Shown piece by piece: positions 1 through 64,000 of a stretch of DNA of 64,000 nucleotides. The stretch lies in assembly GCA_001874265.1 (NCBI GenBank), contig MPDD01000003.1:1-64000 (forward strand), given 5' to 3'. The notes beneath the pieces are model-generated. The model had not been told where the DNA came from, searched no databases, and saw only the letters and a list, made by a program, of their open reading frames with translations. Position 1 is the first letter of the stretch, and each line of letters starts with the position of its first letter. A program made the position numbers and the translations under genes. Source of the stretch: Bacteroidetes bacterium MedPE-SWsnd-G1. Its GTDB lineage: Bacteria > Bacteroidota > Bacteroidia > Flavobacteriales > Flavobacteriaceae.

Positions 1-43
1 ATTAAAAGACTAAAAAGTCTTTTAATATGATAAAAGTCATATT
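1..43 (+). promoter_or_regulatory. Two tandem palindromes upstream of the nos operon
   Basis: Two perfect inverted repeats lie back to back. The first has 10-bp arms (1-10 and 17-26) around a 6-nt spacer. The second has 7-bp arms (24-30 and 37-43), also around a 6-nt spacer and with a TGA-N6-TCA core. Their centres (13.5 and 33.5) are exactly 20 bp apart, two helical turns. With the -7 box at 63-70 the transcription start should be near 76, so the centres fall near -42 and -62. These are the classic positions for CRP/FNR-family activators. The regulator is inferred. The alternative is that one of them is the terminator of a gene left of the window. Confidence 0.5.
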
Positions 44-62
44 TTAAGCTCTCTTTAGTATT

Positions 63-70
63 TAATTTTG
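63..70 (+). promoter_or_regulatory. Bacteroidota -7 box of the nos operon
   Basis: TAATTTTG fits the Bacteroidota -7 consensus TAnnTTTG exactly and lies 45 bp before the first start codon of the operon. A clear -33 TTTG is not present, which fits an activator-dependent promoter. Confidence 0.55.
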
Positions 71-115
71 TGTTCAGTAATAAGGATAATTAGTTCTAAC
101 TAAAATTAACTTAAG

Positions 116-685
116 ATGAAAAGCAAAATTATTATAGCCATTATGGCCCTGGCAATGTTCTCTTGCTCCAAAGGAAAACAAACCGAGTCTAAAAAAGATA
201 CACCTGCAACAGAAGAAATAAAAGACCAAGGTCAAGCCAATGTTGCAGTGACAGAAGGTGAAGATCCAAATGCTTTACAAGTAGCGAAATCACTAGATGA
301 TTTTTCCACTTTAGTAGTAGCTATAGAAACTGCAGGAGTACAAAACTCTGTGGTAAACGCAGGTCCACTTACCATTTTTGCTCCAATGAATACTGCTTTT
401 GCGAAGTTGCCAGAAGGTACCGTAGAAGAGTTGTTAAAACCTGAAAGTAAACCAACATTAGCCTACATTTTAACAAATCATGTTGCTCCTGCAAACTACC
501 CAATAAAACAATTAAAAAAAGAGGCTAAAAAAGATAGAAAACTTTACATGGCTTCTGGTCAATATTTAGTCGTTAAAGACAAAGAAGATGGAATATATGT
601 AGGAGGAACGAAAGTATTAAAATCTGTAAAAGTAAGTAATGGATGGATTCATGTAATTGATGATGTAATCGTTCCAGAAAAATAA
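116..685 (+). CDS. Fasciclin (FAS1) domain lipoprotein
   Basis: A 189-residue exported protein with a short hydrophobic signal and a lipobox-like end at Cys17, so it is probably membrane anchored. A low-complexity charged linker leads into one FAS1 domain (about residues 54-187). The two FAS1 signature stretches are visible: TIFAPMNTAFAKL and, near the C-terminus, NGWIHVIDDVIVP. FAS1 domains mediate adhesion or protein-protein contacts. It is the first gene of the nos operon, 11 bp before the cytochrome c gene and in the same direction. It may therefore organise the periplasmic N2O-reducing machinery, but that role is inference. The domain call is firm and the function is unknown. Confidence 0.85.
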   Translation: MKSKIIIAIMALAMFSCSKGKQTESKKDTPATEEIKDQGQANVAVTEGEDPNALQVAKSLDDFSTLVVAIETAGVQNSVVNAGPLTIFAPMNTAFAKLPEGTVEELLKPESKPTLAYILTNHVAPANYPIKQLKKEAKKDRKLYMASGQYLVVKDKEDGIYVGGTKVLKSVKVSNGWIHVIDDVIVPEK

Positions 686-696
686 ATAGCAAACAC

Positions 697-1158
697 ATGA
701 AGATTAAATTAGCAATACTAGCCATTTTAGCACTTGTTGTAACAAGTTGTGGTGGAGATAAGAAGAAGGTAGAATACCCTGTTAAGAGTAAAACTGAAAT
801 TGCGACTCCTGCCAAAAAGGTAGACCCAATGACCGATAAAGGAATCGGGCCTGTTACAAGTATAACACTTGGAGAATTGGATCAGGCCATGGTTACAGAG
901 GGAGAACAAATTTTTAAAGCCAAATGTTCTGCTTGTCATAAAATCAGCAAAAGATTCATAGGTCCTGGAATGAAAGGGATTACAGAGAGAAGAACGCCAG
1001 AATGGATCATGAACATGATCTTGAATCCAGAAGAAATGGTTCAGAAAAACCAAATCGCAATGGATTTATTAAAAGAATACAATGCTCCAATGGCAAACCA
1101 AAGTTTAACTGAAGATGAAGCAAGAAAAATTTTAGAATACTTCAGAACAAAAAATTAA
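697..1158 (+). CDS. Cytochrome c lipoprotein of the nos operon
   Basis: A 153-residue lipoprotein: signal peptide ending VVTSC with lipidated Cys18, a flexible linker, then a single class I cytochrome c domain. The haem site is CSACH at residues 77-81, and Met132 (APMANQ) is the likely distal ligand. Membrane-anchored monohaem cytochromes are plausible direct electron donors to N2O reductase. The position, 28 bp before nosZ and in the same operon, supports this. It is not one of the Wolinella-type NosC proteins by any feature that can be checked here. Domain and haem binding are sure; the electron-donor role is inferred from context. Confidence 0.88.
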   Translation: MKIKLAILAILALVVTSCGGDKKKVEYPVKSKTEIATPAKKVDPMTDKGIGPVTSITLGELDQAMVTEGEQIFKAKCSACHKISKRFIGPGMKGITERRTPEWIMNMILNPEEMVQKNQIAMDLLKEYNAPMANQSLTEDEARKILEYFRTKN

Positions 1159-1186
1159 ACCATAACAAACATTAAACATAGAACTT

Positions 1187-3160
1187 ATGAAAACATTATT
1201 TAAATCAGTTTTAGCATTACTAACAATATCCTTAATGGTTGTTAGTTGTGTTCAGAACTCAAATGATTCTAGCGGAGCTCTTAGCAGTAGCAAAGCAGAA
1301 AAAGTATATGTGGCTCCAGGTGAGCACGATGATTTTTACGCCTTTGTTTCTGGTGGATTTAGTGGACAATTAGCCGTTTACGGATTACCGTCAGGTAGAT
1401 TGTTTAAAGTAATACCGGTTTTTTCTGTAGATGCTGAAAAAGCCTACGGATTTAACGAAGAAACAAAGCCAATGTTAAATACCTCTCATGGATTTATTCC
1501 TTGGGATGATGCCCATCATCCAGACATCTCTCAAACAAATGGAGTTGTTGATGGTCGTTATGTATATATCAATGGTAACAATACACCTCGTATTGCAAAG
1601 ATTGATTTAACAACTTTTGAAACTACAGAAATTATTGAAATTCCAAATTCTGCAGGTAACCACAGTTCATCGTATGTTACTGAAAACACAGAGTATGTTG
1701 TTGCAGGTACACGTTTTGGTGTTCCAGTGCCACAAAGGGACATGCCAATTGCCGAATATAAAGGAAACTTTAAAGGAGCATTATCTTTCTTAAAAGTGGA
1801 TCCAGAAGATGGAGGAATGGACATTAAATTTCAAATCTTAATGCCAGGATTCGATTATGATAAAGCACACCCGGGAAGAGGTGATTCACATGGATGGTTC
1901 TTCTTTACAACATATAATTCTGAAGAAGCCCATTCATTGTTAGAGGTAAACGCATCTCAAAACGATAAAGACTTTATTGCTGCTGTTAACTGGAAAAAAA
2001 TTGAAGAGTATGTAAACAATGGTGGAGGTAAAAAAATGCCTGCAAACTATGCACATAACGTATATGACGAGCATACGCATACTGCAACTTCGACTATGAA
2101 AAAAGAAGTTTTGACAGTTGACCCAACAGAGGTACCCGGTGCTATTTATTTCTTGCCAACACCAAAGTCTCCACATGGTTGTGATGTGAGCCCAACAGGC
2201 GAGTATATTGTAGGTTCTGGTAAATTATCTGCCGATGTTACTGTGCACTCATTTACTAAAATGATGAATGCGATCAACAACAAAAAATTTGACGGTGATG
2301 CTTATGGAATTCCAATTTTAAACTACGAAGATATTTTGGCAGGATCTGTTAAGAGTGGTGGATTGGGTCCATTACACACAGAGTTTGATGGTAAAGGAAA
2401 TGCATATACTACATTCTTTATTTCTTCTGAAGTTGTAAAATGGAAGTTAGGGACTTGGGAAGTAATTGATAGAAAACCAACATACTACTCTGTAGGTCAC
2501 TTAATGATTCCAGGTGGTAACTCTGGTCAGCCGTTTGGTAAGTATGTATTAGCAATGAACAAGATTACAAAAGACCGTTATTTACCAACAGGTCCAGAGG
2601 TAACTCAGTCGGCGCAGTTATATGATATTACTGGAGAGAAAATGGAATTACTGTTAGATTTCCCAACAGTAGGAGAGCCTCACTATGCTGCAGGAATCCC
2701 GGCAGATATTGTTGCTAAAAATTCTAGAAAAATATTTAGACTAGAAGAAAATGAGCATCCATATGCGGCTAAAACCGAAGCGGAAGCCAAAGTGGTACGT
2801 AAAGGAAACGAAGTTCATATTAATATGACCATGATTCGTTCGCACTTTGCACCAGATAATATTGAAGGAATACAGGTTGGAGACAAAGTTTATTTCCACG
2901 TTACCAACTTAGAACAAGATTATGATGTGCCTCATGGTATCTCAATGATTGGAGCAAATACATCTGAATTGTTAATTATGCCAGGGCAAACCGAAACATT
3001 TGTTTGGGAACCTAAGCAAGTAGGCGTATGGCCATTCTACTGTACAGATTTCTGTTCGGCTTTACACCAAGAAATGCAAGGATATGTAAGAGTGTCTCCA
3101 AAAGGATCTAGTGTACCAATTAGTTTTACGCTAGATGATGATGCAGTAGATGCAGAATAA
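1187..3160 (+). CDS. nosZ: Nitrous oxide reductase NosZ, clade II type
   Basis: The terminal enzyme of denitrification, reducing N2O to N2 in the periplasm with a tetranuclear CuZ and a binuclear CuA centre. The 657-residue protein has an N-terminal seven-bladed propeller with the His-His pair H110-H111 and H330 (SPHG) as CuZ ligands. The C-terminal cupredoxin domain holds the full CuA set: H583, C619, C623, H627 and M630 in CxxxCSxLHxxM. The N-terminus is a plain Sec-type signal without a twin arginine, as in clade II (atypical) enzymes, and ends in VVSC, so Cys21 may be lipidated. The neighbours (cytochrome c, NosB-like protein, NosL, NosDFY) form the usual maturation set. No nosR is present in the window. 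Confidence 0.97.
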   Translation: MKTLFKSVLALLTISLMVVSCVQNSNDSSGALSSSKAEKVYVAPGEHDDFYAFVSGGFSGQLAVYGLPSGRLFKVIPVFSVDAEKAYGFNEETKPMLNTSHGFIPWDDAHHPDISQTNGVVDGRYVYINGNNTPRIAKIDLTTFETTEIIEIPNSAGNHSSSYVTENTEYVVAGTRFGVPVPQRDMPIAEYKGNFKGALSFLKVDPEDGGMDIKFQILMPGFDYDKAHPGRGDSHGWFFFTTYNSEEAHSLLEVNASQNDKDFIAAVNWKKIEEYVNNGGGKKMPANYAHNVYDEHTHTATSTMKKEVLTVDPTEVPGAIYFLPTPKSPHGCDVSPTGEYIVGSGKLSADVTVHSFTKMMNAINNKKFDGDAYGIPILNYEDILAGSVKSGGLGPLHTEFDGKGNAYTTFFISSEVVKWKLGTWEVIDRKPTYYSVGHLMIPGGNSGQPFGKYVLAMNKITKDRYLPTGPEVTQSAQLYDITGEKMELLLDFPTVGEPHYAAGIPADIVAKNSRKIFRLEENEHPYAAKTEAEAKVVRKGNEVHINMTMIRSHFAPDNIEGIQVGDKVYFHVTNLEQDYDVPHGISMIGANTSELLIMPGQTETFVWEPKQVGVWPFYCTDFCSALHQEMQGYVRVSPKGSSVPISFTLDDDAVDAE

Positions 3161-3183
3161 TAATAGTGTTAGTTAGGATTTTT

Positions 3184-3220
3184 GAAAACGGGTAGGTTTT
3201 AAAGGAGTCTATCCGTTTTC
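3184..3220 (+). other. Stem-loop between nosZ and the nosB-like gene
   Basis: A 12-bp stem (3184-3195 with 3209-3220, one G-U pair) and a 13-nt loop start 23 bp after the nosZ stop. No T-run follows, so it looks more like an mRNA-stabilising or processing hairpin than a terminator. Confidence 0.5.
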
Positions 3221-3241
3221 TAAATTAAAACCAGAACAATT

Positions 3242-3829
3242 ATGAAAAAGTCCAAGATTTTAATGATAGTAGGATCCTTGTTGTTGCTAGGACTATTCGC
3301 TTTTCCGCTATGGAATATAACACTCGAAGCACCTCAATATCCAACACCATTGGGTATGGAAATTTATATCAACAAGTTCGCAGACACGCATGAGTTCGAT
3401 ATCAAGAATATCAATCTAATGAACCATTATGTGGGTATGCAGTACATTCCGGAAACCATTCCAGAATTTAAAATATTCCCAATTGCGATTGCAGCCATGG
3501 CACTATTAGGTGTCTTGTTCGGATTCGTTGGTAAATATAAATTATACTTATTCTGGTTTATTTTAATGACGGCACTAGGTATTGCAGGAATGTATGATTT
3601 TTACTTATGGGAATATGACTATGGGCACAATTTAGACCCAAAAGCCATTATGAAATTTACAAATGAAGATGGTTCAGCCATGGGCTTTCAACCACCATTA
3701 TTTGGAACAAAGCATATTCTAAATTTTGTGGCACACTCATATCCTAGAGCGGGAGCCTATTTTATGTTTGTAGGAATGATACTAACTTTAATAGCATTTT
3801 TTAAAGGAAAGAAAGAAGCAAAAAGATAA
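3242..3829 (+). CDS. NosB-like integral membrane protein
   Basis: A 195-residue membrane protein with four predicted helices: about residues 6-26, 78-98, 100-120 and 168-188. A roughly 50-residue loop containing the EAPQYPTPLGM stretch follows the first helix. Clade II nos clusters carry an otherwise uncharacterised membrane protein gene, nosB, directly after nosZ, and this gene has that position and topology. Assignment to NosB rests on location and helix layout, not on a recognised motif, so no symbol is given. It probably acts in NosZ maturation or electron delivery. It is separated from nosZ by a stem-loop and from nosL by a short leader with another stem-loop. Confidence 0.6.
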   Translation: MKKSKILMIVGSLLLLGLFAFPLWNITLEAPQYPTPLGMEIYINKFADTHEFDIKNINLMNHYVGMQYIPETIPEFKIFPIAIAAMALLGVLFGFVGKYKLYLFWFILMTALGIAGMYDFYLWEYDYGHNLDPKAIMKFTNEDGSAMGFQPPLFGTKHILNFVAHSYPRAGAYFMFVGMILTLIAFFKGKKEAKR

Positions 3830-3854
3830 CCAAAGATTCATTTACAATTGGTTC

Positions 3855-3889
3855 GTTTGAGTGTGAGCATTGGACAAGCTTACTCAAAC
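3855..3889 (+). other. Stem-loop before nosL
   Basis: Perfect 8-bp arms (3855-3862 and 3882-3889) enclose a 19-nt loop in the gap between the NosB-like gene and nosL. A TTG codon at 3870 opens the nosL frame inside this loop, but the ATG downstream at 3915 is the better start. The hairpin may act on mRNA stability between cistrons. Confidence 0.4.
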
Positions 3890-3914
3890 TGGACTAGACT
3901 TAAACCATAAACAA

Positions 3915-4355
3915 ATGAAACGAAAAAATTTAATACTTCTCGCAGTGTCCATGTTGATTTTAGGCGCTTGCTCAAAAGCACCAGAAAAGATCAACTTTGG
4001 ATCAGATATGTGTCACTTTTGTAAAATGACCATAGTAGATACACAGCATGCAGCCCAATACGTAACCAAAAAAGGAAAGCAATTTAAATACGATGCCATA
4101 GAATGTGTATTAAATGAATTGTCGGAAACAGGGATCGATAAAGTGAGTATAATTTTGGTGTCAGATTATTCCAATCCGGGAGTTATGACCGACGCCAAAC
4201 GAGCAACATATTTAGTCAGTAAAAATATCCAAAGCCCAATGGGAGCCAATCTTTCGGCATTTTCAAAAGACGAATTCGCACAAGGATTTGTAAAAGCGGA
4301 TAATGATCAATTATTCACTTGGAAAACCATTAATGAAAAGTTTGAATTGAAGTAA
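3915..4355 (+). CDS. nosL: Copper chaperone lipoprotein NosL
   Basis: NosL is a membrane-anchored Cu(I)-binding lipoprotein that supplies copper to NosZ. From the ATG at 3915 the protein has 146 residues. It has a typical signal ending LGAC (lipidated Cys19), followed by the copper-binding segment MCHFCKM (residues 32-38), which is the NosL hallmark. The longer frame from TTG 3870 would add 15 polar residues before the signal peptide and is rejected. It lies within the nos operon upstream of nosD. Confidence 0.93.
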   Translation: MKRKNLILLAVSMLILGACSKAPEKINFGSDMCHFCKMTIVDTQHAAQYVTKKGKQFKYDAIECVLNELSETGIDKVSIILVSDYSNPGVMTDAKRATYLVSKNIQSPMGANLSAFSKDEFAQGFVKADNDQLFTWKTINEKFELK

Positions 4356-4374
4356 AAACAAATATTTAATATCG

Positions 4375-4432
4375 TGTCATATTGAGCGAAGTCGAAAGAT
4401 CTTTAAGATTCTTCATTTCATTAAGAATGACA
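4375..4432. repeat. Dispersed palindromic repeat, intergenic copy
   Basis: A 58-bp element between nosL and nosD bounded by the perfect 6-bp inverted ends TGTCAT and ATGACA. Its core (TTGAGCGAAGTCGAAAGATC) recurs at 19.4, 20.9 and 22.9 kb, and in variant form inside two genes. It can fold and therefore lies in the operon mRNA. Confidence 0.7.
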
Positions 4433-4459
4433 GTTGAGATTAAAACTTAAACCATAAAA

Positions 4460-5692
4460 ATGAAAAACCTACGACTAACCATATTAGCGTTATTCTTTTG
4501 TTCTTCTTTACTGGCAAGCCAGATTGAAGTTTGTAATTCCTGCCAAGTAAAATCCATTAAGCAAGCCTTAAGTCTTGCCAAAGATGGTGATGAAATTCTT
4601 ATAAAAGAAGGTGTTTACAAAGAAAGTGGAATTGCTGTAGATAAATCGGTTAAGATTATTGGTGTTGGCTTACCCACTGTAGATGGTGAACATAAAGAAA
4701 CCATCTTTACAGTAAAAGCGAATAACTTTTCTATAGAAGGACTTAGAATCATAAATGTTGGGCACAGTTACACCAAAGATTTTGCTGCTATTTTGGTTTC
4801 AAAATCTAAAAACTTTACGCTTCAAAACAATGTGTTGGAAAAAGTATTTTTTGGATTGCTCATCGAAAAATCTCGTTATGGAATAATCAAAAACAATAAA
4901 TTAATTAGTGACGCTGAGGATCAGGCGGGTTCCGGAAATGGAATTCATTTGTGGCATAGTGAAGACATGCAAATTGAAAACAATGAATTAACAGGTTTGC
5001 GAGATGGTATCTATTTCGAATTTGTAAAAAACAGCATGGTTAGAAATAACAGAAGTTATGAAAACCTGCGTTATGGGCTGCATTTTATGTTCTCTAATAA
5101 TAACGAATACAACGACAATGTGTTTACGAATAATGGGGCAGGAGTGGCCGTGATGTTCTCTAAATTTGTAAAGATGACCAACAATCAATTCATTCAAAAC
5201 TGGGGTTCTGCTTCTTACGGATTGCTACTCAAAGAAATCTACGATGCAGAAATTGAAAACAACACTTTTTCTAAAAACACGATCGGAATTAGTGTGGATG
5301 GTTCTACAAGAATCAACTATAAAAACAATACCTTTTCTAGAAATGGATGGGCCATAAAAGTAGTGGGTGCGTGTTATGAAAACCATTTCAATCAGAATAA
5401 TTTTTTGCATAATGCTATAGATTTATCGTACAACAGTAAAATAAACTCAAACACCTTTGATAGCAATTATTGGAGTGAATACACTGGTTACGATTTAGAT
5501 AAAAATGGAATAGGAGATGTGCCATATAGACCTGTAAAACTGTTTTCATATATCGCTCATAGAACTCCGGAATCTATCGTGCTTTTGAGAAGTTTATTTG
5601 TTGATATCATCAACTTTTCAGAAAAAGTGTCCCCCGTTTTTACGCCGGATAATTTATTAGACAACTCACCTTTAATGCAAAAAATACAATGA
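4460..5692 (+). CDS. nosD: Periplasmic copper-centre maturation protein NosD
   Basis: A 410-residue exported protein (signal peptide cleaved near LLAS-Q) made of a right-handed parallel beta-helix with the repeated N-N pattern of CASH/NosD repeats (about residues 60-350). NosD works with the NosFY ABC transporter to assemble the CuZ centre of NosZ in the periplasm. Two cysteines sit just after the signal (EVCNSC). The stop overlaps the nosF start by 4 bp (ATGA), so the two are translationally coupled. Length and repeat pattern are normal for the family. Confidence 0.93.
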   Translation: MKNLRLTILALFFCSSLLASQIEVCNSCQVKSIKQALSLAKDGDEILIKEGVYKESGIAVDKSVKIIGVGLPTVDGEHKETIFTVKANNFSIEGLRIINVGHSYTKDFAAILVSKSKNFTLQNNVLEKVFFGLLIEKSRYGIIKNNKLISDAEDQAGSGNGIHLWHSEDMQIENNELTGLRDGIYFEFVKNSMVRNNRSYENLRYGLHFMFSNNNEYNDNVFTNNGAGVAVMFSKFVKMTNNQFIQNWGSASYGLLLKEIYDAEIENNTFSKNTIGISVDGSTRINYKNNTFSRNGWAIKVVGACYENHFNQNNFLHNAIDLSYNSKINSNTFDSNYWSEYTGYDLDKNGIGDVPYRPVKLFSYIAHRTPESIVLLRSLFVDIINFSEKVSPVFTPDNLLDNSPLMQKIQ

Positions 5693-6396
5693 TACAAATT
5701 AGTCAATTACATAAAAAGTTTGGCAAGTTGGTTGTTTTAGACGGCTTGAACTTAGACATTGATGCAGGAGGAATATTTGCAGTATTAGGTCCGAATGGAT
5801 CCGGTAAAACTACCGTGATTAAAAGTATTTTAGGAATGGTAATTCCGAATAGTGGAGAAATCCAGATTGATGGAAAATCGGTGTTAAAGAAATGGGATTA
5901 TCGCAATCAGATTAATTATTTACCACAGATTGCCAACTTTCCGGCAAATCTTTCAGTAAAAGAGTTGATTGCCATGGTAAAAAATTTACGCCCTAAAGAA
6001 TCGAACGAAACTGAATTGATAGAGTTGTTCGCGTTAACACCATTTTTAGATAAAAAATTAGGAAGCCTATCTGGTGGTACTAAGCAAAAGGTAAACATTG
6101 TTTTAACCTTTATGTTCGATAGTGATATCATCATTTTAGATGAGCCGACCACAGGTTTAGATCCCATTGCATTAATCCATTTAAAGGGAATTATTCATCA
6201 GGAAAAAGAAAAAGGGAAAACTATTTTAATCACCACTCACATTATGAGTTTTGTAGATGAAATGGCAGATGAAGTGGTTTTTTTACTAGATGGAAACATT
6301 TACTTTAAAGGCAGTATAGATGACCTAAAAACCAAAACAAAGCAAACTGATTTAGAACAATCCATTGCTCACTTAATTTCGAAACAATATGTTTAA
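5689..6396 (+). CDS. nosF: ABC transporter ATP-binding protein NosF
   Basis: A 235-residue ATPase. Walker A is GPNGSGKT (34-41), the signature is LSGGTKQ (127-133), Walker B is IIILDE (147-152) followed by the D-loop, and an ITTH switch histidine is present. NosF powers the NosDFY complex needed for CuZ assembly in NosZ. It overlaps nosD by 4 bp and nosY by 8 bp, so the three are made in a coupled way. Confidence 0.94.
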   Translation: MIQISQLHKKFGKLVVLDGLNLDIDAGGIFAVLGPNGSGKTTVIKSILGMVIPNSGEIQIDGKSVLKKWDYRNQINYLPQIANFPANLSVKELIAMVKNLRPKESNETELIELFALTPFLDKKLGSLSGGTKQKVNIVLTFMFDSDIIILDEPTTGLDPIALIHLKGIIHQEKEKGKTILITTHIMSFVDEMADEVVFLLDGNIYFKGSIDDLKTKTKQTDLEQSIAHLISKQYV

Positions 6397-7171
6397 AATA
6401 TTAAAATACAGTTTTTACGATTTAATGCGTAGCCGATGGAGTTACGTGTATTTCGCTTTCTATTTGGCGCTTGGATTTGTACTGTTATTTTTAAATAATG
6501 ATGTAGATAAAGCCATTATTACATTACTTAATATCATCATCGTTTTAACACCTTTAATCGGAACTATTTTCGGGGTAATGTATTATTACAATTCCAAAGA
6601 ATTTACTGAACTTCTTTTGGCGCAGCCTATGAAACGAAACACCATTTTCTTAGGACAATATTTGGGGATTTCTATCTCTTTAACGCTTAGTTTAATTTTA
6701 GGATTGGGAATTCCATTTCTACTATATGGTATTTTTATGTCTTCTGCTATATTTGATTTTGGATTACTACTCGTAGTCGGTTCTTTCCTTAATTTTATAT
6801 TTGTGGCGCTGGCTTACAATATTGCTTTATCTAATTCGAATAAAATTAAAGGGTTTGGATATGCAATTTTAATGTGGCTGTTCTTGGCAGTTATTTATGA
6901 CGGACTATTTTTAATATCATTAATGGTGTTTAACGAATACCCATTAGATAATTTTTCGTTGTTAGCAACCATGTTTAATCCAATTGACTTATCACGTATT
7001 TTAATTTTATTAAAACTAGATATTTCTGCTTTGTTGGGTTATACAGGCGCTGTTTTCAAAAAATTCTTTGGCACCAATTTCGGTCTGGTTATTTCCCTTT
7101 TTGTAATGAGTTTATGGGTGCTAATTCCTGTATGGCGAATTCAAAGAAAACTGCGGAAGAAAGATTTTTAA
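6389..7171 (+). CDS. nosY: ABC transporter permease NosY
   Basis: A 260-residue membrane protein with six predicted helices in the ABC-2 permease pattern, the membrane partner of NosF. It starts inside the end of nosF. It is the last gene of the nos operon and is followed by a strong hairpin terminator. The conserved EFTELLLAQPMKR stretch after helix 2 is typical of NosY permeases. Confidence 0.93.
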   Translation: MFKILKYSFYDLMRSRWSYVYFAFYLALGFVLLFLNNDVDKAIITLLNIIIVLTPLIGTIFGVMYYYNSKEFTELLLAQPMKRNTIFLGQYLGISISLTLSLILGLGIPFLLYGIFMSSAIFDFGLLLVVGSFLNFIFVALAYNIALSNSNKIKGFGYAILMWLFLAVIYDGLFLISLMVFNEYPLDNFSLLATMFNPIDLSRILILLKLDISALLGYTGAVFKKFFGTNFGLVISLFVMSLWVLIPVWRIQRKLRKKDF

Positions 7172-7180
7172 TTTAGAAAT

Positions 7181-7213
7181 ACAAAAACCGAAGATTTAAT
7201 CTTCGGTTTTTGT
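7181..7213. terminator. Bidirectional terminator, nosY / ald
   Basis: Perfect 15-bp arms (7181-7195 and 7199-7213) with a 3-nt loop, a GC-rich CCGAAGAT centre and A/T runs on both sides. It lies between convergent nosY and ald and can serve both. Confidence 0.9.
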
Positions 7214-7254
7214 AAAATAGCTTGGCAAACCTAATATTCTAAAAAAATACAGGA

Positions 7255-8340
7255 TTATATATCAAACGCTTCCGAAATTTCGCTATAGATTATTTCTCCG
7301 TTTACAATGTTTACACCTTTATTCAATCCACTATTTTCTTTACAGGCCTTTTCCCAACCTTTATCTGCTAATTGTAATACATAAGGTAGTGTAACATTTG
7401 TTAATGCAATTGTTGAAGTATAAGGAACAGCACCGGGCATATTTGCAACACAATAATGCAAAACCTTATCGATTATATAAGTTGGGTTTTCATGTGTTGT
7501 AGGTTTTGTAGTTTCTATACATCCTCCTTGATCTACAGCCACGTCAACTAAAACGGTTCCCGGCTGCATTTCTTTTAGCATATCGCGTTTAATTAAGTTT
7601 GGTGCCTTTGCTCCTGGAATCAAAACGCCTCCTATAATTAAATCCGCAGTTTTAATGTGCTCTCTAATATTATACTCATTAGAAAACTCGGTAACTACAT
7701 TGCTAGGCAAAACATCGTTTAAATACCTTAAGCGATCTACATTTATATCTAAAATGGTTACAGACGCACCAAGACCAGATGCCATTTTTGCTGCTTGGGT
7801 TCCAACAACTCCTCCTCCTAATATTACAATTTTACCTGGACGTACTCCAGGAACACCGCCTAACAGAATACCTTTTCCCTGCACAGGCTTTTCTAGATAC
7901 TTCGCTCCTTGTTGTACCGCCATCCTTCCAGCTACTTCAGACATAGGAGTTAATAAAGGCAATGAATTGTTTGGGCCTTCAACAGTTTCATAGGCTATAC
8001 AAACAGATTTACTCTTTATCATTGCTTCAGTTAATTTTTGACTCGATGCAAAATGAAAATATGTAAATAAAATTTGACCTTCTTTTGCCAATTTATACTC
8101 TTCTTCAATAGGTTCTTTTACCTTAACTATCATATCCGATATGGCATACACTTCAGAAATTGTTGGTAATATAATTGCTCCGGCTTCTAAATAATCTTGA
8201 TTTGTAAACCCACTATTTAATCCAGCACTTTCTTGAACGTAAACTGTATGGTTTCTTTTAGTTAATTCATAGACTCCGCCTGGTGTTAGCGCGACTCTAT
8301 TCTCGTTGTTTTTTATTTCTTTGGGAAGTCCTATTATCAT
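7255..8340 (-). CDS. ald: Alanine dehydrogenase
   Basis: Catalyses NAD-dependent oxidative deamination of L-alanine to pyruvate and ammonia. From the ATG at 8340 the 361-residue protein begins MIIGLPKEIKNNE, the conserved family start. This puts the catalytic residues at exactly the usual numbers, Lys75 (KVKEP) and His96. The Rossmann motif GGGVVG is at 175-180, with the NAD-binding acidic residue Asp198. A TTG at 8376 would add 12 residues with no family support and is rejected. Its upstream region carries a 17-bp inverted repeat, suggesting tight control. It ends against the nos operon terminator. Confidence 0.95.
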   Translation of the reverse strand: MIIGLPKEIKNNENRVALTPGGVYELTKRNHTVYVQESAGLNSGFTNQDYLEAGAIILPTISEVYAISDMIVKVKEPIEEEYKLAKEGQILFTYFHFASSQKLTEAMIKSKSVCIAYETVEGPNNSLPLLTPMSEVAGRMAVQQGAKYLEKPVQGKGILLGGVPGVRPGKIVILGGGVVGTQAAKMASGLGASVTILDINVDRLRYLNDVLPSNVVTEFSNEYNIREHIKTADLIIGGVLIPGAKAPNLIKRDMLKEMQPGTVLVDVAVDQGGCIETTKPTTHENPTYIIDKVLHYCVANMPGAVPYTSTIALTNVTLPYVLQLADKGWEKACKENSGLNKGVNIVNGEIIYSEISEAFDI

Positions 8341-8355
8341 AAAAGTACTATTTTT

Positions 8356-8408
8356 AATGCATTTTAATGCTAACAAAGATGGGAAGAGTTATAGCATTAA
8401 AATGCATT
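8356..8408 (-). promoter_or_regulatory. Double-palindrome operator of ald
   Basis: A perfect 17-bp inverted repeat (8356-8372 with 8392-8408) has a 19-nt spacer, 16 bp upstream of the ald start. Each arm is itself nearly symmetric: GCATTTTAATGC and GCATTAAAATGC, centres 35 bp apart. A near-consensus -7 box on the minus strand (CATCTTTG, 8374-8381) sits in the spacer, so a protein bound to both sites would flank the promoter. An Lrp/AsnC-type regulator is a reasonable guess. Confidence 0.6.
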
Positions 8409-8543
8409 TGAATTAATATATTTTGATTCCATATTAACCTAAATATATACAGGTGTTTTTGCACTAAAAAAAGAGCATCATAATATAATTGATAGAACTC
8501 AATTAAAAACTTTACTGATTTTAGTAAATATACACTTCGGAAA

Positions 8544-11500
8544 TTACCCTACAATATTCACAATCTTACCAGGTACTACAATCACTTTCTTAGGTTCGCG
8601 ACCTTGTAATTGCTCTTTAGTTTTTTCGTGCGCTAGTACGGTTTTTTCAATATCGTCTTTGCTCATATCCAATGGTAATTCTAACGTAAAACGCATTTTA
8701 CCATTAAATGAAATTGGGTAATTCTTAGAACTCTCTACCAAGTGGCTTGCTTCAAAAACAGGGAATTCAGCGGTAGCAATAGAATCTTTATGACCCAATT
8801 TACTCCATAATTCTTCCGCAATATGCGGCGCATAAGGTGAGATTAAAACAATTAATCCTTCTAATATTTCACGCTTATTACATTTTAACGCCGTTAACTC
8901 ATTCACAGCAATCATAAATGAACTTACGGATGTATTGAAAGAGAAGTTCGCGATATCTTCATCAACCTTTTTAATGGTTTTATGTAGTGTTTTTAATTCG
9001 TCTTTATTTGCTTTTTCATCTGAAATGAAGAACGCACCATCGTCACCACTATGATATAATTTCCATAACTTCTTAAGGAATGAAAGAACCCCTGAAATAC
9101 CAGAAGTTTTCCAAGGTTTAGATTGCTCTAATGGCCCTAAAAACATTTCAAACAAACGCAAACTGTCCGCTCCATATTCTTCACAAATAGCATCTGGACT
9201 TACTACATTATATTTTGATTTCGACATTTTTTCAACCTCGCGACCTACTTTAAACGTTCCATTTTCTTCTGTGATGAATTCGGCATTTTTATGCTCTTCT
9301 CGCCAGTTTTTAAATGCTTCAATATCCAATTCATCTGAGGTGTTTACAAATGAAACATCTGCATGTATAGGAGCTAGTATTTCTTGATGAAATTCAATTT
9401 GAATTTCTGAACTGTTTTTCTTTTTTAAACCTTCTATTAGTATTGCTTCTGCTTTTTCAAATAATCCATCAAGGTCATATGCATTTCCTGACTTTTTATT
9501 TAGAGTGCCTATTGATATAAAGAAATCGTCTTTTAATACTAAATTGACTTTTCTTCCGTCTTCAGCTTTGTATGAAACACTATAGTCTAAAGAATACCTG
9601 TAAGCAAAAGCACTAGTTCCAGTAATCATCCCTTGGTTGATCAGTTTCTTTGCAAACTCATCAACAGGAACGATGCCTTTATCGAACAAGAATTTTTGCC
9701 AAAAACGAGCATATAATAAATGTCCGGTAGCATGTTCAGAACCTCCAATATATAAATCAACATCTTGCCAATAGTCCAAGGCTTCTTTACTAGCGAACTC
9801 TTCTGAATTTTGCGAGTCCATATACCTGTTAAAATACCAAGAACTTCCTGCCCAACCTGGCATGGTGTTTAGTTCTAAGGCAAAAACAGACTTGTTATCA
9901 ATTTTATCATTGCTAACAACTTTATTCGCTTTCGTATCCCAAGCCCAGTCTGTTGCATTTCCTAGAGGCGGTTTTCCATCTTCTGTAGGCAAGTATTTTT
10001 CAACTTCTGGTAAAGCAATAGGTAAATGCTTAGTATCTATCATTTGTGGCATTCCATCTTTGTAAAACACTGGGAAAGGTTCACCCCAATAACGTTGACG
10101 GCTAAATACAGCATCGCGCAATCGGTAGTTTATTTTACCATAACCAATTTTCTTTTTCTCTAGTTCATAGATAATAGTTTTCATGGCTTTCTTATATGGC
10201 AATCCATTTAAGAAATCTGAATTTGCAATCTTCGTTCCGTTCTTATCTTCATGAGCTGCTTCAGAAATATCGACACCCTCAAAAATGTTCGGAATATCAA
10301 TATCAAAGTGTTTAGCAAAGTCATAATCACGCTGATCGCCACAAGGAACTGCCATAACAGCACCTGTTCCATAACTAGCCAATACATAATCACCAATCCA
10401 AATTTGTACTTTTTCTCCTGTAAAAGGATGCTCTGCATACGCTCCGGTAAATACTCCAGAAATGGTTTTTACATCAGCCATACGATCGCGTTCGCTACGT
10501 TTTGCTGTTGCCTCTACATATGCAGTGACTGCTTTTTGTTGCTTTGCCGTTGTAATTTGAGACACTAACTCGTGCTCTGGTGCCAAAGTCATAAAACTCA
10601 CGCCAAAAATTGTGTCCGGTCTTGTTGTAAAGACATCGATTATTTTTGCTGCTTCTTTTTTGACTTTCTTTTTGGCAACTTTTTTAATTTCTGCAATCTT
10701 AGGGAATTGAATTCCGTTATTGATTTTAGAAAGTACTTTATCAATATTTTCAAGTATTTCTTCTTCAGTAATGTAAACTACACTATAGCCTTCTGTTGCA
10801 TAGAAATTTGCTCTAGCAATTTCATCCTCTTTACCAGAAAACTCTACAATGGTTTTTTTATTAAAACTTACAAAATCGGTAATAAAATCACCCAAGATGT
10901 ATTGCTGTCTAAATTTTACTGAACCTTTTTTCTTACGCAATACATCCCAAAGCATACTACTAGCTTTAGAGGTATTTAAACGTAAGGTCTTAATCTCTTC
11001 AATGGTTTTAAAAGAAAGGGCTCCTTTTTCGTCAGTTGAATCGTTAGGTAACACTTTAAAAGAAACCATAGCACCTTGCGAGCGCCCGATCCAATTTGTT
11101 TGAGAATCTTTAAGAGGTTGCGGCCAATCTATATGTTGTAATCCGTCTAATAAACGTTGAGAATACGCCGAAATACGCATAGACCATTGGGTCATTTTTT
11201 TACGAACGACAGCATGTCCACCACGCTCCGAAACTCCATTTACAATTTCGTCGTTTGCCAAAACCGTTCCTAATGCCGGACACCAGTTTACTTCGGTATC
11301 AGATAGAAATGTCAATCGGTATTGTAATAGAATCTCTTGTTTTTTCTTTTTTGAAAACTTCTTCCAAGCAGCTGCTGTAAATGATGCAATTTCTTCATCG
11401 CAAACCGCGTTTACTTTTTTGTTTCCTTCTGCTTCAAAAATGGCTTCTAATGTAGAAATATCTTCTGCCTTGTCCGAATCTTTATTATACCAAGAATTGA

Positions 11501-11927
11501 ACAATTGAATGAAAATCCATTGTGTCCATTTATAATATTCTGGTGAAGACGTTCTTACCTCACGTGACCAATCAAAAGAAAAACCAATACGATCTAATTG
11601 ACGACGATATGTTGCAATATTCTCCTCTGTTGTTTTTGCAGGATGTTGCCCAGTTTGAATTGCATATTGCTCTGCAGGTAAGCCAAAAGAATCGTAACCT
11701 TGTGGATGTAAAACATTAAATCCTTTATGACGCTTGTATCGTGCATAAATATCTGAGGCAATATAACCTAGTGGATGTCCAACATGCAGTCCTGCTCCAG
11801 ATGGATAAGGGAACATATCCAGTACATAATATTTTGGTTTGTCAGAATTATTAGAGGCTTTAAATGTTTGGTTCTTTGCCCAATATTGTTGCCAGTCTTT
11901 TTCTATTCTTTTGTGATCGTAACTCAT
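8544..11927 (-). CDS. leuS: Leucyl-tRNA synthetase with an inserted DUF559 domain
   Basis: Charges tRNA-Leu. All class I elements are present: HVGH (48-51), the editing-domain TTRPDT stretch (434-439), the YIGGSEHATGHLLYARFW region and KMSKS (900-904). At 1127 residues it is far longer than the usual 800-950. Three insertions explain this. Residues about 150-205 are common in Bacteroidota. Residues about 306-428 form a DUF559 nuclease-like domain plus a lysine-rich tail, placed inside the editing domain. Residues about 783-850 form an extra segment in the leucine-specific region before KMSKS. The frame is intact throughout, so the gene is presumably functional. It is preceded by its own promoter and by panE. 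Confidence 0.95.
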   Translation of the reverse strand: MSYDHKRIEKDWQQYWAKNQTFKASNNSDKPKYYVLDMFPYPSGAGLHVGHPLGYIASDIYARYKRHKGFNVLHPQGYDSFGLPAEQYAIQTGQHPAKTTEENIATYRRQLDRIGFSFDWSREVRTSSPEYYKWTQWIFIQLFNSWYNKDSDKAEDISTLEAIFEAEGNKKVNAVCDEEIASFTAAAWKKFSKKKKQEILLQYRLTFLSDTEVNWCPALGTVLANDEIVNGVSERGGHAVVRKKMTQWSMRISAYSQRLLDGLQHIDWPQPLKDSQTNWIGRSQGAMVSFKVLPNDSTDEKGALSFKTIEEIKTLRLNTSKASSMLWDVLRKKKGSVKFRQQYILGDFITDFVSFNKKTIVEFSGKEDEIARANFYATEGYSVVYITEEEILENIDKVLSKINNGIQFPKIAEIKKVAKKKVKKEAAKIIDVFTTRPDTIFGVSFMTLAPEHELVSQITTAKQQKAVTAYVEATAKRSERDRMADVKTISGVFTGAYAEHPFTGEKVQIWIGDYVLASYGTGAVMAVPCGDQRDYDFAKHFDIDIPNIFEGVDISEAAHEDKNGTKIANSDFLNGLPYKKAMKTIIYELEKKKIGYGKINYRLRDAVFSRQRYWGEPFPVFYKDGMPQMIDTKHLPIALPEVEKYLPTEDGKPPLGNATDWAWDTKANKVVSNDKIDNKSVFALELNTMPGWAGSSWYFNRYMDSQNSEEFASKEALDYWQDVDLYIGGSEHATGHLLYARFWQKFLFDKGIVPVDEFAKKLINQGMITGTSAFAYRYSLDYSVSYKAEDGRKVNLVLKDDFFISIGTLNKKSGNAYDLDGLFEKAEAILIEGLKKKNSSEIQIEFHQEILAPIHADVSFVNTSDELDIEAFKNWREEHKNAEFITEENGTFKVGREVEKMSKSKYNVVSPDAICEEYGADSLRLFEMFLGPLEQSKPWKTSGISGVLSFLKKLWKLYHSGDDGAFFISDEKANKDELKTLHKTIKKVDEDIANFSFNTSVSSFMIAVNELTALKCNKREILEGLIVLISPYAPHIAEELWSKLGHKDSIATAEFPVFEASHLVESSKNYPISFNGKMRFTLELPLDMSKDDIEKTVLAHEKTKEQLQGREPKKVIVVPGKIVNIVG
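10644..11012 (-). other. DUF559 domain coding segment inside leuS
   Basis: Codes residues about 306-428 of LeuRS. It matches the free-standing DUF559 (Vsr-like/PD-(D/E)XK fold) pattern in order: MLWDVLR, KFRQQ (339-342 region), ITDF with Asp351, IVEF with Glu362, GYSVV, and ENIDKVLSKI. In usual DUF559 proteins the glutamate strand reads ELDG followed by a histidine; here it reads EFSGKED, so part of the catalytic set is missing. A KKVAKKKVKKEAAK linker leads back into the LeuRS strand IIDVFTTRPDT. Confidence 0.75.
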
Positions 11928-11966
11928 AACTCAACTTCCTGCTTTAACAGCGTTTCTTAAAGTTGG

Positions 11967-11974
11967 CAAAGTTA
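11967..11974 (-). promoter_or_regulatory. -7 box of leuS
   Basis: The minus strand reads TAACTTTG, a full match to TAnnTTTG, about 40 bp before the leuS start. leuS can therefore be transcribed independently of panE. Confidence 0.55.
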
Positions 11975-12000
11975 CTGCTTCTGTTCGAAAGAATAAAGGA

Positions 12001-12933
12001 TTATTTTATCCCTCTAGCAACTAATTCTTGCGGTAATAAACTGTTGTAAATAAATGCATTCACCGGAGTTTCAATCCCAAATTTTTCTCCTTGTTTTACA
12101 ATATATCCATTAAAATTTTCAAGCTCAGAAGGGCGGCCTTCTAAAATATCTCTTTGTGTAGACGCTGTTGAATCGTATGGTTGATTGCTAATAAATGTCA
12201 TCATCGTTTTATCAAAATCGTTTGGTAAATCAATGTTTCGAGCTTTAGCAATGGCCAACATTTCCTTAATAATTCCTGCGAACATTTTTCTTGTATCTTT
12301 TAACTCATACATTTTACCAATGGAATAACCGGTATATCCGCCCAAGCCACTTACAGTATTAATAAAAATGAATTTTTTCCACAAATCGGATTTAATTGAA
12401 GTTGAAACTGTCGATTTAAAAAGTGCTTTTTCAAAAGCTTGTTTTATTTTTTGAACTCTCTCCGAATCAGTATGGTTTAATTCACCAAAAATCAATTCAG
12501 GTGGAAAGCCAAAATGATTTATAATTCCGGGTGCTTCAATCTTAGCATATAAACGACAAAATCCACCAAGTACATTATTGGTTCCGAGTATTTCCGTTAA
12601 ATCATCGATATGTGCAACGCCATTCTGTAAAGGAAGAATTGTGGTGTTTGGTTGAACTAAAGGTTTAATAAGTTTTCCAGCTTCTCTTACTTGCCAAGAT
12701 TTAACTCCTAGAATTATAACATCAAAGTCAGGTTTTAATTCTTTTGGATTGTCGGTTGCACAAACTTCATTAAGATGATAATCACCATCAATGCTTTTAA
12801 GTTGTAAACCTTTGTTGCGAATGGCTTTTAGGTGTTCACCGCGGGCAATAAAAGTAACCTGATGCCCACATTGTGCCATACGAGTTCCAAAATAACCTCC
12901 AACCCCGCCAGTTCCATAAACCAGTATTTTCAT
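12001..12933 (-). CDS. panE: 2-dehydropantoate 2-reductase
   Basis: NADPH-dependent reduction of ketopantoate to pantoate in coenzyme A synthesis. The 310-residue length is normal. The Rossmann motif GTGGVGGYFG starts at residue 7, and the family pattern WxKFxxxN is present with Lys187 and Asn192 as likely catalytic and substrate residues. It is divergent from mntR and upstream of leuS on the same strand. Ketopantoate reductase paralogues acting on other 2-keto acids exist, so the exact substrate is not certain. Confidence 0.85.
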   Translation of the reverse strand: MKILVYGTGGVGGYFGTRMAQCGHQVTFIARGEHLKAIRNKGLQLKSIDGDYHLNEVCATDNPKELKPDFDVIILGVKSWQVREAGKLIKPLVQPNTTILPLQNGVAHIDDLTEILGTNNVLGGFCRLYAKIEAPGIINHFGFPPELIFGELNHTDSERVQKIKQAFEKALFKSTVSTSIKSDLWKKFIFINTVSGLGGYTGYSIGKMYELKDTRKMFAGIIKEMLAIAKARNIDLPNDFDKTMMTFISNQPYDSTASTQRDILEGRPSELENFNGYIVKQGEKFGIETPVNAFIYNSLLPQELVARGIK

Positions 12934-13006
12934 GAGTTTGAATTTTTGAACAAGATAAGCAGATTTAAAACTTAATAAAACGCATTCCTAAATAAATTAT
13001 TTTAGT

Positions 13007-13038
13007 TATGTTTGTAAAATATTTAAGTATACTTAAAT
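13007..13038 (+). promoter_or_regulatory. mntR promoter with 18-bp palindromic operator
   Basis: A -7 box TATGTTTG (13007-13014) is followed by the perfect 18-bp palindrome atttaagtatacttaaat at 13021-13038, which covers the expected transcription start near 13020. This arrangement fits autorepression by the DtxR/MntR-type protein encoded 18 bp downstream. Confidence 0.65.
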
Positions 13039-13055
13039 TTTAAATTAAGTTAACC

Positions 13056-13715
13056 ATGTCAGTTGCTGTAGAAAACTTTGTAAAAACAATTTATCAATTG
13101 GATGTCTTACACCATGAAGACACCAAGCCAGGTAATATTGCTAAGAAATTAAATATTACAAATGCCGCTGCTACCGATATGGCTCGAAAACTATCGACCA
13201 AAGATTTATTGATTTACGAAAAATACAAGCCATTAAAATTAACCGCTCTTGGAGAGAAAATGGCCTTAAATGTAATTCGAAAGCATCGACTTTGGGAATC
13301 TTTATTATTTAAGTTATTTGGTATGTCACTGCACGACATTCATCGCGAAGCGGAATTATTAGAGCATCAAACATCAGATTTATTGGCGAACAGAATTAGT
13401 GCCTATTTAGGCCATCCTAAATTCGACCCACATGGTGACCCAATTCCAAATGAAGATGGTGTTATTACAACAACAGATACTTCGGTGGTTATGTCTAAGG
13501 CTATAGAAGGTAACACTTATGTTATTTCTAGATTGGTAAGTGACAACAAAGAATTCTTTGATTTTTGTTTGGAAAACGGGTTAATTAATGGTGCCGAAAT
13601 TGAAATAAATAAACAGTTTAGCACAAGTAATATGACCCAAATTACCGTGGCTAAAAACACCCTATTACTCAACCAAGACTTTACGGATATTATTTATTTA
13701 AATGAGTTCAATTAA
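13056..13715 (+). CDS. DtxR/MntR-family metal-dependent regulator
   Basis: A 219-residue regulator. It has an N-terminal winged helix (about 1-65, with NIAKKLNITNAAATDMARKL as the recognition region), a dimer and metal-binding domain with the H/E-rich helices HDIHREAELLEHQ and GHPKFDPHGDPIP, and a C-terminal FeoA/SH3-like domain (about 150-219). Family members repress metal uptake genes when Mn(II) or Fe(II) is abundant. The gene is preceded by a perfect palindrome at its start site and overlaps the TonB receptor gene by 14 bp, so it most likely controls its own operon. Whether the co-metal is Mn or Fe cannot be read from the sequence. Confidence 0.9.
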   Translation: MSVAVENFVKTIYQLDVLHHEDTKPGNIAKKLNITNAAATDMARKLSTKDLLIYEKYKPLKLTALGEKMALNVIRKHRLWESLLFKLFGMSLHDIHREAELLEHQTSDLLANRISAYLGHPKFDPHGDPIPNEDGVITTTDTSVVMSKAIEGNTYVISRLVSDNKEFFDFCLENGLINGAEIEINKQFSTSNMTQITVAKNTLLLNQDFTDIIYLNEFN

Positions 13716-15960
13716 ATCACAATTACTACTAATAGGGTTTGTCCTGTTAACGGTAAGTGTATTCTCTCAATCAACTGTTAGGGGAAAGGTACGCTTTCAA
13801 GGTGATGTATTGCCTTATGCAAACGTGTATTTAGAAGGTACCACATATGGAACAACTACTACAGAAGAAGGAGTATATGAATTAAAAAACATTCCGAATG
13901 GTGCTTACAAAATAACAGTATCTTTTACTGGAATGGAACCAACTTCAAAAAAAATCAACCTTAAAGGAAGAGAGATTACGGTTCATTTCGAATTAAACGA
14001 AAGTTCATCTTTAGATGAGGTCGTTATTACGGGTACGTTAAAACCTGTATCCAGATCTTCTACTCCTGTACCGGTTGAAGTTTACAAACCAACATTTTTT
14101 AAGAAAAACCCAACTCCAAACATATTTGATGCCTTGCAAAATGTAAATGGCGTTCGACCACAATTAAATTGTAACGTATGTAATACTGGCGATATTCATA
14201 TCAACGGATTGGAAGGGCCATATACACTTGTAATGATTGATGGAATGCCTATAGTTTCAGGTCTATCAACAGTTTATGGGTTGTCCGGAATTCCGAATGC
14301 CTTAATGGAAAGATTGGAAATTGTAAAAGGGCCTGCATCGTCTTTGTATGGAAGTGAAGCCGTTGGAGGTTTGATTAATATCATTACCAAAAACCCTGGG
14401 TCTGCACCTAAATTTTTTGCCGATGTAAATGTCACGTCTTGGTTAGAAACGAATATTGATGTGGGTATGAAAGCGAACATAAATAATAGTTCTGTACTGA
14501 CAGGAGTTAACTATTATAATTACAGCAACCCAATAGATAACAACGACGATAATTTTACGGATGTTACTTTACAAGATAGAATATCGGTTTTCCAGAAATG
14601 GAATTTCAACAGGAAAAGTAACAAGTTATTTTCCGTAGCTGGGCGTTTTTTTTATGAAGACAGATGGGGAGGAGAAATGCAGTGGAATAAATCATATAGA
14701 GGCGGCAACGAGGTTTATGGTGAATCTATTTACACCAAACGATGGGAAATTTTGGGCTCTTATCAATTACCTGTAGAACCCAATATGCTATTTAATTTTT
14801 CTTATACCGACCATGATCAAAACTCTGTTTACGGAGACACTCCATATTTAGCAAAACAAAAAATAGGATTCGGACAGTTAACATATGATCTAACCAAGAA
14901 TAAGCACGATTTACTATTTGGTGCGGCGGTTCGCTATCAATATTATGATGATAATACGCCTGCAACTGAAACTGAAGACGAAGTTGTAATTCCTAGTTTA
15001 TTTGTACAAGACGAAATTGATTTGGCAGAAAAGCATACCTTATTGCTCGGTGCAAGATATGATTATGACAGTAGACATGGTAATATTTTTACCCCAAGAT
15101 TAGCGTACAAGTGGAGTGTAAGTGACAATAGTATTTTGCGTTTAAATGCGGGAACTGGCTTTAGAGTGGTAAACTTATTTACCGAAGAACATGCTGCGTT
15201 AACAGGTTCTAGAGATGTGATAATTGCGGAAGAATTAGAACCTGAACAGTCATATAACATCAATTTGAATTTTTTAAGTAAAATTTATGCTAACAACGGA
15301 ACTTTCATTGGGCTAGATGCCTCTGCTTGGTACACCTATTTTAACAATCTCATAATTCCAGATTACGATACCAATCCAAATCAAATCATTTACGATAATC
15401 TAGACGGGTACGCTGTTACAGCAGGTATTAGCGGTAATGTAGATATTATTTTTAGTAATGGAATTAAAGCTTTAATTGGTGGTACTTATATGAATGTTGC
15501 CAATACAGAAGAAGGAGTTACTAAAGACCAAATTTTGACAGAGAAATTCTCTGGAACTTGGGCAGTTTCTTACAAAATACAAGATTGGAATTTAAATATA
15601 GATTACACCGGAAATGTATATGGACCAATGCGATTGCCACTGTTAGGAGATTTGGATCCTAGACAAGAATATTCTCCGTATTGGAGTATTCAAAACATTC
15701 AATTTACATATGATGGATGGGAAGGGTTTGAATTGTACGCAGGTGTAAAAAACTTATTAAATTGGACCCCTAATAAAGGAAACCCATTTATTATAGCCAG
15801 AGCGCATGATCCATTTGATAAAGATGTGGTATTCGATAATGATGGTAATGTAGTGGCAACTCCAGAGAATCCATATGCATTAACATTTGATCCGTCTTAT
15901 GTTTATGCACCAAATCAAGGTATAAGAGGCTTTATAGGCTTGCGATATAATTTGAATTAA
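13702..15960 (+). CDS. TonB-dependent outer-membrane receptor, probable metal uptake
   Basis: A 752-residue receptor: signal peptide ending VFSQ, a carboxypeptidase-regulatory-like domain (25-105), TonB-box-like LDEVVITG (104-111), a plug (about 125-230) and a 22-strand-type barrel to the C-terminal aromatic end. The plug has two cysteines in LNCNVC (157 and 160) that could form a disulfide or bind metal. It overlaps the MntR-like gene by 14 bp and is followed by a thioredoxin-like protein and a ZIP transporter. The likely substrate is therefore a divalent metal or its chelate. Receptor class is firm; substrate is inferred. Confidence 0.88.
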   Translation: MSSIKSQLLLIGFVLLTVSVFSQSTVRGKVRFQGDVLPYANVYLEGTTYGTTTTEEGVYELKNIPNGAYKITVSFTGMEPTSKKINLKGREITVHFELNESSSLDEVVITGTLKPVSRSSTPVPVEVYKPTFFKKNPTPNIFDALQNVNGVRPQLNCNVCNTGDIHINGLEGPYTLVMIDGMPIVSGLSTVYGLSGIPNALMERLEIVKGPASSLYGSEAVGGLINIITKNPGSAPKFFADVNVTSWLETNIDVGMKANINNSSVLTGVNYYNYSNPIDNNDDNFTDVTLQDRISVFQKWNFNRKSNKLFSVAGRFFYEDRWGGEMQWNKSYRGGNEVYGESIYTKRWEILGSYQLPVEPNMLFNFSYTDHDQNSVYGDTPYLAKQKIGFGQLTYDLTKNKHDLLFGAAVRYQYYDDNTPATETEDEVVIPSLFVQDEIDLAEKHTLLLGARYDYDSRHGNIFTPRLAYKWSVSDNSILRLNAGTGFRVVNLFTEEHAALTGSRDVIIAEELEPEQSYNINLNFLSKIYANNGTFIGLDASAWYTYFNNLIIPDYDTNPNQIIYDNLDGYAVTAGISGNVDIIFSNGIKALIGGTYMNVANTEEGVTKDQILTEKFSGTWAVSYKIQDWNLNIDYTGNVYGPMRLPLLGDLDPRQEYSPYWSIQNIQFTYDGWEGFELYAGVKNLLNWTPNKGNPFIIARAHDPFDKDVVFDNDGNVVATPENPYALTFDPSYVYAPNQGIRGFIGLRYNLN

Positions 15961-15961
15961 A

Positions 15962-16420
15962 ATGAAACAGATAAGTGTTGTTTTACTGCTCTTTTTTTCT
16001 TCATTGACTTTTGGTCAATTAAAGACCTATTCTTTTGAAGAAGTAGACGTATTGCAAAAAAGTGATCCAAAACCTGTATTTATTTTCATTCATACGGATT
16101 GGTGTAAAGTGTGTCATTTAATGAAGAATACAACACTAAGGAACAAGCGAATTATTAAAAAGTTGAACAACGATTTTTACACCATAATGTTCGATGCAGA
16201 ATCTAAAGAAGATATTATTTTTCATAACCAAAAATACGCTTATAAACCATCTGGACCCACGACTGGAACCCATGAATTGGCTTATGAAATAGGAATGCTA
16301 GATGGGCAGTTGGCATTCCCAACAACTTGCATTTTAGATAAAAATTACGACATTGTATTTCAATTCAATATGTCGCTTAGTAAAAATGAATTAATGATGA
16401 TATTAAATAAAACTGATTAG
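15962..16420 (+). CDS. Periplasmic thioredoxin-fold protein
   Basis: A 152-residue exported protein (signal cleaved near TFG-Q) with a single thioredoxin domain. It has a WCKVC active site (Cys48, Cys51) and the cis-proline region AFPTTCI. It starts one base after the receptor stop and ends 2 bp before the ZIP gene, so it belongs to the metal operon. A role in reducing the paired cysteines of the receptor plug is an attractive guess. It resembles the DUF255/thioredoxin_7 type more than DsbA. Confidence 0.85.
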   Translation: MKQISVVLLLFFSSLTFGQLKTYSFEEVDVLQKSDPKPVFIFIHTDWCKVCHLMKNTTLRNKRIIKKLNNDFYTIMFDAESKEDIIFHNQKYAYKPSGPTTGTHELAYEIGMLDGQLAFPTTCILDKNYDIVFQFNMSLSKNELMMILNKTD

Positions 16421-16422
16421 TT

Positions 16423-17247
16423 ATGATGGATCAAATAATTAACTATTTTGAAAACATTGACCCCGTATTAGCAGCCTTTTATGCTACTTTATTTACTTGG
16501 GGTTTAACAGCAGCCGGAGCCGGACTTGTTTTTCTTTTCAAAGGAATGAACCGCGCTGTTTTTGATGGAATGCTAGGATTTACCGGAGGTGTAATGGTGG
16601 CAGCCAGTTTTTGGAGTTTATTAGCTCCTGGAATTGAAATGAGCCCGGGGGAAGGTTTTGTGAAAGTAATTCCTGCTGTAGTTGGATTTGGTTTAGGGGC
16701 TTTGTTTTTATTTGGCTTGGACAAAATAATGCCGCACTTACACGTAAATTTTAAAGAAACAGAAAAGGAAGGAGTAAAAACGCAATTGCATAAAACCACA
16801 TTGTTGGTGCTCGCAATTACCCTGCATAATATACCTGAAGGCTTGGCTATTGGAGTATTATTTGGAGGTGTAGCTGCAGGATTTGATGGTGCTACCATTG
16901 GAGGGGCTGTTGCCTTGGCAATAGGAATTGGATTGCAAAATTTCCCGGAAGGATTTGCAGTAGCAATGCCGTTAAGAAGAGAAGGATTTAGTAGGAGAAA
17001 AAGTTGGTGGTACGGTCAAATGTCAGCTATTGTAGAGCCAATTGCAGCAGTAATAGGAGCATGGGCTGTAATGACATTTCAACCTATTTTGCCATATGCA
17101 TTAGCCTTTGCAGCAGGCGCTATGATTTTTGTTGTAGTAGAAGAGGTAATACCCGAAACACAGCGAGATAAATATACAGATATCGCCACACTTGGTTTTA
17201 TAGGCGGGTTTATTGTAATGATGACCTTAGATGTGGGATTAGGGTAG
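16423..17247 (+). CDS. ZIP-family metal transporter
   Basis: A 274-residue inner-membrane transporter of the ZupT/GufA branch with eight predicted helices. The two metal-site helices are clear: HNIPEG (135-140, ligands His135, Asn136 and Glu139) and QNFPEG (172-177, Asn173 and Glu176). A short PHLHVNF loop lies between helices 3 and 4. ZIP proteins move Zn, Mn or Fe into the cytoplasm. As last gene of the mntR operon it would complete a route from outer membrane to cytoplasm. Confidence 0.92.
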   Translation: MMDQIINYFENIDPVLAAFYATLFTWGLTAAGAGLVFLFKGMNRAVFDGMLGFTGGVMVAASFWSLLAPGIEMSPGEGFVKVIPAVVGFGLGALFLFGLDKIMPHLHVNFKETEKEGVKTQLHKTTLLVLAITLHNIPEGLAIGVLFGGVAAGFDGATIGGAVALAIGIGLQNFPEGFAVAMPLRREGFSRRKSWWYGQMSAIVEPIAAVIGAWAVMTFQPILPYALAFAAGAMIFVVVEEVIPETQRDKYTDIATLGFIGGFIVMMTLDVGLG

Positions 17248-17271
17248 TTCAATATCATATATTAAAATTTT

Positions 17272-17313
17272 AAAACCACGAGATTATGTAACATAGTTTT
17301 TGTGGTTTTTTTA
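17272..17313 (+). terminator. Terminator after the ZIP gene
   Basis: 8-bp arms (17272-17279 and 17302-17309, AAAACCAC/GTGGTTTT) are followed by further T residues. They enclose a 22-nt loop with a small inner pairing, 24 bp after the ZIP stop. Confidence 0.65.
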
Positions 17314-17353
17314 TTGTTGAAATTTGTACCTTCATGGCCCAAATTTTATTCAG

Positions 17354-19381
17354 ATGAGACTTACCTTTTATTTAATTGCCTTTTTATTTGTTAGTACTTT
17401 TTCTTTAGCCCAAGAAAAACTTCCTTTTCAATCTTTAGACGTATTTGAGTTAGAATTTGCCTCCGATCCGCAAATTTCGCCGGATGGAAGTCAGGTTGTT
17501 TATAAAAGAAACGGGTTTGACATTATGAAAGATAATTCAAAGGGTAATCTTTGGATACTTAATTCTGATGGTACAAATCATAGAAAATTAACCACACGTG
17601 AAGTTAGCGAATCACAAGCGTCTTGGTCGCCATCTGGAGATAGAATTGCATTTACAAGCAGTACTTCTGAAGGCTCTGAAATTTATATGTATTGGTTGTC
17701 ATCAGGGCAAATAGCAAAATTAACACAGTTGCCGGCATCACCGGGGTCTTTAACTTGGAGTCCTGACGGAAAATCACTTGCATTTACTATGAAAGTTAGT
17801 GCAAAATCTCCGGTAATTGCTAAAATGCCTAAAGCCCCTAAAGGTGCTAAATGGGCAGATCCAGCGAGAATAACAGATCGATTAAAACACGAAGCAGATG
17901 GAGCAGGATATTTAAAACCTGGCTTTACACATATTTTTACAGTTCCTGCCCAAGGTGGTAGTGCCATGCAATTATCGAGTGGGAACTTTAATCATGGTGG
18001 CGGATTGTCATTTTCATCTGACGGAAATGAGATTTATTTCTCGGCAAATAGAAATGAAAATTGGGAATATGACTTTAGAAATAGCGAGGTATATAAGGTA
18101 AATACAATTTCTAAGAAAATAAGCCAATTAACAACACAGCAAGGTCCAGACCGGAGTCCAATGGTTTCTCCTAACAATGATTGGGTTGCGTTTTTAAGTT
18201 ACGAAGATAAGGTACAAGCACACCAAACGACCTATTTAAATTTGATGAAAACGGATGGAAGCGCTAGAAAAGTGATTTCTTCGAAACTAGATAGAAACGT
18301 AAGTAATATTACTTGGGACGCTGAAGGTAAAGGATTGTATTTTACGTATGATACAGAAGGGAATACGAAAATTGCCTATATCACAACAGGTGGAAAAATC
18401 AACAATTTAGCCGGGAATGTTGGAGGGACTACCTTAGGTCGTCCTTATGCTTCTGGTTCGTATTCGATTTCTAATGCAGGAACCATTGTTTACACGGAAT
18501 CTACTCCTGATTATCCAGCAGAATTAGCCGTAGTTCAATCGAAAGGAGAAGCGAAATTAATCACAGATATAAATAGTGATATTTTAGACCAACGTGAGTT
18601 GGGGCAAGTAGAAGAAGTTTGGTACACTTCATCATACGATCAGAGAAAAGTTCAAGGATGGATTGTAAAACCACCACAATATGATGCTTCTAAAAAATAT
18701 CCGATTTTGGTAGAAAATCATGGAGGTCCTATCTTAAACTATGGGGATCGTTTCAGTGCCGAAATGCAATTATATGCCGCAGCAGGTTATGTGGTGTTTT
18801 ATCCAAACCCTAGAGGAAGTACTAGTTACGGTGAAGAGTTTGCCAACTTATTATACAATAACTACCCAGGTGAAGATTATGACGATGTAATGGACGGTGT
18901 AGATTATCTAATTGAAAAAGGTATTGCTGATGAGGATGAATTGTACGTTACCGGTGGAAGTGCAGGTGGAATTATGACAGCATGGATTATTGGAAAGAAC
19001 AACCGATTTAAAGCAGCAGTAGTGGCTAAACCAGTTATGAACTGGATTTCTAAAACATTGGTGGCCGATAATTATTATGGATATGCAAATTCTAGATATC
19101 CTGGTCAACCATGGGAAAATTTTGAAACCTATTGGAAATTTTCACCAATTTCGTTGGTTGGTAATATAGAAACACCAACCATGGTAATGGTGGGTATGAA
19201 TGATTTAAGAACACCACCAAGTCAAGCCAAACAACTATATCATGCGCTAAAACTGCGTAAAATTGAAACTGTTTTGGTAGAGATTCCTGGTGCATCGCAC
19301 GGTATTGCTCGCAGACCAAGTAATTTAATTAGTAAAATAGCGCACACCTTGGCTTGGTTTGAAAAGTATAGAGGGAAATAA
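17354..19381 (+). CDS. Secreted prolyl-oligopeptidase family (S9) peptidase
   Basis: A 675-residue exported serine peptidase: signal peptide to about SLAQ, an N-terminal propeller of WD40/PD40-like repeats (about 30-400), and a C-terminal alpha/beta-hydrolase domain. The catalytic triad is complete: Ser536 in GGSAGG, Asp617 in GMNDLRT and His649 in GASHG. The family cleaves oligopeptides, often acylaminoacyl- or dipeptidyl-type. The start is ATG 17354; the frame remains open to TTG 17324 but the added residues precede a normal signal. It stands alone between a terminator and a repeat-bearing gap. Confidence 0.93.
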   Translation: MRLTFYLIAFLFVSTFSLAQEKLPFQSLDVFELEFASDPQISPDGSQVVYKRNGFDIMKDNSKGNLWILNSDGTNHRKLTTREVSESQASWSPSGDRIAFTSSTSEGSEIYMYWLSSGQIAKLTQLPASPGSLTWSPDGKSLAFTMKVSAKSPVIAKMPKAPKGAKWADPARITDRLKHEADGAGYLKPGFTHIFTVPAQGGSAMQLSSGNFNHGGGLSFSSDGNEIYFSANRNENWEYDFRNSEVYKVNTISKKISQLTTQQGPDRSPMVSPNNDWVAFLSYEDKVQAHQTTYLNLMKTDGSARKVISSKLDRNVSNITWDAEGKGLYFTYDTEGNTKIAYITTGGKINNLAGNVGGTTLGRPYASGSYSISNAGTIVYTESTPDYPAELAVVQSKGEAKLITDINSDILDQRELGQVEEVWYTSSYDQRKVQGWIVKPPQYDASKKYPILVENHGGPILNYGDRFSAEMQLYAAAGYVVFYPNPRGSTSYGEEFANLLYNNYPGEDYDDVMDGVDYLIEKGIADEDELYVTGGSAGGIMTAWIIGKNNRFKAAVVAKPVMNWISKTLVADNYYGYANSRYPGQPWENFETYWKFSPISLVGNIETPTMVMVGMNDLRTPPSQAKQLYHALKLRKIETVLVEIPGASHGIARRPSNLISKIAHTLAWFEKYRGK

Positions 19382-19393
19382 TTGATTTGATTA

Positions 19394-19471
19394 TCATTCT
19401 GAACAAGGAAGCCGACTTCCTGTGTGAAGAATCTTAACGATTAAGAGATCCTTCGACTGCGCTCCGGATGA
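19394..19471. repeat. Dispersed palindromic repeat, long intergenic copy
   Basis: A 78-bp element bounded by TCAT and ATGA. Read on the minus strand it repeats the family core (GGAGCGCAGTCGAAGGATC, then AAGATTCTTC). It contains two small inner hairpins. It sits just after the S9 peptidase gene and just past the 3' end of the FeoB-associated gene, and could help terminate both. Confidence 0.65.
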
Positions 19472-19482
19472 AAAATAAATAT

Positions 19483-19614
19483 TTAATGACAACCACAAGA
19501 ATCTTCACCACAAGATTTTGTGGTTTTCTTGCTTTTAATGAAGTACTTTTTTACTAAAAAACCAACTGCTAAAGCAACGGTAATAAAAACTAGTATTTGT
19601 TGAAATAATTCCAT
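19483..19614 (-). CDS. FeoB-associated Cys-rich membrane protein
   Basis: A 43-residue protein: MELFQQILVFITVALAVGFL forms one membrane helix, a short basic segment follows, and the tail SCGEDSCGCH has three cysteines and a terminal histidine. This layout matches the small FeoB-associated Cys-rich membrane proteins, usually found beside feoAB and thought to assist ferrous iron transport. Here feoAB lies 8 kb away. The gene has its own perfect -7 box on the minus strand, which supports it being real despite the small size. Confidence 0.8.
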   Translation of the reverse strand: MELFQQILVFITVALAVGFLVKKYFIKSKKTTKSCGEDSCGCH

Positions 19615-19652
19615 CTATGCATTCGTCGTTTTAAAAAGCGAAAAATATCATG

Positions 19653-19660
19653 CAAAGATA
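19653..19660 (-). promoter_or_regulatory. -7 box of the FeoB-associated gene
   Basis: The minus strand reads TATCTTTG, a full TAnnTTTG match, 38 bp before the start codon. It is divergent from the bioF promoter. Confidence 0.6.
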
Positions 19661-19692
19661 ACCATTATTATGGTGACGTCCATTTTAATAAG

Positions 19693-19700
19693 TAATTTTG
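19693..19700 (+). promoter_or_regulatory. -7 box of the bio operon, near-leaderless
   Basis: TAATTTTG ends only 4 bp before the bioF ATG. The expected transcription start is therefore at or next to the start codon, implying a leaderless or nearly leaderless mRNA. Confidence 0.5.
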
Positions 19701-19704
19701 AGCT

Positions 19705-20877
19705 ATGAACTTTCCGAATAGGTTACATAAAAAACTTATACAACGCACTGAATCAAACTCACTGCGAAGTTTGAATACCCAAAATGATTTGATAGATTTT
19801 TCGTCTAATGATTATTTGGGATTTGCACAATCAAACGAGTTACATAAAAAAGCTATTCAAATTTTAAATGAGAAGCAACATAAAAACGGAACTACAGGTT
19901 CTCGTTTGCTTTCAGGCAATCATAGTTTACATGAAGAGGTTGAGCAACAATTAGCAACTTTTTTTAATGCTGAATCTGCACTGCTTTTTAATTCGGGCTA
20001 CGATGCAAATATTGGATTGTTCTCTTCAATTTTACAAAGAGGAGACCTCATTTTCTATGATGAATTGATTCATGCTTCCATAAGAGATGGAATTCAGATG
20101 AGTCACGCTAAGGCCATTAAGTTTAAGCATAATGATTTGGGAGACTTAGAGAGAAAGATGCTTCGACAGGCTCAGCATGACACTCAAAGTCACACTGAGC
20201 CGATCGAAGTGTATGTTGTAACGGAATCAGTTTTCTCAATGGATGGAGATTCACCAGATTTGAAGGGTATTTCGGAAGTATGTAAAAAATACAATGCACA
20301 CTTAATTGTAGACGAGGCACATGCTACAGGTGTTTTTGGAAAAAATGGTGAAGGCTTACTTCAACAATACGATTTGGAGCATAATGTTTTTGCAAGAATC
20401 CACACCTTTGGTAAAGCAATAGGTTGTCATGGTGCTGTTGTTTTAGGTTCTAATGAGTTAAAAAAATATCTCATCAATTTTGCAAGAAGTTTTATCTATA
20501 CTACGGCAATTCCATTGCATACCGTGGCGAGTATAAAAGTTGCGATTGAAGAACTTGTCATTTTAGGGAATGGAGAAGAATCTCCCTTGTTAAATCTTAG
20601 AACGAACATAAATTATTTCAATCAACAACTGAAGGACACCAATCACAAATTAAATTTTGTAGATAGCACTTCGGCTATTCATTGTTGCGTAATTTCGGGG
20701 AATGCTAAAGTCAAAATCATAGCCTCTCAGGTACAAGATAAAGGCTATGATGTAAAGCCAATTTTATCGCCTACAGTGCCTTTAGGAGAAGAGCGCCTAA
20801 GAATTTGTTTACACAGTTATAATTCTATCCAAGAAATAGATGAAATCTTAATTCTACTTGGTACTTTTGCAGGCTAA
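19705..20877 (+). CDS. bioF: 8-amino-7-oxononanoate synthase
   Basis: Joins pimeloyl-thioester and alanine to give 8-amino-7-oxononanoate, the first ring-building step of biotin synthesis. The 390-residue PLP enzyme has the DEAHATG motif (203-209) and the PLP lysine Lys237 in HTFGKAIG. Residues about 150-168 are an extra polar segment encoded by a dispersed palindromic repeat. In E. coli BioF only a shorter loop links the corresponding flanks (HND and VVTESVFSMDGD). The frame and the catalytic residues are intact. It is first in the biotin block. Confidence 0.94.
   Translation: MNFPNRLHKKLIQRTESNSLRSLNTQNDLIDFSSNDYLGFAQSNELHKKAIQILNEKQHKNGTTGSRLLSGNHSLHEEVEQQLATFFNAESALLFNSGYDANIGLFSSILQRGDLIFYDELIHASIRDGIQMSHAKAIKFKHNDLGDLERKMLRQAQHDTQSHTEPIEVYVVTESVFSMDGDSPDLKGISEVCKKYNAHLIVDEAHATGVFGKNGEGLLQQYDLEHNVFARIHTFGKAIGCHGAVVLGSNELKKYLINFARSFIYTTAIPLHTVASIKVAIEELVILGNGEESPLLNLRTNINYFNQQLKDTNHKLNFVDSTSAIHCCVISGNAKVKIIASQVQDKGYDVKPILSPTVPLGEERLRICLHSYNSIQEIDEILILLGTFAG
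20158..20212. repeat. Dispersed repeat inside the bioF coding sequence
   Basis: Two copies of the family core face each other. Arms CTTCGA-GGCTCAG (20161-20175) and CTGAGCC-TCGAAG (20195-20209) pair over 13 of 15 positions around a 19-nt loop. The element is read in frame and adds about 18 residues to BioF. Confidence 0.75.
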
Positions 20878-20908
20878 ATGTCATGTTGAGCACAGTCGAA
20901 ACATCACA
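20878..20908. repeat. Dispersed repeat, short copy after bioF
   Basis: A single core copy (ATGTCATGTTGAGCACAGTCG and following bases) starts directly after the bioF stop, in the 79-bp gap before bioD. Confidence 0.6.
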
Positions 20909-20956
20909 TACAATACAGTGAATTAAAAATCAATTTTGAATAAGTAGGAAGGAATT

Positions 20957-21577
20957 ATGTCGAAAAATTATTTCATAACTGGTATCTCTACAGAAGTTGG
21001 CAAAACGGTTGCATCGGCAATAGTAACAGAGGCCTTGCAAGCAGATTACTTTAAGCCAATACAAGCGGGTGAATTGGATAATTGCGATACCAAAAAAGTA
21101 TCAGAATTGGTGTCTAATTCAATTTCAAAATTTCATGCAAATTCATTTGCTTTAAACACGCCAATGAGTCCACATGCAGCTGCGGAAATTGACGGAATTG
21201 AAATTACCTTAGATAAAATTAGCCGCCCAGAAATAACAAATAATCTAGTTATTGAAGGTGCTGGAGGTTTGTTAGTTCCCATTAATAATAATGACACAAT
21301 TTTAGATTTAATTGAGCCGGATGATAAAGTAATTGTAGTGTCTAGACATTATTTAGGCAGTATCAATCACTCCTTGCTTACAATTAAATTATTGCAAGAT
21401 AAAGGGTTCGATGTTTCAGTGATTTTTAGCGGAGACGAACATCCAACAACGGAGTCCATCATTCAAAAGATGACGGGAGTTTCAATAATTGGAAGAATAA
21501 ATGAAGAGGAGTATTTTGATAAATCAGTCGTTAAAAAATACGCTGATTTATTTAGAGAAAAATTAATTGAATTATAG
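20957..21577 (+). CDS. bioD: Dethiobiotin synthetase
   Basis: ATP-dependent ring closure of 7,8-diaminononanoate to dethiobiotin. The 206-residue length is typical. The P-loop is GISTEVGKT (9-17), the substrate region is KPIQAG, and the conserved EGAGGLLVP stretch is present. It lies between bioF and bioA in the same direction. Confidence 0.95.
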   Translation: MSKNYFITGISTEVGKTVASAIVTEALQADYFKPIQAGELDNCDTKKVSELVSNSISKFHANSFALNTPMSPHAAAEIDGIEITLDKISRPEITNNLVIEGAGGLLVPINNNDTILDLIEPDDKVIVVSRHYLGSINHSLLTIKLLQDKGFDVSVIFSGDEHPTTESIIQKMTGVSIIGRINEEEYFDKSVVKKYADLFREKLIEL

Positions 21578-21579
21578 TA

Positions 21580-21604
21580 GATATCAATGCATAGCATTGA
21601 TATC
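21580..21604 (+). other. Hairpin at the bioD-bioA junction
   Basis: A perfect 11-bp inverted repeat (21580-21590 and 21594-21604) has a 3-nt loop, 2 bp after the bioD stop. A candidate bioA ATG at 21587 is buried in the stem, while the ATG at 21623 is free. No T-run follows, so a translational or RNA-stability role is more likely than termination. Confidence 0.55.
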
Positions 21605-21622
21605 GAAACAGAATTGACGAAG

Positions 21623-22888
21623 ATGAGTTTACAAGAAAGAGATAAAAAACACCTGTGGCACCCCTTAACACAGCATAAAATTCACCCAAACCATTTGCCA
21701 ATAGTTTCAGCCAAAGGTTGCATTCTTACAGATGATAACGGCAATGAATATATCGACGCTATTGCATCTTGGTATACTTGTATGTATGGGCATTGCAACG
21801 AGTTTATCACCTCTAAAGTTAAGGAAGGTCTAGATACCTTAGATCAGGTTGTTTTTAGCGGATATACACACAAACCAGCAATTGAATTGTCAGAAGCTTT
21901 GATGGATATTTTACCTAAGAATCAGCAAAAGATTTTCTTTTCTGATAATGGTTCTACGTCTGTAGATGTTGCCATAAAAATGGCATTGCAATATCATTTC
22001 AATCAAGGGGAAAAAAGAGGAAAGATTGTTGCATTAGAAGGGGGCTTTCATGGAGATACATTTGGCGCGATGTCCGTTTCTGGATTATCGGTTTATAATG
22101 GTCCATTTGAAGATTTCTTTATAGATGTAACGCGAATTCCAGTTCCAAATAAAGACAATATTCAAGTTGTAAAAGATCAATTTGAAACATTGGTTAAAAA
22201 TGAAAATGTTGCGGCCTTTATTTTTGAGCCCTTGGTGCAAGGTGCTTCTGCAATGTATATGTACGGTGCACATTTATTAGATGAATTAATTGCTATTGCT
22301 CATGAATACGGGGTGGTTACTATAGCTGATGAAGTAATGACCGGATTCGGAAAAACGGGAAAAAACTTTGCTTCTGAACATTTAAACAACAAGCCTGAAA
22401 TTATTTGTTTATCAAAATCTCTTACTGGAGGAATAGCCCCAATGGCTTTAACCACTTGTTCTCAGAAAATATATGATGCATTTTATGCAGATGAAATAGG
22501 AAAAGGCTTCTTTCATGGCCATACCTATTCAGCAAATCCGTTGGCATGTAATGCTGCTTTGGCAAGTATGAAATTATTGCAAACGGAAGAAATGCAAGAA
22601 AACATTCAACGTGTGATCCAATCGCATAAAGAATTTAATACAAAAGTTAAAGACCATCCTAAAGTAAAAAGTACACGTCAATTAGGAATTATCTTTGCCT
22701 TGGATTTAAACATTGAAATGGAACGTTACGGAAATCTGCGAGATAAATTGTTTCAGCATTTTATGAGTACAGGTGTTTTTCTAAGACCTTTAGGTAATAC
22801 TATTTACATTTTGGCGCCATATACAATTTCGAATAATGAACTGCAGAAAGTGTATAAAAGCATTGAGCAGGCATTGGAAATAGTGTAG
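21623..22888 (+). CDS. bioA: Adenosylmethionine-8-amino-7-oxononanoate aminotransferase
   Basis: Converts 8-amino-7-oxononanoate to 7,8-diaminononanoate with S-adenosylmethionine as amino donor. Class III aminotransferase of 421 residues from this start. HLWHPLTQHK near the N-terminus is the BioA-specific pattern, with the SDNGSTSVDVAIKMA and ADEVMTGFGKTG motifs and the PLP lysine in SLTGG context (LSKSLTGG). An upstream ATG at 21587 would add 12 residues but lies in a hairpin stem. Members of the family usually begin close to the HxWHP motif, as chosen here. Confidence 0.93.
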   Translation: MSLQERDKKHLWHPLTQHKIHPNHLPIVSAKGCILTDDNGNEYIDAIASWYTCMYGHCNEFITSKVKEGLDTLDQVVFSGYTHKPAIELSEALMDILPKNQQKIFFSDNGSTSVDVAIKMALQYHFNQGEKRGKIVALEGGFHGDTFGAMSVSGLSVYNGPFEDFFIDVTRIPVPNKDNIQVVKDQFETLVKNENVAAFIFEPLVQGASAMYMYGAHLLDELIAIAHEYGVVTIADEVMTGFGKTGKNFASEHLNNKPEIICLSKSLTGGIAPMALTTCSQKIYDAFYADEIGKGFFHGHTYSANPLACNAALASMKLLQTEEMQENIQRVIQSHKEFNTKVKDHPKVKSTRQLGIIFALDLNIEMERYGNLRDKLFQHFMSTGVFLRPLGNTIYILAPYTISNNELQKVYKSIEQALEIV

Positions 22889-22908
22889 TTTTGTCTTAAG
22901 TTTTTTAT

Positions 22909-22936
22909 TGTCATTTCGAGCGGAGTCGAGAAATCT
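22909..22936. repeat. Dispersed repeat, short copy after bioA
   Basis: TGTCATTTCGAGCGGAGTCG followed by AGAAATCT, the classic core of the family, lies in the 92-bp gap between bioA and the ketoacyl synthase gene. Confidence 0.65.
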
Positions 22937-22980
22937 TTTCATCTAATAATAAATGCTGAATTAATCAGTGAGACAGATCC

Positions 22981-24162
22981 ATGATCCAACCAATTTCCAT
23001 TACTGCGTTATCATCTATTTCTCCATTAGGAATTTCTTCTAATAATGTTTGGACTAATTATTTAAAAGAGAATCATCATTTTTCTAAAAGAAAATTTAAT
23101 GGTGTGGACACCTTTGTTTCGGCTTTATCAGAGGAGGTGGAACAGCAAATAGGAATTTTAAAAAAATCAGATAAACACTATAAAGATTTAGATAAATCTG
23201 TTTTGATGGCTATTATAGCCGCAAGAAATACCGCTGCACATTTAAATTGGAAAGAAGGAGATTTTGGAGTCAATATTGGCTCTTCTCGCGGAGCAACAGA
23301 ATTGTTTGAAAAATACCATCAAGATTATTTGCAGAGAGGGAAAACAGAAACCTTAAGTTCTCCAACAACGACTTTAGGAAATATCTCGTCATGGATTGCT
23401 CATGATTTGCAATCTCAAGGACCAACAATCAGCCATTCAATTACCTGCTCAACAGCATTGCATTCCGTTTTAAATGGAGTAGCTTGGATCAATTCGGGTA
23501 TGTCAGAGAAGTTCTTGGTGGGTGGGAGTGAAGCGCCATTGACCGATTTTACAATTGCTCAAATGAAGGCGTTAAAAATTTACGCATCATGTCACACTGA
23601 GCCTGCCGAAGTGAAGTCAAAAGGTCAGTATCCTTGTAAAACACTCGATTTTTCTAAAAAGAAAAACAGTATGATTTTAGGAGAAGGAGCTTGCGTGTTA
23701 GCCTTGGAAAAAGGAAAGCAAAAGAATGCACTAGGTATTATAGAAGGGATCGGATATGCAACAGAAATTCTAGAACATAATATTTCCATTTCTGACGAAG
23801 CAATTTGTTTTCAAAAATCAATGAAAATGGCCTTGAAAAACATAGATGAAGATGAAGTAGATGCCGTTGTTATGCATGCGCCAGGAACTTTGAAGGGAGA
23901 TACCTCAGAATATAAAGCCATTCGAAAAGTTTTTGGTAATAGCATGCCAGCAGTTACTTCTAACAAATGGAAGATTGGGCATACTTTTGGAGCTTCTGGA
24001 GCCTTAAGTTTAGAATTGGCTATATTGATGCTCGAACATCAAGAATTTATTGGAATACCATTTTTAGAAAATCAAAAAGAGCCGAAAAAATTAAATAAGA
24101 TTTTGGTAAACGCTGTCGGATTTGGAGGGAATGCGGTGAGTATTTTAGTTTCGAAGGAATAG
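22981..24162 (+). CDS. Beta-ketoacyl-ACP synthase-like protein in the biotin block
   Basis: A 393-residue thiolase-fold condensing enzyme with a complete KAS I/II active site: Cys156 (SITCSTA), His299 (VMHAPGT), Lys329 and His334 (NKWKIGHTFGASG). It lies between bioA and bioB in the same direction, so it may make or extend the pimeloyl precursor; no bioC, bioH or bioG is seen in the window. Residues about 203-214 are encoded by a copy of the dispersed repeat. It is more divergent than housekeeping FabF, and no symbol is given. Confidence 0.85.
   Translation: MIQPISITALSSISPLGISSNNVWTNYLKENHHFSKRKFNGVDTFVSALSEEVEQQIGILKKSDKHYKDLDKSVLMAIIAARNTAAHLNWKEGDFGVNIGSSRGATELFEKYHQDYLQRGKTETLSSPTTTLGNISSWIAHDLQSQGPTISHSITCSTALHSVLNGVAWINSGMSEKFLVGGSEAPLTDFTIAQMKALKIYASCHTEPAEVKSKGQYPCKTLDFSKKKNSMILGEGACVLALEKGKQKNALGIIEGIGYATEILEHNISISDEAICFQKSMKMALKNIDEDEVDAVVMHAPGTLKGDTSEYKAIRKVFGNSMPAVTSNKWKIGHTFGASGALSLELAILMLEHQEFIGIPFLENQKEPKKLNKILVNAVGFGGNAVSILVSKE
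23590..23614. repeat. Dispersed repeat inside the ketoacyl synthase gene
   Basis: A core copy beginning TGTCACACTGAGCCTGCCGA closely matches the right half of the bioF copy. It is read in frame and gives the peptide SCHTEPAEVK, placed between two conserved stretches of the enzyme. Confidence 0.7.
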
Positions 24163-24176
24163 TTAATTTAGCATGT

Positions 24177-24566
24177 ATGAAAAAATTAAGTTTAATCATT
24201 ATTCTAGGCCTTTTGTTTGTGTCGTGTATCGATTCTAAAAATCAGCAGGTAAACTTCAATGGGATTTGGAGCGATTGTAATGGTGAACATTTTGACAAAT
24301 GTTATGCCGTATTTTCAACTATTGGAGATAGCATTCACATGGGACATTATATAGAATTTAAAGGAGAATCTTTTTTTGAATCCGGATCTGGAATTATTAA
24401 AGGAGATTCCATTATTTATCATGTAGATGTTATTAAGCCCATTGAGGCTTGGGGCCCCGATGGAGGCACACATTATTTAAAATTAAGCAAAGATAAAAAC
24501 ACCTTAGAGGGAATTTTTATAACAGATAGCGGTAATAAAGGGCCACTGATTTTTAAAAGAAGATAA
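24177..24566 (+). CDS. Small lipoprotein of unknown function
   Basis: A 129-residue protein with a clear lipobox (LLFVSC, lipidated Cys17) and a compact, probably all-beta domain. Notable stretches are FNGIWSDCNGEHFDKCYAVF and YLKLSKDKNTLEGIF, a lipocalin-like or small beta-barrel pattern. The family is not recognised. It starts 14 bp after the ketoacyl synthase stop and ends 37 bp before bioB. It is thus co-directional with the biotin genes, but a functional link is not shown. Confidence 0.75.
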   Translation: MKKLSLIIILGLLFVSCIDSKNQQVNFNGIWSDCNGEHFDKCYAVFSTIGDSIHMGHYIEFKGESFFESGSGIIKGDSIIYHVDVIKPIEAWGPDGGTHYLKLSKDKNTLEGIFITDSGNKGPLIFKRR

Positions 24567-24576
24567 TCATTTTCCT

Positions 24577-24584
24577 TATTTTTG
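24577..24584 (+). promoter_or_regulatory. -7 box of bioB
   Basis: TATTTTTG, a full TAnnTTTG match, lies 19 bp before the bioB start. bioB may therefore be transcribed on its own as well as with the upstream genes. Confidence 0.5.
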
Positions 24585-24603
24585 ACCCATCAAATCAAAC
24601 GAT

Positions 24604-25704
24604 ATGAGTGTACAAAGACACGACTGGACGAAAGAAGAAATATTAGCCATTTATAACAAACCAATGATGGAGTTGTTATATGACGCGGCAACCATACATA
24701 GGAAAAACCACGATCCAAATGTGGTACAAGTTTCAACATTATTATCGATTAAAACAGGTGGTTGTTCGGAAGACTGTGGCTATTGCCCACAGGCTGCACG
24801 TTATCACACAGGTGTAAAAGGTAATGACTTAATGAGTGTTGAAGAGGTTAAGCAAAAAGCATTACAGGCAAAGGCCGGAGGAAGTTCTAGAGTTTGTATG
24901 GGTGCAGCTTGGAGAAATGTAAAAGATGGACCAGAATTTGACGAAGTTTTGGAAATGGTTCGTGGAATTAACAAACTAGACATGGAGGTTTGTTGTACCT
25001 TAGGTATGATAACTGAAAATCAAGCAAAACGTTTGGCCGAAGCCGGGTTGTATGCTTATAATCACAACTTAGATTCATCTGAAGAATATTATAAGGAGGT
25101 AATTTCTACACGAGGTTATCAAGACAGATTAGACACTATTGATAATGTGCGTAAAACAAATGTAACTGTTTGTTCTGGTGGAATTATTGGTATGGGAGAA
25201 AATATTGAGGATAGAGCGGGGATGCTAGTAGCATTGTCAACTTTAAATCCACAACCGGAATCTACTCCTATCAATGCATTGGTGGCAGTAGAAGGAACGC
25301 CTTTAGAAGAGGAAAAGCCAGTAGAGATTTGGGAAATGATTCGAATGGTAGCAACTACTAGAATTGTTATGCCAGAGACTCAAGTTAGATTATCAGCAGG
25401 TAGAACTCAGATGAGTAAAGAAGGGCAAGCTATGTGTTTCTTTGCAGGAGCAAATTCAATTTTCGCAGGAAATAAATTATTAACGACTCCTAATCCAGAT
25501 GTAGATGAGGATATGAAATTGTTTAATTTGTTAGGAATGAATCCTCAAAAGCCATTTACTAAAAAAGTGCAACCGCAATCGGTTGAGGCAAAGGATTCTG
25601 AATATCAATCTTTAGGTGAAAAGCCAAAATGGACAAGACCTGAGCATAAGATTGAAAGAAATGAGGCAGCAAAAGAAAAAGGTAAAGAACTAAGAAATGC
25701 TTAG
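24604..25704 (+). CDS. bioB: Biotin synthase
   Basis: Radical SAM enzyme inserting sulfur into dethiobiotin. The 366-residue protein has the iron-sulfur motif CSEDCGYC (Cys54, Cys58, Cys61) followed by PQAARYHTG, and the conserved YNHNLDSSEEYY and RLSAGRTQM stretches. A lysine-rich 40-residue C-terminal tail is longer than in E. coli but common in this phylum. It ends in a bidirectional terminator. Confidence 0.97.
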   Translation: MSVQRHDWTKEEILAIYNKPMMELLYDAATIHRKNHDPNVVQVSTLLSIKTGGCSEDCGYCPQAARYHTGVKGNDLMSVEEVKQKALQAKAGGSSRVCMGAAWRNVKDGPEFDEVLEMVRGINKLDMEVCCTLGMITENQAKRLAEAGLYAYNHNLDSSEEYYKEVISTRGYQDRLDTIDNVRKTNVTVCSGGIIGMGENIEDRAGMLVALSTLNPQPESTPINALVAVEGTPLEEEKPVEIWEMIRMVATTRIVMPETQVRLSAGRTQMSKEGQAMCFFAGANSIFAGNKLLTTPNPDVDEDMKLFNLLGMNPQKPFTKKVQPQSVEAKDSEYQSLGEKPKWTRPEHKIERNEAAKEKGKELRNA

Positions 25705-25720
25705 TGCTTTACTATTATAA

Positions 25721-25757
25721 AACAAAAAACCCGAAGCCATGCTTCGGGTTTTTTGTT
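25721..25757. terminator. Bidirectional terminator, bioB / rseP
   Basis: Perfect 17-bp arms (25721-25737 and 25741-25757) have a 3-nt loop, a CCCGAAGC centre and A/T runs on both sides. It lies between convergent bioB and rseP. Confidence 0.92.
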
Positions 25758-25771
25758 TGTTATTTTATTTT

Positions 25772-27097
25772 CTAACTCCCCGTAAAGAGTTTGTAGATAT
25801 CGTTTCCGTTAGCTAAAATTAAAAGCCCCATTAAAAGAACGAAACCAGTAATTTGAGCATATTCTAAAAATTTATCACTTGGCTTCTTACCAGTAACCAT
25901 TTCCCAAAGCGTAAACATTACATGGCCTCCATCTAAAGCAGGAATCGGTAATAAGTTCATAAAACCTAACATGATAGATAAGAATGCTGTAATGCCCCAA
26001 AAAGCTTTCCAACTCCAAGTAGAAGGGAAAATATTTCCAATAGCAATAAATCCACCTACGCTAGTTGCACCTTTTTTAGTGAAGACATATTTAAATTGAG
26101 TCATATAATCTTTTAAAGTCCAAAAAGCTTTAGAAGTTCCTAAACTTAAACTTTCTCCAAAAGAAAAATCTCTTTGTGTTATTATTAAAACATCATCAAC
26201 TTCTGCAAATGGGCCAACACCTAATTTGTTTTCTTCATTTGGAGTAGCAGCAATAGTTTTTTCTGTTCCATTTCTAGAAACCGTAACACTTAAATCTTCA
26301 CCTTTATCTACAACAGAAGAAAATTCATCCCAATATTGTATTGGAGCTCCGTTAACAGCAACAATAACATCCCCTTTAAGTAATCCGACTTCAGCAGCAG
26401 GTTTTTCCGGAATAATAGTATCTATAATCGCAGCAAATCTTGGAGAAAAAGGAGTCATTACACCATTTTCCCACATAATTTGACCAATATCATTAGGAAT
26501 ACCAACGGTTTCTTTAGAACCGTCTAAATGCTGAACATCTATAGTAGTAACATCGCGTAAAAACAAGTGCTTGTTAACAACCATTACATCTTCTAATGGC
26601 TCTCCATTCATTTTTAACAATTGATCTCCATCTTGAAATCCATATTGCTTAAATGTTTCATGAACCGCAAATCCATTTTTCACATCACCAGGTTTCACTT
26701 GTTCTTCACCCCACACAGCAAAAACCATGATGTAGATTAAAAACCCTAAAATGAAGTTAACAACAACGCCACCTAACATAATAATTAAACGTTGCCATGC
26801 TGGTTTAGAACGAAATTCCCATGGTTGAGCTGGTTGTTTCATTTGCTCAGTATCCATGCTTTCATCAATCATACCGGATATTTTAACATACCCTCCAAGC
26901 GGTAACCAACCAATTCCGTATTCTGTGCCTCCTTTTTTAAAGGAGAACAATTTTTTACCCCATGCATCGAAAAACAAGTAAAATTTTTCAACACGGGTTT
27001 TAAATAATTTCGCAGGAATAAAGTGTCCTAATTCGTGAAGAACTATCAAAAATGACAAGCTTAAAAGGAACTGCGATGCTTTTATCAATATTTCCAT
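25772..27097 (-). CDS. rseP: Site-2 protease RseP
   Basis: Intramembrane zinc metalloprotease that cleaves transmembrane substrates such as anti-sigma factors and remnant signal peptides. The 441-residue protein has HELGH at residues 21-25 in the first helix and LDGGH near the C-terminus (PIPALDGGHVMF) as third zinc ligand. Two PDZ-like regions lie between. Helix spacing is normal for the M50 family. It has its own promoter, divergent from the SCO gene. Confidence 0.95.
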   Translation of the reverse strand: MEILIKASQFLLSLSFLIVLHELGHFIPAKLFKTRVEKFYLFFDAWGKKLFSFKKGGTEYGIGWLPLGGYVKISGMIDESMDTEQMKQPAQPWEFRSKPAWQRLIIMLGGVVVNFILGFLIYIMVFAVWGEEQVKPGDVKNGFAVHETFKQYGFQDGDQLLKMNGEPLEDVMVVNKHLFLRDVTTIDVQHLDGSKETVGIPNDIGQIMWENGVMTPFSPRFAAIIDTIIPEKPAAEVGLLKGDVIVAVNGAPIQYWDEFSSVVDKGEDLSVTVSRNGTEKTIAATPNEENKLGVGPFAEVDDVLIITQRDFSFGESLSLGTSKAFWTLKDYMTQFKYVFTKKGATSVGGFIAIGNIFPSTWSWKAFWGITAFLSIMLGFMNLLPIPALDGGHVMFTLWEMVTGKKPSDKFLEYAQITGFVLLMGLLILANGNDIYKLFTGS

Positions 27098-27126
27098 AAA
27101 GTCTCTTTCTTAATCTAAAAAACGCA

Positions 27127-27134
27127 CAAATGTA
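27127..27134 (-). promoter_or_regulatory. -7 box of rseP
   Basis: The minus strand reads TACATTTG, a full TAnnTTTG match, 29 bp before the rseP start. Confidence 0.55.
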
Positions 27135-27229
27135 CTATTTTATATACAGCTATGAAACACTCTTTTATGCTTCTTAAAGTATTTAACAATTAATTAGTAG
27201 GAGTTAGACGAAATACGTTACGAATATTT

Positions 27230-27237
27230 TAAATTTG
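27230..27237 (+). promoter_or_regulatory. -7 box of the SCO gene
   Basis: TAAATTTG, a full TAnnTTTG match, ends 8 bp before the start codon. The mRNA leader should be only a few nucleotides long. Confidence 0.55.
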
Positions 27238-27245
27238 CAGTCACG

Positions 27246-27926
27246 ATGAATCTATCTTTTTTTAAAAAATCGCTCCCTACTTTGGTGATCATGGCCGTGT
27301 TTTCAGTCTTTATGATTTGGGCTATTTATTCTATTTTAAATCCAGATAAACGTTTACCGGTTTTTAATCCTGCCGATGTAAATCCAAGATTGGTAGATGA
27401 TGAGGTAAGGCATATAAGAAATGATCATACCATTGCCAATTTTTCATTAATCAATCAAAACGGAGAAAACATAACGCAAGAAGATTATAAGGATAAGATT
27501 TATGTCGCTGATTTTTTCTTTACACGGTGTCAGACCATTTGTCCGATTATGACCAATAATATGATAAAAGTACAAGAGGCATTTAAAAATGATCCTGATA
27601 TTATGTTATTGTCACATTCAGTTACTCCCGCTATGGATAGCATTCCGGTTTTACGAGACTATGCCGATATGAAAGGTGTTGACGATAAAAAATGGCATGT
27701 AACTACTGGAGATAAAAAGCACATTTATAACTTGGCTCGTAAGAGTTATTTTGCGGTTGTAGATGAAGGAGATGGTGGCGTACAAGATTTTATTCACACA
27801 GAGAATTTTGTACTGATAGATAAAAAAAGACAGATTCGTGGATATTATGATGGAACAAGTTCTGAAGAAATGGAACTGTTAATTCAGGATATAAGAATAC
27901 TTCAAGATGAATTTAAAAAGAAGTGA
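27246..27926 (+). CDS. SCO1/SenC copper chaperone
   Basis: Delivers copper or acts as a thiol reductase for the CuA centre of cytochrome oxidase. The 226-residue protein has one N-terminal membrane helix (about 10-30) and a thioredoxin fold with the copper-binding CQTIC (Cys95, Cys99) and His184. All three copper ligands are present. It could also serve the CuA site of NosZ, although it is 24 kb from the nos operon. It is transcribed towards feoAB, 63 bp away, but feoA has its own promoter. Confidence 0.93.
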   Translation: MNLSFFKKSLPTLVIMAVFSVFMIWAIYSILNPDKRLPVFNPADVNPRLVDDEVRHIRNDHTIANFSLINQNGENITQEDYKDKIYVADFFFTRCQTICPIMTNNMIKVQEAFKNDPDIMLLSHSVTPAMDSIPVLRDYADMKGVDDKKWHVTTGDKKHIYNLARKSYFAVVDEGDGGVQDFIHTENFVLIDKKRQIRGYYDGTSSEEMELLIQDIRILQDEFKKK

Positions 27927-27958
27927 TAATTGTCACACTTTAGAATGGTTCTAATTAG

Positions 27959-27985
27959 TATATTTGTCTCCTAATTTAGAGACAA
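27959..27985 (+). promoter_or_regulatory. feoAB promoter with palindromic operator
   Basis: A -7 box TATATTTG (27959-27966) overlaps the perfect inverted repeat TTGTCTC-N8-GAGACAA (27964-27985), whose centre is again symmetric (CTAA-T-TTAG). The site covers the expected transcription start near 27972, as for a repressor. It does not resemble a Fur box or the mntR palindrome. Confidence 0.6.
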
Positions 27986-27989
27986 CTGC

Positions 27990-28229
27990 ATGCATACAAT
28001 TGCAACTTTGCGAAAAGGAGAAAAAGGAATAATTCAAGAATTTGAGATTGAGGCCATTCCTTTAAAATTAGTCGAAATGGGCTGTCTGCCAGGAAGCGTG
28101 GTTGAATTGGTACAATTTGCACCATTTAACGACCCATTATACATTAATATTGATGGAAGTTATGTGTCGATTCGTAAAGAGACCGCAGTTCAAATTTCAA
28201 TTCAAAAAATAGCCGAATCCAATTTATGA
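27990..28229 (+). CDS. feoA: FeoA domain protein
   Basis: A 79-residue SH3-like cytoplasmic protein that supports FeoB. It has the typical VEMGCLPGSVVELVQFAPFNDP stretch, shortened here to its LPGS and DP landmarks, and covers the whole FeoA domain without fusion. It overlaps feoB by 4 bp (ATGA) and is preceded by a promoter-operator. Confidence 0.93.
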   Translation: MHTIATLRKGEKGIIQEFEIEAIPLKLVEMGCLPGSVVELVQFAPFNDPLYINIDGSYVSIRKETAVQISIQKIAESNL

Positions 28230-30334
28230 GTACTGAAGTTTTAAAAGTCGCATTAATTGGAAATCCAAATACAGGAAAAACATCCGTTTTTAATCACTTA
28301 ACTGGTCTTAATCAGCAGGTAGGGAATTATCCTGGAATTACCGTTGAGAAGAAAGTAGGTTATTGTAAACTATCTCGCCATAAAAAGGCAAAAATCATTG
28401 ATTTACCTGGAACATATAGTCTTAACGCTTCGTCGTTAGATGAAAGTGTGGTGATTGAATTGTTAATGAATAAGAACGATGAAAATTACCCCGACGTTGC
28501 AGTTGTTGTTACTGAAGTTGAGAATTTAAAGCGTAATTTATTACTCTTTACACAGATAAAAGATTTAGAGATTCCGACAATCTTGGTTATAAACATGTCG
28601 GATAGAATGAAACGAAAGGGAATTTCTTTAGATATTCCATTACTTGAAAAAGAACTAAAAACAAAAATTGTTTTAGCAAGTTCTAGAAAGAATGAAGGGA
28701 TTGAGGAATTGAAGAGCGCATTGTTAGAGTATAGATCTTTAAACAATGATATATCATTAGACACCGCCAATATAGATCCTGCCTATTTTAAAAGGTTGGC
28801 AACAACTTTTCCTAATCAATCATTGTACAAATTATGGTTGGTCATAACACAAGATGTCAACTTTGGAAAAATTGATAAGAACCGTATGAGTGGTGAGTTC
28901 TCATTTGAAACGAAATCAAATTCGGAACTCAAAAAATTACAACATAGAGAAACCATTTTACGGTATAAATTTATAAACGACATCCTTAAGAAAGGTTATA
29001 TTGTAGATAAGGAAAAGGCGACAGATTTACGAAGTAGATTGGATAAAGTCCTTACACATAAAGTATTTGGTTATGTCATTTTCTTCGCGATTCTATTGTT
29101 AATATTTCAAATGCTGTTCGATTGGAGTAGTATTCCAATGGACTTTATTGATGCATCTTTTGCTTCGATGGCCGATTGGGTAAAAGACAATTTACCAGCA
29201 GGTATGTTTACAGATTTATTGGCTGATGGGGTGATTTCTGGTTTAGGCGGAATCGTAATATTTGTTCCTCAAATTGCCTTTCTGTTTTTATTTATTTCCT
29301 TACTTGAGGAGAGTGGTTATATGAGTCGTGTGGTGTTTTTAATGGATAGAACCATGCGAAGATTTGGATTGAGTGGTAAAAGTGTAGTGCCATTAATTTC
29401 TGGTACAGCATGTGCGATTCCTGCAGTTATGGCTACAAGAAATATTGAGAGTTGGAAAGAACGTTTAATTACTATTTTGGTAACACCGTTTACTACATGT
29501 TCTGCAAGGTTGCCTGTCTATGCCATTTTAATCGCTTTGGTAATTCCAGATATTCCTGTTCTTGGAATATTTAATGCGCAAGGATTGACATTAATGTTTA
29601 TGTATTTATTAGGGTTTGCATCTGCAATTACGGCGGCGTTTATTTTAAATAAAACACTTAAAATTAAAAGCAAGTCATATTTCGTAGTTGAAATGCCGAA
29701 TTATAAGATGCCGTTGTTTAAGAATGTTGCCATAAACGTAGTAGAAAAAACAAAAACCTTCTTAGTAGATGCCGGTAAAATAATTCTTTCAATTTCAATT
29801 ATCCTTTGGTTTTTAGCGTCATTTGGACCTGGTGAAAAATTTAACAATGCTGAAGAAATTATTACAGAAAAGGTTGTAAATCAAAATCTGTCAGAATTAG
29901 AGTTAGAAGATAAAATAGCAGCATATAAATTAGAAAATTCTTATATAGGAATTGCAGGTAAGACTATTGAGCCTGTAATTCAACCTTTGGGATATGATTG
30001 GAAAATAGGAATTGCTTTGATTACCTCATTTGCAGCCAGAGAGGTCTTTGTTGGAACGCTTGCCACAATTTATAGTGTAGGAAGTGCAGATGAGGAAGAT
30101 GGAACCATTAAAGAACGAATGGCGGCAGAAACAGACGAAAACGGACTCAAAATATTTACCTTAGCAAGTGGTATCTCTTTATTGTTGTTTTATGCTTTTG
30201 CAATGCAATGTATGGCAACCTTGGCAATTGTAAAACGAGAAACAAATAGTTGGAGATGGCCAATTGTTCAATTGATTGGAATGAGTTCTATTGCTTATAT
30301 AGCAGCCTTAATTGCTTTTCAATTATTGAATTAA
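28226..30334 (+). CDS. feoB: Ferrous iron transporter FeoB
   Basis: A 702-residue GTP-driven Fe(II) permease. The N-terminal G domain has the P-loop GNPNTGKTS (12-20) and G3 DLPGTYSL. A helical linker follows, then the membrane part with the two Gate motifs, the first containing the conserved cysteine in SGTACAIPAVMATR. Start and stop are coupled to feoA and, 15 bp on, to a SemiSWEET gene. The small Cys-rich partner often found next to feoB is not here but at 19.5 kb. Confidence 0.96.
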   Translation: MSTEVLKVALIGNPNTGKTSVFNHLTGLNQQVGNYPGITVEKKVGYCKLSRHKKAKIIDLPGTYSLNASSLDESVVIELLMNKNDENYPDVAVVVTEVENLKRNLLLFTQIKDLEIPTILVINMSDRMKRKGISLDIPLLEKELKTKIVLASSRKNEGIEELKSALLEYRSLNNDISLDTANIDPAYFKRLATTFPNQSLYKLWLVITQDVNFGKIDKNRMSGEFSFETKSNSELKKLQHRETILRYKFINDILKKGYIVDKEKATDLRSRLDKVLTHKVFGYVIFFAILLLIFQMLFDWSSIPMDFIDASFASMADWVKDNLPAGMFTDLLADGVISGLGGIVIFVPQIAFLFLFISLLEESGYMSRVVFLMDRTMRRFGLSGKSVVPLISGTACAIPAVMATRNIESWKERLITILVTPFTTCSARLPVYAILIALVIPDIPVLGIFNAQGLTLMFMYLLGFASAITAAFILNKTLKIKSKSYFVVEMPNYKMPLFKNVAINVVEKTKTFLVDAGKIILSISIILWFLASFGPGEKFNNAEEIITEKVVNQNLSELELEDKIAAYKLENSYIGIAGKTIEPVIQPLGYDWKIGIALITSFAAREVFVGTLATIYSVGSADEEDGTIKERMAAETDENGLKIFTLASGISLLLFYAFAMQCMATLAIVKRETNSWRWPIVQLIGMSSIAYIAALIAFQLLN

Positions 30335-30349
30335 AAGAGTATTGTAATT

Positions 30350-30613
30350 ATGGAATTTAATATAGAAATAATAGGATTACTAGCCGCTGTTTTAACTACG
30401 TCTTCATTTGTGCCACAAGCCTTTAAAATATGGAATACTAAAGAAGTTAAGGATGTTTCTTTAACAATGTATATTGCGATGTTTATTGGTATTTGTTTGT
30501 GGTTTTATTATGGTGTGCATATTGATAGTTTATCTATAATTCTTGCAAATTTAGCCTCTGGAATTATTGTATTGAGTATTCTCCTTTTTAAGGTGCGCTA
30601 CACTAAAAAATAA
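30350..30613 (+). CDS. SemiSWEET-type small transporter
   Basis: An 87-residue protein with three membrane helices and the PQ-loop signature FVPQAFKIW in the first helix, followed by conserved Trp and Tyr residues (LWFYYGV). SemiSWEETs dimerise to form a sugar pore. It lies 15 bp after feoB and probably shares its transcript. A sugar role next to iron uptake is not obvious, and the substrate is unknown. Confidence 0.88.
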   Translation: MEFNIEIIGLLAAVLTTSSFVPQAFKIWNTKEVKDVSLTMYIAMFIGICLWFYYGVHIDSLSIILANLASGIIVLSILLFKVRYTKK

Positions 30614-30644
30614 TGAAATGATGTCGGAGGTGGTTGCATCTCGA

Positions 30645-30682
30645 CAAGGTCATTGTTTTTTGCAAATTGCTAAATGACCTTG
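30645..30682 (+). terminator. Probable terminator after feoAB-SemiSWEET
   Basis: Perfect 10-bp arms (30645-30654 and 30673-30682, CAAGGTCATT/AATGACCTTG) have an 18-nt loop, followed by a T-rich stretch. Confidence 0.6.
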
Positions 30683-30717
30683 GTTAATTTTATTATTTTT
30701 ACCTAAATGTTCGTTAC

Positions 30718-32157
30718 ATGTTAAAAAGAAGACTCTCTTTACAAAATCGTGTTTTTCTCGCTATGGTTGCCTTAGTAGTAATGGCTTCAGTTTTAATAGC
30801 ATTGGTAACAATTTTTCAATATAACGAACAGGCACAAGAGTATAATACGGGTCGTTTTGAAAGGAAAGAAACCGCGATAAGAAAGCACATCAATTTTGAA
30901 ATGCGCAATTCTTCATTTCCAATAAAAGGAGAATTTTTATTACCGATGTTTCAATCTAGTATAAAAGAAATTTCTGATGTACATAATTTAGAGGTTGAGA
31001 TTTATGATTTACAAGGAAATTTTATCATTTCATCTAATGATGATATTAAAACAGGTACTATTTCAGAATATGTGTTTAATGAACTATCTACAACTATAGA
31101 TCATCGCTTTGTTTCAAGAGCAGAGAAAGATGGTATTGAATTTCAGTCATCTTATACATACTTGTTAGATGATTCTTTAAAGAGAATTGGAATCTTGCAT
31201 TTACCTTATCTAGAAGATAGTTCTGCTTTAAGCAGAGAACTGAGAGAGTTTCTTTCGAGGTTGGCTGTTGGTTTCTTAATTATGTTTGCATTTGGTTTAG
31301 CCTTGGCTTATTTTATATCAAGTTATATAACACGTTCTATTAAAACGGTAAGTGATAAAATAAGTCAGACTGCTATTCACAAGCGGAATGAAAAAATTGT
31401 GTTGAATGATGCGAGCAAAGAGATTCATAATTTGGTCGATTCTTACAATAGAATGATTGATGATTTGGAGGAAAGTGCTGTAAAGTTGGCGCAAAATGAA
31501 AGAGAAGAAGCATGGCGAGAAATGGCGAAACAAGTGGCCCATGAAATTAAGAACCCATTGACCCCGATGCGTCTAACGGTGCAGAGTTTTGAACGTAAGT
31601 TTGATCCTGCTGATCCTAATATTGATCAAAAATTAAAAGAATACAGCAATTCATTAATTCAGCAGATTGATGTGATGAGTAGTATTGCTTCTGCATTTTC
31701 GGATTTCGCAAAAATGCCAACTCAGAAAAGAGAAGAGATCAATCTTGTTGAAGTCATTAAGAATGCTATGGAAATTTTTCCAGAATCGTATATTTCATTT
31801 TCATGTGAAGAAAATGAGATTATGGCAAATCTGGATAAAATGCAAATAATTAGAGTTGTAACTAATTTGGTAAAAAATTCCATTCAGGCAACGGAAACCA
31901 TTGAAAATCCAAAAATTGAAGTCGCGCTTTTAAATGAGGAGAGTGGAATTCAATTAAAGGTAACTGATAATGGAAAAGGAATTTCTACTGAAGTAAGCGA
32001 AATGGTATTTGAGCCTAAATTCACGACAAAGTCAAGTGGAATGGGACTTGGGCTACCAATGATAAAAAATATTATCGAAGCGTATAATGGATCTATTTCA
32101 TTTACGTCTAAAAAAGAAATTGGAACAGAATTTATAGTAACATTACCTAAAGAATAA
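30718..32157 (+). CDS. NtrY-like membrane sensor histidine kinase
   Basis: A 479-residue kinase: TM1 about 11-33, a periplasmic sensor (34-180), TM2 about 181-203, a HAMP-like region, a dimerisation domain with phospho-acceptor His275 in QVAHEIKNPLTPMRL, and a catalytic domain with N-box NLVKNSIQA, DNGKGIS and GMGLGLPM. The KNPLTPM form of the H-box is typical of the NtrY branch. No response regulator gene is adjacent. Its stop overlaps the next start by one base (TAATG), so it is coupled to a crotonase. Confidence 0.92.
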   Translation: MLKRRLSLQNRVFLAMVALVVMASVLIALVTIFQYNEQAQEYNTGRFERKETAIRKHINFEMRNSSFPIKGEFLLPMFQSSIKEISDVHNLEVEIYDLQGNFIISSNDDIKTGTISEYVFNELSTTIDHRFVSRAEKDGIEFQSSYTYLLDDSLKRIGILHLPYLEDSSALSRELREFLSRLAVGFLIMFAFGLALAYFISSYITRSIKTVSDKISQTAIHKRNEKIVLNDASKEIHNLVDSYNRMIDDLEESAVKLAQNEREEAWREMAKQVAHEIKNPLTPMRLTVQSFERKFDPADPNIDQKLKEYSNSLIQQIDVMSSIASAFSDFAKMPTQKREEINLVEVIKNAMEIFPESYISFSCEENEIMANLDKMQIIRVVTNLVKNSIQATETIENPKIEVALLNEESGIQLKVTDNGKGISTEVSEMVFEPKFTTKSSGMGLGLPMIKNIIEAYNGSISFTSKKEIGTEFIVTLPKE

Positions 32158-32930
32158 TGGAATACAAGAATATTATTTTAGAACAGAACGGAAAAGTTTT
32201 AACAATTTTAATAGACAGGCCAAAGCAACTAAATGCTTTAAACATACCTACAATTTTAGAATTGCATAATGCTTTAGCAGATGCAAACATGGATAAAAAT
32301 ATTCGTGCAATTATAATTTCAGGTGGAGGTACACGTGCCTTTGTTGCTGGAGCGGACATCAAGGAATTTGCTCATTTTGATGGAGAGCAAGGCCAAACTT
32401 TAGCTAAAAACGGACATGATCTGTTATTCAATTTTGTGGAGAACTTAAGTACACCAGTAATTGCAGCGATAAATGGTTTTGCTTTGGGAGGTGGTCTGGA
32501 ATTGGCGATGTCGGCTCATTTCAGAATTGCCAGTGATAACGCTAAAATGGGATTGCCAGAAGTATCATTAGGTGTAATTCCGGGATATGGAGGAACGCAA
32601 CGTTTACCACAATTAATTGGTAAGGGTAGAGCCATGGAATTAATTCTAACAGCTAATATGCTAACCGCTGAAGAAGCAAAAGAATGTGGCCTAGTAAATC
32701 ATGTAGTACCTCAAGAAGAACTATTGCCCTTAGCACAAAAATTAGCGTCTAAAATCGCATCTAATTCGGGTCAGGCCATTGCTACTGCCATTGAAACAGT
32801 AAATGCACAGTCAGATAAAAAAACGAATGGATATAAAAAGGAGATAAAGAATTTTGGTAAGTGTTTCGACACCAAAGAATTTACCGAAGGTACTTCTGCG
32901 TTTCTAGAAAAACGAAAGCCTAGTTTTTAA
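32157..32930 (+). CDS. Enoyl-CoA hydratase/isomerase family protein
   Basis: A 257-residue crotonase. The oxyanion-hole stretches are AFVAGADIKEFA and NGFALGGGLELAMSAH, and the two catalytic glutamates are visible in GGGLELA and GLPEVSLGVIPGYGG. It is therefore likely an active enoyl-CoA hydratase of fatty acid or amino acid breakdown. It is translationally coupled to the kinase upstream and faces the HD phosphohydrolase, with a perfect palindrome between them. Confidence 0.92.
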   Translation: MEYKNIILEQNGKVLTILIDRPKQLNALNIPTILELHNALADANMDKNIRAIIISGGGTRAFVAGADIKEFAHFDGEQGQTLAKNGHDLLFNFVENLSTPVIAAINGFALGGGLELAMSAHFRIASDNAKMGLPEVSLGVIPGYGGTQRLPQLIGKGRAMELILTANMLTAEEAKECGLVNHVVPQEELLPLAQKLASKIASNSGQAIATAIETVNAQSDKKTNGYKKEIKNFGKCFDTKEFTEGTSAFLEKRKPSF

Positions 32931-32940
32931 TTATGAATTT

Positions 32941-32962
32941 ATAATTACGAATTCGTAATTAT
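32941..32962. other. 22-bp perfect palindrome between convergent genes
   Basis: A gapless palindrome centred on GAATTC. It overlaps the stop codon of the HD gene and begins 11 bp after the crotonase stop. It is AT-rich without a strong T-run; a weak bidirectional terminator or a protein site are both possible. Confidence 0.45.
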
Positions 32963-33624
32963 TTTAAACCGTTCCACTCGGCATAAAATTGCTCTAGATA
33001 CTGCTCCATAAAAACATGTCTCTCAGCGGCGATTCGAGACCCTGTTGAGGTGTTCATTTTATCTTTAAGTAACAGCAATTTTTCATAAAAATGGTTAATT
33101 GTTGGGGCATCTGATTTTTTGTATTCCTCTTTGCTCATGTTTAAATTAGGAGGAACACTTGGATCGTACATGCCTCTGTTTTTAAATCCACCATAATTAA
33201 AACATCGAGCAATACCCACAGCACCAATAGCATCTAGCCTATCTGCGTCTTGAACAACCGCCAATTCAGGATTCATTTGCACCTTAAATGAAAGATTCAA
33301 TGAATTTTTATAGGAGATATTTTCAATGATAAAAACAACTTGGTCAATTACAGATGAAGCTACATTTTGAGTTTGTAAAAATTCAGTTGCAACGCTTGGG
33401 CCAACAGTTTCATCACCATCATAAAATTTAGCATCTGCTATATCATGTAATAAAGCGCCAAGAGCAACAATGAAATCATCAACATTCTCATTCTTTGCAA
33501 TAAGTTTGGCATTGTTAAACACCCTTAGGATGTGAAACCAATCATGTCCGCCTTCCGCATTTTTAAGTGTTTCTTTTACGAAAGTAATGGTGTTTTCTAT
33601 GATAGAATTTTGTTCTGAAGTCAT
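32959..33624 (-). CDS. HD-domain phosphohydrolase
   Basis: A 221-residue cytoplasmic protein of the YedJ/YpgQ type with metal ligands in order: His31 (HDWFHILRV), His60-Asp61 (ALLHDIADAKF) and the later aspartate in QDADRLDAIG. Relatives hydrolyse nucleotides or nucleotide-like phosphates; the substrate here is unknown. It is expressed downstream of the bacilliredoxin gene but separated from it by a terminator. Confidence 0.9.
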   Translation of the reverse strand: MTSEQNSIIENTITFVKETLKNAEGGHDWFHILRVFNNAKLIAKNENVDDFIVALGALLHDIADAKFYDGDETVGPSVATEFLQTQNVASSVIDQVVFIIENISYKNSLNLSFKVQMNPELAVVQDADRLDAIGAVGIARCFNYGGFKNRGMYDPSVPPNLNMSKEEYKKSDAPTINHFYEKLLLLKDKMNTSTGSRIAAERHVFMEQYLEQFYAEWNGLK

Positions 33625-33637
33625 CGTATAAAAATAA

Positions 33638-33666
33638 AAAATCCATTCAGAAATTGAATGGATTTT
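33638..33666 (-). terminator. Terminator after the bacilliredoxin gene
   Basis: Perfect 12-bp arms (33638-33649 and 33655-33666) have a 5-nt loop. On the minus strand a T-rich run follows. Confidence 0.85.
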
Positions 33667-33687
33667 AAAAGTTTTTTGAAGTGTTTC

Positions 33688-34098
33688 TTAGCAGAATTCG
33701 TCAAAGGCTCCTACTAAATTTGCAGCAATCATTTGTGCAGAACGGCCTTCAATATGATGGCGCTCTAACATATGAACTAACGCACCATCTTTAAACAAGG
33801 CAATTGCCGGAGAAGATGGAGGAAAAGGAATCATATATTCTCTTGCCTTATTCGTTGCTTCACCATCTACACCTGCAAAAACAGTTGTTAAATGTTGAGG
33901 AAATTTATCGTTTCCTAAAGAAGCAATTGCTCCCGGACGGGCAGAACCTGCTGCACAGCCACAAACAGAATTAACCATAACTAAGGTTGTTCCTTCTTTT
34001 GCTATTGCCGCATCTACTTCTTCAGTGGTATGTAATGATGTAAAACCAGCATTTTCTAATTCTAACGCCATAGGTCTTACTAATTCTTCTGGATACAT
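33688..34098 (-). CDS. BrxA/BrxB-family bacilliredoxin
   Basis: A 136-residue thioredoxin-like protein with the diagnostic CGC motif (Cys46-Gly-Cys48) in NSVCGCAAGSARPG and cis-proline region FPPSSPAIALF. In Bacillus these proteins remove bacillithiol from oxidised proteins. Members in Bacteroidota carry the same motif. It has its own promoter, divergent from the TerB-DnaJ gene. Confidence 0.93.
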   Translation of the reverse strand: MYPEELVRPMALELENAGFTSLHTTEEVDAAIAKEGTTLVMVNSVCGCAAGSARPGAIASLGNDKFPQHLTTVFAGVDGEATNKAREYMIPFPPSSPAIALFKDGALVHMLERHHIEGRSAQMIAANLVGAFDEFC

Positions 34099-34121
34099 AA
34101 ATTTAAATTTTAAATTGGTTA

Positions 34122-34129
34122 CAAAGATA
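34122..34129 (-). promoter_or_regulatory. -7 box of the bacilliredoxin gene
   Basis: The minus strand reads TATCTTTG, a full TAnnTTTG match, 23 bp before the start codon. Confidence 0.6.
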
Positions 34130-34236
34130 CATTATTTTTCAGTTTCAATAGTGTCGTTAATTAACGGAATAACTTACCATTTTGTTAAATATATTTTAAA
34201 TGATTTCTGTAAGTATTTACTTTACTTACGGTTGCG

Positions 34237-34244
34237 TATCTTTG
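34237..34244 (+). promoter_or_regulatory. -7 box of the TerB-DnaJ gene
   Basis: TATCTTTG, a full TAnnTTTG match, lies 18 bp before ATG 34263. This supports the ATG rather than the longer frame from 34200, which would start upstream of the promoter box. Confidence 0.6.
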
Positions 34245-34262
34245 CCGCTTATATTTTTAGAA

Positions 34263-35003
34263 ATGGGAAATTTTACGAAATGGTTTGGCGCCACTTTAGG
34301 GTGGTCTTTTGGCGGACCAATTGGAGGGATTATTGGATTTGTTGTAGGTAGTTTTATAGATGGCTTTTCTAAAGAAGATGTAGAAAATGCAAAGCGTTTT
34401 AGTCAAACTAGTAGTTCTACGCAATCAGGAGATTTTGAAATGAGTTTACTGATTTTGTCTGCGGTTGTTATAAAAGCAGATGGAAAAGTAGATCAGCGAG
34501 AATTGAGATATGTACGTGATCATTTTATTCAAATGTATGGCAGAGAACGTGCAGATCATGCTTTCAAATTGTTTAATGGCATTATAAAAAACAATAATAT
34601 TTCTACGCGTCAAGTATGTATGCAAATTAGGCAGCATATGACACATGCTACGCGTTTACAATTGGTGCATTTTTTATTCGGAATTGCAAAGGCCGATGGG
34701 CATGTAAACGAGTCGGAAGTTGAAATGATTCATAAAATTGCCAATTATTTATATATCAATCATCACGATTTTGAATCTATTAAGGCGATGTTCTATTCGG
34801 GTGTTTCAAACGCGTATAAAGTGTTGGAAATTGAAAAGTCGGCGACCGATCAAGAGGTTAAAAAGGCCTATAGAAAACTGGTTAAAAAGCACCACCCAGA
34901 TAAATTACAACACTTAGGAGAAGAACATTTAAAAGGCGCACAGGAAAAGTTTCAGCAAATTCAAAAGGCGTACGAAACTATTCAAAATGAGCGTGGTATT
35001 TAG
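34263..35003 (+). CDS. TerB-DnaJ membrane co-chaperone, DjlA-like
   Basis: A 246-residue protein with a glycine-rich N-terminal membrane segment (about 5-35), a TerB-type helical domain (about 55-165, with VVIKADGKVDQREL and GIAKADGHVNESE) and a C-terminal J domain with the HPD motif (KKHHPDKLQHLG). This order matches DjlA, which recruits Hsp70 at the membrane. The longer frame from 34200 is rejected because its promoter lies inside it. Confidence 0.9.
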   Translation: MGNFTKWFGATLGWSFGGPIGGIIGFVVGSFIDGFSKEDVENAKRFSQTSSSTQSGDFEMSLLILSAVVIKADGKVDQRELRYVRDHFIQMYGRERADHAFKLFNGIIKNNNISTRQVCMQIRQHMTHATRLQLVHFLFGIAKADGHVNESEVEMIHKIANYLYINHHDFESIKAMFYSGVSNAYKVLEIEKSATDQEVKKAYRKLVKKHHPDKLQHLGEEHLKGAQEKFQQIQKAYETIQNERGI

Positions 35004-35075
35004 TCCTATATTAAGTTTAGATTAATTAATTGTTTGCTAAGCCTCTTACTTTAAGGGATTTTTTTAATTTTTCAT

Positions 35076-35123
35076 TATATTTGTTTTTACGCTAATTACT
35101 TATTTAACGCTTTGGGTTAAATA
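35076..35123 (+). promoter_or_regulatory. Promoter and leader palindrome of the giant adhesin gene
   Basis: A -7 box TATATTTG (35076-35083) matches TAnnTTTG fully. The predicted leader of about 55 nt contains a perfect 8-bp inverted repeat (35101-35108 and 35116-35123) with a 7-nt spacer, 20 bp before the start codon. It may be an operator or a translation-control hairpin. Confidence 0.55.
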
Positions 35124-35143
35124 TACATGAAGAAGATTTGTCT

Positions 35144-38100
35144 ATGTCGAAAAACTATTTTAAAAGTAATCCTTTCCGTTTTATCTCCACATTTTTAAAT
35201 AGTTGGAGAATATTGTTCATTTTTTTATTCTTTACCGGTTTACAATCCGTTCAGTCTCAAGAAATTATTGCTTCACAATATTTTAATGAAAATCTAGGGT
35301 TGATACTGGAAAACAGAGATACTTTGCCTAGAATTTCTCCCTTTGTAGGCGCGGTTTCTGAAATTGATAATTGGGCATTTACAACTATTATTCAAGATGG
35401 TTTGGTAGTGACAACAGATCAAAAGTTTAGCACAGATCCATATAGTTTAGAGTTATTGGCCTATCCAGATTTGGTTTCCGCAAGAAACAATGAATCTGTA
35501 ATTGTTGTGCAATTTGCAGAGATTGATGTTAGTGAATATGATGGTGTTCAATTTGAAATTGCATTTGCTTCTGATGGGGGTCAGAAACAGGGCGATGATT
35601 TAGCATTGCAATACGAATGGAAAGTTAATGGAGAATGGATTGGTTTACAAGATCCTGTTTTATTAATTAACGCCTCTAATAACACTCCCGTAGAATTTGG
35701 ACAAGAAATTACAAATGTTACACAAAACAATCCGTACACGAGTGAGCCGATACCAAATGACGCAACTCATTTTAGAGCATCCATTTTAGCTTTGAACCAA
35801 GGAGGGCAAAATACAACACGATATTATATAGATGATGTTATATTGAAAGGTAGTGCCCCAGAAATTTCAATTTCAGGTAATGATATCGTAATCGAAAGTG
35901 GTCAAACAGCAACGGATCCATCTAATAATACGGATGTGGGTAGTGCAATTGTAGATGAAACAATTAAAATAGTTGATTTCCAAATAAGTAATTTAGGTAA
36001 TTTAGTTCTTAATTTAACAGATGACCCAGCTATTTCTTTAGAGGGTGACACCGAAGATTTTACTGTAAGTGTTAATCCAATAGAAGAAATTGAGCCTGGC
36101 GAAGAGACGGGTTTTGTCATTGTTTTTGCGCCAAAATCTTTGGGAGAAAAAAGTGTTACTGTGTCTATTGCAAACGACGATTCGGATGAAAATCCTTATA
36201 CATTCGTCATTGAAGGAGAAGGTGTAGATGGAGAGTTTTCATATTGTGATCCTACGGATCCGCCAATTCCTAATGATAATAGCAGTTTTTATATAAATAG
36301 AGTCGATTTTAGCACTTTAGATAATGAATCTACTTATCAAGATCCTACAAGATATACTTACTTTTCACAATTTGAGACGAATTTAAATAGAGGAGAGTCC
36401 TATTTTTTTAGAGTCTATAATGAAACTTTAGAGAATAGCGATACTGGTATTGGAATTTGGATTGATTATAATAGAGATGGCGATTTTGATGATAATGGAG
36501 AGGAAGTCTATACAAATTTATATAGTGCGGGTGCAGGAGAAACCAATGTTGAAAGAGATTTTAATTTATTAGTTCCTGAAATAGCAACCCAAGGAGTTAC
36601 TAGAATGCGAATATCTGTTCAAGAAGGTGAAATTCCAACACCTTGTGGTCCATTTAGTTCGGTTGGAGAAGTAGAAGATTATGACATTACTATAGTTAAT
36701 TTAGCAAGTCAAGATCCAGAAGCAATAGTTTTTGGAAACGGTATTCCAATAGACGATGGTGATAGGTCACCTATCGAATCTAACAATACAGATTTTGGTA
36801 AAAGAGCAATAAACTCTGATCCAAATTCAAATTCTTTCGTAATAGTTAATTCGGGCGGAATCAACTTGGATTTATTAGGGCCTAGCCCTTATGTAGAAAT
36901 AACTGGAGATATCAATGATTTTATACTGACTCAAATTCCAGACACACCAATTGAGCCATTATCTAGTGCAGCGTTTGAAATTACATTTAACCCGACAAGT
37001 GAAGGGATTAAATCTGCATTAATTACTATTGCTAATTCTGACGAAACAAAAAACCCCTATACATTTTCAATTCAAGGAGAAGGGTTTATTCCTAAACCAA
37101 AAATTGAAGTATCAGGAAATGGGGTTTTAATTACTAATGGAGATACCACACCTAGGGAATCCGATAATACCGAATTTGGAAATATTGAAGTAGGAATAGG
37201 GTTTGTTTCAAAAACTTTTTTGATATCCAATGTTGGTGATATTGATTTATTATTATACAATAACCCTCTTATTAATGTGCGAGGTGACGCAAGTGACTTT
37301 GTGTTAACCGCAGCGCCGTCATCTCCGATTTCACCAACAGATGGTACAACTTTTACGATTCGATTTAATCCTTTATCATCGGGGACAAAAACAGCAACAA
37401 TCTCGATTGCGAATAATGATGAAGATGAAGATCCTTTTGAATTTGAAATTACCGGTTATGGAATTCCGTTTGACTACTGCGGTATAAACGAACCTTTGGA
37501 AATTCCACCTAGCGAAAGTTATTACGTTTCTAATGTCACAACGGAAAACATAAATAATACTACAACATATGAGGAAGGTAGATACTCATATTACCCTGCC
37601 GTAACTCCTGACTATACTTTTGGTCAAAATTATGAAATGAGTGTTTCGTTAGAAACTGAAATTAATGAAGATATTGGAGTTACTGTTTGGATTGATTACA
37701 ATAAAGATGGAGATTTCTTTGATCCCGGTGAGGAAATTTTTAATGACTTAATTTTTGGAAGTAGCGAAACAAGTATTACGAGATTATTTAATTTTTTAAT
37801 CCCTACAGATATTACAGAGGGCATCACAATGATGCGAGTTGGTACTCAAAAAGGGAGTTTACCTCCACCTTGTGGACCGTTCTTGCAATTTGGAGAAATT
37901 GAGGACTATCTAGTGAATTTTGTTCCTGAAGAAAACCCTGCTCCAAGAATGAATGTATTGGGAAATGGAATTTCAATTGCAAATGGAGACACTTCACCTA
38001 ATACAATTGATAACACCTATTTTGGGAGTGTTGAGTTTGGATCAACTCCGATAACTCACGTATTTGAAATAGCAAATACTGGAGAATTAAATTTAGAATT

Positions 38101-41100
38101 AACGGGAAACCCTCTTATTGAAATAACAGGAGACGTTTTAGATTTTAAGATAAATACAAATCCTGCAACCCCCTTATTGCCTAATGATAAAACAACATTT
38201 GAAATCATTTTTTCTCCAACAGAGGTAGGAGAAAGAGAAGTGCAGATAGAAATTTTGAACAATGACCCAATCAGAAGCCCATATACTTTCAAGTTACAAG
38301 GAAATGGGAAATTATTAAATGATAACGATGGAGATTTAGTTTTAGATGAAAATGATGCAGATGACGACAATGATGGTATTTTAGATATACAAGAAAACGC
38401 TGATTGTAATGAGGGAGTCGCTGTTAGAGCCATATTATTCGAGGAGACTTTCGGTACTCAGGATACAACCCCTGGAACACCGAGTGAAGACTCTCCATTT
38501 TTAGGAACATATGAGTATTTAGAGTTAACTGTTGGAACTGTGCCGATTACGGATAATAGTTTAACAGCAAATAGGTATAGCGTCTTTAATAACATACAAG
38601 AAGCATCGAGTTGGGCAAGTTCTTCTTGGCAAACTATTGGCGATTATACCAATGGAGGCAGTACACCTTCGGAAGGAAGAATGTTAATGATTAATACAAA
38701 TCAAGATTTAAATTCAGAATATTACCGTCATACAATATTAAGTAATATAGAAGCAGGAATTCCTATAAATGTATCCATTTCCGTTTTAAATTTAGACACT
38801 GACATTCCGGATAATGAAGGTAGAATCTTACCTAATATGGAGGTGTTAATTGAGCAAGGAAACGAAACCTATAGTTTATTTACAACAGGAGGTGTTCCAA
38901 GAGGTGCGCCAGGAGACGAAACTGCTTGGAAAATATTCTCAGGATCAATTACACCTGATACAAGTGACCCTATTACTATTGTAATTGTTGATAGAGCCGC
39001 TAGAGGAAATGGAAATGAATTTGCCTTAGATGATATTACAATTTCTCAGACTCAGTTTCTTTGTGATGTTGATGGAGATGGTGTTCCAAATAAGTTTGAT
39101 TTAGATAGTGATAATGATGGAATTTATGATGTGGTTGAAGCTGGAGGTTTAGACGCTAATAATAACGGATTATCGGATGACGATAACGACAACACAGATA
39201 ACAATGCTACTGGTGGAATACCATCTTCAGCAGGAAGCGGTTTAGATCCGACCAATACAGAAGGCGAACATCAAGACTATATTGATTTAGATAGTGATAA
39301 CGATGGCTGTAGTGATGCAAATGAGGCCTATGGTAGTCCTAATGCCGATGGTGGTGATGATGGCAAATATGGTGTAGGCGAGCCTTTAATATTATCGAAT
39401 GGTTTGGTTTCAGAGGCTGCCTATATTACTCCATCGGATGAAGATATAAACACAATTCCAGATTACATTCAATTAAGTGAAACAATAGTTGATATTGTAA
39501 GGTCACCTTTTGATGCAATTGTTTTAGAAGGAATAAATGTAATTTTTTCAGTAGAAGTTGATATTCAAGGCGAAGGAACAGGTGTTCAATATCAGTGGCA
39601 AGAGGATAAAGGAGATGGATTTGAAGATTTAGTAAATGATGGCAAATATGAAGGGGTTACCACACCTTTAATTCGTATTCTAAATGTAGATTATTCTATG
39701 TCTGGTTATAAATATAGGGTATTGGTACAATCACCTTCTTATGTTTGTGATGATGATTTAATTTCGGCTGAGGCAGAATTAATAATTAAATCTTCGAATC
39801 TTGTAACTGAAAAGATGGTAGACAATATCAATCCTTATGCCAACGAAGATATTAATTATACCATTACGGTTTCCAATTTTGGCCCTCAAGATGCAACAAA
39901 TGTTTCCGTTGTAGATATTTTACCACCTGAAGTTACATTTATTTCAGATAACTCTAATGGGTCTTATAATCCAGTTGATGGACTATGGAATGTCGGAAAT
40001 TTATCGGTAGGTAGTTCCACATCTTTAATTATTAAGGCCAATGTTAATTCGAATGCGTTTGGAACCGTTAGAAACCAAATTTTGCAAGTAAAATTAGCGG
40101 AGTTAGATTTAACAAACGATGGAGACGTGCTATTTGCAGAATTCATAGTTAATACTGTTCCAATCGCAGTTGACGATACTGCTACTGTTCCAGAAGATAG
40201 TGGCACTAATAGTATAGATGTAACGGCTAATGATAATTTTGGTAACGATGGTGCAAGCATGGGGACCATTGCAGTTGTAAGTGGATCTTCGGATGAAGGA
40301 GGGACTGTAATTGTAAATGACAACAACACACCAACTGACCCAACAGATGATTTAATAGATTATACACCCGCCACTGATTTTAATGGAGAGGACCGTTTCG
40401 AATATAAGATAACTGATACGAATGGTGATATTTCAAATGCAATAGTAAATGTGACGGTGACTTCAGTTGATGATTTTCCTGAAGCGACGGATGATCCTCT
40501 AGTAGAGATATTGGAAGATGCTATTGATGCCCAAATTATTGTATTAGTGAATGATGATTTTGGTGGTGATGGGCCGGGGACAATGGTATTAGAAACACCT
40601 CCAGCAAATGGTACAGCAGTGATTGATGATCAGAGTAATACCAATGTTTTAGATGATTTGTTTTTATATACCCCAGATCCAGATTATAATGGTTCAGATA
40701 GTTTTACTTATACAATTACGGATAGTGATGGAGATGCATCCACTGCAACTGTAACCATAGAGGTAACTCCAGTAAATGACGAACCCTTAGCAACAGATGA
40801 TACTGTTGAGACTGACGAGGATACACCTTTGAATATAGATGTGTTGGTGAATGACGACTTTGGAGGTGATGGCCCGAGTAGTGGTCCTATTGAGGTTTCC
40901 AGTCCTTCATCAAAACAGGGAGGAACCGTTGTGGTAAATACCAATGGCACGGATGCTGACCCAACAGATGATACCATAGATTATACGCCAGCTAAAGATT
41001 TTAATGGAACAGATGAATTTGATTATAACATTTTAGATGTTGATGGAAATGTTTCACCAGCGACTGTTACGATTGTCGTGAATCCAATCAATGATCTACC

Positions 41101-44100
41101 GGTAGCTGTAGATGATGAAAGAACAATTTTAGAGGAAGATCCTGCAACTCTCATGCTTGTTTCATACAATGATGATTTTGGAGGTGATGGTCCAAGTGGT
41201 ACTCCAATTGTAATTTTTGAAGCACCAACCAATGGAACGGCTACAATAGATCCAGGGACAACTCCAAATGATCCAACCGATGATGGAATAGTATATACAC
41301 CAAATGCTAACTATTTTGGTACAGATACGGTTGTATATACTATTGAAGATAGTAATGGTGATTCAAGTAACGCTACTTTAACAATTACCATTGAAAGTGT
41401 TGATGACGAACCAATGGCTGTGGATGATGAAACGACTGTTGCTGAAGATAGCGGAGTTACGAGTATTGATGTAACAGACAATGACGACTTTGGAGGAGAT
41501 GGTCCAAGTACTGGGACGATATCAGTAATAGAAGGCTCTACTCAAGAGGGAGGTACGGTAAGTGTGAATGACAATGGTTCTTCAGATGACCCAACAGATG
41601 ATTTAATAAATTATGAACCTGCATTAAATTTTTATGGTACAGACACATTTGATTATAAAATATTAGATTCAGATGGAGATGATTCAGTAGCAACTGTTAC
41701 TGTTACAGTGACCTCTGTAAATGATGTTCCACAGGCAATGGATGATTTAAACGTTCTCATTGTGGAAGATAGAATAGGGGCTGAATTATTAATATTAAGT
41801 AACGATGAGTTTGGTGGTGACGGTCCTGGTACTTTTACGTTGACTAGTTTGCCAGCAAACGGTACAGCCACAATAGACGACAAAGGAACGCCGGATGTTT
41901 TAGATGATGTTGCGGTGTATTCGCCCACACCTGATTATAATGGCCCAGATAGTTTTACCTATACAATTACTGATAGTGATGGAGACGATTCTACTGCGTC
42001 TGTAATCATTGAAGTTACACCTGTTGATGATTTTCCGTTAGCGGAAGATGATGCCGCAACTACAGATGAGGACACCCCTTTAAATATAGATGTTTTAATA
42101 AATGATGACTTTGGAGGTGATGGTGCAAGTGATGGTCCAATTGAGGTAACGAGCCCAACTACCTCACAAGGCGGAACTGTAGTTGTTAATGAGAATGGCA
42201 CAACAGATGATCCGACTGATGATACAATAGACTATACACCAGCACAAGATTTTAATGGAATTGATACGTTTGATTATGGGATTTTAGATGCAGATGGAGA
42301 TGTGTCTGCAGCAACTGTAACTATAACAGTAACATCAGTAGATGATGTTCCAATGGCAACGGACAATACAGCAGAGATAGATGAAGATGATCCTGCTACA
42401 GTTATTCCGGTGGCTTATGATGATGATTTTGGAGGCGATGGACCAAGTAGTACTCCTATAGTAATTGCAACAGGTCCAACAAATGGAATAGCTAGTGTAG
42501 ATGATAATGGTTCGGCAACCAATCCTACCGATGACAGAATAGTTTATACACCAAATGCCAATTTCAATGGAGAGGATACGGTTGAATATACGATTTCAGA
42601 TGTTGATGGAGATACGAGCAATGCAACCTTAACCATTACGGTGAATTCGGTTGATGATCAGCCAACAGCAGTTGCGGATGCATTAACGGTTGCTGAGGAC
42701 AGTGGCGTTACCAATATTGAAGTATTAGATAATGATAGTTTTGGAGGAGATGGCCCAAGTGCTAGTCCAATTACAGTTGTGTCTACTACCACTGAAAAAG
42801 GAGGTTCAGCAGTTGTCAATAATGGTGGAACGGAGAATGATCCTACCGATGATACAATAGATTACACCCCTGCGGAAGATTTTAATGGAACAGACACTTT
42901 TGATTATAACATATTTGATGCAGATGGCAGTATTTCATTGGCCACAGTTACGGTAACAGTAACACCGGTAAATGACACACCACTGGCTGTTGATGATGCC
43001 TTGGTTATGGATGAAGATGGAGGAACTAAGATTGTTTATGTTTTAGAGAATGACGATTTTGGAGGCGATGGCCCAAGTACAACTGCAATTGTAATTGCTA
43101 CAACGCCTGCCAATGGTATTGTAGTTGTAAATGATAACGGTTCTTCAACAGACCCTACCGACGATACAATTAGTTACACTCCAAATCCAGATTATAACGG
43201 AGCAGACAGTTTTACCTATACCATTGCAGATGCAGATGGTGAAACGAGTACTGCTACGGTAACCATTACGATAAACTCTATAGATGATTCACCAATTGCG
43301 ATTGCCGACACTGCCATTACAGATGAGGATACAGCATTAAATATTGATGTATTAGATAATGATAGTTTTGGTGGCGATGGTCCAAGTGATGGTCCTATAG
43401 AAGTAACAAGTTCTTCAACAGCAAAAGGTGGATTGGTTGCAGTAAATAATGGCGGAACGGATAATGACCCATTGGATGACACGATTGATTATACACCAGC
43501 GGAAGATTTTAATGGAACAGACAGTTTTGATTATTTTATTAAGGATAAAGATGGAAGTAGTTCTACAGCAACGGTAACTATAACGGTTAATCCAATTGAT
43601 GATGTTCCAGTAGCAACAGATGATACTTTTGAATTAGAAGAAGATTCAGGAGCAACAATAATTCCAGTTGCTTATAATGATGATTTTGGAGGAGACGGTG
43701 CAAGTGCCTCACCTATTGTTATAAAGACAGGCACTGCAAATGGAGTTGCAACAGTAGATGATAATGGTACTGCTACCGATCCAACAGACGACAGGATTGT
43801 TTATACACCGAATGCTAATTTCAATGGCGTTGATACGGTTGTTTATACAATTTCAGATGTTGATGGTGATGAGAGTGATGGTACATTGACTATTACTGTA
43901 AACTCAGTAGATGATATGCCAATGGCAGTTGATGATACAGTCACTACTAATGAAGATGTAGCCTTGAATATTGATGTATTAGCAAATGACAATTTTGGTG
44001 GCGATACTCCAAGTGTTGGTCCTATTGAAGTAATAGGAGGAAGTACTTCAGAAGGAGGAAATGTTGCAGTAAATGACAATAGCACGCCAGATGATCCAAC

Positions 44101-47100
44101 GGATGATACGATTGATTACACACCAGCGCTTGACTTTAATGGAACAGATAGTTTTGATTACAAGATATTAGATTTTGATGGATCTGAATCAGTGGCCACA
44201 GTAACAATTACTGTGAACCCTGTAAATGATATACCAACAGCAACTGATGACCCTAATGTTGTTATTGTTGAAGACCGGATAGGGGCGGAATTATTATTAT
44301 TGGGGAATGATGACTTTGGCGGCGATGGTCCAGGCACCTTTACATTAACCGTGTTACCGACGAACGGTACAGCCACAATGGACGACAGAGGAACTCCAGA
44401 TGTACTAGATGATATAGTTGTTTATTCACCCACACCAGATTACAATGGCCCAGATAGTTTTACCTATACAATTACTGATATCGATGGAGATTCAGATACG
44501 GCATTAGTAACGATTGAAGTGACTCCTGTTGATGATGTTCCGGTAGCAGCAGCTGATACAGCGATTACCGATGAAGATACACCATTGAGTATAGATGTGT
44601 TGGTGAATGATGACTTTGGTGGTGATGGTCCAAGTAACGGACCGATAGAAGTTGTAACAAATTCAACAACAGAGAATGGTATTGTTGAGGTAAATGATAA
44701 CGGCACACCAACCAATCCAACCGATGACACGATTGATTATACGCCAGAAAAAGATTTTAATGGAACTGACAGTTTTGATTATATTATTAAGGATTTAGAT
44801 GGGAGTAGTTCTACAGCAACGGTAACTATAACGGTTAATCCAGTTGATGATGTTCCAGTTGCACAGGATGTTGATACTGAAATTGATGAAGACTCAGGTG
44901 CTGCAACAATTTTTGTTACCTATAATGATGATTTTGGAGGCGATGGTGCAAGTAATACAGCTATTGTCATAAAGACCGCACCTGCAAATGGAGTTGCAAC
45001 GGTTGATGATAATGGTTCAGCAACTGACCCAACAGATGACAGGATAGTTTATACACCAAATGCTAATTTCAATGGAGTTGATACTGTAGTTTATACAATT
45101 TCAGATATTGATGGAGATGAGAGTGATGGAACATTAACCATTACTGTAAACTCGGTTGATGATCTTCCAACAGCGACAGATGATTCGGCAACTACAGATG
45201 AGGATATAGTCCTGAATATAGATGTGTTGGCAAACGATAATTTTGGAGGTGATGGTCCAAGTGTTGGTCCTATTGCGTTAGTAGGAGGTACAACAGATAA
45301 AGGAGGAAGTGTTGTAGTAAATGACAGCGGTTCGCCAACCAATCCAACAGATGACACGATTGATTATACACCTGCTACGGACTTTAATGGAACGGATAGT
45401 TTTAAATACAAGATATTCGATTTTGACGGATCTGAATCAGTGGCCACAGTAACAATTACAGTAAATTCTGTAGATGACACTCCAACCGCGGTTGATGATT
45501 CTGCACAAACTTATGAAAATTCGACAATTGGAATAGATATTCCTGTATTATCCAATGATGATTTTGGGGGTGATGGTCCAAGTTCAGTTGATATAGTGAT
45601 TGCTTCTCTACCTACTAATGGTACTGCAACCGTAAACACTAATGGTACTGCGAATAATCCTACCGATGATTTTATAAATTATATCCCCAATGGTGCTTTT
45701 GATGGCTCAGATAGTTTTACATATACCATAGAAGACAGTGATGGAGATGAGAGCACTGCAACGGTAAATGTTACAGTTTTAGCAGTTGACGTTGTCCCAG
45801 TGGCATCGGATGATTCGTATCAAATAAATGAAGATAGTGGATTAAATAATTTCGATGTGTTATTCAACGATAGTTTTGGGGGGAATGGGCCAAGCGCTAC
45901 AGATATTGTTATAGCAACGGCGCCATCAAATGGTAACGCAATTGTAAATTTAGGAATTCTAAATGATCCAACTGATGATACTATAGATTATACTCCAAAT
46001 ACAAATTTTAATGGAGAAGACACATTTGAATATACCATTGCCGATAGTGATGGAGATACAAGTACTGCTTCGGTTACCATTACAGTCTTTCCAGTTAATG
46101 ATGATCCACTAGCTGCGGATGATTTAGAAACAGTTGCTGAGGATAGTGGAGTTACGAGTATTGATGTAACAGATAACGATGATTTTGGTGGAGATGGTCC
46201 GAGCGGAGGTACCATTACCTTGAGTAGTGGGAATAGTTCAGAAGGAGGTATTATAACGGTAAATGACAATGGGACTTCAACAGACCCTACCGATGATTTA
46301 GTTGATTATGAGCCAGCCTTAGATTTCTTTGGCACCGATACATTTACCTATACAATAATAGATTCAAATGATGACACAAGTACTGCTACTGTAACAGTAA
46401 CTGTAACATCAGAGAATGATGTGCCACAGGCCAAGAATGATTTAAAGATTATATTAGAAGACAGTCCTGGCGTTACAATTGATGTTTTAACGAATGATGA
46501 TTTTGGAGGCGATGGTCCGAGTATTACTACAGATATTGTAATCATTACACCACCGACCAATGGAACAGCAGTTGTAAATGCGGGTAATCTAAATGACCCT
46601 TCAGACGATAGCATTAATTATACACCTAGCCCTAATTTTAATGGTCCAGATGGGTTTGTATATCAGATAGAAGATTTAAATGGAGATCTAAGTACAGCTA
46701 CAGTTTTAATAGAAGTGGTTCCAGTGAATGATTTACCAACAGCCGTTGACGATGCACTTACAATTGATGAGGATAGTATAGAAATTGTTATAGATGTATT
46801 AGTGAATGATAACTTTGGAGGTGACGGTCCAAACATGGGGAGTATAACCTTGCCAGATGGAGCAGTTACGGGAAGAAATGACATTGGTTTGGTTGACCCA
46901 ACCTCAAATGACGGATTGATTACGGTGGATGACAATGATACTCCGGATGATCCTACTGATGATACAGTTTTATATACTCCTGCACCAGACTTTAATGGTG
47001 AAGATAGTTTTGATTATACGATTACAGATGGGACAGGAGACACTAGTACAGCGACCGTAACAATCACAATCAATCCAATTAATGATTTACCAGTTGCAGC

Positions 47101-50100
47101 ATTAGATTTTGTTTCTGCAAAAGAAGATGCACCAATGATGACAATTGATGTATTGGCCAATGATGACTTTGGAGGTGATGGTCCTAGTTCAACAACGATT
47201 GTATTGGCAACACCAGCGGCTAATGGTACAGCCGTTGTAAATGATGGAGGAACTTCGGATGATCCTACAGACGATACAATAGAGTACACACCAAATGCGG
47301 ACTACTTCGGAAATGATACATTTGAGTACACCATTACTGATAGTAATGGAGATGATTCAACAGCAGAGGTTTTAATTAATTTAGAATCGGTAAATGATGA
47401 GCCACTAGCTGAGGATGATTTCGAAACCGTTGCTGAGGACAGTGGAGTTGCGAGTATTGATGTAACAGCTAACGATGATTTTGGAGGTGATGGTTCTAGT
47501 TCGGGCACAATTACCTTGAGTAGCGGGAATAGTGTTGAAAATGGAATTATCACTGTAAATGACAATGGAACTTCAACAAATCCAACAGATGATTTAGTTG
47601 ATTATGAGCCTGCCTTAGATTTTAATGGTACAGATACATTTACCTATACAATAACCGACTCGAATAATGACACAAGTACTGCTACAGTTACTATCACAGT
47701 AACTTCGGTGGATGACTTACCAGTAGCGAAGAGTGATTTAGAGTTTATATTGGAAGATGCACCAACAACCACTTTTGAAGTAACATCAAATGATGACTTT
47801 GGAGGTGATGGGCCAGGTACAACTCCAATTACTATTGTAGGTGTAACTAGTGTTGCAGGCGCGACTATTACAGTGAATGATAAAGGAACGCCGACAGATC
47901 CAACTGATGACGGAATAGATTATACGCCAATACCAAACTTCCATGGCCTCGATAGTTTTGAATATCAAATAACTGATAGTGATGGAGATCCGAATACAGC
48001 GACAGTATTTATAGAAGTGATTCCAGTGAATGATTTACCGACGGCTGTAGATGATACGCTTACAGTTGATGAGGATAGTATGGATACTAGAATTAATGTA
48101 TTAGTGAATGACGACTTTGGAGGAGATGGACCAAATATGGGAGGTATTACTTTACCAGAAGGCGCTGTAACAGGTCGAAATGATGCTGGATTAGTAGTTC
48201 CAAGTTCAAATGATGGATTGATTACTGTAGATGATAACGGTACGCCAAACGACCCAACCGATGATACGATATTGTATTCGCCTGCCCCAGATTATAATGG
48301 TCCAGATGAATTTGATTATGCCATTACCGATGGTAATGGAGATGTGAGTGTTGCAACAGTTTATATTACCGTGAATTCAGTGAATGATTTACCAGTTGCA
48401 GCATTAGATTTTGTTTCTACGGTTGAAGACGCCCCATTAACTACAATAAATGTAACTGGAAACGACGATTTTGGAGGCGACGGTCCAAGTTCAACTCCAA
48501 TTACTATTTCAAGTGGTACAAGTATTGCAGGTGGTGTAATAGCGGTAAATGATAATGGAACTCCAACAGACCCAGCAGATGATGGAATAGATTATACTCC
48601 AGCGGCTAATTATTATGGAGATGATAGTTTTGAATATACAATAACGGATAGTGACGGAGACACATCAATAGCAACTGTGTATTTATACCTAGACTCTGTG
48701 AACGATTTACCAACGGCAAATGATGAAAACGTTACAGTTGCGGAGGACAGCGGAGTTACGAGTATAGATGTAACAATTAATGATGATTTTGGAGGGGATG
48801 GACCAAGTACTGGTACAATAACTTTAGGAGGAGGAAGATCCTTTGTTGGTAATTTAGTGAGTGTAAATGACAATGGTACACCAGATGACCCAACCGATGA
48901 TTTGATTGATTACGCGCCGGCAGAAGATTTTTATGGAACAGATAGTTTTGAATATATCATTACTGATAGTGATGGCGATACAAGTTCAGCTACTGTAGTA
49001 GTTACAGTTACTCCAGTTAATGATTTGCCATTGGCGAAAAATGATCTAGAATTAATTTTTGAGGATTCCCCTACAACTACTTTTGAAGTAACTACTAATG
49101 ATGATTTTGGAGGAGATGGACCGAGTGTAGGACCTATTAGCATTACTGTTTCTACAAGTGCTAATGGAGGAATAATTGCAGTAAATGATAAGGGAACACC
49201 AGATGATCCAACAGATGACGGTATTGACTACACACCGTTTGCTAACTATAATGGTCCTGATAGTTTTACATATCAGATAGCAGATTTGGACGGTGATATT
49301 AGTGAAGCAATTGTTTATTTTGAAGTAATACCTGTAAACGACTTACCAATTGCAGCAGATGATACGCTTACAGTTGATGAGGATAGTATGGACATTCGAA
49401 TTAATGTGTTAATCAATGATGATTTTGGAGGAGATGGTCCAAACATGGGTGGTATTACCCTGCCAGAAGGAGCTGTAACAGGTCAAGATGATTCTGGCCA
49501 GGTAACGCCAACGAGTAATGATGGATTGATAACGGTAGATGACAACGGGACTCCAAATGATCCAACAGATGACACGATATTGTATTCTCCAGCACCAAAT
49601 TATAATGGGTTAGACGAATTTAATTATGCAATTACCGATGGTAATGGAGATATTAGTATAGCAACAGTTTATATAACGGTGAACCCAATTAATGATTTGC
49701 CAATAGCAGAAATTGACTTTTTATTAACCGTAGAAGATGCTCCATTAACTACTATAAATGTTACGGAAAATGATGATTTTGGTGGTGATGGACCGAGTAG
49801 AACTCCAATTACTATTATAAGTGGTAGAAGTACAGCGGGTGGTGTAATAGCCGTAAATGATAATGGTACTCCAACAGATCCGACAGATGACGGTATAGAT
49901 TACACGCCAGCAGCAAATTATTATGGTAATGATAGTTTTGAGTATACGATAACAGATAGTGATGGAGATACATCAACAACACCAGTGTATTTATACTTAG
50001 ATGGTGTGAACGATTTACCAATGGCAGAAGATGACAGCGCTACTGTAGTTGAGGACAGTGGAATAACTGTAATTGATGTAACGAGTAATGATGATTTTGG

Positions 50101-52126
50101 AGGTGATGGTCAAAATTTAGGGTCAATAATAATTGGAATTAGTACTACACCAAATGGTGGTGATATTAGTGTTAATAGTAATGGTACACCAGACGATCCA
50201 TCAGATGATAAGATAGATTATACTCCAGCGTTAGATTTTAACGGTATAGACTTATTTGATTATACTATTACTGATAGTGACGGTGACACAAGCACAGCAA
50301 TAGTTACGGTAACGGTAACTCCTGTGATTGATCTTAATAATGACATCTTTTTTACAAACGAGGATACGCCAGAAATAATTGATATTTTAAGAAATGATAA
50401 TGATATTTCAGATACTACAACTATAACCGTTATACCTCCAGTGGGTGGAGTTGTAGATGTTGACACAAATAATACACCAACAATTCTAGATGATGTTTTC
50501 ACTTATACTCCAGTAGAAGATTATAATGGATTAGATCTATTTATATATGAAGTTTGTGAATCAGGTGATTGCTATTCTGCTGAAGTTATTATTTCTATAC
50601 AGCCTAAATTGGATGTTGAGGATGATTTTTATTTGATTAAAACAAATACCATTAATCCATTACCTTTATTTGAAAATGATAATGATATTCCTCATGACGG
50701 ATCTATTGTGTTTACAAACCCAGGAAATGGAGTTTTAGTTTATGACGATAGAGGGACGCCTAATAATCCAAGTGACGATTTATTTACATATACTCCAAAT
50801 ACTGATTTTGTAGGAGAGGACATGTTAGAATATACAGTTTGTGATGTAGACAATCCATCTTATTGTGAAACCGGAACAGTTATAATACTGGTGGTATATG
50901 CTGGTGCTAATGATGATGAAATTGAAGTAGATGAAGATGGTGTAGTTGATATCTTTATGCTTCAAAATGATTTAGATATTCCACAAATGGGTAGAATTTC
51001 GTTTGAAGATCCAACAAGTGGGGTTGTGGAACTTAATAACAACGAAACTATCGACGATCAAAGAGATGATTATTTTGTGTATACACCAAATGCAGATTTC
51101 AATGGTTCAGATAGTTTCATGTATACGGTATGTGATCAAGGTGAATATTGTACTTCTGCAATGGTATCTATTACAGTGAATCCAATTTTAGATGTTTTTG
51201 ATGATGTTCTAGAGACGAACGAGAATTTACCTATTGATATTTTGGTATTTGACAATGATAATGATATTCCGGTTTTTGGTACCATTTCATTATCAGAACC
51301 TAATTTAGGTGTTGTAGACATAGTGGATAATGGAACTCCAAATAACCTAACAGATGATCATGTTACCTATACGCCAAATGAAGGGCTTTATGGTAATGAT
51401 TCATTTACGTATACTGTATGTGACATTAAAGGTAACTGCGGAACAGCGACAGTTTCTGTTTTAATTATACCAAATATTATACTTTCTGATGATAGAGCAA
51501 TTACAGAATATGAAACTGAGGTAAGTATTTATATTCTAGAAAATGACGAGAATGTTCCTAGTGATGGAGTGTTTACGTTTACAAACCCATTAAACGGAGA
51601 GGTTTCCATTAATGATAACAATACTTTAACTGATACTTCTGATGATTATGTAGTTTATACACCGAACGATAGATTTTATGGTTTTGATGAATTTACATAT
51701 ACCATTACAGATGTTAACGATTCAAATAATTTTGCTACTGCAACCGTAAGTATTGAAGTGTTGTTGCCAACAACATTCATTTTACCGAACGAAAAAGGTA
51801 GTAATAATAAAGGTTTTGGGTTCTCACCAAATGGTGATGGTCAGAACGATGTATTACGAATCCACAGTTATGACGGAGAGGTATATATAGAAGAACTTTA
51901 TCCTAACTTTAGTGTTGAGATCTTTAATAGATGGGGAGATCGTTTATATGATTATAAACACAATGGAGACAGCCATACACCACAACCTGGTTGGGATGGA
52001 ACCTCACAAGGAAATCGGAATTTAGGAGCCAGAGAAGTATTACCAACAGGAACTTATTTCTATACGGTATTTTTTAATGATGGAATTAGAGAACCTTATT
52101 CTGGTTGGATATATTTAAGCAAATAA
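35144..52126 (+). CDS. Giant secreted repeat adhesin with T9SS type B signal
   Basis: A 5660-residue exported protein, start ATG 35144 (a TTG two codons earlier is rejected). In order it has: a long signal peptide (hydrophobic ILFIFLFFTGLQSVQSQ); a jelly-roll-like N-terminal domain; choice-of-anchor/ASH-type domains; two GEVED domains (about 36.36-36.70 and 37.56-37.92 kb); thrombospondin-3-like calcium stretches (NDGDLVLDENDADDDNDG, DVDGDGVPNKFDLDSDNDG); an Ig-like and a DUF11 domain; about 37 cadherin-like repeats of some 104 residues (40.16-51.77 kb), each with the NDDFGGDG and DPTDDTIDYTP calcium-type loops; and a C-terminal gliding-motility/CHU_C signal (FSPNGDGQND ... IFNRWG ... GTYFYTVFF). 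The acidic repeats suggest a calcium-stiffened surface stalk. Partner SprF-like gene follows 4 bp on. Confidence 0.93.
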   Translation: MSKNYFKSNPFRFISTFLNSWRILFIFLFFTGLQSVQSQEIIASQYFNENLGLILENRDTLPRISPFVGAVSEIDNWAFTTIIQDGLVVTTDQKFSTDPYSLELLAYPDLVSARNNESVIVVQFAEIDVSEYDGVQFEIAFASDGGQKQGDDLALQYEWKVNGEWIGLQDPVLLINASNNTPVEFGQEITNVTQNNPYTSEPIPNDATHFRASILALNQGGQNTTRYYIDDVILKGSAPEISISGNDIVIESGQTATDPSNNTDVGSAIVDETIKIVDFQISNLGNLVLNLTDDPAISLEGDTEDFTVSVNPIEEIEPGEETGFVIVFAPKSLGEKSVTVSIANDDSDENPYTFVIEGEGVDGEFSYCDPTDPPIPNDNSSFYINRVDFSTLDNESTYQDPTRYTYFSQFETNLNRGESYFFRVYNETLENSDTGIGIWIDYNRDGDFDDNGEEVYTNLYSAGAGETNVERDFNLLVPEIATQGVTRMRISVQEGEIPTPCGPFSSVGEVEDYDITIVNLASQDPEAIVFGNGIPIDDGDRSPIESNNTDFGKRAINSDPNSNSFVIVNSGGINLDLLGPSPYVEITGDINDFILTQIPDTPIEPLSSAAFEITFNPTSEGIKSALITIANSDETKNPYTFSIQGEGFIPKPKIEVSGNGVLITNGDTTPRESDNTEFGNIEVGIGFVSKTFLISNVGDIDLLLYNNPLINVRGDASDFVLTAAPSSPISPTDGTTFTIRFNPLSSGTKTATISIANNDEDEDPFEFEITGYGIPFDYCGINEPLEIPPSESYYVSNVTTENINNTTTYEEGRYSYYPAVTPDYTFGQNYEMSVSLETEINEDIGVTVWIDYNKDGDFFDPGEEIFNDLIFGSSETSITRLFNFLIPTDITEGITMMRVGTQKGSLPPPCGPFLQFGEIEDYLVNFVPEENPAPRMNVLGNGISIANGDTSPNTIDNTYFGSVEFGSTPITHVFEIANTGELNLELTGNPLIEITGDVLDFKINTNPATPLLPNDKTTFEIIFSPTEVGEREVQIEILNNDPIRSPYTFKLQGNGKLLNDNDGDLVLDENDADDDNDGILDIQENADCNEGVAVRAILFEETFGTQDTTPGTPSEDSPFLGTYEYLELTVGTVPITDNSLTANRYSVFNNIQEASSWASSSWQTIGDYTNGGSTPSEGRMLMINTNQDLNSEYYRHTILSNIEAGIPINVSISVLNLDTDIPDNEGRILPNMEVLIEQGNETYSLFTTGGVPRGAPGDETAWKIFSGSITPDTSDPITIVIVDRAARGNGNEFALDDITISQTQFLCDVDGDGVPNKFDLDSDNDGIYDVVEAGGLDANNNGLSDDDNDNTDNNATGGIPSSAGSGLDPTNTEGEHQDYIDLDSDNDGCSDANEAYGSPNADGGDDGKYGVGEPLILSNGLVSEAAYITPSDEDINTIPDYIQLSETIVDIVRSPFDAIVLEGINVIFSVEVDIQGEGTGVQYQWQEDKGDGFEDLVNDGKYEGVTTPLIRILNVDYSMSGYKYRVLVQSPSYVCDDDLISAEAELIIKSSNLVTEKMVDNINPYANEDINYTITVSNFGPQDATNVSVVDILPPEVTFISDNSNGSYNPVDGLWNVGNLSVGSSTSLIIKANVNSNAFGTVRNQILQVKLAELDLTNDGDVLFAEFIVNTVPIAVDDTATVPEDSGTNSIDVTANDNFGNDGASMGTIAVVSGSSDEGGTVIVNDNNTPTDPTDDLIDYTPATDFNGEDRFEYKITDTNGDISNAIVNVTVTSVDDFPEATDDPLVEILEDAIDAQIIVLVNDDFGGDGPGTMVLETPPANGTAVIDDQSNTNVLDDLFLYTPDPDYNGSDSFTYTITDSDGDASTATVTIEVTPVNDEPLATDDTVETDEDTPLNIDVLVNDDFGGDGPSSGPIEVSSPSSKQGGTVVVNTNGTDADPTDDTIDYTPAKDFNGTDEFDYNILDVDGNVSPATVTIVVNPINDLPVAVDDERTILEEDPATLMLVSYNDDFGGDGPSGTPIVIFEAPTNGTATIDPGTTPNDPTDDGIVYTPNANYFGTDTVVYTIEDSNGDSSNATLTITIESVDDEPMAVDDETTVAEDSGVTSIDVTDNDDFGGDGPSTGTISVIEGSTQEGGTVSVNDNGSSDDPTDDLINYEPALNFYGTDTFDYKILDSDGDDSVATVTVTVTSVNDVPQAMDDLNVLIVEDRIGAELLILSNDEFGGDGPGTFTLTSLPANGTATIDDKGTPDVLDDVAVYSPTPDYNGPDSFTYTITDSDGDDSTASVIIEVTPVDDFPLAEDDAATTDEDTPLNIDVLINDDFGGDGASDGPIEVTSPTTSQGGTVVVNENGTTDDPTDDTIDYTPAQDFNGIDTFDYGILDADGDVSAATVTITVTSVDDVPMATDNTAEIDEDDPATVIPVAYDDDFGGDGPSSTPIVIATGPTNGIASVDDNGSATNPTDDRIVYTPNANFNGEDTVEYTISDVDGDTSNATLTITVNSVDDQPTAVADALTVAEDSGVTNIEVLDNDSFGGDGPSASPITVVSTTTEKGGSAVVNNGGTENDPTDDTIDYTPAEDFNGTDTFDYNIFDADGSISLATVTVTVTPVNDTPLAVDDALVMDEDGGTKIVYVLENDDFGGDGPSTTAIVIATTPANGIVVVNDNGSSTDPTDDTISYTPNPDYNGADSFTYTIADADGETSTATVTITINSIDDSPIAIADTAITDEDTALNIDVLDNDSFGGDGPSDGPIEVTSSSTAKGGLVAVNNGGTDNDPLDDTIDYTPAEDFNGTDSFDYFIKDKDGSSSTATVTITVNPIDDVPVATDDTFELEEDSGATIIPVAYNDDFGGDGASASPIVIKTGTANGVATVDDNGTATDPTDDRIVYTPNANFNGVDTVVYTISDVDGDESDGTLTITVNSVDDMPMAVDDTVTTNEDVALNIDVLANDNFGGDTPSVGPIEVIGGSTSEGGNVAVNDNSTPDDPTDDTIDYTPALDFNGTDSFDYKILDFDGSESVATVTITVNPVNDIPTATDDPNVVIVEDRIGAELLLLGNDDFGGDGPGTFTLTVLPTNGTATMDDRGTPDVLDDIVVYSPTPDYNGPDSFTYTITDIDGDSDTALVTIEVTPVDDVPVAAADTAITDEDTPLSIDVLVNDDFGGDGPSNGPIEVVTNSTTENGIVEVNDNGTPTNPTDDTIDYTPEKDFNGTDSFDYIIKDLDGSSSTATVTITVNPVDDVPVAQDVDTEIDEDSGAATIFVTYNDDFGGDGASNTAIVIKTAPANGVATVDDNGSATDPTDDRIVYTPNANFNGVDTVVYTISDIDGDESDGTLTITVNSVDDLPTATDDSATTDEDIVLNIDVLANDNFGGDGPSVGPIALVGGTTDKGGSVVVNDSGSPTNPTDDTIDYTPATDFNGTDSFKYKIFDFDGSESVATVTITVNSVDDTPTAVDDSAQTYENSTIGIDIPVLSNDDFGGDGPSSVDIVIASLPTNGTATVNTNGTANNPTDDFINYIPNGAFDGSDSFTYTIEDSDGDESTATVNVTVLAVDVVPVASDDSYQINEDSGLNNFDVLFNDSFGGNGPSATDIVIATAPSNGNAIVNLGILNDPTDDTIDYTPNTNFNGEDTFEYTIADSDGDTSTASVTITVFPVNDDPLAADDLETVAEDSGVTSIDVTDNDDFGGDGPSGGTITLSSGNSSEGGIITVNDNGTSTDPTDDLVDYEPALDFFGTDTFTYTIIDSNDDTSTATVTVTVTSENDVPQAKNDLKIILEDSPGVTIDVLTNDDFGGDGPSITTDIVIITPPTNGTAVVNAGNLNDPSDDSINYTPSPNFNGPDGFVYQIEDLNGDLSTATVLIEVVPVNDLPTAVDDALTIDEDSIEIVIDVLVNDNFGGDGPNMGSITLPDGAVTGRNDIGLVDPTSNDGLITVDDNDTPDDPTDDTVLYTPAPDFNGEDSFDYTITDGTGDTSTATVTITINPINDLPVAALDFVSAKEDAPMMTIDVLANDDFGGDGPSSTTIVLATPAANGTAVVNDGGTSDDPTDDTIEYTPNADYFGNDTFEYTITDSNGDDSTAEVLINLESVNDEPLAEDDFETVAEDSGVASIDVTANDDFGGDGSSSGTITLSSGNSVENGIITVNDNGTSTNPTDDLVDYEPALDFNGTDTFTYTITDSNNDTSTATVTITVTSVDDLPVAKSDLEFILEDAPTTTFEVTSNDDFGGDGPGTTPITIVGVTSVAGATITVNDKGTPTDPTDDGIDYTPIPNFHGLDSFEYQITDSDGDPNTATVFIEVIPVNDLPTAVDDTLTVDEDSMDTRINVLVNDDFGGDGPNMGGITLPEGAVTGRNDAGLVVPSSNDGLITVDDNGTPNDPTDDTILYSPAPDYNGPDEFDYAITDGNGDVSVATVYITVNSVNDLPVAALDFVSTVEDAPLTTINVTGNDDFGGDGPSSTPITISSGTSIAGGVIAVNDNGTPTDPADDGIDYTPAANYYGDDSFEYTITDSDGDTSIATVYLYLDSVNDLPTANDENVTVAEDSGVTSIDVTINDDFGGDGPSTGTITLGGGRSFVGNLVSVNDNGTPDDPTDDLIDYAPAEDFYGTDSFEYIITDSDGDTSSATVVVTVTPVNDLPLAKNDLELIFEDSPTTTFEVTTNDDFGGDGPSVGPISITVSTSANGGIIAVNDKGTPDDPTDDGIDYTPFANYNGPDSFTYQIADLDGDISEAIVYFEVIPVNDLPIAADDTLTVDEDSMDIRINVLINDDFGGDGPNMGGITLPEGAVTGQDDSGQVTPTSNDGLITVDDNGTPNDPTDDTILYSPAPNYNGLDEFNYAITDGNGDISIATVYITVNPINDLPIAEIDFLLTVEDAPLTTINVTENDDFGGDGPSRTPITIISGRSTAGGVIAVNDNGTPTDPTDDGIDYTPAANYYGNDSFEYTITDSDGDTSTTPVYLYLDGVNDLPMAEDDSATVVEDSGITVIDVTSNDDFGGDGQNLGSIIIGISTTPNGGDISVNSNGTPDDPSDDKIDYTPALDFNGIDLFDYTITDSDGDTSTAIVTVTVTPVIDLNNDIFFTNEDTPEIIDILRNDNDISDTTTITVIPPVGGVVDVDTNNTPTILDDVFTYTPVEDYNGLDLFIYEVCESGDCYSAEVIISIQPKLDVEDDFYLIKTNTINPLPLFENDNDIPHDGSIVFTNPGNGVLVYDDRGTPNNPSDDLFTYTPNTDFVGEDMLEYTVCDVDNPSYCETGTVIILVVYAGANDDEIEVDEDGVVDIFMLQNDLDIPQMGRISFEDPTSGVVELNNNETIDDQRDDYFVYTPNADFNGSDSFMYTVCDQGEYCTSAMVSITVNPILDVFDDVLETNENLPIDILVFDNDNDIPVFGTISLSEPNLGVVDIVDNGTPNNLTDDHVTYTPNEGLYGNDSFTYTVCDIKGNCGTATVSVLIIPNIILSDDRAITEYETEVSIYILENDENVPSDGVFTFTNPLNGEVSINDNNTLTDTSDDYVVYTPNDRFYGFDEFTYTITDVNDSNNFATATVSIEVLLPTTFILPNEKGSNNKGFGFSPNGDGQNDVLRIHSYDGEVYIEELYPNFSVEIFNRWGDRLYDYKHNGDSHTPQPGWDGTSQGNRNLGAREVLPTGTYFYTVFFNDGIREPYSGWIYLSK
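40469..45472 (+). repeat. Four-repeat superunits, array A of the adhesin
   Basis: Repeats 2-17 form four consecutive superunits of four repeats each. The FGGDG phenylalanine codons of the first repeat in each superunit are at 40559, 41810, 43058 and 44315, and the next falls at 45563, so the period is 1248-1257 bp. The order within a unit recurs: GPGT or equivalent, GPIEV, PIVI, then a fourth type. Units 2 and 4 share the almost identical PGTFTL / LDD.VVYSPTPDYNG repeat. Confidence 0.8.
46100..50010 (+). repeat. Four-repeat superunits, array B of the adhesin
   Basis: Repeats 20-31 form three superunits with a different order: GTITL, then a PI/DIV type, then a long NMG-ITLP type with about 24 extra residues (GAVTGRND and SNDG landmarks), then TPITI. 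The first-repeat phenylalanine codons are at 46184, 47480, 48788 and 50096, giving periods of 1296, 1308 and 1308 bp. It is distinct from array A in length and order. Confidence 0.8.
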
Positions 52127-52130
52127 TAGA

Positions 52131-53051
52131 ATGACAAATAAGAAGCTATTTTTAAGCATATTATTACTGACATCTTTGTTGGGTTTTGCCCAACAAGATG
52201 TTCAGTTTACACAGTATATGTATAATATGAGTGTTATTAACCCTGCCTATACAGGTTCAAGAACCTCACTAAGTATGTCTATGATGGGGCGTACACAATG
52301 GAATGGATTAGACGGAGCGCCAAGAACTATTTCTGTAGCGGCAAGTGGTCCTATTGCAGATAGAATGGGCTTAGGGGTTACCTTGTTATCGGATATTATT
52401 GGTCCGGTAAAAGAAGAAAGTATTTTTGCAGATTACACTTATACCATTAACACTTCTGAAACAGGTAAATTGGCTTTTGGTGCAAAGTTAGGCGCCACTT
52501 TTCAAAAAATAGACTTCTTTTCTTTGAGTGTAGATTTAGAAGGAGATCCGTTAATTGATCGTGATAATTTAAACCAAACCTATCCTAATTTTGGAGCAGG
52601 ATTGTTTTATTATACAGATAAATTTTATGCAGGATTCTCTATGCCAAATATTATCAAATCTCGTCATTTCGAGAAAGAGAATGGTTTTGTTTCAGAGGCT
52701 TCTGAAGAAATGCATTTCTTTTTTAATAGTGGTTATGTTTTTGATGTATCACAAGATATAAAGGTGAGACCATCTGTGATGATGAAAGGTGCGGCCAATA
52801 CACCGATTTCCATAGATATTGCAGGAAACTTATTGTTTTATGAAATATTTGAATTAGGAGTTGCTTGGCGGGTTGATAGTTCGGTATCAGGCTTATTTAA
52901 CTTTGTTTTAGGTAAGAATATGCGCCTAGGTTATGCCTACGATCATACACTTTCCAATTTCAGTGCTTATAACTCAGGTTCGCATGAAGTCTTTTTCTTA
53001 TACGGATTAGAATTTAGAAGTAATTCAGCAAACTCACAGAGATTTTTTTAA
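52131..53051 (+). CDS. PorP/SprF-family T9SS outer-membrane protein
   Basis: A 306-residue beta-barrel protein: signal peptide ending LLGFAQ, then the family opening DVQFTQYMYN and NPAYTGSR, and repeated barrel strands to the C-terminus. SprF-type proteins are needed for export of the neighbouring large adhesin with a type B C-terminal signal, as shown for SprB/SprF in Flavobacterium johnsoniae. The gene starts 4 bp after the giant adhesin stop, so the two form a dedicated secretion pair. Confidence 0.93.
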   Translation: MTNKKLFLSILLLTSLLGFAQQDVQFTQYMYNMSVINPAYTGSRTSLSMSMMGRTQWNGLDGAPRTISVAASGPIADRMGLGVTLLSDIIGPVKEESIFADYTYTINTSETGKLAFGAKLGATFQKIDFFSLSVDLEGDPLIDRDNLNQTYPNFGAGLFYYTDKFYAGFSMPNIIKSRHFEKENGFVSEASEEMHFFFNSGYVFDVSQDIKVRPSVMMKGAANTPISIDIAGNLLFYEIFELGVAWRVDSSVSGLFNFVLGKNMRLGYAYDHTLSNFSAYNSGSHEVFFLYGLEFRSNSANSQRFF

Positions 53052-53134
53052 AAGATTATTTTATAGTTAGTTAAGAAATAATTAACCGAATTTTTGTGAA
53101 GTCTTACCGCCTTAATTTTACCAATTCCTAAACC

Positions 53135-53162
53135 TTTGTTTTCTAGAAAAACCGTAAATTCG
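53135..53162 (+). promoter_or_regulatory. Promoter of ileS
   Basis: TTTG at 53135-53138 and, 16 bp on, TAAATTCG at 53155-53162 (one mismatch to TAnnTTTG) lie 26 bp before the ileS ATG. Confidence 0.5.
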
Positions 53163-53188
53163 CAGCCTAATTGTATCTAAGGCAAAGA

Positions 53189-56100
53189 ATGAGCACAAAA
53201 TTCAGAGAATATAAAGGATTGAACTTGACAAATGTTGCAAAAGAAACCCTTAATTTTTGGGAGGAAAACGACATTTTTGAAAAGAGTATAACTTCAAGAG
53301 AAGGAAAAGAGCCATATGTGTTTTTTGAAGGGCCTCCATCTGCAAATGGACTTCCTGGAATTCACCACGTTATGGGACGTGCCATTAAAGATATTTTTTG
53401 CAGATATAAAACATTACAAGGGTATCAAGTTAAGCGTAAAGCAGGATGGGATACACATGGTTTACCGATTGAATTAGGTGTTGAAAAGGAATTAGGAATA
53501 ACCAAAGAGGATATTGGAACTAAGATATCTGTAGAAGAATATAATGATGCCTGTAGAAAGGCTGTGATGAAATATACGGATGTTTGGGAAAATTTAACCA
53601 AACAAATGGGGCATTGGGTAGATATGAATGACCCTTATGTTACTTATAAGCCAAAGTATATGGAATCGGTTTGGTGGTTGTTAAAGCAATTATACAGCAA
53701 AGATTTAATGTATAAGGGTTATACAATTCAGCCATATTCTCCAAAGGCAGGAACCGGATTAAGTTCGCATGAAATTAATCAGCCAGGTGCATACCAAGAC
53801 GTTACAGATACAACTATAGTTGCACAGTTCAAAGCAATAAAGGATTCGTTACCTGCGTTCTTGCAAAAATTTGAAGACGAGATTCATTTCTTAGCTTGGA
53901 CGACAACCCCTTGGACATTGCCTTCAAATACTGCCTTAACAGTTGGTAAAAAGATTGATTATGTTTTAGTTCAATCATTTAATCAATATACACATAGACC
54001 AATTCAAGTTATTTTGGCAAAGGCCTTGGTTGGAAAACAATTCTCAAAAAAGTTCTTCCAAGTTGAGAGCCCAGAGGATTTGAATGAATACAAGGAAAAC
54101 GACAAGAAAATTCCATTTTTCATCGCTGCTGAATTTAAAGGAGCAGACGTATTGGAATCAAAATATGAGCAATTATTGCCATATACATTGCCATATCAAA
54201 ATCCTGAAAATGCATTTAGAGTAATTGCAGGTGATTTTGTAACAACTGAAGACGGAACAGGTATTGTACACACGGCACCTACTTTTGGAGCGGATGACGC
54301 TTTAGTTGCGAAACAGGCAGAACCAGAAGTGCCACCTATGTTGGTGTTAGATGAAAATGAGAATCCAGTTCCTTTGGTTGATTTACAAGGTAGGTTCACC
54401 CATCATATGGATGAATTTGGAGGAAAGTATGTTAAAAATGAATATTATACAGATGGTGAAGCGCCGGATAGATCTATAGATGTAGAATTAGCCATCAAAT
54501 TAAAAGAAGAGAATAAGGCTTTTCACGTAGAAAAATACAAGCACAGTTATCCGCATTGTTGGAGAACCGATAAACCGATTTTATATTATCCACTAGATTC
54601 TTGGTTTATTAAGGTTACTGAGAAGCGTGATAGAATGTTCGAGTTGAATGAAGAAATTAACTGGAAACCAAAATCGACTGGAGAAGGGCGTTTTGGAAAT
54701 TGGTTAAAGAATGCTAATGATTGGAATTTATCTCGTTCTAGATACTGGGGTATTCCTTTACCAATTTGGAGAACTGAAGACGGGACTGAAGAAATCATTA
54801 TTGGTTCTGTTGAAGAGTTAAAGACAGAAATGCAGAAAGCAATGGAAGCTGGTGTTCTTGAAAACGATATCTATGCAGATTTTGTTGTTGGCGATATGAG
54901 TGAAGAGAACTATGCGAAGTTAGATTTACACAAAAACATTGTAGATCAAATTACCTTAGTTTCTGCATCAGGAAAACCAATGAAACGCGAATCGGATTTA
55001 ATAGATGTTTGGTTCGATTCAGGCTCTATGCCTTATGCACAATGGCATTATCCTTTTGAAAATAAAGAGTTGATTGACGATAATAAATTCTTCCCAGCAA
55101 ACTTCATTGCAGAAGGAGTGGATCAAACTAGAGGTTGGTTCTATACCTTACATGCTATTGGTAGTATGGTATTCGATTCTAAAGCTTACAAGAATGTAGT
55201 GTCTAACGGATTGGTTTTAGATAAGGAAGGAAAGAAAATGTCAAAGCGTTTAGGAAATGCCGTAGATCCGTTTATAACAATGGAAAAATACGGACCTGAT
55301 GCTACACGTTGGTACATGATTTCTAATGCGAACCCTTGGGATAACTTAAAGTTTGATGTGGATGGGATTGATGAAGTACGCCGTAAGTTTTTCGGGACAC
55401 TTTACAACACCTATTCATTCTTTAGTTTATATGCCAACTTAGATAGTTTTAATTATTCTGAAGAAGAATTAGCAATTAAGGATAGGCCAGAAATAGACCG
55501 TTGGATTTTATCTGAATTGAACACATTGATAAGAAAAGTTCAGGATGCATTTGATGATTTTGAACCGACAAAAGCAACACGATTAATTCAATATTTTGTT
55601 ACTGAGAATTTAAGTAATTGGTTTGTGCGTTTAAGCAGAAGACGTTTCTGGAAAGGAGATTATCAACAAGATAAGATTTCTGCATATCAGACCTTGTATA
55701 CTTGTATGTTAACCGTTGCAAAATTAGGTTCGCCAGTAGCTCCATTCTTTATGGATGCTCTTTATAAAGATTTAGTTGCTGTTACGGGTAAAGGAGAAGA
55801 GTCTATTCACTTAGATGTATTCCCAACATTTAAAGAGGCATTGGTTGATAAAGATTTGGAGCGAAAAATGCAAAAGGCTCAGAAAATATCTTCTATGGTA
55901 TTGTCGTTAAGAAAGAAGGAGATGATTAAAGTGCGTCAGCCATTGCAACGTGTTATGATTCCTGTTTTAGACAATCAAGATAGAGAGGATATTTTAGCGG
56001 TTCAGGATTTAATAATATCTGAAGTAAATGTAAAAGAAATAGAGTTGTTAGATGACGCTTCAAACATTCTAGTTAAAAACATTAAGCCGAACTTTAAAGT

Positions 56101-56593
56101 ATTAGGACCTAAGTATGGAAAGGATATGAGATTGGTTGGATCTGAGATTCAAAAGTTCAATCAAGAAGATATTAACAAAATAGAAAAAGAGGGTGAAATC
56201 GCTATAAAAATTAATGATAATTTTGTAAACTTGTCCGTGGATGAAGTTGAAATTTCATCACAAGACATTGAGGGTTGGTTAGTGGCCAACCAGGCAGGTT
56301 TAACCGTTGCGCTGGATGTTACAATTTCAGAAGAATTGCGTAAAGAAGGGAATGCTAGAGAGTTAATTAATAGAGTTCAAAATTTACGTAAAGATTCAGG
56401 TTTAGAAGTAACCGATAAAATAAAATTAAGTATTCAGCGTAATACTATTTTAGAGGAAGCGGTTAAGGCTAATGAATCTTATATTAAAAATGAAACATTA
56501 ACAGACCTATTGCAATTTGTAGATGTTATTGAAGAAGGTGTTGAAGTTGCTTTTGACAATGTTGAAACCAAAATATTAATTGAAAAAATTTAG
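53189..56593 (+). CDS. ileS: Isoleucyl-tRNA synthetase, long type
   Basis: Charges tRNA-Ile. The 1134-residue class I enzyme has the HIGH-type motif GIHHVMGR (His59-His60 region) and KMSKR at 683-687, with editing-domain WTTTPWTLPSNTAL and DVWFDSGSMPYAQWHYP landmarks. The length, the GLPGIHH form of HIGH and KMSKR place it with the eukaryote-like (type 2) IleRS, a group often less sensitive to mupirocin. The start is ATG 53189; the open frame to TTG 53171 is rejected. It leads an operon with the DksA-like gene and lspA. Confidence 0.96.
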   Translation: MSTKFREYKGLNLTNVAKETLNFWEENDIFEKSITSREGKEPYVFFEGPPSANGLPGIHHVMGRAIKDIFCRYKTLQGYQVKRKAGWDTHGLPIELGVEKELGITKEDIGTKISVEEYNDACRKAVMKYTDVWENLTKQMGHWVDMNDPYVTYKPKYMESVWWLLKQLYSKDLMYKGYTIQPYSPKAGTGLSSHEINQPGAYQDVTDTTIVAQFKAIKDSLPAFLQKFEDEIHFLAWTTTPWTLPSNTALTVGKKIDYVLVQSFNQYTHRPIQVILAKALVGKQFSKKFFQVESPEDLNEYKENDKKIPFFIAAEFKGADVLESKYEQLLPYTLPYQNPENAFRVIAGDFVTTEDGTGIVHTAPTFGADDALVAKQAEPEVPPMLVLDENENPVPLVDLQGRFTHHMDEFGGKYVKNEYYTDGEAPDRSIDVELAIKLKEENKAFHVEKYKHSYPHCWRTDKPILYYPLDSWFIKVTEKRDRMFELNEEINWKPKSTGEGRFGNWLKNANDWNLSRSRYWGIPLPIWRTEDGTEEIIIGSVEELKTEMQKAMEAGVLENDIYADFVVGDMSEENYAKLDLHKNIVDQITLVSASGKPMKRESDLIDVWFDSGSMPYAQWHYPFENKELIDDNKFFPANFIAEGVDQTRGWFYTLHAIGSMVFDSKAYKNVVSNGLVLDKEGKKMSKRLGNAVDPFITMEKYGPDATRWYMISNANPWDNLKFDVDGIDEVRRKFFGTLYNTYSFFSLYANLDSFNYSEEELAIKDRPEIDRWILSELNTLIRKVQDAFDDFEPTKATRLIQYFVTENLSNWFVRLSRRRFWKGDYQQDKISAYQTLYTCMLTVAKLGSPVAPFFMDALYKDLVAVTGKGEESIHLDVFPTFKEALVDKDLERKMQKAQKISSMVLSLRKKEMIKVRQPLQRVMIPVLDNQDREDILAVQDLIISEVNVKEIELLDDASNILVKNIKPNFKVLGPKYGKDMRLVGSEIQKFNQEDINKIEKEGEIAIKINDNFVNLSVDEVEISSQDIEGWLVANQAGLTVALDVTISEELRKEGNARELINRVQNLRKDSGLEVTDKIKLSIQRNTILEEAVKANESYIKNETLTDLLQFVDVIEEGVEVAFDNVETKILIEKI

Positions 56594-56598
56594 AAAAC

Positions 56599-56976
56599 AT
56601 GAGTGAAATCCCTACTAAATATTCGGACGCAGATTTAGAAGAATTTAAAGAAATAATTCAGGCTAAAATTGCACACGCACAAGAAGACTTGGACATTTTA
56701 AGAGGTACATTTAAAAACGATAGAAATAACGGTACAGAAGATACTTCACCAACATTTAAGGCTTTTGAAGAAGGCTCAGAAACAATGAGTAAAGAAGCGA
56801 ACGTACAGTTGGCAATTCGTCAGGAAAAATTTATTCGTGACTTAAATAATGCTTTATTACGTATTGAAAATAAAACATATGGTATTTGCCGTGTAACCGG
56901 TAAGTTAATTCAGAAAGAGCGTTTAAAATTAGTTCCTCATGCTACGTTAAGCATCGCAGCTAAAAAGATGCAATAA
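56599..56976 (+). CDS. DksA/TraR-family protein lacking most zinc cysteines
   Basis: A 125-residue protein with an N-terminal coiled-coil (about 10-90) and a C-terminal DksA-like finger region. The finger reads YGICRVTGKLIQKERL then PHATLSIAAKK. Only the first of the four usual zinc cysteines is present. DksA proteins bind the RNA polymerase secondary channel. Cysteine-poor versions can keep the fold without zinc, so function is plausible. It lies 5 bp after ileS. Confidence 0.88.
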   Translation: MSEIPTKYSDADLEEFKEIIQAKIAHAQEDLDILRGTFKNDRNNGTEDTSPTFKAFEEGSETMSKEANVQLAIRQEKFIRDLNNALLRIENKTYGICRVTGKLIQKERLKLVPHATLSIAAKKMQ

Positions 56977-56995
56977 TCATTTATACACCTTTGTA

Positions 56996-57667
56996 TTGAA
57001 AAAATATATCGCTGTTATTTTCATTATTTTATTGATTGATCAAATCTCTAAAATTTATGTAAAAACGCACTTTTTCTTAGGAGAAGATATTCCAATTTTA
57101 GGATTAGACTGGGCAAGAATTCAGTTTGTAGAAAATAATGGAATGGCTTGGGGTACCGAGTTCGGTGGAAAAACAGGGAAATTATTTTTAACCCTGTTTA
57201 GATTGGTGGCTATAGTCGGAATTGGTTATTGGTTGTGGAGTTCTGTAAAGAAGCATGCGCCAAAACTTCTTCTATTTGCCATTGCTTTAATTTTTGCAGG
57301 AGCAATGGGTAATATCATCGATTCTGTTTTTTATGGATTAATTTTCGATGCTTCAGATCCAAGATTAGGAAATTTGGCAGTGCTATTTGCCGAGAATAAC
57401 TATGAAGGTTTGTTCTACGGAAAAGTTGTGGATATGTTCTATTTCCCAATTATTAAAAATGGAGTTTTTCCAACGTGGTTTCCTTTTATAGGAGGGAATA
57501 CATTCACTTTTTTCAATGCTATTTTTAATGTCGCAGACTTTGCTATTTCTTGTGGTGTTGGAATTTTAATTGTATTTAATAAACGAGTTTTTCCAAAAGA
57601 AGAGGTGGAAAACACAAGTGAGGAAAGTGCAACGGATAAAAGTTTTTTACAGAAACTATTTGGTTAA
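56996..57667 (+). CDS. lspA: Lipoprotein signal peptidase
   Basis: Cleaves the signal peptide of prolipoproteins after lipidation, needed for the many lipoproteins in this window. The 223-residue membrane protein has four helices, the N-terminal LIDQISK motif, GAMGNIIDS, and the catalytic aspartates Asp146 (VVDMFYF) and Asp181 (NVADFAIS). The start is TTG: no ATG lies upstream in frame after the previous stop, and the next methionine is residue 50. An insertion of some 50 residues before the second aspartate is usual in this phylum. Confidence 0.94.
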   Translation: MKKYIAVIFIILLIDQISKIYVKTHFFLGEDIPILGLDWARIQFVENNGMAWGTEFGGKTGKLFLTLFRLVAIVGIGYWLWSSVKKHAPKLLLFAIALIFAGAMGNIIDSVFYGLIFDASDPRLGNLAVLFAENNYEGLFYGKVVDMFYFPIIKNGVFPTWFPFIGGNTFTFFNAIFNVADFAISCGVGILIVFNKRVFPKEEVENTSEESATDKSFLQKLFG

Positions 57668-57707
57668 AATTTCACATAGTTTTAATCTGCATAGATTTAT
57701 TATAAAG

Positions 57708-57755
57708 AACAGGATTCAATTTTAAGATTTTTCTTAACATTGAATCCTGTTTTGT
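57708..57755 (+). terminator. Terminator after lspA
   Basis: A 13-bp perfect outer stem (57708-57720 and 57739-57751 region, AACAGGATTCAAT) continues into a 6-bp inner stem with a T-rich loop, and a TTTGTTTG run follows. Confidence 0.9.
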
Positions 57756-57780
57756 TTGTGCTCATAGTTCGGATTTTTAG

Positions 57781-57788
57781 TAACTTCG
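57781..57788 (+). promoter_or_regulatory. -7 box of uvrC, near-leaderless
   Basis: TAACTTCG (one mismatch to TAnnTTTG, the same C variant as at ileS) ends 4 bp before the uvrC ATG. Transcription would start at or next to the start codon. Confidence 0.4.
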
Positions 57789-57792
57789 TTCT

Positions 57793-59580
57793 ATGCCAAC
57801 CAATTTAGAATTACAAATAAAAGTACTACCTCAAAAACCTGGAGTATATCAATACTACGATAAGGATGAGAAAATTTTATATGTTGGAAAGGCAAAAAAT
57901 TTAAAGAAACGCGTTTCTTCTTACTTTAATAAAAATCATGATAGTGGTAAAACACGAGTTCTAGTTAAAAAAATAAAAAGCATAAAGCACATTGTTGTAG
58001 ATACCGAAACGGATGCTTTACTCCTTGAGAATAATCTAATCAAAAAATACCAGCCTCGTTATAATGTGATGTTGAAGGATGATAAAACGTATCCTTGGAT
58101 TTGCATTAAAAAAGAAAGATTTCCACGCATATTTTTAACCAGAAATGTAATAAAGGACGGTTCTGAATACTTTGGCCCCTATACATCGGTAAGAACCGTA
58201 AGGGCCCTTATAGAATTGATAAAAGAATTGTATCAACTAAGAACATGTAATTATTTTCTAAGTGAGAAAAATATTGAGGAAGGCAAATATAAAAAATGCT
58301 TAGAGTATCATATTGGAAATTGTAAAGCGCCCTGTGAAGGATTACAAGAAGAGGAAGATTACAACAATAGTATTAGTGAAATACGACAAATAATTCGTGG
58401 AAACTTTAAAGAATCGATGCAATCTTTAAATGAATTGATGGCAAGATTTGCCGCAAATATGGAATTTGAACAAGCGCAAAAAATTAAGGAGAAAATAGCG
58501 TTGCTTTCTAATTATCAGGCAAAATCGACTGTTGTAAACCCATCTATTAACAATGTAGATGTGTTCTCTATTGTAACTGATGAAAGTTATGCCTATATCA
58601 ATTTTTTAAAAATTATGAATGGGGCTATCATCCAATCGCATACTTCAGAAATTAAAAAAAAGTTAGATGAAACGGATAAAGAGTTGTTGGAATTGTCAAT
58701 TATTGAAATTAGGCAACGCTTTAAATCTTTATCTAGAGAAATATATGTGCCATTTGAAGTTGAAGTAGGAGCTGATATTAAAGTAACGGTTCCTAAACTT
58801 GGTGATAAAAAGCGTATTGTAGATTTATCCTTAAGAAATGCAAAGTATTTTAGGCAAGAACAATTTAAACAGATTAAGATAGTTGATCCGGACAGGCATG
58901 TTAACCGCATAATGGCACAAATGAAAATTGATTTGCGATTGGCAGATGAGCCTAGACATATAGAATGTTTTGATAATTCAAATATTCAAGGAACGCATCC
59001 GGTTGCAGCTTGCGTAGTATTTAGAAATGGAAAACCAAGTAAGAAGGAATACAGGCATTTTAATATTAAAACCGTTGAGGGACCTGATGATTTTGCTTCA
59101 ATGGAAGAAGTTGTTTTTAGACGTTATAGAAGATTAGTTGAAGATGGACAAGATTTACCGCAATTAATCGTTATCGATGGAGGAAAAGGTCAGCTTTCTT
59201 CCGCTTTAAAAAGTTTAGATGTGCTGGGTTTAAGAAATAAAATTGCTATTATTGGTATTGCTAAGAGGCTAGAGGAGATTTATTATCCAAACGATCCAAT
59301 TCCATTATATTTGGATAAAAAGTCAGAATCGTTAAAAATTGTTCAACAATTACGAAATGAAGCGCACAGATTCGGGATTACACATCACCGAAACAAGCGT
59401 AGTAAAACCGCTATTCAAACAGAGTTAGAACAAATACCAGGAATTGGACAGCAAACAATAGTTACTTTGTTGCAACATTTTAGATCAACAAAAAGAGTAA
59501 CGAGCGCCACCTTGAAGGAATTGACAGATGTTATAGGTGAGTCTAGGGCTAAAAAATTGTTTAATTATTATCATAAATGA
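57793..59580 (+). CDS. uvrC: Excinuclease ABC subunit C
   Basis: Makes both incisions in nucleotide excision repair. The 595-residue protein has the GIY-YIG nuclease domain (GVYQYYD at 17 and YVGKAKNLKKR at 30-40), a UVR motif for UvrB contact (MEFEQAQKIKEKIALL), the C-terminal RNase H-like nuclease domain (CFDNSNIQG) and a helix-hairpin-helix end (QIPGIGQQT). The stop overlaps the patatin gene by 4 bp. Confidence 0.97.
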   Translation: MPTNLELQIKVLPQKPGVYQYYDKDEKILYVGKAKNLKKRVSSYFNKNHDSGKTRVLVKKIKSIKHIVVDTETDALLLENNLIKKYQPRYNVMLKDDKTYPWICIKKERFPRIFLTRNVIKDGSEYFGPYTSVRTVRALIELIKELYQLRTCNYFLSEKNIEEGKYKKCLEYHIGNCKAPCEGLQEEEDYNNSISEIRQIIRGNFKESMQSLNELMARFAANMEFEQAQKIKEKIALLSNYQAKSTVVNPSINNVDVFSIVTDESYAYINFLKIMNGAIIQSHTSEIKKKLDETDKELLELSIIEIRQRFKSLSREIYVPFEVEVGADIKVTVPKLGDKKRIVDLSLRNAKYFRQEQFKQIKIVDPDRHVNRIMAQMKIDLRLADEPRHIECFDNSNIQGTHPVAACVVFRNGKPSKKEYRHFNIKTVEGPDDFASMEEVVFRRYRRLVEDGQDLPQLIVIDGGKGQLSSALKSLDVLGLRNKIAIIGIAKRLEEIYYPNDPIPLYLDKKSESLKIVQQLRNEAHRFGITHHRNKRSKTAIQTELEQIPGIGQQTIVTLLQHFRSTKRVTSATLKELTDVIGESRAKKLFNYYHK

Positions 59581-61799
59581 AAAAGAAAACTGCTTTAATA
59601 GTACTCTTATTTCTATCAATTGGGTTGCATGCTCAATGGGAAAGATCGGATAAAGATGACTTAAAAGTAGGTTTGGTTTTGTCTGGTGGAGGCGCTAAAG
59701 GTTTTGCCCATGTAGGTGTTATTAAGGTGCTAGAAGAGGCCGGAATTCGAGTTGATTTTGTTGGTGGTACAAGTATGGGAGCAATTATTGGTTCGTTGTA
59801 CGCTTCAGGTTATTCATCAAAAGATATAGATTCCATTATAAGATCGGTAGATTTCGAGAAAATTATGCTCGATGAAATCCCAAGAAGAGCTAAACCGTTT
59901 TATGAAAAGCAAAGTGGAGAGAACCATGTATTAGTATTGCCAATAAAGAAGAAGAAGATTGAATTACCGAAGGCTATTTCTAAAGGACAAAATGTGTTAA
60001 ATCTTCTAACTGAATTGCTAGATCATGTTGATACAGTATCTGATTTTAACAAATTACCTATTCCTTTTGTTTGTATTGCAACCGATATAGAAACGGGTGA
60101 ACCGGTTGTGATTAGAGATGGATTTTTACCCACTGCCGTTCAGGCTAGTGGAGCATTCCCAACATTATTAGAGCCAGTAGAAAGAGATGGGAGGCTTTTA
60201 ATAGATGGGGGTGTTGTAAATAATTTTCCGGTTAATGAAGTAAAAAAGATGGGGGCAGATGTTATTATTGGCGTTAGTTTAAGTAATAATTTCGATAAGA
60301 AAGAGGACTTAAATTCCATTTTAAAAATAATAAATCAAATTGTAAACTTTCAAGTGTATTCAAATTATGAAGATCAAATAAAAAGTACAGATGTGCATTT
60401 AAATCCTGATATGCGAGGGTACGATGTAACTTCATTTGACAAATACGATACGATTTTTAATTTAGGTGAAGCTATTGCTAGAACAAGAATGCAGGATCTT
60501 TTGGAAATTGCAGAGGCTCAAAAAGAGAAAAGACCTCCATTTGAATTGACCAAAAGACAAAAAGAATTTAATATTTCGGCAATAGACATTGAGGGAAATT
60601 TAGATTACACGAATAAATATGTAATGGCTAAAATGAAGTTGGAAGTAGGTAAGACAATCTCGTATTCAGATATACTTGATGGAATAAATCAATTGTCGGC
60701 AACTGGAAATTTTACAAATATTCAATATAAACTTATCGAGGAAGAAAATGGAGTTCGAGTTGAATTGAAATTGAAACAGAATGAAATTCCCACGCACGCA
60801 AAGTTTGCTATTCATTATGACGACTTATACAAATCTGCTGTGCTTGCAAATATTACGACCAAACATGCCTTAACTAAAAATGATGTTATTTCGGCTGATT
60901 TGATTTTAGGAGATAATATCAGATATAATTTCGATTATTTTATAGATAATGGATCTAATTGGAGTTTTGGTTTGAAATCTAGATACAATACATTCAAAGC
61001 AGAAGTTCAAGTCGATTGGATACCTAGTATAGTTAATAAAATAGACCTAAAGTATCGCGATTTTACGAACCAAATTTATTTTCAATCTGTTATAAATAGG
61101 TCTTTTGCCGTCGGAATAGGTGCAGAACACAAGAATATAAGAGCGTATACTGAAACATTTGTGCCTTCAACCACATCAAATGAAGATGAAGACCGCAATT
61201 ATTTTGACAAATCTAATTACTACAACTTTATTTCTTATCTAAAGTTAGACACGTACGATAAAAAACATTTTCAAAAAAGCGGTTTAAATCTAGATATAGA
61301 TTTTAGGTGGTATTTATTTTCTAACGATTATAATGATAATTTTGAGTCGTTTTCTCAATTGAAAGGGAAATTTGGTTATGCACATACATTTTTTGATAAA
61401 CTAACACTACATTTTATTACAGAAGCAGGAGTTACCATTGGTAATAATGAAAATGAAATTTTGGACTATCATTTAGGAGGATTAGGAGAGAATTATATCA
61501 ATACATTCTTTCCGTTTTATGGTTATGAATTTGCCACCCTATCGGATAGCGGATTTTTATTATCAACTATTGAAACAAGATACGAATTGTTTAAAAACAA
61601 TTATTTATTAGGAGCGGCAAGTGTTGCCAGAGTAGAAGATGACTTGCTTAATGAAGGACGAATATTTGAAAACACAAAAGTTGGATTTAATCTAGGTTAT
61701 GGAGTAGATTCCATAATTGGTCCGGTAGAATTAAATCTTACCTACTCGCCAGATACCGATGAAAGCTTTTGGTACTTTAATTTAGGATACTGGTTTTAA
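59577..61799 (+). CDS. Patatin-like phospholipase fused to outer-membrane barrel
   Basis: A 740-residue exported protein: signal peptide to about LHAQ, a patatin domain (30-330) with oxyanion loop GGGAKG (37-42), nucleophile Ser66 in GTSMG and Asp210 in DGG, then a POTRA-like segment (about 345-415) and a BamA/surface-antigen barrel to the terminal YWF. The layout equals PlpD-type (type Vd) autotransporter phospholipases. It is coupled to uvrC by ATGA, which probably reflects gene packing only. The catalytic dyad is complete. Confidence 0.92.
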   Translation: MKKKTALIVLLFLSIGLHAQWERSDKDDLKVGLVLSGGGAKGFAHVGVIKVLEEAGIRVDFVGGTSMGAIIGSLYASGYSSKDIDSIIRSVDFEKIMLDEIPRRAKPFYEKQSGENHVLVLPIKKKKIELPKAISKGQNVLNLLTELLDHVDTVSDFNKLPIPFVCIATDIETGEPVVIRDGFLPTAVQASGAFPTLLEPVERDGRLLIDGGVVNNFPVNEVKKMGADVIIGVSLSNNFDKKEDLNSILKIINQIVNFQVYSNYEDQIKSTDVHLNPDMRGYDVTSFDKYDTIFNLGEAIARTRMQDLLEIAEAQKEKRPPFELTKRQKEFNISAIDIEGNLDYTNKYVMAKMKLEVGKTISYSDILDGINQLSATGNFTNIQYKLIEEENGVRVELKLKQNEIPTHAKFAIHYDDLYKSAVLANITTKHALTKNDVISADLILGDNIRYNFDYFIDNGSNWSFGLKSRYNTFKAEVQVDWIPSIVNKIDLKYRDFTNQIYFQSVINRSFAVGIGAEHKNIRAYTETFVPSTTSNEDEDRNYFDKSNYYNFISYLKLDTYDKKHFQKSGLNLDIDFRWYLFSNDYNDNFESFSQLKGKFGYAHTFFDKLTLHFITEAGVTIGNNENEILDYHLGGLGENYINTFFPFYGYEFATLSDSGFLLSTIETRYELFKNNYLLGAASVARVEDDLLNEGRIFENTKVGFNLGYGVDSIIGPVELNLTYSPDTDESFWYFNLGYWF

Positions 61800-61806
61800 G
61801 ACATAA

Positions 61807-61836
61807 AAAAACCCATTGCTTTTGCAATGGGTTTTT
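61807..61836. terminator. Bidirectional terminator, patatin gene / rng
   Basis: Perfect 13-bp arms (61807-61819 and 61824-61836, with CCCATTGC) have a TTTT loop and A/T runs outside. It lies between convergent genes. Confidence 0.92.
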
Positions 61837-61856
61837 ACTTTGATATTGTGAGCCTT

Positions 61857-63392
61857 TTATTTACTTCCATTTACTCTATCAAAATGATATTGTAAATATT
61901 GGTAAGCATCACGAGGCAAAATTTTAATCCACTTTTTGTATTTAAAGAACCATTTTGCTTGTATAGAAGGATATCCTTGCTTTAAATACGAAGCTATAAA
62001 TGGGTGCACATTCAGTGTCACTTTTTTATAATTCTTTAAATTAATAATTTTATCAAGTTCGTTTTCAATTTTGTCAATTAAAACAATTGGTGCTTCTACT
62101 TCTCCGTTTTTATTCGGGTTCGGCTCGCGCGTTTTAATAATCATTTCCGGTCTTACTCTTTGTCGAGTAATTTGCACCAGTCCAAATTTACTTGGAGGTA
62201 GAATTTTGTGTTTGGTACGATCGAAATTCATTTCTTTTTTCATATGATCGTACAATTTTTGTCTATCCTCTGCTCTGTGCATATCGATAAAATCAACAAC
62301 AATAATTCCTCCCATGTCGCGTAACTGTAATTGACGTGCAATTTCACTTGCAGCAATTAAGTTTACCTCTAACGCAGTTTCAGCTTGTGATTTAGCTTTG
62401 TTAGAACGATTACCACTATTTACATCAATAACGTGTAAAGCTTCGGTATGTTCAATAACTAAATAAGCACCTCTGCTCATAGAAACAGTTTTTCCAAAAG
62501 CTGTTTTAATTTGGCGTTCTATACCATATTTTTCAAAAATTGGAACACTTGAATTGTGGAGTTTCACTATAGATTCTTTTGCTGGAGCAATTTCTTGGAT
62601 ATAATCTTTTATTTCAAAGAATAGTGCTTCATCATCAACAATAATGTTGCTGAAAGAATCATTAAAAACATCTCTTAAAATTGAAGATGCTCTGTTTAAT
62701 TCACTTAAAACTTTTGTAGGCGGCTTGGCTCTTTTTATTTGTTTGCACATGCCTACCCATCTTTCTAAAGAGTTTTGAAGGTCTTTGTCTAAGTCTGCTA
62801 CTTTTTTGTTTTGAGCAACAGTTCTAACAATAACTCCAAAATTTTTAGGTTTAATACTTTTAATTAATCGTTTTAATCTTTCTTTTTCTTTTGGATCGTC
62901 GATCTTTTGAGATACTGATATCCTATTAGAAAAAGGGACTAAAACTAAGTATCTACCTGCAATTGACAACTCGGCATTAAGTCGAGGTCCTTTGGTAGAA
63001 ATCGGTTCTTTTACTATTTGAACCAATAATTCTTGTCCTGTTTTAAGTACATCATTAATATTTCCATTTTTATCGATGTCTTTTTCGAAATGGAAATTTT
63101 TTAAAGTGAAATCTTTTTGTTTGCCTGTGTTAACTCCTTTAATGAATTTAGCTAAGGATAACAATTGCGCTCCTAAATCATGATAATGTAAAAAGCCATC
63201 TTTGGCATAATTTACATTTACAAAAGCAGCGTTTAAACCAGTTAATGTTTTTCCAATTTTTGCTAGAAAAATATCACCAACTGAAATTTTGTTGTCATTT
63301 GTCTCCTTGTTTAATTCAATAAGCCTCCCCTCTTTTAATAAGGCAAAGTCAATATCAGAGGAACTGGATCTAATAATTAATTCTGTTTTCAC
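61857..63392 (-). CDS. rng: Ribonuclease E/G family endoribonuclease
   Basis: Single-strand endoribonuclease for rRNA maturation and mRNA decay. The 511-residue protein starts at GTG 63392. It has an S1-like domain (about 35-130), an RNase H-like part and the DNase I-like catalytic part with Asp323 (IDVNSG) and Asp367 (VDFIDM). Where E. coli RNase E and G carry the zinc-link CPxC, this protein reads REPNPNKNGEVEAP (about 422-434) without cysteine. The last gene of the HU / small basic protein / rng series, it is preceded by a structured 147-nt leader. Confidence 0.93.
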   Translation of the reverse strand: MKTELIIRSSSSDIDFALLKEGRLIELNKETNDNKISVGDIFLAKIGKTLTGLNAAFVNVNYAKDGFLHYHDLGAQLLSLAKFIKGVNTGKQKDFTLKNFHFEKDIDKNGNINDVLKTGQELLVQIVKEPISTKGPRLNAELSIAGRYLVLVPFSNRISVSQKIDDPKEKERLKRLIKSIKPKNFGVIVRTVAQNKKVADLDKDLQNSLERWVGMCKQIKRAKPPTKVLSELNRASSILRDVFNDSFSNIIVDDEALFFEIKDYIQEIAPAKESIVKLHNSSVPIFEKYGIERQIKTAFGKTVSMSRGAYLVIEHTEALHVIDVNSGNRSNKAKSQAETALEVNLIAASEIARQLQLRDMGGIIVVDFIDMHRAEDRQKLYDHMKKEMNFDRTKHKILPPSKFGLVQITRQRVRPEMIIKTREPNPNKNGEVEAPIVLIDKIENELDKIINLKNYKKVTLNVHPFIASYLKQGYPSIQAKWFFKYKKWIKILPRDAYQYLQYHFDRVNGSK

Positions 63393-63539
63393 TCTGAATT
63401 GTTTTTGATCGATTTATTGTTTTAAGAACAAATCGATGGGTTAATAAATTACACAGGGTTTTAACCTGTTGAAACATGAATAAACCATGTTTCTTTTTCA
63501 AAGAACGTATCTTTTTACAAAAGAAAAAGTAAGTTAAAC
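63393..63539 (-). other. Structured leader between the small basic gene and rng
   Basis: 147 nt with three inverted repeats: 63471-63478/63486-63493 (8 bp perfect), 63453-63457/63465-63469 (5 bp), and 63408-63415/63430-63437 (8 bp perfect). None is followed by a T-run on the minus strand. The last ends 16 nt before the rng GTG. A target for RNase autoregulation is possible. Confidence 0.45.
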
Positions 63540-63632
63540 TTACTTTTTCTTCTTGTGTCTGTTAGCTCTTGCTCTCTTCTTACGCTTGTGCGTAGAGATC
63601 TTAGCTCTTTTTCTTTTTTTACCACTTGGCAT
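63540..63632 (-). CDS. Very small basic protein, probable ribosomal protein
   Basis: A 30-residue protein, MPSGKKRKRAKISTHKRKKR followed by ARANRHKKKK, with about half its residues Lys or Arg and no acidic residue. A protein of this form is conserved between the HU and rng genes across Bacteroidota. My recollection is that a tiny extra protein named bL38 was found in the Flavobacterium johnsoniae ribosome and that this is it, but I cannot confirm that here. It starts 36 bp after the HU stop. Confidence 0.8.
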   Translation of the reverse strand: MPSGKKRKRAKISTHKRKKRARANRHKKKK

Positions 63633-63668
63633 AATTATACGGTGTTTAAGTTTTTAAAAAAGCAATAA

Positions 63669-63959
63669 TTATTTTATTGCCACTTTAGTTTTTACTCCTT
63701 CTACAAATACTTTAGCAGGTTTAAATGCAGGTATATTGTGAGCAGGAATTTTTATAGTTGTATTTTTTGAAATATTTCTACCAGTCTTTTCAGCTCTTTC
63801 TTTAATAATGAAACTTCCAAATCCTCTTAAGTAAACATTCTCTCCACCTTCTAATGAATCTTTAACTTCGTCCATAAATGCCTCAACTGCTGCCAAAACA
63901 TCTCCCTTTTCAATACCTGATTTCTCTGAAATTTTTGATACGATATCTGCTTTTGTCAT
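63669..63959 (-). CDS. HU-family DNA-binding protein
   Basis: A 96-residue histone-like protein. It has the typical MTKADIVSKISEKSGI N-terminal helices, the GFGSF turn (about 46-50) and the DNA-bending arm with IPAHNIPAFKPAK, including the intercalating proline region. Full length for HU/IHF proteins. It is first in the HU / small basic protein / rng series; its promoter lies at or beyond the window edge. Confidence 0.95.
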   Translation of the reverse strand: MTKADIVSKISEKSGIEKGDVLAAVEAFMDEVKDSLEGGENVYLRGFGSFIIKERAEKTGRNISKNTTIKIPAHNIPAFKPAKVFVEGVKTKVAIK

Positions 63960-64000
63960 TTTAAATATAATTTTTTATTTGGGTTCTAATTTGAGGATGC

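Follow-up and report, generated by a model that had tools for sequence, protein, structure and literature searches.

A DUF559 domain with a degenerate active site inside a leucyl-tRNA synthetase, probably left by an in-frame mobile element of Bacteroidota

In the present study, a DUF559 domain was found in frame within the editing domain of the leucyl-tRNA synthetase (LeuRS) encoded in the window, a stretch of 64,000 nucleotides from contig MPDD01000003.1. We consider it probable (about 0.72) that this insert descends from an in-frame mobile element, non-splicing and resembling a homing endonuclease, which has long resided at the site and has decayed there. First, the insert has lost active-site residues that are kept by its relatives. 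Second, the same site is filled, empty, or decayed among close relatives. Third, related domains occur within many other proteins, and many of these copies are flanked by palindromes. The apparently intact relatives in many genes suggest an undescribed genetic parasite that is kept in the finished protein rather than spliced out.

Results

The leuS gene occupies positions 8544..11927 of the minus strand and encodes 1127 residues, as assigned from the open reading frame and from the TIGR00396 (leuS_bact equivalog) score of 873 bits against a cut-off of 548. The motifs HVGH (residue 48, HIGH-type), TTRPDT (434), DQRDYDFA (531), and KMSKS (900), which we take to be the functional motifs of LeuRS, are intact. 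One LeuRS match was found in the source assembly, and a single match was likewise found in G598, an insert-bearing relative assembled as one contig with 99% completeness. Since the motifs are intact and this is the sole LeuRS match, as in more complete relatives, the interrupted protein is very probably the working enzyme of the cell.

Comparison with insert-free orthologues, e.g. L126, L127, and L137, places the entire inserted block at residues ~292-428 (10644..11054, minus strand; approximate at its N-side edge), within the hairpin bounded by WIGRSQGAMVSFK and IIDVFTTRPDT. The spacing from WIGRS to TTRPDT is 150 residues in the window LeuRS, compared with 17-42 in 20 insert-free orthologues and exactly 19 in 13 of these. 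The block begins with an N-side linker, VLPNDSTDEKGALS (11013..11054, minus strand), delimited by sequence comparison, the start of which resembles, in an eroded form and by resemblance only, the palindrome-derived linkers of relatives (VLSPTLSEGKG, ILPPTPSKGEG). The DUF559 domain (PF04480; residues 312-405, 10713..10994, minus strand) was recognized by Pfam with an E value of 4.3e-15 and 55.9 bits, against a gathering cut-off of 20.6, and by the fold model of residues 300-412. A Lys-rich C-side linker of low model confidence, IQFPKIAEIKKVAKKKVKKEAAK (10644..10712, minus strand), leads to the rest of the editing domain, which resumes at IIDVFTTRPDT (residues 429-589, 10161..10643, minus strand; PF13603 at residues 422-589, E 8.9e-52). 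The initial annotation had placed a DUF559 domain within the editing domain at 10644-11012, exactly residues 306-428, and the search of the 1127-residue protein bears this out. In a genome scan, the leuS copy matched DUF559 with E 2.5e-16, and no second match was found in the source assembly (85% completeness). The second variable block of LeuRS (residues ~775-852), checked as a possible related insertion, gave no DUF559 match.

The fold of the insert was predicted with AlphaFold for residues 300-412 (113 residues) from an alignment of 110 DUF559 sequences, with a mean pLDDT of 90.9 and a pTM of 0.84. With VIA-align, the model matched the DUF559 protein NGO0050 (3hrl; Z 13.2, 92 residues, rmsd 2.1), the homing endonuclease I-Bth0305I (3r3p; Z 9.9, 86 residues, rmsd 2.5), and Vsr (1cw0; Z 8.6), and mitoribosomal chains were also among the matches (Z 9.3, 9.0, and 8.5). 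Foldseek alone gave E 3.1e-5 for 3hrl, 3.2e-3 for 3r3p, and 2.0 for 1cw0, and a sequence profile of the 110 DUF559 domains reached 3hrl with E 2.4e-32 and I-Bth0305I with E 6.1e-7. The predicted structure of the insert is thus of the Vsr/restriction type, and the three-layer nuclease fold expected in the initial annotation is present in the model. A model of the full-length LeuRS was poor (pTM 0.35, with local confidence of 69-84 for residues 311-400) and therefore too weak for placing the insert relative to the tRNA.

The region corresponding to the active site (residues 351-368, 10824..10877, minus strand), delimited by comparison with relatives, is a remnant. The residues scored were those of the pattern D ... 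ExD ... H as conserved in relatives, with roles assigned by analogy. D351 (ITDF) and E362 (IVEF) are kept in the window copy, the second acid is S364, in IVEFS, and the histidine of DGxxH is lost, so that neither this pattern nor a complete EDxHD catalytic motif is found. All 42 LeuRS inserts from outside the window group retain the three acids (D, E, D), and 41 of them retain the histidine. Within the window group, all 9 members have S, V, T, or E in place of the second acid and lack the histidine; a tenth member, L122, has V as the second acid, Ala for Gly, and no histidine. The serine had been noticed in the initial annotation together with the possibility that the nuclease is inactive, and the loss of both the second acid and the histidine strengthens this suggestion: judged from its residues, the window domain is probably dead as a nuclease.

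The initial annotation proposed a survey of LeuRS for the same insertion, and DUF559 was indeed found at this same hairpin in at least 51 LeuRS. Among 69 LeuRS taken by pattern, the site is filled in 51 and empty in 18; the pattern overlooked the filled L122 and the empty L133, L137, and L145, so that at least 52 are filled and at least 21 empty, and L179 and L181, judged to be the same as G143 and G153, were excluded from the set. The filled LeuRS include those of Lutibacter, Hyunsoonleella ulvae, Cellulophaga baltica, Maribacter, Dokdonia, Gillisia mitskevichiae, Leeuwenhoekiella marinoflava, and Chryseobacterium.

DUF559 matches were present in at least 73 of 246 genomes of the order and at least 222 of 395 genomes of the phylum. 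From 60 fetched stretches, nearly all around long-ORF DUF559 matches among those listed, and with hosts named by HMM, the domain was identified within at least 11 host proteins besides LeuRS. These hosts include IleRS (two sites), MetRS, MetH, RecG, a RecB-like helicase, RecJ, isobutyryl-CoA mutase IcmF, acetate-CoA ligase (AcsA), chorismate synthase, PaaZ, and a CoA-transferase, and LeuRS itself holds DUF559 at a second site besides the editing hairpin; the LeuRS, IleRS, and MetRS hosts are mutually related. Restriction-modification proteins also contain the domain. Less certain are the N- or C-terminal joins with HisF, ArgB, Gmk, HemF, HemD, PurQ, IspG, RNase HI, and formylglutamase, and the N-terminal ones (HisF, ArgB, Gmk, HemF, and RNase HI) may be separate genes, since open reading frames were read from stop to stop. 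Counting restriction enzymes and terminal joins, 125 inserts were labelled, spread over 27 hosts or sites. With so many hosts, the window insert is not a one-off fusion, and a functional fusion specific to LeuRS is ruled out as a full account. The idea that insertion occurs beside unusually conserved motifs was unsupported (for the best 15-residue stretch downstream, the median fraction of stretches equally conserved was 0.46 in 11 pairs).

DUF559 had been described in the initial annotation as normally a stand-alone protein, and this description does not hold for the branch to which the window copy belongs. A scan of species genomes with 13 intact inserts gave at least 555 confirmed relatives, and 76 of the best 80 of these lie within ORFs of other proteins or longer ORFs. 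In a tree of 101 DUF559 domains, which is short (121 columns, quick method) and drawn from a sample enriched for long ORFs, the window copy belongs to a group of 42 rows (support 97, starred) made up entirely of in-frame joins, and 0 of 26 stand-alone rows are found there. This set covers both LeuRS sites, MetH, RecG, IleRS, the RecB-like protein, IcmF, PurQ, and an M23-type protein; outside it are the 26 stand-alone rows, 14 restriction-modification rows, 7 HsdR rows, and those of chorismate synthase, HemF, and HisF. The host label changes 27 times on the tree, far below the shuffled mean of 67, and inserts therefore cluster by host site; the nearest neighbour of an insert is at the same host site in 102 of 111 cases. 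This pattern fits site-faithful persistence with rare moves into new genes.

Among 41 LeuRS outside the window group, the distances between inserts correlate with those between LeuRS bodies (r 0.61, permutation p 0.001). Only 50 of 820 pairs have inserts that are closer to each other than the bodies are. Together these values suggest that descent was mostly vertical or that transfer occurred mostly between near relatives. In the window group (9 rows), the correlation was not significant (r 0.41, p 0.12). No recent jump between host genes was found: inserts from different host proteins share 69% identity at most, and those from two sites within MetH 78%. The absence of recent moves between genes and the correlation of distances are observations that speak against a strong claim of mobility.

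At the LeuRS site, empty, filled, decayed, and solo-palindrome versions were all observed among close relatives. Among 14 genomes of the genus of the window, 9 carry the decayed insert, G600 and G602 are empty, G595 has a solo palindrome, and G596 and G605 are represented by fragments. In a tree of LeuRS without the insert (64 of the 69 sequences, those of length over 700; quick method), 12 changes between the filled and empty states were counted, a patchy distribution. The empty LeuRS of G600 (L126) pairs with the filled one of G594 (95, starred) and is nested inside the decayed group, which indicates clean loss or replacement there. G600 also carries DUF559 inserts with intact motifs in IleRS and RecG. 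Similar states were found in other genes. Among the RecB-like genes, those of G153 and G634 contain the insert and that of G637 lacks it; the proteins of G637 and G153 are 94% identical over residues 6-724; RecG is filled in G064 and empty in all 8 relatives examined. The ends of the element, of the CCT...AGG type, are flush with the host sequence and replace ~2-5 loop residues.

The constraint on the dead domain was assessed in the window group. Among its 10 sequences, the median dN/dS was 0.165 for the core (range 0.06-0.52) versus 0.070-0.090 for three other regions, values that are rough since dS is near saturation. In the ten closest pairs, the core gave 0.29-0.40 in the five that include L124 and 0.06-0.13 in the five without it, for which the remaining LeuRS protein gave 0.05-0.09. 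The decayed insert is thus under purifying selection, and this constraint is real but could reflect folding alone. With its hairpin ends included, the window insert is basic (+6, pI 9.4). The charge is +3 to +9 in 7 of 9 group members, -1 in L123, and -2 in L124, and the median of the other LeuRS inserts is -3. FASTKD4, an RNA-binding protein, has a Vsr-like fold according to the available text of PMC11879112. The basic charge, the likeness to this fold, and the mitoribosomal fold matches may be compatible with the RNA binding suggested in the initial annotation.

These results raise the alternative of a domesticated functional domain, in which an old DUF559-LeuRS fusion was kept for tRNA or RNA binding, stability, or regulation and mobility is irrelevant. 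The low dN/dS of the dead core in the five close pairs, the basic charge, the FASTKD4 precedent with the mitoribosomal hits, and the correlated insert-host distances all favour this account. However, it leaves unexplained why at least 11 other host proteins contain DUF559, why palindromes flank the domain, and why G600 and G602 of the same genus lack the insert; moreover, purifying selection may only mean that a folded domain is kept harmless, and the pairs with L124 are less constrained. As a full explanation we regard it as a tentative one, about half as credible as the decayed mobile element. Its domestication component is compatible with the latter, and the decayed LeuRS insert has perhaps been domesticated.

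Palindromes surround many relatives of the insert. In the LeuRS of G196 (L077), the linker-coding DNA is palindromic, for example CCTATCCCCAACCCTTTCC-nnn-GGAAAGGG, with the inverted form in the right-hand linker, and similar linker palindromes were found in the LeuRS of G212, G030, and G143. Among 90 DUF559 copies (after removal of 14 duplicate loci, and with the window copy, L001, outside this set), inverted pairing between the two flanks at a score of at least 14 was observed in 44 and was absent from 46, compared with 18 of 450 pairs mixed from different loci and 0 of 270 shuffled pairs. A core palindrome pattern, drawn from LeuRS inserts, occurs in 18 of 246 genomes of the order, and its reversed control occurs in 2. 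Outside the insert itself (own-insert copies were excluded by hand), the palindrome is found in 8 of the 9 genomes whose LeuRS or RecB-like inserts are intact versus 9 of 237 others (p 7e-10), a grouping chosen after the source sequences of the pattern had been seen, and, within the family, in 7 of 7 insert genomes versus 6 of 33 (p 9e-5); these p values ignore kinship. The association is weaker when all 17 genomes with intact in-frame inserts are considered (8 of 17 versus 9 of 229, p 1.5e-6, with kinship again ignored). Eight of the 17, whose inserts lie only in RecG, MetH, or IleRS, have no match to the pattern, which was built without them and does not fit the different sequence of their palindromes. 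For the window copy, no palindromic repeat of the kind defined for RPE, REP, or MITE elements was found at the insertion, and the source assembly holds no exact core palindrome and one match with a single mismatch, on another contig.

It might also be proposed that the palindromic repeats, REP- or RPE-like, are themselves the mobile units and that DUF559 is a passenger or later invader rather than the driver. Palindromes lacking DUF559 at the same sites fit this proposal: they occur at the LeuRS site in L135 and L134, and the IleRS editing hairpin of G600 has a palindrome-like stretch where the IleRS of L219 holds DUF559. In several filled LeuRS, DUF559 is flanked on each side by an entire inner hairpin, as if the domain had entered one palindrome or lay between two, and nine genomes of the order have the palindrome with no in-frame insert of this kind. 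Nevertheless, the palindrome is commoner in insert genomes in the comparison of all 17, and nearly every copy outside the window group retains its active-site residues, suggesting that the nuclease matters. We consider it rather unlikely that the palindromes are the mobile units and DUF559 a passenger or later invader. The palindromes may be the ends of the element or its target, and as sequences the solo palindromes and double hairpins allow either reading.

A third alternative, an unrecognized intein or intron whose insert is spliced out of the protein or RNA, would account for a nuclease inserted in frame in conserved genes, and the inverted ends could pair in RNA. However, no Rfam intron reached the gathering score in 8 filled loci, and positions 8300-12100 of the window, covering leuS, gave only one sub-threshold, unrelated Rfam match; a group I or II intron was rejected on these grounds. 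An intein was rejected as well, since no intein or Hint splicing family was found among the five Pfam families in LeuRS or in 18 other host proteins. Furthermore, the junction residues differ between copies, and the frame is kept in the window group despite the loss of the palindromes. Splicing is therefore very improbable. Finally, a chance match, assembly error, or pseudogene, which the incompleteness of the source assembly (85%) might allow, is hardly credible and was rejected given the match score (E 4.3e-15), the 113-residue model (pLDDT 91), and the occurrence of this insert in 8 more genomes of the genus, including the one-contig G598, and in G606 of a neighbouring genus.

Discussion

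Herein, we propose that the window copy descends from an element in which two palindromic repeats enclose a nuclease domain of the Vsr/EDxHD type (DUF559). The repeats would be open in the frame used and translated as tethers rich in Pro, Ser, Gly, and Glu, and the element would enter the coding sequence of conserved genes at tolerant loops. As it would be removed from neither RNA nor protein, the host enzyme would carry an extra domain. The intact nuclease presumably cuts empty alleles and is then copied into them, as homing endonucleases do. In the genus of the window, the LeuRS copy would have lost its catalytic acid, histidine, and palindromes, and what remains would be a folded, basic domain on its tethers, still under purifying selection, that may have acquired a structural or RNA-binding role and that is occasionally lost. 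A broader claim, that non-splicing in-frame homing nucleases of the DUF559 clade with translated palindromic ends invade essential genes of Bacteroidota and form a new class of mobile element with a cycle of invasion, decay, and loss, sometimes ending in domestication as in the LeuRS of this genus, stands in our view at even odds.

Several known systems share features with the proposed element. First, DUF559 (PF04480) proteins such as NGO0050 (3hrl) and the Vsr-like nucleases have the sequence family and fold of the window insert in common, whereas the window copy lacks the active-site residues and lies inside an aminoacyl-tRNA synthetase. Second, the EDxHD homing endonuclease I-Bth0305I resembles the insert in predicted fold and by profile match. 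The accessible part of PMC3943268 treats this enzyme as one of the intron-type homing endonucleases and describes an extended DNA-binding region; in contrast, the 8 filled loci searched gave no intron match, and the insert showed no additional DNA-binding domain. Homing cycles are known for intein and intron endonucleases, and the empty, filled, and decayed states at one site that the available text of PMC3229294 describes for them are also those of the LeuRS site. Third, inteins with nested homing endonucleases likewise place a nuclease in frame inside conserved essential proteins, but no splicing domain was found in the window LeuRS or in 18 other host proteins, and the domain appears to stay in the protein.

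Fourth, Rickettsia palindromic elements (RPEs) are palindromes inserted in frame in unrelated genes, as reported in the sections available of PMC10969869 and PMC3733652, and together with REP and MITE repeats they resemble the palindromes around the relatives of the insert. A nuclease domain is not mentioned for RPEs in those sections, whereas the DUF559 elements carry one. Fifth, RNA-binding domains of the FASTKD4/RAP type, as presented in the available text of PMC11879112, have a Vsr-like fold within an RNA-binding protein; FASTKD4 is a mammalian mitochondrial protein, unlike the window insert, and serves as a precedent for exaptation only. No description of DUF559 in LeuRS or of in-frame DUF559 elements was found in open PMC papers as far as their text was available, including PMC4853749 and PMC12907096, the latter of which names DUF559.

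The proposal might have several implications. Homing endonucleases are generally thought to be harmless by sitting in introns, inteins, or between genes. If a nuclease is inserted in frame and retained in the protein, another route would exist, through loops that tolerate a tethered domain. Such an element would also be a testable candidate driver for coding palindromes; the CGTC repeats, for example, are reported to have no dedicated transposase in the available portion of PMC3733652. The empty, intact, and dead versions in sister species would, in addition, allow the tolerance and later adoption of parasitic domains by essential enzymes to be followed as a natural experiment. Moreover, DUF559 inserts account for over-long LeuRS, IleRS, MetH, and RecG in the phylum.

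Related insertions in aminoacyl-tRNA synthetases and other proteins

The LeuRS insertion site is empty in G600, a genome of the window's genus in which both the IleRS (L285) and RecG (L286) carry DUF559 inserts with intact motifs, and a palindrome-like stretch is present at the editing hairpin of this IleRS itself. The LeuRS of G595 (L135) bears, at the site of the window's DUF559 domain, a solo palindrome, which is translated as LSPTLSKGKELGDR. Several palindromes were also observed within a single open reading frame in the 1251-residue LeuRS of G196 (L077), one of which (G196:C9:76476) lies far downstream of the editing domain. Among the best 80 of at least 555 relatives, one LeuRS with a DUF559 insert is labelled as lying outside Bacteroidota (L187, from a Candidatus Paceibacterota metagenome-assembled genome), and this could reflect either transfer or a binning error.

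A second variable block was revealed in the window LeuRS by comparison of relatives (9372-9605, reverse strand; residues about 775-852), with strong differences in both length and sequence, and the domain search of this protein gave no DUF559 match within it. In the window group of 10 LeuRS, the median dN/dS for residues 780-848, which align poorly, was about 0.87, compared with 0.07-0.09 in the surrounding regions.

DUF559 is also contained in type I HsdR and HsdM and in Eco57I/ISP-type restriction proteins (L002, L039, L041, L046, L079, L081 and L095), and these copies were placed outside the 42-row set of in-frame inserts in the domain tree. These joins may be fusions that serve a function, or they may have arisen by the kind of insertion seen for the in-frame copies. 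In addition, the DUF559 scan of 246 genomes of the order revealed, in many of them, short open reading frames of about 115-175 residues in which a weak match is confined to roughly the final third of the domain (e.g. G109:C1:1494926, G133:C16:217491 and G231:C1:3440356); these possibly constitute a separate small protein family.
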